Shown here piece after piece: positions 1 through 20,148 of a stretch of DNA of 20,148 nt (positions are counted from its first letter, which is position 1; each line of letters opens with the position of its first letter). The position numbers and the translations under genes were made by a program. The DNA is from a virus, in IMG/VR virus record IMGVR_UViG_3300028920_000618, positions 1 to 20,148 of that record, one strand, 5' to 3'. The notes beneath the pieces are model-generated. The model saw only the letters and a list, made by a program, of their open reading frames with translations, made no database searches and was not told the DNA's origin.

Positions 1-948
1 AAATGCATTTATATCCATGTCTTTAGCCCATCCACATATACCTCTCTCACCTTTACCCCAGGCTGTATTGCCATTACTATTAATAACAACAATAGCACCA
101 CAGGCAAAAGCTTCCAAAGCAACAGAAGAGAAAGTCTCGTATTTAGATGGGATTACTAATACTCCATGGTTTCTGTATTCCTCTGCTAGTTCTTCAGCAT
201 TAACCCATGACCTCTTGACTATGCCATCTGGTTGTTTTTTTATTTGTTTATCGATCTCTATATCGTATGAAGATGGTGTACCACCACCGATTATGGTTAA
301 ATGTATATTTTTATATTTTTGTTTTAACTGCTGAAATACATATATCATTTGACCAGTCCTTTTTTGCTGGCTATACCTACCAACATAAAGCATCTCTCTC
401 GTATCAATAGCTTTCCTTCCTTGCGAGTTAAAAATATGATGATTGTATGATTTTGGTATTGTCACAACCTTTGATTTGTTACTATCAGAGAATGACTTCT
501 TAATATCACTATCAAATATAATAATCCTGTCTGCATAGTTAGCGGCATCGGGACATTTTTGAAGCATGTGGTATCCTTGTATCCTAATAACTTTCATTGG
601 AATATCAAGCTCACCAAGTGGTATCATCATAGATGAACAGTCAGGGTACACTATCAAGACATCTGGATTAACATTCCTGATTGCATTAAGTGTGGTATCA
701 TCAAACTCCATTGTTTTACCTGGAATACCATCAAACAAATTATTATACTTCGTACAGTGAGTGCTAAACCCACCATTCTTAACACTCTTTAATCCAACCA
801 AGTTTGGATATGAACCACTAGCGTTCTTTGCCATGACATAGTTTTCAGCATGTTCTTTTGTCATTGATGCAAAGTCTTGAATAGCAGTCTCAACACCGCC
901 ACGAGATGGATAATGAAACCCTATCGTATAGTGTAGTATCTTTTTCAT
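1..948 (-). CDS. GT-B glycosyltransferase, family 4-like (3' end outside window)
   Basis: An open frame of 316 codons runs from ATG at 948-946 (minus) to the left window edge, so the C-terminus is missing. The protein starts MKKILHYTIGFHYPSRGGVE, typical of the N-terminal Rossmann half of family-4 glycosyltransferases, which move a sugar from a nucleotide donor to an acceptor. The donor-binding half is visible as YVGRYSQQKRTG near residue 205 and the E-x7-E region (ETFSSVALEAFACG) near residue 275. Its start codon overlaps the stop of the upstream glycosyltransferase by one base (TAATG), so the two are probably translationally coupled. The acceptor is unknown: modified phage DNA, virion protein or host surface are all possible. 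Family assignment is strong, substrate is not. Confidence 0.85.
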   Translation of the reverse strand, partial: MKKILHYTIGFHYPSRGGVETAIQDFASMTKEHAENYVMAKNASGSYPNLVGLKSVKNGGFSTHCTKYNNLFDGIPGKTMEFDDTTLNAIRNVNPDVLIVYPDCSSMMIPLGELDIPMKVIRIQGYHMLQKCPDAANYADRIIIFDSDIKKSFSDSNKSKVVTIPKSYNHHIFNSQGRKAIDTREMLYVGRYSQQKRTGQMIYVFQQLKQKYKNIHLTIIGGGTPSSYDIEIDKQIKKQPDGIVKRSWVNAEELAEEYRNHGVLVIPSKYETFSSVALEAFACGAIVVINSNGNTAWGKGERGICGWAKDMDINAF

Positions 949-2096
949 TACATCACCTCTTTGATAGCATCAGACAATTTCTTAGCAGCATGTTTCCATG
1001 TCCATTTCTCTTCCATGTCCTTACGAGCCTGAATACCTTTCTTTTTACAAACCTCTGGGTTGTCACGCACAAATCTCATAACCTGTCCAAGCTCCTCATG
1101 ACTGCATGATGCCCACTTGTGACCAACATAATGAGGCTGCTCTCTCATTAAATCGTCTGACACATCTACTAGGTCATAGTTTAACAGAAAGCTATTGTCC
1201 TGGTTCATGAATTCTGTATTACCGCTCCATCCAACACCAATAGTTGGAAGACCAGATGACATTGCCTCTGAAAAACACAGACCCCAACCTTCTCCCCTGC
1301 TTGGGGAAACATAACAGTCTATTGATGTATAAAATGATGGCATCATATTTGGAGGTATAATATTATCAAGAATCATAATAGGTGCAGTCTTTTTTGGCTC
1401 TGTGCTCAAACCCAAGTCCTGTTTCATCTTGTTAATCTTAGACTTCATTGTGCTCATGCTTTGACTGATAGGATACTGATAGTATGATTTAAGTATCATT
1501 ACAACATCATCATCTGGACCAAACTCTGTTAAGTATGCCCTTAACAGTGTTGTTGGGTTCTTTCTCTCTGTCCAATCAAAGTTAGAACCAAACACAAACT
1601 TACCAGCTGTTGCTTCTCTTACGTGTTGCATAGGAGCAGCCTCTGGATTAAACCTATCAATATCCACACCATGAGGAATTACTCTGATTGGTCTGTTAAC
1701 ACCAGCATTTTGGAATGTCTCTTTGTTGAATTGTGTGTATGTCCATATCTCATCCATTGCTCTCATGTATACTAGCCAGAAACCTGGTACCCTGTCTGTC
1801 TCAAAGGTTGTCATTCCTATGTGTGTTTTAGAATGTTTTGAGCAGATAAAGTTCTCTGGTGTCAGGTTAAATATGTATACACACTCACCATCTTGAGAGA
1901 CTGCACGATTAGACAGTTCTTGAAAGTAACTAGAGTACTCTCTCACATCTAATTTGTCTCCATGCCAGAACTGTCTGTTCACTAATTTTAGTTTCAGCTC
2001 AGGATAATTTTTCAACCCTAGCAGATAATTTCGTGATGCCTCACCGTACCCAGAAGGATCTAGTGGTGCACCAAACCATACAACTGTTTTATCCAT
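948..2096 (-). CDS. GT-B glycosyltransferase, family 4-like
   Basis: This 382-residue protein has the GT-B family-4 layout. A glycine-rich N-terminus (MDKTVVWFGAPLDPSGYGEA) is followed by the linker motif PHGVDIDRFNPE near residue 140. The donor-sugar loop PSRGEGWGLCFSEAMSSG near residues 260-280 carries the E-x7-E pair. Length is normal for the family. It lies between two other glycosyltransferases, and both junctions are TAATG overlaps, so the three are co-translated. No membrane segment or signal peptide is seen, so it should act in the cytoplasm. It probably adds successive or alternative sugars to the same acceptor as its neighbours; that is inferred from clustering only. Confidence 0.88.
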   Translation of the reverse strand: MDKTVVWFGAPLDPSGYGEASRNYLLGLKNYPELKLKLVNRQFWHGDKLDVREYSSYFQELSNRAVSQDGECVYIFNLTPENFICSKHSKTHIGMTTFETDRVPGFWLVYMRAMDEIWTYTQFNKETFQNAGVNRPIRVIPHGVDIDRFNPEAAPMQHVREATAGKFVFGSNFDWTERKNPTTLLRAYLTEFGPDDDVVMILKSYYQYPISQSMSTMKSKINKMKQDLGLSTEPKKTAPIMILDNIIPPNMMPSFYTSIDCYVSPSRGEGWGLCFSEAMSSGLPTIGVGWSGNTEFMNQDNSFLLNYDLVDVSDDLMREQPHYVGHKWASCSHEELGQVMRFVRDNPEVCKKKGIQARKDMEEKWTWKHAAKKLSDAIKEVM

Positions 2097-3529
2097 TAGA
2101 CTTCCTCTACTCTTATCTGTGTTGTCTCTTCTTTGAACTCGGTGTTGTTTGGATCATACTCGATAGTTTTGTTAAACAAATCTATCCACTGAGGAATGAC
2201 AACCTTATCCCAATCATATTCCAATGCCCTTTCTCTGCTTGCTTTGGACATCTTCTCACGAAGCTCTTTACCAGTAGGTACTTCTTGAAGTGCTTCTTCT
2301 GTAACGCCATACTCTACTTGCATGTACTTGCCCCACTTCTTAAGAAAGGTTGCTCTGTCATCGTAGTACAACCTATCAAGACGCATGCAATAATCTTTGA
2401 GGTCAACGAGACCTCTCTCGATATTTGTAAGAGGTTCGGTGATGTATTCTGAAACCCTAATAAGATCAGCAGCACCCTGACAAAACTCAGTATGAGCTGA
2501 GTAATCAGTAACAACAGTAGGTATACCGCAAGACATAGCCTCTAGAATAGGCAGTCCAAAACCCTCGCCACTAGTAGGCAGAGAGAAAACATCAAATGAT
2601 GCTGTTATCTCTGCTAATTTTTGTATTGGTACACCAAGACCAACCTTAAGTCCCTTGGGGTATGCTACCATACCCTTGAGGTTAAATCTACTCACCAATT
2701 CCTGTATGTCCCATCCACAATCCTGTAGTGCCATGTGTAGATACATTCTTGCATCTTTCTTCTCTGGTCCCTGAAATAGATCCTCAGAACCACAAGAGCA
2801 TTTCTTAACGCTTTCGAGATAAAGCATATCACACTGTTTGCATATGGTGTATGGATTGATGAAGTATCTGAATGCTTTGAATAGTCTTGGAAGATACTTA
2901 CGTGGTTGGTTTCTTGCTACACAACCAATAAGAAAAGCATTTGGATCAGCAAAAGCAGCCTTAAGTTGATCCTTAAATTCACTCTCAACTGGTTTGAATA
3001 TATCAGAGTCCACACCATGAGGAATGGATTGTATCTTTAAGTTCTTATCTCGTTTTAGCATGACCGACTTGCCCCATTCTCCGTATGCTACCATTGCATC
3101 GGGAAGCCTGAATATATCTACCCATTTTGTAGGTATAGGTTCACCATCAATGGGAACATACAGAACAAGTTTTACATCGTCACCATTCTTTTTCATCATG
3201 TCTGTGTGCTTAGCAATATTATCAACCATCCACGAATCACCAATAGCAAAGACAAGGTCTGGTTTGAACTCATCGTAGACACGTGGGAATGTATCATTGG
3301 CATACTTATCTATCTCTATTCTCTCTCTGTCTTGTTGATTGGTAGCAATTATTTCAAAAGGAACAACCTCATCTGTTGGTCTATGAAACCATCCGATTGT
3401 TTTAAGATTGTAATTATTTGAATTGTACAGTGCCATACCAATATGACGACCTACACATGCAAATCCAGTATGAATTGCTGAACTGTCCGTAACTAATAGA
3501 ATACGTGGTTTCCTATCCCATTTCTTCAT
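2096..3529 (-). CDS. GT-B glycosyltransferase with zinc-ribbon insertion
   Basis: At 477 residues this is the longest of the three glycosyltransferases. The linker motif PHGVDSDIFKP lies near residue 170 and the donor-site loop PTSGEGFGLPILEAMSCG, with its E-x7-E pair, near residue 320. Between the domains it carries four cysteines, C230-x2-C233 and C244-x1-C246, which look like a small zinc ribbon absent from the neighbouring enzymes. This insertion begins just after the start of the C-terminal domain and may bind the acceptor or a partner. The ATG lies inside the 3' end of the Sm-like gene (17-base overlap) and the stop overlaps the next start. Catalytic class is secure; substrate is unknown. 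Confidence 0.88.
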   Translation of the reverse strand: MKKWDRKPRILLVTDSSAIHTGFACVGRHIGMALYNSNNYNLKTIGWFHRPTDEVVPFEIIATNQQDRERIEIDKYANDTFPRVYDEFKPDLVFAIGDSWMVDNIAKHTDMMKKNGDDVKLVLYVPIDGEPIPTKWVDIFRLPDAMVAYGEWGKSVMLKRDKNLKIQSIPHGVDSDIFKPVESEFKDQLKAAFADPNAFLIGCVARNQPRKYLPRLFKAFRYFINPYTICKQCDMLYLESVKKCSCGSEDLFQGPEKKDARMYLHMALQDCGWDIQELVSRFNLKGMVAYPKGLKVGLGVPIQKLAEITASFDVFSLPTSGEGFGLPILEAMSCGIPTVVTDYSAHTEFCQGAADLIRVSEYITEPLTNIERGLVDLKDYCMRLDRLYYDDRATFLKKWGKYMQVEYGVTEEALQEVPTGKELREKMSKASRERALEYDWDKVVIPQWIDLFNKTIEYDPNNTEFKEETTQIRVEEV

Positions 3530-3749
3530 CCTGTTCCTCCTTTTTCGCTACCAAATATGGTCCTTTAACTATTATTTCTCTGGGAAAATCAAAAATCGCT
3601 GTCTCCCCAGTCTCTTCGTTTCTTAGCCTCACATGTAAATGTGTATTGTCAACGTCCATTAGTGTTCCAGCATATATTCTGCCATCTGCAAGCATAAACC
3701 CACAAGTTCTTCCAAGCAGTTTTTTCTTTGCATCCTCTCTGCTAACCAT
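3513..3749 (-). CDS. Sm-like (LSm/Hfq-type) small protein
   Basis: This 78-residue protein contains a pattern like the Sm1 motif of LSm/Hfq proteins: residues 12-42 read as a basic start (LGRTCGFMLADGR), then a strand with YAGTLMDVDNTHLHVRL. In the family this segment forms the first beta strands of an RNA-binding ring subunit. A highly acidic tail (KKEEQDEEMG) follows. It overlaps the nuclease gene upstream by 8 bases and the glycosyltransferase downstream by 17, so it is embedded in the operon. The fold call rests on one weak motif without a clear Sm2 motif; another small beta-barrel is possible. An RNA role would fit a phage rich in structured RNAs, but that is inference. Confidence 0.5.
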   Translation of the reverse strand: MVSREDAKKKLLGRTCGFMLADGRIYAGTLMDVDNTHLHVRLRNEETGETAIFDFPREIIVKGPYLVAKKEEQDEEMG

Positions 3750-4944
3750 TCTTTTTCTTAGCTGCTCCTGACTTCTTCTTCTGCATTATGTATGGCTTAC
3801 CATAAGCAACATCAGCTTTGGACTCAAGCTCATTCTGTGCTGTTGGTATATCTTTGAATGCTTTTTTCACACCACCGTTATCAACCTTGAACACATCTTT
3901 CAGTGAAACCCTGTTCTCCTGTGCAAGATTGTATACATCTTGGAAGTCATGCTTGGTGCTCTTCTTAGCCATGGTCTTGAGTGTAATGCCACCCAGGTCA
4001 TGCTCGTAACCCTCTAGTTCCTGCATGTATGTCAATAGCAATTTGGAAAGATGATCCTTTACGTTCTCAAATATTGTTTTGAAACTATCTGCCTGTTGCC
4101 AGAACCCAGCAAGCTGATCCATATCATACTCTGCGGCATCTATGGTTGGCTTGTCCTCATCGTTCAATGCCATTACACCAAGAAACTCTCTGAAATTCTT
4201 AACCGCTGTACACTCGGACATTCTTGGACAACTCCAGCAAAACTTATTCATCCTCTCTCGTGGCTCTTTGTCATTAATGATGACTTTATATATGTACAAC
4301 AAGTACTGCTTGTAAAGTTCTAGATGTCGTCTATCATATTCAACAGTGACAAAGATCTGTTCACGTGTGTAGAAATATGACACCTTGATCTTATTAACAC
4401 CCTCGAATCTCTCCTCGAAGTCAACGATCATAGCATACATGTTTGGTTGGTTGCAGTCATACATCTCATCACGTGACATGATAAATTTACCAGTCTTGAA
4501 ATCTATGATGTGTATTGTTTCTCCATTGTCTTCTTCAGCAACAATATCAATACGACCAGTAACAGGAACTCCACTATCAAGAAAGTGTTTGAAACTATAC
4601 TCTGGCTCTATTATATCAATCTTGTCACGATCAATACTCTTAACTGTGTCAAGAAACTGCTTCTTGGCATGAGCATAATCTGGAAAATTAGTAACACATA
4701 CCTCACAATCCTTACAGGCAACTTCAAATGCACCCTCTGGTACAGTAGTCTTTGTTCTAACATCTTTCTCATCAGGAACACCACCATACCAATACTCCAA
4801 AGCAAGATGAACTAGACTACCTACGTTCATAGCGTCTGAAACTTCTTTTGGTCCACGTGTTGGCTGATCATACTTTGCTGCATACCTTGCTGTACATTCT
4901 TCGTACACGTCTAGTCTTGATGAACTTATGTATTCACACTTCAT
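3742..4944 (-). CDS. Cas4/AddB-like PD-(D/E)XK Fe-S exonuclease
   Basis: This 400-residue protein carries the full signature of RecB-family nucleases with an iron-sulphur cluster. The N-terminal ISSSRLDVYEEC gives the first cluster cysteine, C17. Active-site residues are H46 (GSLVHLALE), D133 (GRIDIVAEE), D148 and K150 (IIDFKTGK), with Q166 after them. The other cluster cysteines are C236, C239 and C245. This C...C-x2-C-x5-C arrangement is that of Cas4 and AddB, which trim or resect DNA ends. It extends about 150 residues past the last cysteine with a lysine-rich tail. No cas1 or CRISPR array is present, so a role in phage recombination or DNA degradation is more likely than spacer acquisition. 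The gene sits 5 bases after the resolvase gene. Confidence 0.85.
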   Translation of the reverse strand: MKCEYISSSRLDVYEECTARYAAKYDQPTRGPKEVSDAMNVGSLVHLALEYWYGGVPDEKDVRTKTTVPEGAFEVACKDCEVCVTNFPDYAHAKKQFLDTVKSIDRDKIDIIEPEYSFKHFLDSGVPVTGRIDIVAEEDNGETIHIIDFKTGKFIMSRDEMYDCNQPNMYAMIVDFEERFEGVNKIKVSYFYTREQIFVTVEYDRRHLELYKQYLLYIYKVIINDKEPRERMNKFCWSCPRMSECTAVKNFREFLGVMALNDEDKPTIDAAEYDMDQLAGFWQQADSFKTIFENVKDHLSKLLLTYMQELEGYEHDLGGITLKTMAKKSTKHDFQDVYNLAQENRVSLKDVFKVDNGGVKKAFKDIPTAQNELESKADVAYGKPYIMQKKKSGAAKKKNG

Positions 4945-4949
4945 AATAT

Positions 4950-5558
4950 CTATCTTTCTATATATTTAATAAACTCTTCAGGATCTAGTTTCATAGCCTT
5001 GTTTATTGTAAGCTTATCTTTCTTAAGAAGTTTATTGCTGAGCAGTGCTTCTTTTTCTTTGTCTGTAATGCCAGTGATGTCATTAGTTTTTAATATATGA
5101 TGTACATGTTCAGCCATGTAAGCAATCATGAATGCATCTGCATCATCATCTGTATCAAATCTAATGTCAAACTGATCATAAACCTTAAGCAAATAAGCTG
5201 AGTCTTTTTTTATGTTGCCATTACCCAAACAAAATTTCTTCACTGTCTTAGGTGAAAAAACATAGAACGGTACATCAGGTAGCACCCTCTTGATAAGCAT
5301 ATTAATACACCCACCAAGCTCACCTATCTGATACACCGCTCCTTTAGAAGAATAGGAATAGCCCTCCTTTGCGATACATGTTATCTCTTTTGTGTCGTTT
5401 ATATATTGACTGAGCGAGTTGACAATATGTACAACACGATCAAAGCCTTCGCATTGTTTTGAGGGAGGGGTGATATGCAAAGACCTCTTTATTACTCCTG
5501 AATCCCAAGAGCAGATAGCCGTACCAGTCAAAGAAGGATCTATTCCTATTACTGTCAT
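4950..5558 (-). CDS. RuvC-like Holliday junction resolvase
   Basis: This 202-residue protein begins MTVIGIDPSLTGTAI, the first strand of a RuvC/RNase H fold with metal ligand D7. A second acidic ligand is probably E65 (IAKEGYSYS), and the C-terminal acidic cluster DTDDDAD at 135-141 with A-F-M-I-A after it supplies the remaining ligands, as in RuvC. The enzyme should cut branched DNA formed during replication and recombination, in keeping with RecA, SSB and helicase genes in the same operon. A good Shine-Dalgarno (AGGAG) lies a few bases before the ATG. The C-terminal 50 residues are lysine-rich and not part of the core fold. Confidence 0.85.
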   Translation of the reverse strand: MTVIGIDPSLTGTAICSWDSGVIKRSLHITPPSKQCEGFDRVVHIVNSLSQYINDTKEITCIAKEGYSYSSKGAVYQIGELGGCINMLIKRVLPDVPFYVFSPKTVKKFCLGNGNIKKDSAYLLKVYDQFDIRFDTDDDADAFMIAYMAEHVHHILKTNDITGITDKEKEALLSNKLLKKDKLTINKAMKLDPEEFIKYIER

Positions 5559-5568
5559 GTTTTACTCC

Positions 5569-6036
5569 TTAAAAAGGAATGCTTCCAGATGGAACATTGC
5601 TACTAACAACACTAGACTCCTGTTGCTGTGGCTCAGGTGCAGCGGTCTGTGTCTCAGGCTCAGGCTTTTCATTATCGCTAGAACCCTGTTGATTATCTTC
5701 TTTCATTTCGACATGACCAACCTTATCAATTCTTTCAACGATGATTTCTGGCTTGCTCTTATAACTCTCAAGATGACCACTGATTGTAATGATGTCATTA
5801 ACAACCAGAGAGTTGTTGTTATCCTCAGCAGCACGACCAAAAGCCGTTACAAAAAAGAAATCCTTACGCTGGAACTCACCATTTTTTTCAAGGTGTTCCA
5901 TGCAAATCTTAAGCATTGGTCGGTTATTTTCTTTTCCAACCATCTTGAACTCGGTGCCTTGTTGCATATACTTTGAAGGGAAAATTCTTCCAGTCAAAAT
6001 TACCTTGTTCTCATTGTTATATCTCTGTTCACTCAT
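5569..6036 (-). CDS. ssb: Single-stranded DNA-binding protein
   Basis: The N-terminal 100 residues have SSB OB-fold features: NKVILTGRIF, a middle segment with FFFVTAFGRAAED, then ISGHLESYKSKPEIIVERI. A Q/E/P-rich flexible linker follows and the protein ends SGSIPF, the acidic/hydrophobic tail type used by bacterial SSB to recruit partners, although the usual D-D-D is replaced. I place the start at ATG 6036-6034. An earlier in-frame ATG at 6054 is unlikely because a perfect AGGAGG would then lie inside codons 3-4, whereas it is spaced six bases before the 6036 start. Its product protects single strands for the helicase, primase and RecA encoded upstream. Confidence 0.9.
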   Translation of the reverse strand: MSEQRYNNENKVILTGRIFPSKYMQQGTEFKMVGKENNRPMLKICMEHLEKNGEFQRKDFFFVTAFGRAAEDNNNSLVVNDIITISGHLESYKSKPEIIVERIDKVGHVEMKEDNQQGSSDNEKPEPETQTAAPEPQQQESSVVSSNVPSGSIPF

Positions 6037-6046
6037 TTCATACCTC

Positions 6047-7093
6047 CTATACAAACTTTCTTATTCTATGATAACAATCATCAAACTCTTGCTTTTGTAG
6101 ATCTCCAACGTCTTTATTTTTTGGTGTTGGAAAACTATATACAGTGAAGAAGTCCTTTAGCTTATCGAATAGAGCCTTAGAACCATTAACTCCTGGTTCA
6201 TCCCCATCCAAAGCAATAACAACGGATAGGGCTGTTCTTTTTAGGACATCAAACTGTACTCTTGTTATGTCCTTTCCCATTAGTCCAACTACATTCTTTA
6301 TTCCATACTGCCAGAACCTCCATACATCACTAAATCCTTCTGTTAAAAACAAAATCTTCCTATGCCCTAACTTTTCCTTTATCAGATTAAGACCATACAA
6401 AGCAACACCTTTCTTGCTGCCAGAAAGTATTTTGTATTTCATATCCTCTATATTATCTATTCTTCTTCCTGATATTCCAACAAGAGTGCCATCTTCTTTG
6501 TATATTGGTATTGTTATCCTGTGTTCTCCCCACTGATGAACGGTTCCCTTGTAACAAAAGCCAACCTTGAATGTATCTAGAATGTCTTGAGGATACCCAC
6601 GCTTCAAGAAGTAACCGTATCCATTCTTATGACATGATTGTACAAACTCTTCGTTAATAAATGGTGAAGGTTCAGACAATGCATCTCTTTGTTTTTGAAG
6701 ACGCTGCATTGCAAAGTGTTTCTTAAACTCATTGGAGTCTTTGTTATGTATGAGATCTTCGTCAGAGTTTTCATTATGAAACCTTCTCTTACTTAGTCCT
6801 ACATACTGTGCCAGATAATAGATTGAATCGTTGAATGATAAACCCTTCATTCTCCCTACCAGGTCAAAGATATCTCCATGTGCATTACACGCTGTCCTAC
6901 ATGTCCACCAAGGATTTCTGTCACCAAATATCACAGAGAATGCTGTGCTGTTATCACTATCCTCATGTAAGGGACACTTACCTCTATAGTGACCACTCGT
7001 TGTATTCTCTAGCTCTATACCTAAATGATCTAATAGGGCTGGCACGTCCAGCATATCCTGTATTCTCTGTCTGAATTCAGAATCGTCTTGCAT
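6047..7093 (-). CDS. DnaG-type DNA primase (CHC2 zinc finger + Toprim)
   Basis: This 348-residue protein starts with a CHC2 zinc-binding domain: C40 and H43 (KCPLHED), then C65 and C69 (TCRTACNAHGD), with three rather than the usual two residues between the last cysteines. The Toprim catalytic core follows, with E252 in FLTEGFSDVWRF and the D-x-D pair in IALDGDEPG (D296, D298). It makes RNA primers for lagging-strand synthesis. It is shorter than bacterial DnaG (about 580 residues) and lacks the C-terminal helicase-binding domain. Its start codon overlaps the last base of the helicase gene, so the two are co-expressed in near equal amounts. Confidence 0.92.
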   Translation of the reverse strand: MQDDSEFRQRIQDMLDVPALLDHLGIELENTTSGHYRGKCPLHEDSDNSTAFSVIFGDRNPWWTCRTACNAHGDIFDLVGRMKGLSFNDSIYYLAQYVGLSKRRFHNENSDEDLIHNKDSNEFKKHFAMQRLQKQRDALSEPSPFINEEFVQSCHKNGYGYFLKRGYPQDILDTFKVGFCYKGTVHQWGEHRITIPIYKEDGTLVGISGRRIDNIEDMKYKILSGSKKGVALYGLNLIKEKLGHRKILFLTEGFSDVWRFWQYGIKNVVGLMGKDITRVQFDVLKRTALSVVIALDGDEPGVNGSKALFDKLKDFFTVYSFPTPKNKDVGDLQKQEFDDCYHRIRKFV

Positions 7094-8664
7094 TAGAAAG
7101 GCACCTCTGGTTTCCTATTTTGTGAATTACCACCAACAGTGGCACTACCACTGAATGTTTCCCTACCTTCTCTCTTCTTCTTCTTCTCCATAAGCAGACT
7201 GATAGGATCATTGTTCAACTCATTGAAGAATATCTGCTCACCAATGTAGTTATATGCAATACCCCTTAGGTTTACACCACCCTGACGCTGAAAACATATC
7301 TGTAATATATGGGTATATTGTTCTTCAATAGGTAGCTGGTTGATAAAACCCTGTTCTGCAAGATTTGGTTTTCTAAGATGCAACAGGGCTGTGCAGAACC
7401 TAAGTATCCTGTCAGAGTCACCGACCATTGTGTCTGGATTTTGAGCTTCTTCTTCTCCAACGCCAGAACCCAATCTGTTAGCCTGTGCACCAGCAATAAT
7501 AGGTACATCTAGTTCATTCCCAATATCCTTGATTGCTGTGGTTATAAAACCAAGCTCTTGATATTCTTTACTGTTTCTGATATCATTCTTATCACTTACT
7601 TTAATCCAGTCATAGATAATAAGACAATCTTTGGTACGCATCTTACCATTGATTTCTTCCTCTCCAACATACAATGATTTGAAACGTCTGCAAGTACTAA
7701 CGATTTGTTTCACGTCCATACCACGAGCAGATATGTAATAGAATGGTGCTCCTCTAAGTACACCAGCCATTTTCATGACCTGTTGTTTTACACCATCATC
7801 ATTATCAAATGAACCATCTATGATATCATCTTCTCTGACAGCAGAAGAACTTGCCAATATACGAGACAGTTGTTCTTCCATTGACATCTCTGTGTCAATA
7901 TATAGCACTGGTATATTCTGTTTGATCGCAACATCAATACCAACATTAACTAGAAAAGCAGACTTACCAACCTTTGCACGACTAAATAGAACAATCAACT
8001 GCTTACGTCTTAGTGTTTGTAATATATGATTAAGCTTTGGCATACATGTTATCGGTACACCAGGTGTCTTTCCTGCTTTCTTTATTGCTATCTTCTCTTG
8101 CAGATACCCCTCTACATCTTCGCCTATCTTTTTTATCTCTGAGTCATGAGAGCTACCAGTAAAGCTAAGAGTAGCATTCTCTACGCTTGACATAAACTCT
8201 GATACACGAGTCACTCCTGGGTTCAGTGCCATCTTTTGTAGGTCACGACCCTTCCTATGTGTTTCAACACGGGCTTTGATTTGTTTTGCCCTGTCTATAT
8301 ATTGTGACAGTGACTTGGCATCGGCAGGACACTCACGTATAGAGTCAAGATGATCATACCCACCTGACTTTCTAAGAAAAGATTCTTTCTTACCATGACT
8401 CTCTGCTATCGACATGATAGACATAGGATCAAAATTAGCAACAACACCACTCTTGATTGCATTGCTATACATGTGAAGCATAACCTCATAGATGTACCTG
8501 TTGTGTGCATTAAAGAAAGCATCTGTCTTGATGTGCGGCTCAACATTTATTATCTGTGTTGAGTCTTTCATTAACACACCAAGTATAGCTCTCTCATTTC
8601 CTGTGTCATATATAACCGACTCTTCTTCCTGAAAAATTGCAGCATCAATAGTTTCTTGGCTCAT
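7093..8664 (-). CDS. DnaB-type replicative helicase
   Basis: This 523-residue protein has a DnaB-like N-terminal domain (ERAILGVLMKDS, then FFNAHNRYIYEVML near residue 50) and a RecA-fold ATPase domain. The Walker A loop is SRAKVGKS at 228-235, with Ser in place of the first Gly; substitution at that position is common in this family. The DnaB H1a-like segment VLYIDTEMSMEEQLSRI follows, and the Walker B region lies near CLIIYDWIKV. It should load as a hexamer and unwind DNA at the fork. The C-terminus (SGSATVGGNSQNRKPEVPF) is disordered and ends with a PF, as in SSB. It overlaps its upstream neighbour by four bases. Confidence 0.93.
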   Translation of the reverse strand: MSQETIDAAIFQEEESVIYDTGNERAILGVLMKDSTQIINVEPHIKTDAFFNAHNRYIYEVMLHMYSNAIKSGVVANFDPMSIMSIAESHGKKESFLRKSGGYDHLDSIRECPADAKSLSQYIDRAKQIKARVETHRKGRDLQKMALNPGVTRVSEFMSSVENATLSFTGSSHDSEIKKIGEDVEGYLQEKIAIKKAGKTPGVPITCMPKLNHILQTLRRKQLIVLFSRAKVGKSAFLVNVGIDVAIKQNIPVLYIDTEMSMEEQLSRILASSSAVREDDIIDGSFDNDDGVKQQVMKMAGVLRGAPFYYISARGMDVKQIVSTCRRFKSLYVGEEEINGKMRTKDCLIIYDWIKVSDKNDIRNSKEYQELGFITTAIKDIGNELDVPIIAGAQANRLGSGVGEEEAQNPDTMVGDSDRILRFCTALLHLRKPNLAEQGFINQLPIEEQYTHILQICFQRQGGVNLRGIAYNYIGEQIFFNELNNDPISLLMEKKKKREGRETFSGSATVGGNSQNRKPEVPF

Positions 8665-9203
8665 GCATGACTCCTTGTTTGTGTGTATTCAATCTTACGA
8701 ATATCCAATGTCTTCTTAAGACTATTGTCTGCTTGCATGAGTGTATCTGATATCTTGTGTGTAATCTGAGTGTACGCACGGTACAAATCAAGATTATGTT
8801 TGAGTGTCTTTATTTCTTCTGACGTGTTTTCGACAACAGCCTTGCGTTCCTTAGCAGTTGGAAACTGTTTAGAATCCATCTTTGAACAATGATAATTAAC
8901 CTTTATGTTATACTCACGTTCAACCATATCAACCATGGTTGCCCAGTAGTTCTCCTTGCTTCTAACAAATGATATATGTGCAGCCAATGCCATCTCAAGT
9001 TGATGTAACTCTTCAATATGCATATCAAACAGATGCTTTGGATCAAACCTCATGTAATGTAAAACTTTCTCAATGAGATCATTTTGATCCCAATCATTTG
9101 GGTCTGCAATTACATGAAGTTTCATTTGTCTCTCAGCCTGATTCATAGCTTTAAAGACAGCCTTCTCTTCTTCTGTTAAGACAACTTCTTTATCTTCACT
9201 CAT
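8661..9203 (-). CDS. Helical hypothetical protein of the replication operon
   Basis: I do not recognise this 180-residue protein. It is acidic-basic mixed and mainly helical, with heptad-like stretches (EELHQLEMALAAHISFVRSK and ENTSEEIKTLKHNLDLYRAY) that suggest coiled coil. There is no signal peptide or membrane segment. I choose ATG at 9203-9201 over an upstream in-frame ATG at 9221 because GGAG lies seven bases before it. It sits between a small nuclease (8-base overlap) and the helicase (4-base overlap), so an accessory role in helicase loading or recombination mediation is possible, but this is inferred from position alone. Confidence 0.7.
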   Translation of the reverse strand: MSEDKEVVLTEEEKAVFKAMNQAERQMKLHVIADPNDWDQNDLIEKVLHYMRFDPKHLFDMHIEELHQLEMALAAHISFVRSKENYWATMVDMVEREYNIKVNYHCSKMDSKQFPTAKERKAVVENTSEEIKTLKHNLDLYRAYTQITHKISDTLMQADNSLKKTLDIRKIEYTQTRSHA

Positions 9204-9609
9204 CTTCATTCTCCATAGCATCAGCGATTGCTTTATCTATGTATTGATACAGCAAATCTTTGTTATAATCTTCATGGTATGGTAGCTCGACCATTATGTA
9301 ACCATTACTTTTACACCAGTCTCTCTTGAGTTGGTCATTCTGTTTCTGTCTTTCAAAACCACCATCCTGATGGTAGAAACCTACCTTCTCAAAATGTTGT
9401 CTACCTTGACATTCAATATACATATCAAGTTCACGTACAACGAAGTCAAAATACAAAGTACGTTGACGCATGCCTTCTGGTTTTACCTTTACTGGCATCT
9501 CCTGTTGGATGATATTGTAAGGATAAATTTCCCTCAACAACTTGTTGATTGTTTTGTGCAGTTTTGAGGCATTACCTCTTGTGCTAACATTGATATTAGC
9601 TTTCGACAC
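9196..9609 (-). CDS. Vsr-like / PD-(D/E)XK small endonuclease
   Basis: The 137-residue protein has the pattern of the Vsr-like endonuclease superfamily: D55 in LYFDFVV, E66 in DMYIECQGRQHF with Q71 and H72, then the QKQNDQLKRDWCKSNGY segment with D92 and K95, and a final strand VELPYHED. Relatives include very-short-patch repair enzymes, phage recombination endonucleases and the EDxHD homing enzyme I-Bth0305I, which is associated with a phage recA gene. Here it lies directly downstream of recA with abutting start and stop. It may be a free-standing homing enzyme or a recombination nuclease; the sequence does not decide between them. No intron is seen in recA. Confidence 0.75.
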   Translation of the reverse strand: MSKANINVSTRGNASKLHKTINKLLREIYPYNIIQQEMPVKVKPEGMRQRTLYFDFVVRELDMYIECQGRQHFEKVGFYHQDGGFERQKQNDQLKRDWCKSNGYIMVELPYHEDYNKDLLYQYIDKAIADAMENEDE

Positions 9610-10721
9610 TAGAACTCACCGTCTGCTTTCTTTTCTATTTCAGCTTCCTCTGCCTCTGCCCTGTCGTTGAATGTAGCCTTCAATACCTTTGCAACTATGT
9701 CTTCCATTATTTCTTTATTCTCCTCTAAGAAAACACAAGTGTTCGCTCTACCTTGTCCGATTTGAGTATCCCCGTAGCTGTACCAAGCACCAGACTTTGA
9801 CACTATACCAGACTCTACGCCTATGTCAAGTATTTCTCCAGCTTTATTGTAACCTTTTCCCCATACCATTTCGATCTCTGTTTCTTTGTATGGTGGGAAC
9901 ACCTTGTTTTTGACTGTTTTAATCTTACATTTTTGACCAATCTTAACATCACTCATGGTAACGTCACCAGTCCTTGAGATTCTTAATCTGATCGAAGAGT
10001 AGTATTTCAGTGCCCTACCACCTGGTGTAGTCTCAGGTGAGCCAAACATTACACCAATCTTCTCACGAATCTGATTGGTAAACACAACAATAGTATCTGT
10101 CTGACTAACAATGCCAGCAAGTTTACGCATTGCCTGTGACATAAGACGTGCCATGAGACCAACATGGTTCTGTCCCATTTCACCCTCTAATTCTGCTTTG
10201 GGAACTAATGATGCTACCGAGTCTACAACGATAACCTTAAGGTCACCAGTACGAATAAGCACCTCAAGTTCATTCAATGCTTCCTCTGCGTGTCCAGGCT
10301 GAGATATGATAAGGTTATCTACGTCCACACCAAGGTCAGTTGCATATTCTCTGTGCCATGCATGCTCCATGTCAATAAACGCTGCCCAATGACCAGCCTT
10401 CTGTGCTTCTGCAACCAAAAGATTACAAAGTGTTGTCTTGCCTGATGATTCTGGTCCCATAACCTCCACTATACGTCCATGAGGGAAACCAGAGTCCCAA
10501 CCATCAACCTTATCTCCTTTGGTGTTAAATCGTGGCGTTACAGGTCCAAGAATCATATCCAAAGCAAGAGAACCTGAAGATACCTGTCCGTTTATATCAT
10601 ACGAGTTTGGATCTCTGCCAAGCTGAACGATTGAACCCTTACCGTACTGCTTGTCTAATTGCTTCATTGTCATATCAAGATTCTTTGGTAGATCCCTGAT
10701 GTTTTTATTTTTCTTAGTCAT
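9609..10721 (-). CDS. recA: RecA recombinase
   Basis: This 370-residue protein matches RecA over its length. It has the N-terminal QYGKGSIVQLG, Walker A GPESSGKT at 89-96, VIVVDSVASLVPKAELEGEM, and the L2-loop region (TNQIREKIGVMFGSPETTPG). An insertion of about 17 residues (near 60-77, TPRFNTKGDKVDGWDSG) precedes the Walker A strand and is not in bacterial RecA. EHAWHREYA replaces the usual EHALDPxYA. It forms filaments on single-stranded DNA for strand exchange, and in phages it supports recombination-dependent replication and repair. It is the second gene of the operon, 8 bases after the initiator gene, and its stop overlaps the next start. Confidence 0.97.
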   Translation of the reverse strand: MTKKNKNIRDLPKNLDMTMKQLDKQYGKGSIVQLGRDPNSYDINGQVSSGSLALDMILGPVTPRFNTKGDKVDGWDSGFPHGRIVEVMGPESSGKTTLCNLLVAEAQKAGHWAAFIDMEHAWHREYATDLGVDVDNLIISQPGHAEEALNELEVLIRTGDLKVIVVDSVASLVPKAELEGEMGQNHVGLMARLMSQAMRKLAGIVSQTDTIVVFTNQIREKIGVMFGSPETTPGGRALKYYSSIRLRISRTGDVTMSDVKIGQKCKIKTVKNKVFPPYKETEIEMVWGKGYNKAGEILDIGVESGIVSKSGAWYSYGDTQIGQGRANTCVFLEENKEIMEDIVAKVLKATFNDRAEAEEAEIEKKADGEF

Positions 10722-10729
10722 ATTTCCTC

Positions 10730-11836
10730 CTAAATTTTGAATCCTCTTTTGTTCTCTACTTCTTTTAAATCATTTTCTCTATTAGCACCGACATTTTCTT
10801 CTTGTTGTTTTTGTACACGTATCGTATTAAGCATGGTAAGGGTCCAGTCTGTTGTGAATGCACCAAGTGTCATTTGAATATCCTTACCACGGTTCATCTC
10901 AATTATTCTCTGTTTTTCTGCACAGAAGATCATCATTAGCTCCTTTAATACCTCAGGCTTGTGATTTCTCAGGATGTTTTTGATAGTTTTCCCTTCTCTT
11001 GCCCAATTTGATGGTAATTGAAGGATACCGTCACGACTAGCTCTGAGTATGCAAAAATACTTCAAAAAGTCGTCTGCTTTCCAGTTTTCTACTGGTTTTT
11101 TAGATAACTCCTTGAAACCAAGGTACTTATGAAAGTTTTCTATGTTATCGCAAGCATCTTGGCTGGAAATGATCTCACTTTTCCCACTTTTTTCCTTCTC
11201 TTTTTTCTCAATCTCTATCTTCCCCTCTATAGAGATATGTTTGTATGTAACATTACGTACATGTTTGTTATGTTTGTTATATGTTTGTTTATAAGAGAGA
11301 GCCTTTTCATCTTCTTCCATGCTCTGGTGACGACCTTGGTCGTCATTATAAGTCTCTTTGTTACTACAACTTGCGTCCACTGCACCGCAGTGCGAATTTG
11401 ATACTACGGTGTCACCGCAGTTATCTTCACCGCAGTCGGTTTTTGATACTGCGGTTGATTCACTATTTTCACATTTGAAATTATCTGTTATATACATAAC
11501 AGTACCAGTAAATTTACCACCATCACGCTCTGTCTCAGTGGTATATATGATACCAAGATCTTCCATCTGCTTAAGGGCTGGTAATAACCAAACTCTTGAC
11601 AGACCAGAATATTTTGATATGGTTTTAGTGTAGTTCTTTATTGGAGCGTTGCCAAACTCGGCATGCAGTTCTGATATTGTAAGGTATAGGTTGCGGTACT
11701 TTGTAAGTTCAGCACCTTTGAATTGTTCTCTTAGATTGCTTAGGGTTTCTCTACTTTGCCAGCAGAATGGTGTGTTTCTTTTTACATTTATAGAGTCCAC
11801 AAAACCTCGCTCACATACATAAAAGATCTCGCTCAA
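10730..11836 (-). CDS. Replication initiator / helicase-loader-like protein (TTG start)
   Basis: First gene of the leftward operon, 368 residues. Residues 40-115 look like a winged helix (ISELHAEFG, ISKYSGLSRVWLLPALKQMEDLGII), as in phage replication-origin binding proteins. Residues 120-230 are low-complexity linker, and residues 235-350 form a helical C-terminal domain (FHKYLGFKELSKK, FCILRASRDG, IKNILRNHKPEV) of DnaD/loader type. The longest frame starts at TTG 11836-11834, about 12 bases from the predicted transcript start; GTG at 11800-11798 after GCGAGG is an alternative. The linker is encoded by a repeat array, as in lambda O, whose gene contains the origin. Family is inferred from domain order. 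Confidence 0.7.
   Translation of the reverse strand: MSEIFYVCERGFVDSINVKRNTPFCWQSRETLSNLREQFKGAELTKYRNLYLTISELHAEFGNAPIKNYTKTISKYSGLSRVWLLPALKQMEDLGIIYTTETERDGGKFTGTVMYITDNFKCENSESTAVSKTDCGEDNCGDTVVSNSHCGAVDASCSNKETYNDDQGRHQSMEEDEKALSYKQTYNKHNKHVRNVTYKHISIEGKIEIEKKEKEKSGKSEIISSQDACDNIENFHKYLGFKELSKKPVENWKADDFLKYFCILRASRDGILQLPSNWAREGKTIKNILRNHKPEVLKELMMIFCAEKQRIIEMNRGKDIQMTLGAFTTDWTLTMLNTIRVQKQQEENVGANRENDLKEVENKRGFKI
11237..11288. repeat. AT-rich direct repeats inside the initiator gene
   Basis: Four copies of ATGTTTGT (ACAAACAT on the coding strand) start at 11237, 11261, 11270 and 11281. They encode the KHNKHVRN part of the linker. They lie about 100 bases from the GC-richer iteron array and could form the unwinding side of an origin. 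Confidence 0.6.
11383..11455. repeat. Iteron-like array in the initiator gene (candidate origin)
   Basis: CACCGCAGT occurs exactly at 11383, 11413 and 11428. TTTGATACTACGGT at 11397 and TTTGATACTGCGGT at 11442 are a second repeat, whose end ACTGCGGT is the inverse of ACCGCAGT. So five sites sit in 73 bases in both orientations. The encoded protein region is a Cys/Asp/Ser linker with no domain character, so the repetition is better explained by a DNA-level function such as initiator binding. This copies the lambda O arrangement. Confidence 0.6.
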
Positions 11837-11846
11837 ATTCCGAGTG

Positions 11847-11869
11847 CAGACGAAATTGTACAGACGAAA
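11847..11869. promoter_or_regulatory. Direct repeats around the -10 box (candidate operator)
   Basis: CAGACGAAA occurs at 11847-11855 and 11861-11869, 14 bases apart, with the -10 hexamer of the leftward promoter between them. A regulator bound here would block the promoter. The binding protein is unknown. Confidence 0.45.
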
Positions 11870-11883
11870 CGGGATTAAGTCAA
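11855..11883 (-). promoter_or_regulatory. Promoter of the leftward replication operon
   Basis: On the minus strand TTGACT (11883-11878) and TACAAT (11860-11855) are separated by 17 bases, a good sigma70 promoter. Transcription should begin near 11848, leaving a very short leader before the initiator start. Confidence 0.75.
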
Positions 11884-11902
11884 CAACTTTTTCAAATAAA
11901 TG

Positions 11903-11930
11903 TTTGCATCCAAACCAAAAAGGGTATAAT
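11903..11930 (+). promoter_or_regulatory. Promoter of the tmRNA gene
   Basis: TTTGCA (11903-11908), 16 bases, then TATAAT (11925-11930). The predicted start near 11937 leaves a short 5' leader of about 14 bases for RNase P to remove before mature tmRNA at 11951. The -35 box is weak. Confidence 0.6.
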
Positions 11931-11950
11931 TTAGATGGAACCGAAATAAC

Positions 11951-12292
11951 GGGGACGAATTAGGATCGACTGGATCATTGAAAAACAAGGTTGCATTCCG
12001 TGGTTGTCGGATGGCCACGTAAAACCCCGACAAAACAATAACTGCAAACGCAGAACTAAAAATGGCTGCTTAAAATAGCAACCCCCGAAAGTGGTAGAGG
12101 TCACGGTAACCATGAGTAAGGACAACAACAGTGACTGACACTGTGGAAAGACACGGTGACTGCGACAAAGTCGTTGACTGCTTTGGAAAGACAAGCAAAG
12201 GTTGTTGGATGAACCTATCGCCAACTATGAATGTATAAGCCTGTTTGGACTGATTGCAGGACGAGGAGTGCAATTCTCCTCCGTCTCCACCA
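11951..12292 (+). ncRNA. ssrA: Transfer-messenger RNA (tmRNA)
   Basis: The 342-base gene begins GGGGACG and ends CGTCTCC-A-CCA; these ends pair as a 7-bp acceptor stem with one G-U. A T-arm with loop TGCAATT precedes the 3' strand. The tag frame starts at resume codon GCA 12044 and ends TAA at 12071-12073, encoding ANAELKMAA after the Ala carried by tmRNA itself; the terminal Ala-Ala is the usual protease signal. GC-rich pseudoknot-like segments follow the tag (for example GACAACAACAGTGACTG and its near repeats to 12200). Its job is to rescue stalled ribosomes and tag the unfinished protein. A phage copy may favour rescue during infection or change the tag. No G3-U70-only variant is seen, but G3-T70 is present, the AlaRS determinant. 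Confidence 0.95.
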
Positions 12293-12295
12293 TAT

Positions 12296-12317
12296 AAAGG
12301 AGGTAAGCATGTTGTAA
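12296..12317 (+). other. Two-codon minigene-like site (ATG-TTG-TAA)
   Basis: AAAGGAGG (12296-12303), five bases, then ATG-TTG-TAA (12309-12317). The Shine-Dalgarno is stronger than that of most genes here, yet the frame encodes only Met-Leu. It lies four bases beyond the tmRNA 3' end and just before the next gene's own Shine-Dalgarno. It resembles lambda bar minigenes, which cause peptidyl-tRNA drop-off. Confidence 0.4.
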
Positions 12318-12341
12318 GTATTTTAAAAGGAGACTTATAAC

Positions 12342-12623
12342 ATGAGTAGATCTAGAAGGAAAACACCTATCGGTAGTTGGTGTGGTTCTGCAAGCGAGAA
12401 AGATGACAAGCGTATTTGCAATCGCAAACTACGTCACACAAACAAAATCAAACTCAATCACTATGAGGATGATACCATCTTTATGATACAGGATGAATCC
12501 CTATCAGCATGGGATATGAATAAGGATGGTAAGATGTATTTCGGTGATATGAAGAATGACCCTACCGTGCTTTGGGATGGAACAACATGGCACGATGAAT
12601 ACATCAAGCTGATGAGAAAGTAG
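12342..12623 (+). CDS. Small basic hypothetical protein with EF-hand-like loop
   Basis: This 93-residue protein begins with a strongly basic stretch (MSRSRRKTPIGSW) followed by a basic RICNRKLRHTNKIKL region, which suggests nucleic-acid or ribosome contact. Residues 58-69 (DMNKDGKMYFGD) match an EF-hand calcium loop: Asp/Asn/Asp at positions 1, 3 and 5, Gly at 6, a hydrophobic residue at 8, and Asp instead of Glu at 12. AAAAGGAG lies nine bases before the ATG. It is the first full gene after the tmRNA, and its stop codon touches the next promoter. I do not know its function. The calcium loop is a pattern match only. Confidence 0.75.
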   Translation: MSRSRRKTPIGSWCGSASEKDDKRICNRKLRHTNKIKLNHYEDDTIFMIQDESLSAWDMNKDGKMYFGDMKNDPTVLWDGTTWHDEYIKLMRK

Positions 12624-12651
12624 TTGACACATTAGTATAGTTCTGTATAAT
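12624..12651 (+). promoter_or_regulatory. Consensus sigma70 promoter before the structured leader
   Basis: TTGACA (12624-12629), 16 bases, TATAAT (12646-12651): both hexamers are perfect. Transcription should begin near G12658, exactly at the 5' strand of the first RNA stem. It starts directly after the preceding stop codon. Confidence 0.85.
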
Positions 12652-12657
12652 CAAGAT

Positions 12658-12829
12658 GCTACACAAAGTAGGGGCGAGTTCCCGAAACGGTAGCTATGGA
12701 TGCACGACAGCTTGCTGAGTGCCGCTGTCCTATCCGAGATATAGATTAGAAGTACTATAATATGGTTTAGTATGAAACAGGGTGTCGTGTACTAAGAGTG
12801 CACGACATCCACCTTATTGAGAGGAAAAT
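12658..12829 (+). ncRNA. Structured leader RNA with competing pairings
   Basis: A 172-base untranslated stretch folds well on paper. GCTAC (12658-12662) pairs with GTAGC (12690-12694) around a small GGG/CCC hairpin. GGAT (12698-12701) pairs with ATCC (12732-12735) and encloses GACAGC/GCTGTC (12706-12711, 12724-12729). A 10-bp hairpin (12780-12789 with 12801-12810) precedes the Shine-Dalgarno GAGAGG at 12819. CACGACA occurs both at 12703 and at 12801, and each can pair with TGTCGTG at 12783-12789, so two folds exclude one another. There is no T-run, so control of translation or a stable small RNA is more likely than termination. No known riboswitch class was recognised. Confidence 0.55.
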
Positions 12830-13027
12830 ATGGGCGTAGAATTAAAAGAGATAAGCGATAAAGACAGGGATGGGTACAAAATAAAATACATGCATCAGAC
12901 AGATAACATCTGTCCTGGGTGTAATACAAATAAATTAGAACACGGTGTTCTAGTTCATGATGATAAAATAATGGATAAGGTTTACACGTGTGTTTGTGGA
13001 AAGTACTACAGGCGTTATGATAGCTAA
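12830..13027 (+). CDS. Zinc-ribbon small protein
   Basis: This 65-residue protein has two cysteine pairs, C28-x2-C31 (CPGC) and C54-x1-C56 (CVC), consistent with a single zinc ribbon. Between them HGVLVHDDKIMDKVYT gives beta-strand character. The tail KYYRRYDS is basic and aromatic. GAGAGG is five bases before the ATG, after the structured leader, so the leader probably controls this gene. It overlaps the next gene by 11 bases. Zinc ribbons of this size commonly bind nucleic acid or a protein partner; nothing more specific can be said. Confidence 0.75.
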   Translation: MGVELKEISDKDRDGYKIKYMHQTDNICPGCNTNKLEHGVLVHDDKIMDKVYTCVCGKYYRRYDS

Positions 13028-13388
13028 CGCTAGTATAATCGACATATATTTCTATTCTGTATACGTAATAACACTACTCGTTTGCTTCTATTTATTATAC
13101 AGAAACTACAAATATAGAAAAGACATGGGTTTCTTTGTACATACCATCAAGCGATTAACAAAGAGCCAGATCATAGCAGAATTTGAACACTACAAACAGA
13201 GAGTTATGATCCATTCCGTATTAAGACACATTGGTGTGGATCAGAACGGCTGTATATCTCTTGAAAGAAAGATAGCAACCAAAGCAGCAGACAAAATCAA
13301 CGAGAAGTATGGCAAGACCCTTATAGAGGTTGACTATGGCATCAACACAGATGGTGAAGTAGACCAGTTCATAAAAATTCACATTTAA
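13017..13388 (+). CDS. Small membrane-anchored hypothetical protein
   Basis: A 123-residue protein with one hydrophobic segment at residues 7-28 (IIDIYFYSVYVITLLVCFYLLY) followed by a basic RNYKYRKD, so the N-terminus is probably outside and the body cytoplasmic. The body is helical with no recognised domain (TKSQIIAEFEHYKQRV, KATKAADKINEKYG-like). I choose ATG 13017 inside the end of the zinc-ribbon gene, with AGG five bases before it, rather than the longer frame from 12990. It is probably co-translated with the zinc-ribbon gene. Function unknown; membrane topology is a prediction. Confidence 0.7.
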   Translation: MIANASIIDIYFYSVYVITLLVCFYLLYRNYKYRKDMGFFVHTIKRLTKSQIIAEFEHYKQRVMIHSVLRHIGVDQNGCISLERKIATKAADKINEKYGKTLIEVDYGINTDGEVDQFIKIHI

Positions 13389-13389
13389 C

Positions 13390-13417
13390 TTGACGAACTG
13401 GTATAGATCTATATAAT
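13390..13417 (+). promoter_or_regulatory. Promoter before the Met tRNA and nuclease genes
   Basis: TTGACG (13390-13395), 16 bases, TATAAT (13412-13417), directly after the membrane-protein stop codon. A second TATAAT at 13448 has no good -35 box. Confidence 0.7.
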
Positions 13418-13463
13418 TTTTTTGTTATAACTATTGTTTTAAGAGGATATAATATAGAAAGAT

Positions 13464-13538
13464 TGCGGGTGGCGAGGCTGGGCCTCGATTGGTCTCATAA
13501 GCCATTGATTGCAGGTTCGATTCCTGTGCCCGCTACCA
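13464..13538 (+). tRNA. tRNA-Met(CAU), initiator-like 1-72 mismatch
   Basis: Anticodon loop CTCATAA with CAT. D-stem CGAG/CTCG, T-arm loop TTCGATT, encoded CCA preceded by A73. Acceptor pairs 2-7 are GCGGGT/GCCCGC while 1-72 is T-T, unpaired. An unpaired 1-72 is the initiator hallmark, but the three G-C pairs of initiator anticodon stems are not complete. An alternative register pairs G65 onward as 7 bp but loses the CCA. Confidence 0.85.
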
Positions 13539-13547
13539 TATTTGAAA

Positions 13548-14108
13548 ATGAGTAATTACGCTTATCGCAAGGAAGAAGGCAGGACCGACCAGGAATTCAA
13601 GGAAGCATTGGAAAGGTGGGAGTCTGTGGAAATTCCTTGGGCAAAAGTTTTAGCACATCAATTCATCGGTCAGGACATCAAAATAGAAAAAATAATAGAC
13701 AAGAACCATAAGCAAAGAGGGAAAGTATTACAAGGCAATGTTCAAGCAGAGCCAGATTTGGTTTTTATAATAGACGGGGAGCAATACCCTGTAGAACTAA
13801 AGACAGCATATTCATACAACTTCTTTAGTATAAAAGTACACTCGCTAGAGTCAGCAATAAAAAGAGAAGCAAGAATCATTCTTGTTAACGAAAGCAGATG
13901 GGTACAAATACTTAGCGATGGTATGAAATTCCTTCTTGATAATTTCCCACATGAGATATACGAAAAATTCTCACCCAAACCAGCAATAAGGGTGCACATG
14001 AACCAAGAAAGAACATTAGCAAAAGACAAGATTATACATATAAAGAAATGGAATAAGAATGCCAAAGCAAAGATAGAGGAGTTCAGGCATTACCTGTTTA
14101 AGAAATGA
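13548..14108 (+). CDS. PD-(D/E)XK nuclease-like protein
   Basis: This 186-residue protein contains a textbook PD-(D/E)XK motif: P69-D70 (AEPDLVFIID), then E83-L-K85 (YPVELKTAYSY), giving PD-x12-ExK. A conserved-looking helix precedes it. The C-terminus is lysine-rich (KKWNKNAKAKIEEF). The start at 13548 follows the tRNA-Met gene by nine bases with no clear Shine-Dalgarno; longer frames would start inside the tRNA and are rejected. The stop overlaps the phosphoesterase start as ATGA. It should cut DNA, but the target (host DNA, recombination intermediates or a homing site) is unknown. Confidence 0.75.
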   Translation: MSNYAYRKEEGRTDQEFKEALERWESVEIPWAKVLAHQFIGQDIKIEKIIDKNHKQRGKVLQGNVQAEPDLVFIIDGEQYPVELKTAYSYNFFSIKVHSLESAIKREARIILVNESRWVQILSDGMKFLLDNFPHEIYEKFSPKPAIRVHMNQERTLAKDKIIHIKKWNKNAKAKIEEFRHYLFKK

Positions 14109-14698
14109 TATTCATAGGTGACGTTCATGGCAAGTGGGGTAAGTACCACGAAATAATAAACTCAACCAAAGAAGAAACCCTACAGGTTGGAGATATGGGT
14201 ATCTTCTCTTACTGGGATGTTCAGTACAAATTCAAACCAGGGGACAATGATTATTTTATAAGGGGTAATCATGATAACCCAGACTTTTGTTTAGCACACC
14301 CACAGCATTTAGGAGACTTTGGCTATTTAAATGACAACAGCCTATTCTTCGTTGCTGGGGCTTGGAGCATAGATTGGGAACACAGAACACCAGAGGTAGA
14401 CTGGTGGAAGCATGAAGAACTATACGCTGACGAACTAGCCCTTGCCTACTTGCTCTACAAAGAAAAGAAGCCAAAGATCATGGTTACACATGATGTACCA
14501 GCTACACTGTACCATGAATTCTTTTCATACCTACCAGAGCAACAGACAAGGACCACTCATTATCTCGACAAGATGTGGAGAGAACACATGCCAGAACTGT
14601 GGGTGTTTGGTCACCATCACAAGAGCATACGACAACAAGTAGAAGACTGTCTTTTTGTTGGTTTGGGTGAGCTTGAAATATTTAGGTATGACTTATAG
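14105..14698 (+). CDS. Calcineurin-like metallophosphoesterase
   Basis: This 197-residue protein carries all metal-binding motifs of the family in order: GDVHG at 5-9, GD-M-G near 29-32, GNHD at 54-57, THDVP near 127, and GHHH near 168. It should hold two metal ions and cleave phosphomonoester or phosphodiester bonds. Length matches small phage and bacterial Ser/Thr phosphatase or nucleotide-diesterase types. It overlaps the nuclease upstream by four bases (ATGA), so the two are coupled. Possible substrates are phosphoproteins, nucleotide second messengers or RNA ends; the last would fit the tRNA-rich setting but is only inference. Confidence 0.9.
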   Translation: MIFIGDVHGKWGKYHEIINSTKEETLQVGDMGIFSYWDVQYKFKPGDNDYFIRGNHDNPDFCLAHPQHLGDFGYLNDNSLFFVAGAWSIDWEHRTPEVDWWKHEELYADELALAYLLYKEKKPKIMVTHDVPATLYHEFFSYLPEQQTRTTHYLDKMWREHMPELWVFGHHHKSIRQQVEDCLFVGLGELEIFRYDL

Positions 14699-14705
14699 GA
14701 TATGT

Positions 14706-15329
14706 ATGATAGATATATTTAATCAAATCACAATGTCAGATCAAGATCTGTCTACATGTAGAATATTTGCTGAAAATATAGACATAGAAAACTATCAAAA
14801 AAGAAACCAATACAACGAAGAAAACGTAAGGTATCAACACTTCGTGGGGAAAGTAGGAGAGTTTCTGGTAAGACGTAAGCTAGATAGATATATAACACTT
14901 AGCGATCCAGACTGCGAGATATACGACAAAGACAGAAAGACATGGGACTCAGATCTTAGGGGTGGAAACATATGTATACAAGTCAAGACAATAGATTGGG
15001 ACAGATACTCAGAAAACAAATGGGAACCATCATGGGTTATCCAAAAACAAGAAATAGGTTCTCATTATGGTATGGATAAAGAAATATATGACAACACAAC
15101 CGATGAAAGAAAAATGATCGCATTTGTTTGGATTCGTAAATACAATGGCATACAAGGAAAGATAAAGAGTCTTATACCAATACCATTTCTACATAAATAC
15201 AATCTACTAAAAGATCCTTTCATCAAAAGAATGATTGGAATAAAAGAGGCTGTATACTACAAAGATCTTCTTAGCAATGGATTAATAGAGAACATAGGTG
15301 ACTATGCAAAAGAAATTCAAAAGAGTTAG
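14706..15329 (+). CDS. Restriction-endonuclease-like PD-(D/E)XK protein
   Basis: This 207-residue protein has the layout of type II restriction-like nucleases: a GKVGEFLVRRKL helix at 48-59 with E52, then D81-S-D83 and, after a beta turn, I91-Q92-V93-K94, the D-xn-(E/Q)-x-K core. W and R rich strands follow. I choose ATG 14706 with AGGA five bases before it over in-frame ATG 14688. Its 3' end overlaps the adenine methyltransferase by 26 bases, the typical order and coupling of a restriction-modification pair. The nuclease call rests on the motif, and a specificity cannot be read. Gln in place of Glu at the third position is tolerated in several families. Confidence 0.65.
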   Translation: MIDIFNQITMSDQDLSTCRIFAENIDIENYQKRNQYNEENVRYQHFVGKVGEFLVRRKLDRYITLSDPDCEIYDKDRKTWDSDLRGGNICIQVKTIDWDRYSENKWEPSWVIQKQEIGSHYGMDKEIYDNTTDERKMIAFVWIRKYNGIQGKIKSLIPIPFLHKYNLLKDPFIKRMIGIKEAVYYKDLLSNGLIENIGDYAKEIQKS

Positions 15330-16206
15330 AAGTCCTTTCCGTTATCCTGGGGCAAAGACTAGAATCTTAGATAAGATCATAGGTAGCATGGAACACCATC
15401 TACAGTCTACAGAATCATTTGTTGATGTGTTTGTTGGTGGCGGTTCTGTTTCGCTACAGGTAGCATCAATGTTTCCAAGCATAAAAGAAATGTATCTAAA
15501 CGATCTTGATATTGGAATACATTGTTTTTGGGAGTGTCTTTCAAAACCAAAGCTCATGAAGCAGCTTTGTTCTATAATAGAAAAGACAGATGCTAGTCTT
15601 GATGCTTTTTTATCTGTAAAGAACTCAGATAATAAAAAATCATCGTGTGTTACAAATGCATTCAATGCTATATTCCTTAATAGAACAACCTTCTCTGGCA
15701 TTATGGATGCTGGTCCAATAGGAGGCATGAAACAACAGAGCAAGTGGGACGTTGGTTGTAGATATAATCAGAAAGCATTAGTTGGTTTGATTGAAAAAAT
15801 AAATTCAGAAGTTGGACCATCTATCAATAGTATGAACATGCACTTCTCCGATCTTATTGACACCCTAGACGATGGCGAAAGAGTATTCTATTTTGATCCA
15901 CCATACTATCACAAAGGCAATGATCTTTACAGAGTAAAAATGTCAATCGATGATCATGTTCTTTTGTCAAGCATGGTTAGAGATATGAAGTCTCCATGGG
16001 TTATGAGTTACGACTACTGTGATGAGATTATAGAAATGTATGAATGGGCTAGTATTAATACAATAGATATGAGAACATCTATCAATGGCAAGAAAGACAA
16101 CTGGACAGAGAAGAAAGAATTAATCATAACAAAAAAAGAAAAAAAAATAAAAAGTGTTGACTTTGAACAAAAGTCGGCTATCATACAACAGAAGGAAAAA
16201 TTATGA
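15304..16206 (+). CDS. D12-class DNA adenine-N6 methyltransferase (Dam-like)
   Basis: This 300-residue enzyme shows all D12-class motifs: SPFRYPGAKTRI at 10-21, the SAM-binding FVDVFVGGGSVSL at 39-51, LNRTTFSGI at 125-133, and the catalytic FDPPYY at 197-202. It transfers methyl from SAM to adenine N6; the class commonly targets GATC, a site present in this window. ATG 15304 has AGG five bases before it and is preferred over GTG 15298. It follows, overlapping by 26 bases, a PD-(D/E)XK protein. It could therefore be the modification half of a restriction-modification pair or protect phage DNA from host enzymes. The tail is lysine-rich. Confidence 0.92.
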   Translation: MQKKFKRVRSPFRYPGAKTRILDKIIGSMEHHLQSTESFVDVFVGGGSVSLQVASMFPSIKEMYLNDLDIGIHCFWECLSKPKLMKQLCSIIEKTDASLDAFLSVKNSDNKKSSCVTNAFNAIFLNRTTFSGIMDAGPIGGMKQQSKWDVGCRYNQKALVGLIEKINSEVGPSINSMNMHFSDLIDTLDDGERVFYFDPPYYHKGNDLYRVKMSIDDHVLLSSMVRDMKSPWVMSYDYCDEIIEMYEWASINTIDMRTSINGKKDNWTEKKELIITKKEKKIKSVDFEQKSAIIQQKEKL

Positions 16207-16225
16207 GACGATTTAGAACATTATC

Positions 16226-16377
16226 TGCTGATACCATGAAACCCAGTTATATACTGGGCCAGCAACCACTCCATCGTTGTAATCCAGCGTCATGGGTGAT
16301 TGAAGGTACAAGCGGGTAGTGGTCTAAAGTACCGAACTTTAAAGGGCCACTCCCAAAAAGAGTGGCTCTTTTTTTTT
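16226..16377 (+). promoter_or_regulatory. Attenuator or riboswitch-like leader with alternative pairings
   Basis: The 5' part folds as TGCTG/CAGCA (16226-16230, 16260-16264) enclosing CCCAGT/ACTGGG (16242-16247, 16253-16258). Segment 1, ACCACT (16265-16270), can pair with segment 2, AGTGGT (16318-16323). Segment 2, as AGTGGTC, can instead pair with segment 3, GGCCACT (16345-16351), and segment 3 pairs with segment 4 in the terminator. This 1-2, 2-3, 3-4 logic is that of transcription attenuators. A small TAAAGT/ACTTTA hairpin lies at 16325-16341. The class and the signal are unknown. Confidence 0.55.
16343..16377 (+). terminator. Intrinsic terminator with T9 tract
   Basis: AGGGCCACTC and GAGTGGCTCT form a 10-bp stem (one G-T) around a 7-base loop, followed directly by a run of T (16369-16377). 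It precedes a gene on the same strand by about 13 bases, so it can act as a conditional terminator. Confidence 0.85.
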
Positions 16378-16389
16378 GGACTAAACTTG

Positions 16390-16587
16390 ATGGATAAATT
16401 GGTGAGGTTTTTTGATGAACTATGCAGTAAACGGGACCATAAGCTTGCTAGGAAGGCTAAGCTATTTGCCAAAGCCTACCGAGATAAGAAGTCTCGTGAC
16501 CGCCAAGAGGAAATCAAGAGAGAAAGGATGCAGTTCTGGTGCATCACAAGTGAAGAAGAATACCAGAAGCGGTTTGGAAACCGATAA
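16390..16587 (+). CDS. Small highly charged hypothetical protein
   Basis: The 65-residue product is very basic and helical (KRDHKLARKAKLFAKAYRDK, then SRDRQEEIKRERMQFW), suggesting nucleic-acid or ribosome binding. I do not recognise it. A longer frame from 16300 would be read through the terminator hairpin, so ATG 16390 is preferred. There is no good Shine-Dalgarno; GTG at 16402 is an alternative start. Its expression should depend on read-through of the leader terminator. It is the last protein gene before the tRNA array. Confidence 0.55.
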   Translation: MDKLVRFFDELCSKRDHKLARKAKLFAKAYRDKKSRDRQEEIKRERMQFWCITSEEEYQKRFGNR

Positions 16588-16635
16588 CATATAGTTTCGT
16601 AACGATTTGATCTTTGACAATCTGTGTCTTTTTTT

Positions 16636-16721
16636 GGGTAGGCTTCCGAGTTGGAGAACGGAACCAGTCTGTAAAACTGGTGGCTATGCCTGAGTGAGTT
16701 CGATTCTCACCCTGCCCACCA
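16636..16721 (+). tRNA. tRNA-Tyr(GUA)
   Basis: Acceptor GGGTAGG/CCTGCCC, anticodon stem CCAGT/ACTGG with loop CTGTAAA (anticodon GTA), the long variable arm usual for bacterial Tyr tRNA, T-loop TTCGATT, A73 and encoded CCA. Confidence 0.95.
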
Positions 16722-16728
16722 TATACTT

Positions 16729-16804
16729 GTGGCGTTAGGCGAATGGTTAAGCCGCTGCCCTTTCAAGGCAGAAATTGCAGGTTCAAATCCTGTACGCCAT
16801 ACCA
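16729..16804 (+). tRNA. tRNA-Glu(UUC)
   Basis: Acceptor GTGGCGT/ACGCCAT with G1-U72, anticodon stem CTGCC/GGCAG, loop CTTTCAA (TTC), T-stem GCAGG/CCTGT, A73 and CCA encoded. Confidence 0.95.
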
Positions 16805-16805
16805 T

Positions 16806-16885
16806 CGAGTAGTTGGGGAGTCTGGTCACCCCGCCTGATTTGGGATCAGGAGAACTCGCAGGTTCAAATCCTGCCTACTCGACCA
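16806..16885 (+). tRNA. tRNA-Pro(UGG)
   Basis: Acceptor CGAGTAG/CTACTCG, D-stem GGGG/CCCC, anticodon stem CCTGA/TCAGG, loop TTTGGGA (TGG), T-stem GCAGG/CCTGC, A73 and CCA. The variable loop has seven bases, slightly long. Confidence 0.95.
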
Positions 16886-16890
16886 TTTAT

Positions 16891-16964
16891 GCGGGTATCG
16901 TATAGTGATAATACCCTAGCCTTCCAAGCTAGTGACGAGAGTTTGATTCTCTCTACCCGCTCCA
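16891..16964 (+). tRNA. tRNA-Gly(UCC)
   Basis: Acceptor GCGGGTA/TACCCGC, anticodon stem CTAGC/GCTAG, loop CTTCCAA (TCC), T73 (the Gly discriminator in bacteria) and encoded CCA. Confidence 0.95.
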
Positions 16965-16969
16965 TACAC

Positions 16970-17011
16970 GTCCCACTCTCTGAGTATTCGGGGGTTCATA
17001 GTGGGGCACCA
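16970..17011 (+). other. tRNA-like minihelix (possible tRNA remnant)
   Basis: GTCCCACT (16970-16977) and AGTGGGGC (17000-17007) pair as 8 bp with one G-T, followed by ACCA exactly as at a tRNA 3' end. Only 22 bases lie between, with no D or anticodon arm. It fills the gap between the Gly and Asp tRNAs. It may be a deletion remnant or a small acceptor-like RNA. Confidence 0.4.
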
Positions 17012-17012
17012 C

Positions 17013-17090
17013 GGTCCCATAGTGTAGTCTGGCCTAGCACACTAGATTGTCGATCTAGTAGCGGGGATTCAAATTCCCCTGGGACCGCCA
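17013..17090 (+). tRNA. tRNA-Asp(GUC)
   Basis: Acceptor GGTCCCA/TGGGACC, anticodon stem CTAGA/TCTAG, loop TTGTCGA (GTC), T-stem GGGGA/TCCCC, G73 (Asp discriminator) and CCA. Confidence 0.95.
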
Positions 17091-17097
17091 TTTACAT

Positions 17098-17175
17098 GGA
17101 CAGGTAATGCTAACTGGCAAAGCTCAAACTTTCAAAAAGTTTGGTTTGGGAGTTCGACTCTCCCCCTGTCTACCA
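17098..17175 (+). tRNA. tRNA with Leu anticodon (CAA) but short variable loop
   Basis: Acceptor GGACAGG/CCTGTCT with G1-U72, anticodon stem AAACT/AGTTT, loop TTCAAAA (CAA), variable loop only GGTTT, T-stem GGGAG/CTCCC, A73 and CCA. Bacterial Leu tRNAs normally have a long variable arm, so charging identity is uncertain. Confidence 0.8.
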
Positions 17176-17215
17176 TATAATCCAATGATAACAAGGTAGG
17201 TTATCTGAAAACATA

Positions 17216-17243
17216 TTGACAATATATCATATATCATTATCAT
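17216..17243 (+). promoter_or_regulatory. Promoter of the first HNH gene
   Basis: TTGACA (17216-17221), 16 bases, TATCAT (17238-17243). The ATG at 17251 is only seven bases past the -10 box, so the message may be leaderless. Confidence 0.6.
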
Positions 17244-17250
17244 GTATATT

Positions 17251-17673
17251 ATGAAACAAATAAAGATTCTTAATAGGTATGACAACAATAGTGATGGTTA
17301 TGATGGATATATACGTGTTTGGCTATCAGACGGAAGGGTCATTGGCGAACATCGTTTCATTATGGAACAAAAAATAGGAAGAAAGTTACAACCAAACGAA
17401 ATAGTACATCACAAAGATGGAAACAAAAAAAATAATCATATAGACAACCTAAGCATAGAAACAAGATCTTTCCATTCTGCATCTCATCAAGAACCAGGAG
17501 AGATGATTTCATTGCTTTGTGATTATTGCAATAAGCCATTTACACGAGAAATGTATCGCATTAGAACAAAAAGAAAACATGGACAGAAGTTTTTTTATTG
17601 TAGTAGATCGTGTGGTACAAAACATCAATTCAAAATAAGGAACGATAGCTTAAAAGGTAAAGTGCTAGACTGA
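17251..17673 (+). CDS. HNH homing endonuclease with C-terminal zinc finger
   Basis: This 140-residue protein has an HNH_3-type nuclease core: H34 (GEHRFIME), then EIVHHKDGNKKNN at 50-62 with H53/H54, and N66. Four cysteines follow, C90-x2-C93 and C117-x3-C121, as a zinc finger. Such enzymes nick or cut near their own insertion site and spread by copying into empty alleles. I choose ATG 17251 rather than ATG 17242, which overlaps the -10 box. The last 11 codons and the TGA stop lie inside the Phe tRNA gene (35-base overlap), so its C-terminus is encoded by the D-arm and anticodon stem. It interrupts the tRNA array and is free-standing, not in an intron. Confidence 0.85.
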   Translation: MKQIKILNRYDNNSDGYDGYIRVWLSDGRVIGEHRFIMEQKIGRKLQPNEIVHHKDGNKKNNHIDNLSIETRSFHSASHQEPGEMISLLCDYCNKPFTREMYRIRTKRKHGQKFFYCSRSCGTKHQFKIRNDSLKGKVLD

Positions 17674-17713
17674 AGATCTGGTGTCCTCCGTTCAATTCGG
17701 GGTCGTTCCACCA
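17639..17713 (+). tRNA. tRNA-Phe(GAA)
   Basis: Acceptor GGAACGA/TCGTTCC, anticodon stem CTAGA/TCTGG, loop CTGAAGA (GAA), T-loop TTCAATT, A73 and CCA. Its first 35 bases are also the 3' end of the HNH gene. Confidence 0.93.
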
Positions 17714-17714
17714 T

Positions 17715-17788
17715 GCCGCCATACTTCAATGGTAGAAGAATAGTTTTGTAAACTATCAATCTCAGTTCGATTCTGAGTGGTGGCTCCA
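17715..17788 (+). tRNA. tRNA-Thr(UGU)
   Basis: Acceptor GCCGCCA/TGGTGGC, anticodon stem ATAGT/ACTAT, loop TTTGTAA (TGT), T-loop TTCGATT, T73 and CCA. Confidence 0.94.
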
Positions 17789-17795
17789 TTTATTT

Positions 17796-17873
17796 GGTAG
17801 GGTAGGCAAATTGGTGAAGCCGCTTGTCTTATAAACAAGTGATGTGCGAGTTCAATCCTCGCCCCTACTACCA
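17796..17873 (+). tRNA. tRNA-Ile(UAU)
   Basis: Acceptor GGTAGGG/CCCTACT with G1-U72, anticodon stem CTTGT/ACAAG, loop CTTATAA (TAT), T-stem GCGAG/CTCGC, A73 and CCA. Most bacteria read AUA with a modified CAU anticodon, so a UAU version is a phage-supplied alternative. Confidence 0.93.
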
Positions 17874-17874
17874 T

Positions 17875-17949
17875 GCCCTCGTAGTGTAGTAGATAGCACG
17901 ATTGACTACGGATCAATTAGCAAGGGTGCAAATCCTTTCGAGGGTACCA
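17875..17949 (+). tRNA. tRNA-Arg(ACG)
   Basis: Acceptor GCCCTCG/CGAGGGT with G1-U72, anticodon stem ATTGA/TCAAT, loop CTACGGA (ACG), T-loop TGCAAAT instead of TTC, A73 and CCA. A34 would need deamination to inosine by host TadA to read all CGN codons. Confidence 0.93.
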
Positions 17950-17953
17950 CATA

Positions 17954-18007
17954 TAAGTATATATGTCCACATTAATAAACGACATATATATCTCGTTTGA
18001 CATATAT
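17954..18007. repeat. AT-rich inverted repeat between Arg and Val tRNAs
   Basis: TATATATGTC and GACATATATA form a perfect 10-base inverted repeat around a 13-base loop, and a third GACATATATA copy lies immediately before the Val tRNA, overlapping its 5' flank. It may be a processing hairpin or a remnant of insertion. Confidence 0.45.
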
Positions 18008-18084
18008 AGTCCCATCGCTTAGCTGGCAAAAGCATCTGGTTTACACCCAGAAGATCCTCCGTTCGAGTCGGAGTGGGACTACCA
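18008..18084 (+). tRNA. tRNA-Val(UAC)
   Basis: Acceptor AGTCCCA/TGGGACT, anticodon stem TCTGG/CCAGA, loop TTTACAC (TAC), T-stem CTCCG/CGGAG, A73 and CCA. Confidence 0.94.
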
Positions 18085-18085
18085 T

Positions 18086-18171
18086 GCACCCTTCACACAA
18101 TGGTAGTGTACCAGATTTTTAATCTGGCGAGAGCAATCTCATTGGAGGTTCAATTCCTCCAGGGTGTACCA
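18086..18171 (+). tRNA. tRNA-Lys(UUU) with a long variable arm
   Basis: Acceptor GCACCCT/AGGGTGT with G1-U72, D-stem ACAC/GTGT, anticodon stem CCAGA/TCTGG, loop TTTTTAA (TTT), then a 16-base variable arm with stem GAGA/TCTC and GCAA tetraloop, T-stem GGAGG/CCTCC, A73 and CCA. Lys tRNAs normally have a short variable loop; a long arm is expected only in Leu, Ser and Tyr tRNAs. Confidence 0.85.
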
Positions 18172-18178
18172 TTTATTT

Positions 18179-18253
18179 GCTGCTATGGTGTAACAGTCAG
18201 CACGTGACCCTGATAAGGTTAAAGTCTTGGTGCAATTCCAGGTAGCAGTACCA
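18179..18253 (+). tRNA. tRNA-Ile(GAU)
   Basis: Acceptor GCTGCTA/TAGCAGT with G1-U72, anticodon stem TGACC/GGTTA, loop CTGATAA (GAT), T-loop TGCAATT, A73 and CCA. Confidence 0.93.
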
Positions 18254-18254
18254 T

Positions 18255-18329
18255 GGGGACGTAGTTCAGTGGTAGAACACCTGAATCATAATCAGGAAGT
18301 CGTAGGATCGTAACCTACCGTCCCTACCA
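18255..18329 (+). tRNA. tRNA-Met(CAU), elongator or Ile2 type
   Basis: Acceptor GGGGACG/CGTCCCT with G1-U72, anticodon stem CCTGA/TCAGG, loop ATCATAA (CAT), T-loop ATCGTAA, A73 and CCA. CAT could also be Ile after lysidine modification; with a separate Ile(UAU) present, Met is more likely. Confidence 0.9.
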
Positions 18330-18338
18330 TACCAATAT

Positions 18339-18429
18339 CGAAGGGTGTCAGAGAGGCTTATCGAGCACGGTTGCTAACCGTGTGGACCTTAATAGGGTTC
18401 CATGGGTTCAAATCCCATCCCTTCGGCCA
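18339..18429 (+). tRNA. tRNA-Ser(GCU)
   Basis: Acceptor CGAAGGG/CCCTTCG, anticodon stem with loop TTGCTAA (GCT), long variable arm as usual for Ser, T-stem ATGGG/CCCAT, G73 and CCA. Confidence 0.94.
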
Positions 18430-18434
18430 TATAT

Positions 18435-18511
18435 AGTCTCGTAGTTCAATTGGCTAGAGCATCAGGTTTTGATCCTGAAAGTTTGAGGTTCGACTCCTCA
18501 CGAGACTGCCA
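18435..18511 (+). tRNA. tRNA-Gln(UUG)
   Basis: Acceptor AGTCTCG/CGAGACT, anticodon stem TCAGG/CCTGA, loop TTTTGAT (TTG), T-stem TGAGG/CCTCA, G73 and CCA. Confidence 0.94.
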
Positions 18512-18512
18512 T

Positions 18513-18586
18513 AACCCTGTGGTGAAGAGGTATCACGTCTGGTTCTGGTCCAGAAGTCCTGGGTTCAATTCCTGGCAGGGTTGCCA
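18513..18586 (+). tRNA. tRNA-Gln(CUG)
   Basis: Acceptor AACCCTG/CAGGGTT, anticodon stem TCTGG/CCAGA, loop TTCTGGT (CTG), T-loop TTCAATT, G73 and CCA. It follows Gln(UUG) by one base. Confidence 0.94.
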
Positions 18587-18604
18587 CCGCTTTTTAAAAA
18601 CGTC

Positions 18605-18632
18605 TTGCACCTTTATAAAATATCATTATAAT
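18605..18632 (+). promoter_or_regulatory. Promoter of the second HNH gene
   Basis: TTGCAC (18605-18610), 16 bases, TATAAT (18627-18632). Unlike the other two inserted genes this one has a leader with AGGAGG. Confidence 0.6.
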
Positions 18633-18657
18633 CTCTTTGTATAATATAGGAGGTTAT

Positions 18658-19161
18658 ATGCAAAACAAATTACAGAAGGTGATTATATATGCAAAAAACA
18701 AAGGAATGAGAGTAGAACCTGATGGAACAATAATCGGAATGAAAAACAAACCAATTAAAGGAACGATAGATCATAGGGGATACATTAAGGTATGCGTTAA
18801 GTTTCACAAAAAAGATATCCCTGTTTATATTCATAGATTACAAGCATATCAGAAATTCGGAGATAAGATTTTTGAAGATGGTATGCAGGTAAGACATCTT
18901 AATGGTGACAGCCAAGACAACAGTTGGAGTAATATAGCAATAGGAACAATGCAACAAAATCACATGGACAAAAAACCAATGACAAGATTAAATGCAGCGA
19001 GAAAGGCTGCTTTAGCACAGAGAAAATACACAAACAATCAGGTGGAAGAGATTAGATCAAGAAAAAAGAGCGGTGAATCTTTGAATTCTTTGGCAAGATC
19101 TTTTAACACAACAAAAGGTCATATATCACAAATAGTTAACAAAGTTATATACAACTATTAA
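18658..19161 (+). CDS. HNH homing endonuclease with C-terminal helix-turn-helix
   Basis: This 167-residue protein has an HNH core: H59 (VYIHRLQAYQKFG), VRHLNGD at 78-84 with H80 and N82, N92 and H102 in the following MQQNHMDK. The C-terminal 50 residues (NNQVEEIRSRKKSGESL, then a helix-turn-helix NSLARSFNTTKGHISQIV) recognise DNA. I choose ATG 18658, four bases after AGGAGG; the frame from 18637 would start within the promoter spacing. It fills the gap between Gln(CUG) and Ser(UGA) and ends three bases before the Ser tRNA. It is probably mobile by homing and interrupts no gene. Confidence 0.88.
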   Translation: MQNKLQKVIIYAKNKGMRVEPDGTIIGMKNKPIKGTIDHRGYIKVCVKFHKKDIPVYIHRLQAYQKFGDKIFEDGMQVRHLNGDSQDNSWSNIAIGTMQQNHMDKKPMTRLNAARKAALAQRKYTNNQVEEIRSRKKSGESLNSLARSFNTTKGHISQIVNKVIYNY

Positions 19162-19164
19162 TAC

Positions 19165-19258
19165 AGAGGAGTTGACCCCAGTAGGTGCGGGAACTGGTTT
19201 TGAAAACCAGGGGATTGTGAAAGCAGTCTTGGGGGTTCGAGTCCCCCCTCCTCTGCCA
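19165..19258 (+). tRNA. tRNA-Ser(UGA)
   Basis: Acceptor AGAGGAG/CTCCTCT, anticodon stem CTGGT/ACCAG, loop TTTGAAA (TGA), long variable arm, T-stem GGGGG/CCCCC, G73 and CCA. Confidence 0.94.
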
Positions 19259-19277
19259 CAAAAACCATACCATTTTT

Positions 19278-19353
19278 GGGTCCATAACTCAATTGGCAGA
19301 GTACCTGGTTCTTACCCAGGAAGTTGGGGGATCGTTGCCCTCTGGACCCACCA
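19278..19353 (+). tRNA. tRNA-Lys(CUU)
   Basis: Acceptor GGGTCCA/TGGACCC, anticodon stem CCTGG/CCAGG, loop TTCTTAC (CTT), T-loop ATCGTTG, A73 and CCA. It has the normal short variable loop, unlike the Lys(UUU) gene upstream. Confidence 0.93.
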
Positions 19354-19358
19354 AATAA

Positions 19359-19487
19359 CTGGCAATATGTTACCACTTAACCCCAAAAAAGGTTACTAAC
19401 TCGCAACATATTACCTCTTATAATGTGCATTTCTAGGCAACTTACAACCCTTAATGCATGATAATGTGTACATTAAGGCAACTTACA
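19359..19487. repeat. Intergenic direct-repeat block between Lys and Leu tRNAs
   Basis: Two repeat families. A 27-base unit at 19420-19446 and 19461-19487 shares ATAATGTG and AGGCAACTTACA (22 of 27 bases equal, 41-base period). A 22-24 base unit at 19359-19380 and 19399-19422 shares GCAAYATRTTACC and CTTA. No gene or tRNA was found in this 163-base gap. Confidence 0.6.
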
Positions 19488-19516
19488 GTTCGTAAGGAAT
19501 GAATAGTCATACATAT

Positions 19517-19593
19517 GGTGCGGTGGGCTAATTGGCAAAGCCATGTGATTTAAGCTCACATGAATGGGGATTCGACTTCCTCCCGCACTACCA
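19517..19593 (+). tRNA. tRNA with Leu anticodon (UAA) but short variable loop
   Basis: Acceptor GGTGCGG/CCGCACT with G1-U72, D-stem GGC/GCC, anticodon stem TGTGA/TCACA, loop TTTAAGC (TAA), variable loop TGAAT only, T-loop TTCGACT, A73 and CCA. It resembles the CAA tRNA at 17098 in its D-loop and T-loop, so the two may be paralogues. Confidence 0.82.
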
Positions 19594-19600
19594 AAAATTC

Positions 19601-19628
19601 TTGACCATAAGATTATTTATGGTATCAT
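19601..19628 (+). promoter_or_regulatory. Promoter of the third inserted gene
   Basis: TTGACC (19601-19606), 16 bases, TATCAT (19623-19628). The ATG at 19639 lies ten bases beyond, so the message would have almost no leader, as for the first HNH gene. Confidence 0.6.
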
Positions 19629-19638
19629 AAAATATATT

Positions 19639-19896
19639 ATGCTTTCTATCAGAATCAAAAAGACATGTGAAAGATGTGGTAAAAAATATAATGATGTTGA
19701 ATCACACATAAACAGAAGAAAGTATTGCGGTGTAAAGTGTAGCCGACTTGCCTCAAGAAAATGTAAACACCCAACCAAAAGGGAGTTACTTGCACTGCTC
19801 AAGAACAATAGCTTTTGTGCCATTGGTAGACTGTTCAATGTCTCAGACAATGCAGTCAGGAAGTGGGCAAAGCAATACAATATCATACCCCAATAA
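19639..19896 (+). CDS. Zinc-finger/HTH protein, probable remnant of a homing endonuclease
   Basis: The 85-residue product has C10-x2-C13 and C30-x3-C34, a zinc finger like that of the first HNH gene, and a C-terminal helix-turn-helix (PTKRELLALLKNNSF, then IGRLFNVSDNAVRKWAKQYNI) common at the end of HNH homing enzymes. No H-N-H catalytic motif is present, so it is either the DNA-binding part left after deletion or a repressor-like protein. I choose ATG 19639; the longer frame begins inside the Leu tRNA. Its last codons and TAA lie in the first ten bases of the Arg(CCU) tRNA, the same arrangement as the first HNH gene. Confidence 0.75.
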   Translation: MLSIRIKKTCERCGKKYNDVESHINRRKYCGVKCSRLASRKCKHPTKRELLALLKNNSFCAIGRLFNVSDNAVRKWAKQYNIIPQ

Positions 19897-19961
19897 CTTA
19901 ACGCAAAAAGTACTGCTCTCCTAAAGCAGGAATGGAGGTTGGATTCCTCCTTGGGGTACCA
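19887..19961 (+). tRNA. tRNA-Arg(CCU)
   Basis: Acceptor ACCCCAA/TTGGGGT, anticodon stem CTGCT/AGCAG, loop CTCCTAA (CCT), T-loop TTGGATT with G at the usual C56, A73 and CCA. D-stem ACTT/AAGT. It overlaps the stop of the inserted gene by ten bases. Confidence 0.88.
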
Positions 19962-19966
19962 AATAT

Positions 19967-20041
19967 GCTCGTATAGCACAATGGATAGTGCCCTGGATTT
20001 CTAATCCAGTCATCTAGGTTCAATTCCTAGTACGAGTACCA
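19967..20041 (+). tRNA. tRNA-Arg(UCU)
   Basis: Acceptor GCTCGTA/TACGAGT with G1-U72, anticodon stem CTGGA/TCCAG, loop TTTCTAA (TCT), T-stem CTAGG/CCTAG, A73 and CCA. Confidence 0.94.
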
Positions 20042-20046
20042 CATAT

Positions 20047-20120
20047 TCCAGTATGGTGTAATGGTAACATAAACGGCTGTTAACCGTTAGATCTTGGTCC
20101 GATTCCAAGTACTGGAGCCA
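20047..20120 (+). tRNA. tRNA-Asn(GUU)
   Basis: Acceptor TCCAGTA/TACTGGA, anticodon stem AACGG/CCGTT, loop CTGTTAA (GTT), T-loop TCCGATT, G73 (Asn discriminator) and CCA. Confidence 0.93.
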
Positions 20121-20127
20121 AATACTA

Positions 20128-20148
20128 GCCGCCTTAGTCTAATGGTAG
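20128..20148 (+). tRNA. Partial tRNA at the right edge
   Basis: GCCGCCT, TA, then GTCTAATGGTAG has the shape of an acceptor 5' strand and D-arm, and it follows the Asn tRNA by seven bases. The anticodon lies outside the window. Confidence 0.6.

Follow-up and report, generated by a model that had tools for sequence, protein, structure and literature searches.

Bacteria use tmRNA to free ribosomes that have stalled and to label the incomplete protein for degradation. Phages carrying a tmRNA gene were already named in 2014, among them Bacillus phage G and mycobacteriophages (PMC4131195). Of the 18,146 phage genomes surveyed in a 2022 paper, 402 had such a gene, and its authors proposed that phage tmRNAs keep the hijacked translation machinery going or assist in recycling host proteins (PMC9004378). 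The description of such genes as rare in phages, made in the initial annotation of the DNA studied here, hence holds only in a relative sense. Bacillus phage G, the mycobacteriophage Bxz1 group and Wildcat, and Pelagibacter/OM43 phages such as Melnitz each have, like the phage analysed here, a complete tmRNA in the genome; in the Melnitz type, however, it is two-piece, whereas ours is one-piece.

The DNA that we analysed (the window) is a whole IMG/VR virus contig of 20,148 bases. The Rfam tmRNA model RF00023 matched it on the plus strand from 11951 to 12292, exactly the coordinates initially annotated, and end to end (model positions 1–374 of 374) with 106.4 bits and E = 4.5e-41, about twice the gathering cut-off of 47 bits. 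ARAGORN reported no tmRNA in the window at its default threshold, and at 80% of it (-ps80) found one with the tag that we read from the sequence, along with the resume consensus. With a probability of roughly three in four, in our view, the locus is a working one-piece tmRNA gene of a phage that also has many tRNA genes. Its features are as follows.

11903..11930, plus strand: sigma-70-like promoter TTTGCA-16-TATAAT (consensus scan, 10/12 matches; not by itself evidence of function)
11951..12292, plus strand: one-piece tmRNA (ssrA) gene (RF00023, 106.4 bits, positions 1–374; ARAGORN -ps80)
11951..11957, plus strand: 5′ strand of the acceptor stem, GGGGACG, with G3 opposing U70 (sequence; Rfam alignment)
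11999..12033, plus strand: pseudoknot PK1, CGUGG/CCACG and UUGUCGG/CCGACAA (Rfam alignment; pseudoknot enumeration)
12044..12073, plus strand: tag frame ANAELKMAA-stop, with resume codon GCA at 12044 (sequence; ARAGORN)
12091..12136, plus strand: probable PK2, GUGGU/ACCAU and GGUCAC/GUGACU (energy enumeration on a single sequence)
12199..12225, plus strand: probable last pseudoknot (PK4), AGGUU/AACCU and GUUGG/CCAAC (energy enumeration on a single sequence)
12259..12285, plus strand: T-arm and junction GGACGAGGAGTGCAATTCTCCTCCGTC, with T-loop UGCAAUU, U55 being replaced by G (sequence; same change in bacterial and phage tmRNAs)
12290..12292, plus strand: encoded 3′ CCA (sequence)

The alanine-type tRNA-like domain is complete. 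Its ends pair as the initial annotation had proposed, in a 7-bp acceptor stem (GGGGACG/CGUCUCC) followed by the discriminator A and the encoded CCA, and the stem contains the G3·U70 alanine identity pair, which is what AlaRS recognises. The tag codons, in the frame likewise noticed at first reading, are GCA AAC GCA GAA CTA AAA ATG GCT GCT TAA. A two-piece (permuted) tmRNA was considered and rejected, given that the 5′ and 3′ ends are in the standard order and the 3′ part is not encoded before the 5′ part. Permuted tmRNA-like genes were encountered on two other virus contigs (L133, L138); their tag, an uncertain call, may be the 22-residue DNKTFTPELKIEGLFSDLEMAA, after which come two stop codons.

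Upstream of the resume codon lies a complete H-type PK1 of 5 + 7 bp, on which the pseudoknot enumeration and the Rfam alignment agree, and P2 is intact. The initial annotation had held that a high covariance score with intact pseudoknots would support function; the score is about twice the cut-off and PK1 is intact, but PK2–PK4, although probably present, are candidates resting on single-sequence energetics, since RF00023 aligns poorly with the middle of the molecule. When the energies of the four best pseudoknots that do not overlap were added up, one of them spurious and located in the T-arm, 2 of 100 dinucleotide shuffles attained the sum, and in RNAfold no shuffle of 100 was as stable as the whole tmRNA (z = −3.48).

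With the one-piece bacterial tmRNAs described by RF00023, the phage tmRNA thus shares a full-length match, an acceptor with CCA, PK1, a resume region and a short alanine-rich tag, and differs from them in the weak PK2–PK4 match, in the G in place of U55 in its T-loop (GTGCAA) and in a 5′ region, GGAUCGAC, with one base fewer than the consensus GGAUUCGAC. The latter two features probably contribute to the low tmRNA scores. Together with a score under ARAGORN's default threshold, they might be read as signs of a decayed copy or a decoy that no longer tags and perhaps competes for SmpB, for which the tRNA-domain-only sequence of mycobacteriophage DS6A offers a model (PMC4131195). We regard this as unlikely, since we see no damage to the tag frame, its stop codon, PK1, P2, CCA or the G3-U70 pair, and since U55G recurs in bacterial tmRNAs that look functional and the GGATCGAC form in many two-piece tmRNAs on virus or phage contigs.

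A pattern search placed the GTGC T-loop in the one-piece tmRNAs of 26 genomes of bacteria, from Bacillota, Chloroflexota and one Acetobacteraceae MAG. Extracted tmRNAs from one Bacillota class had U55G in 12 of 13 genomes; all 13 scored at least 145 bits with RF00023 and had tags of the form AN[DN][NDE]YALAA. These Bacillota MAG tmRNAs (class of G055, L213–L225; also L183) resemble ours in being one-piece with the U55G T-loop (GTGCAAYTC in the class of G055), but have GC-rich stems and nine-codon tags that end in -LAA, such as ANNEYALAA or ANNELALAA, and are about 59–68% identical to it overall, no better than background. A separate group of phage tmRNAs (L152–L167) is also one-piece, with U55G and encoded CCA, on virus contigs, but these are 385–387 nt long, have the 20-residue tag AEDNVVSYDFSYD[DE]VVALAA and are otherwise different in sequence. 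That group comprises 16 virus contigs (among G025–G047), and its tag, where read, is unusually long. The occurrence of U55G in intact bacterial and phage tmRNAs, and of the GGATCGAC form in many two-piece ones, indicates that neither U55G nor the short GGAUCGAC is a mark of decay.

The tag is the feature in which the gene departs somewhat from the ordinary. ARAGORN's tag list returns ANAELKMAA as "not identified", and the degenerate pattern GCNAAYNNNGARNTNAARATGGCNGCNTRA found no match in viral contigs or in bacterial and archaeal genome contigs (84,980 genomes); the host may thus lie outside that collection, have a tmRNA that the search overlooked, or use a different tag. By analogy with the known mechanism, the peptide added would be AANAELKMAA, counting the alanine from the charged tmRNA. 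Lys and Met stand where most tags carry Ala and Leu, and one could imagine a purposely different tag in which -LKMAA is poorly recognised by the host protease or adaptor, with fragments spared or rerouted while ribosomes are still rescued. We think this quite improbable: the C-terminal Ala-Ala, which matters most in the ClpXP degron, is kept with a hydrophobic residue just before it, and changes of the antepenultimate Leu have a modest effect on ClpXP degradation, raising KM modestly (PMC7652416). Tags of other phage-contig tmRNAs also end in -MAA, as in ANDDFYDYAMAA (L125) and ANDEAFLMAA (L147). The different fate for tagged proteins that was initially suggested is therefore possible but not favoured. 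We would give slighter odds still to the phage tmRNA swapping the host tag for one that changes proteolysis, for example by adaptor escape or slower ClpXP; were it so, ribosomes would be recycled in infection without the usual fate of tagged proteins. A survey of Bacillota for -MAA tags gave 1 of 299, probably by chance, and ARAGORN called no tmRNA with an -AA ending there; the survey was uninformative and is not used, as in 51 genomes the corresponding -LAA control pattern had no match either.

The gene is the first of the window in the rightward direction, and the promoter-like TTTGCA-16-TATAAT ends 20 nt before the mature 5′ end. To its left, on the opposite strand, lie genes for a RecA/UvsX-like recombinase, a DnaB-like helicase, a primase, an SSB-like protein, a RuvC-like resolvase, an exonuclease and glycosyltransferases; on the right it is followed by small genes lacking a family assignment, together with a metallophosphoesterase, a D12 methylase, HNH genes and 24 tRNA genes. 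This position, between phage replication genes and the 24-tRNA region of a virus contig, indicates that the tmRNA is phage-borne rather than host flank. Capture of a host ssrA at a prophage junction, conceivable in that ssrA is a known integration target with fragments reported in prophages (cited in PMC9004378), is very improbable for a complete gene with phage genes on both sides and no integrase found among the window proteins scanned.

A perfect sigma-70 consensus (TTGACA-16-TATAAT) occurs at 12624–12651, past the 93-aa gene that follows the tmRNA. Of the tRNA genes, 23 lie at 16636–20120, up to the contig end, and the tRNA-Met at 13464 is the other one; no tRNA for Ala, Cys, His or Trp is encoded in this contig fragment. 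Two HNH_3 endonuclease genes (17242–17673 and 18637–19161) are inside the array, and an ORF at 19564–19896 has, by eye, the appearance of a zinc-finger/HTH homing-type gene.

Searches with window proteins and the tmRNA revealed no close relative of the phage in virus contigs or phage records. The tmRNA had no detectable DNA similarity by blastn to 50,697 phage records, a pattern search of viral contigs found no one-piece U55G tmRNA of similar size, and candidate related tmRNAs were all at background identity to ours. Whole-locus ARAGORN scans at low threshold gave mostly false matches, and the scans used were instead confined to the surroundings of pattern matches. The RecA search returned only relatives of about 50% identity, and helicase, glycosyltransferase and primase searches of viral contigs no confirmed relative. 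Best matches were mostly Bacillus, Geobacillus and Staphylococcus phages for the helicase and primase, and Synechococcus and Tetrasphaera phages for the glycosyltransferase; because these all lie below 30% identity, we claim no host.

If the gene is a functional tmRNA as we favour, it would be transcribed rightward, starting at the sigma-70-like promoter and probably preceding the small downstream genes, and the transcript would be trimmed at both ends in the manner of a tRNA. Given G3-U70, host AlaRS would be expected to charge it. No smpB was seen among the window proteins scanned, so it would fall to host SmpB to bring the tmRNA to ribosomes that have stalled on a broken mRNA or one lacking a stop codon. 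Such a ribosome would then move onto the GCA at 12044 and append (A)ANAELKMAA, after which host ClpXP or a comparable protease would most likely degrade the tagged fragment.

Most likely, then, this tmRNA gene, which looks intact and has only a mildly unusual tag to set it apart, belongs to the phage tmRNAs already known. To the ssrA-carrying phages it adds an apparently intact one-piece tmRNA whose tag pattern is unmatched in the viral and bacterial collections scanned, and it illustrates, with its U55G T-loop, that such genes can escape a gene finder run at default settings. The phage may in this way supply its own ribosome rescue, in the same spirit as it brings its own set of tRNAs.

Follow-up and report, generated by a model that had tools for sequence, protein, structure and literature searches.

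A structured leader lies in a viral genome between a methylase gene (15298-16206) and the first of its tRNA blocks (beginning at 16636), and we propose that it acts as a transcription attenuator controlling read-through into the next open reading frame (ORF) and that tRNA block. We put the probability of this reading at about 0.42; the broader claim, that it terminates transcription conditionally in whatever way, we regard as an even bet. The predicted folds place a P1-closed domain, an antiterminator and a strong intrinsic terminator in succession, and in a folding calculation the position of a ribosome on a short ORF in the leader decides which of the last two forms. The window analysed spans an entire IMG/VR virus record (20,148 bases) and encodes RecA, a DnaB-like helicase, a D12-class DNA methylase, and a metallophosphoesterase, together with 24 tRNA genes called by ARAGORN. 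The features discussed are collected in Table 1.

Table 1. Elements of the leader and its neighbours, in window coordinates
Feature	Position	Strand	Details	Basis
Sigma-70-type promoter-like site	16157-16184	+	TTGACT-16-TATCAT	10 of 12 consensus matches
Candidate leader ORF	16203-16319	+	38 codons, MRRFRTLSADTMKPSYILGQQPLHRCNPASWVIEGTSG; translation putative	Reading frame and Shine-Dalgarno
Structured leader domain	16212-16328	+	P1 closing hairpins P2 and P3	Pair probabilities mostly >0.9
P1 (anti-antiterminator)	16212-16217/16323-16328, 16219-16229/16311-16321, 16232-16235/16305-16308	+		Folding
Hairpins inside P1	16242-16258 (P2); 16263-16302 (P3)	+		Folding
Antiterminator hairpin	16318-16351	+	16318-16325/16344-16351 and 16326-16330/16336-16340	Folding
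Intrinsic terminator	16341-16377	+	Stem 16341-16352/16360-16371, T run 16369-16377	Folding
65-aa ORF, doubtful gene	16390-16587	+		ORF only
tRNA block 1	16636-17175	+	Tyr, Glu, Pro, Gly, Asp, Leu	ARAGORN

Proposed mechanism

In the mechanism that we favor, RNA polymerase would start near 16191, a position placed purely by consensus match from the promoter-like site, and would make a leader of about 187 nt. In the undisturbed leader, P1 (16212-16235 with 16305-16328) would tie up 16318-16328, and formation of the terminator would then halt transcription. Were the 5′ strand of P1 occupied or melted, 16318-16330 would be free to pair with 16336-16351, consuming the 5′ arm of the terminator, and the antiterminated polymerase would go on to transcribe the next ORF and the first tRNA block. 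The likeliest occupant is a ribosome, although we name it as the trigger only tentatively. A slow ribosome over the first third of the leader ORF, where arginine codons occupy positions 2, 3, and 5, would then give read-through, and fast translation to the stop codon would cover segment 2 and restore termination.

Predicted folds

The original prediction for this locus (16226-16377) was of a terminator, an antiterminator, and an anti-antiterminator built from four motifs that could pair 1-2, 2-3, or 3-4. All four motifs are where it put them (ACCACT at 16265, AGTGGTC at 16318, GGCCACT at 16345, and GAGTGGCTC at 16360), and the three-part layout fits the predicted folds and positions, except that the strand of the anti-antiterminator had been misassigned. 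Pairing 3-4 is the terminator stem. It carries the T9 run that had been described, on a stem of 12 bp rather than 10 and with a 7-base loop; it is the sole strong terminator in the window, and it stands ahead of the presumed controlled genes. Pairing 2-3 is likewise present and is longer than first thought, at 8 + 5 bp with a 3-nt bulge and about -12.5 kcal/mol. By position, and in the folding of this one sequence, the antiterminator excludes both lower P1 and the terminator.

Pairing 1-2 is a different matter. With ACCACT at 16265 as segment 1, its pair probability is about 0, and a fold made to include it is 16 kcal/mol less stable (-30.5 vs. -46.5); we therefore reject this motif as segment 1. 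Segment 2 is instead tied up by 16212-16229, most of which falls beyond the interval first marked. The original prediction also overlooked the promoter-like site, the Shine-Dalgarno sequence, and the 38-codon ORF, and made no mention of the downstream tRNA block.

Without the terminator, the leader domain folds at -46.5 kcal/mol, compared with -28.4 (sd 3.5) for shuffled sequences (z = -5.2), and none of 2000 shuffles was as stable. Elsewhere in the window, a few segments of 125 nt, among them a coding one, also reach a z of about -5, so the stability of the leader is by itself no proof of function. The strongest local fold in the window (5224-5348, minus strand, z about -5.4) falls on the coding strand of an ORF at 4950-5558.

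Promoter-like site and downstream genes

From 11001-20100 we collected promoter-like sites that agree with the consensus at 10 or more of its 12 positions. On the strand of the leader, 8 of the 12 such sites have a 16-bp spacer; on the opposite strand, none of the 4 does. The site ahead of the leader is one of these eight, a set whose members also stand upstream of a tmRNA gene and of a tRNA-Met, and whose member at 12624 is a perfect consensus. Between the terminator and the first tRNA block, no promoter-like site starts (16377 to 16636).

Two other loci with sites of this kind deserve mention. The tmRNA gene (11951-12292, plus strand; RF00023, 106 bits), preceded by a 16-bp-spacer site at 11903, received no ARAGORN call, and its tag, read by eye, is ANAELKMAA. 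At 12624-12829 (plus strand), the perfect sigma-70 consensus TTGACA-16-TATAAT leads into a structured region some 175 nt long (z = -3.3) that includes a 14-bp hairpin; this region lies upstream of an ORF at 12830, has no Rfam match, and is a candidate for a second leader or small RNA.

The first tRNA block comprises the genes presumed to be under the control of the leader. The ORF that directly follows the terminator, originally described as a small basic protein, does exist, with its ATG at 16390; as a gene it is doubtful, given a weak Shine-Dalgarno, codon usage that is not clearly coding, and the lack of any match when it was compared with Pfam, PHROGs, phage records, and viral contigs. The Shine-Dalgarno of an overlapping frame from 16415 is better. 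Farther along, three ORFs lie amid the tRNA genes on the plus strand (17242-17673, 18637-19161, and 19564-19896), two of which look by eye like HNH-type endonucleases.

The leader ORF

The leader ORF has a Shine-Dalgarno sequence, AGAAGGA at 16190-16196, directly after the putative start of the RNA, and its ATG at 16203 overlaps the stop codon of the methylase gene. Translation is possible. The Shine-Dalgarno pairing, at -5.7 kcal/mol, is middling (about 10% of all ATGs equal it), and the codon usage resembles that of non-coding frames. Attenuators whose stop codon is placed deep in segment II are predicted to show little basal read-through (PMC1183508), and the stop of the leader ORF, TAG at 16317-16319, likewise falls within segment 2.

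The arginine codons near its start are not accompanied by a long run of any one regulatory codon. Arginine tRNA genes are absent from the first tRNA block and are found downstream at 17875, 19887, and 19967; this mismatch between the arginine codons and the tRNAs of the block counts against an attenuator.

Predicted response to ribosome position

Until polymerase has made the 3′ arm of the terminator, P1 and the antiterminator are predicted to lie within about 1 kcal/mol of each other, and without a ribosome the antiterminator takes a share of 13-30% at this stage. When a ribosome was represented as a mask over codons 2-14, the probability of the antiterminator rose to near 1; when the mask was moved to the stop codon, it was 0 and the terminator formed. 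Ribosome position thus decides between antiterminator and terminator, as in an attenuator, at the level of the calculation. It is important to remember that the state with the completed terminator lies about 10 kcal/mol below the antiterminated one in energy, and any switching must therefore be kinetic.

We summarized switching by how far blocking of the 5′ arm of the terminator rises. This leader scores 0.67, within the range of six leader-peptide attenuators of Escherichia coli (0.41-0.76). With the ribosome at the stop codon, blocking is 0.15 for this leader, 0.07-0.19 for thr, trp, and phe, and 0.33 for leu; the high values for his (0.59) and ilv (0.94) make this sub-test imperfect even for true attenuators. 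The statistic was defined after the sequence had been seen, so the null percentages are suggestive only: an equal or better rise was reached by 3.5% of shuffled leaders and by 1.2% of the terminator-like sites taken from other phage contigs (n = 161), and a joint criterion was satisfied by 0.5% of the shuffled leaders and by none of the 161 natural sites.

These controls bear on another explanation, that an ordinary terminator closes the methylase operon and that the upstream structure and the competing pairing arose by chance. A few percent of shuffled leaders and of natural terminator-like sites do match the competing hairpin or the switch, as this explanation would have it. The stability of the domain, a promoter of the type that recurs in this phage, and the results of the joint criterion all speak against it, and we consider it distinctly unlikely.

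The main rival to an attenuator is an independent gene for a small RNA of about 187 nt, equipped with a promoter, a constitutive terminator, and possibly a small peptide, in which the antiterminator would be incidental. The promoter, the compact and stable fold, and the strong T9 terminator would all suit such a gene; small RNAs have been reported in phages (PMC9241854), and SgrS and Spot 42 of E. coli are annotated with small ORFs. Set against this, the switching statistic of the leader exceeds those of all 12 E. coli small RNAs to which it was compared (0-0.45), and the first tRNA block would be left without a recognizable nearby promoter. On balance we find a small RNA gene possible but doubtful.

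Comparison with known systems

If the leader works as proposed, it works most like the leader-peptide attenuators of enteric bacteria (thr, trp, his, phe, leu, and ilv). It shares with them a promoter, putative in our case, a short ORF with a Shine-Dalgarno, a leader of similar length, alternative 1:2, 2:3, and 3:4 pairings, and a strong terminator, and when folding was calculated it answered to the place of the ribosome as they do. There are also differences: the enteric attenuators precede biosynthetic genes, whereas this leader belongs to a phage, precedes a doubtful ORF and tRNA genes, and has neither a relative that we found nor a long run of a regulatory codon. We do not file it as a proven attenuator, since translation of the ORF and control by its codons are things we infer at most.

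Transcriptional riboswitches present their elements in the order of a multi-hairpin domain closed by P1, an antiterminator, and a terminator. As in these, the 3′ strand of P1 in our leader doubles as the 5′ strand of the antiterminator; the leader differs in lacking an Rfam family and in holding an ORF with a Shine-Dalgarno. A ligand or a protein could in principle stabilize or melt P1 independently of translation, and a very stable three-way-junction domain followed by antiterminator and terminator, with an ORF whose codon usage looks non-coding, would be in keeping with this. Riboswitches of the glutamine class do occur in tmRNA-bearing phages, riboswitches and tmRNAs being described as rare in phages (PMC9004378). 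The leader matches no Rfam family at gathering or relaxed thresholds and has no relatives in which a conserved core could be recognized, and a riboswitch-like or protein-binding leader appears unlikely to us.

Another structured phage RNA found between a promoter and a terminator is the put RNA of HK022, which is about 70 nt long, has two stem-loops, and acts without dedicated proteins (PMC9378689). Our leader, which directly follows a putative phage promoter and leads into a terminator, could play a similar role, in which the RNA binds polymerase directly so that terminators are ignored. The put RNA has no pairing that is mutually exclusive with the terminator, however, and needs none, and in size and fold our leader departs from it, with a domain of 117 nt and a long closing helix; we judge this very improbable.

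Structured RNAs beside tRNA genes have also been reported in phages, and GOLLD, ROOL, and the long RNAs of phage K (PMC9241854) resemble the leader in adjoining such genes. The leader is much smaller than these, has no Rfam match, and runs directly into a terminator with a competing antiterminator.

Searches for relatives

The original prediction recognized no class for this leader, and the Rfam scan agreed with that view. The best relaxed matches had E values of 0.3 to 0.8, far under gathering scores, and rested largely on the terminator hairpin; no T-box match appeared in the leader even at E values up to 10. A tRNA-like reading of the leader was dismissed, as ARAGORN calls nothing there.

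Scans of viral contigs with the methylase, the 65-aa ORF, RecA, the helicase, a 93-aa ORF, and two RNA patterns gave no homologue of the leader. The RecA relatives among these contigs are about 51-52% identical at best, and the matches to the RNA patterns, which included several repeated coding sequences, were discarded as chance-like. Bacterial genomes scanned with a pattern returned 35 matches, none with covariance-model support. We also ran a covariance model of the domain against about 2.2 Mb of retrieved sequence and against 25 complete viral records; besides four weak matches (E 0.9) seeded by the search pattern, it recovered nothing but the leader. The leader was likewise absent from the stretches examined of four RecA-bearing relatives, which had been picked by tmRNA match (three over the cut-off and one below), and a DNA search of annotated phages gave tRNA or chance matches only. 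With no homologue found, every pairing described here rests on one sequence.

Possible meaning for phage tRNA arrays

Phages carry tRNA arrays, and to our knowledge little has been established on how the expression of such arrays is timed or limited. The interest of the leader lies in its link to one of these blocks; a limited search of the open-access literature yielded no case of a leader-peptide attenuator ahead of a phage tRNA block. In its fullest and most speculative form, which we think improbable at present, the proposal is that a ribosome-sensing attenuator opens the tRNA block when translation of the leader ORF slows, so that the phage would supply itself with tRNAs chiefly at times when the capacity to translate runs low. 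If true, attenuation would be in use outside amino-acid metabolism, and a leader-peptide attenuator before a phage tRNA block would tie the supply of tRNA directly to the speed of the ribosome.
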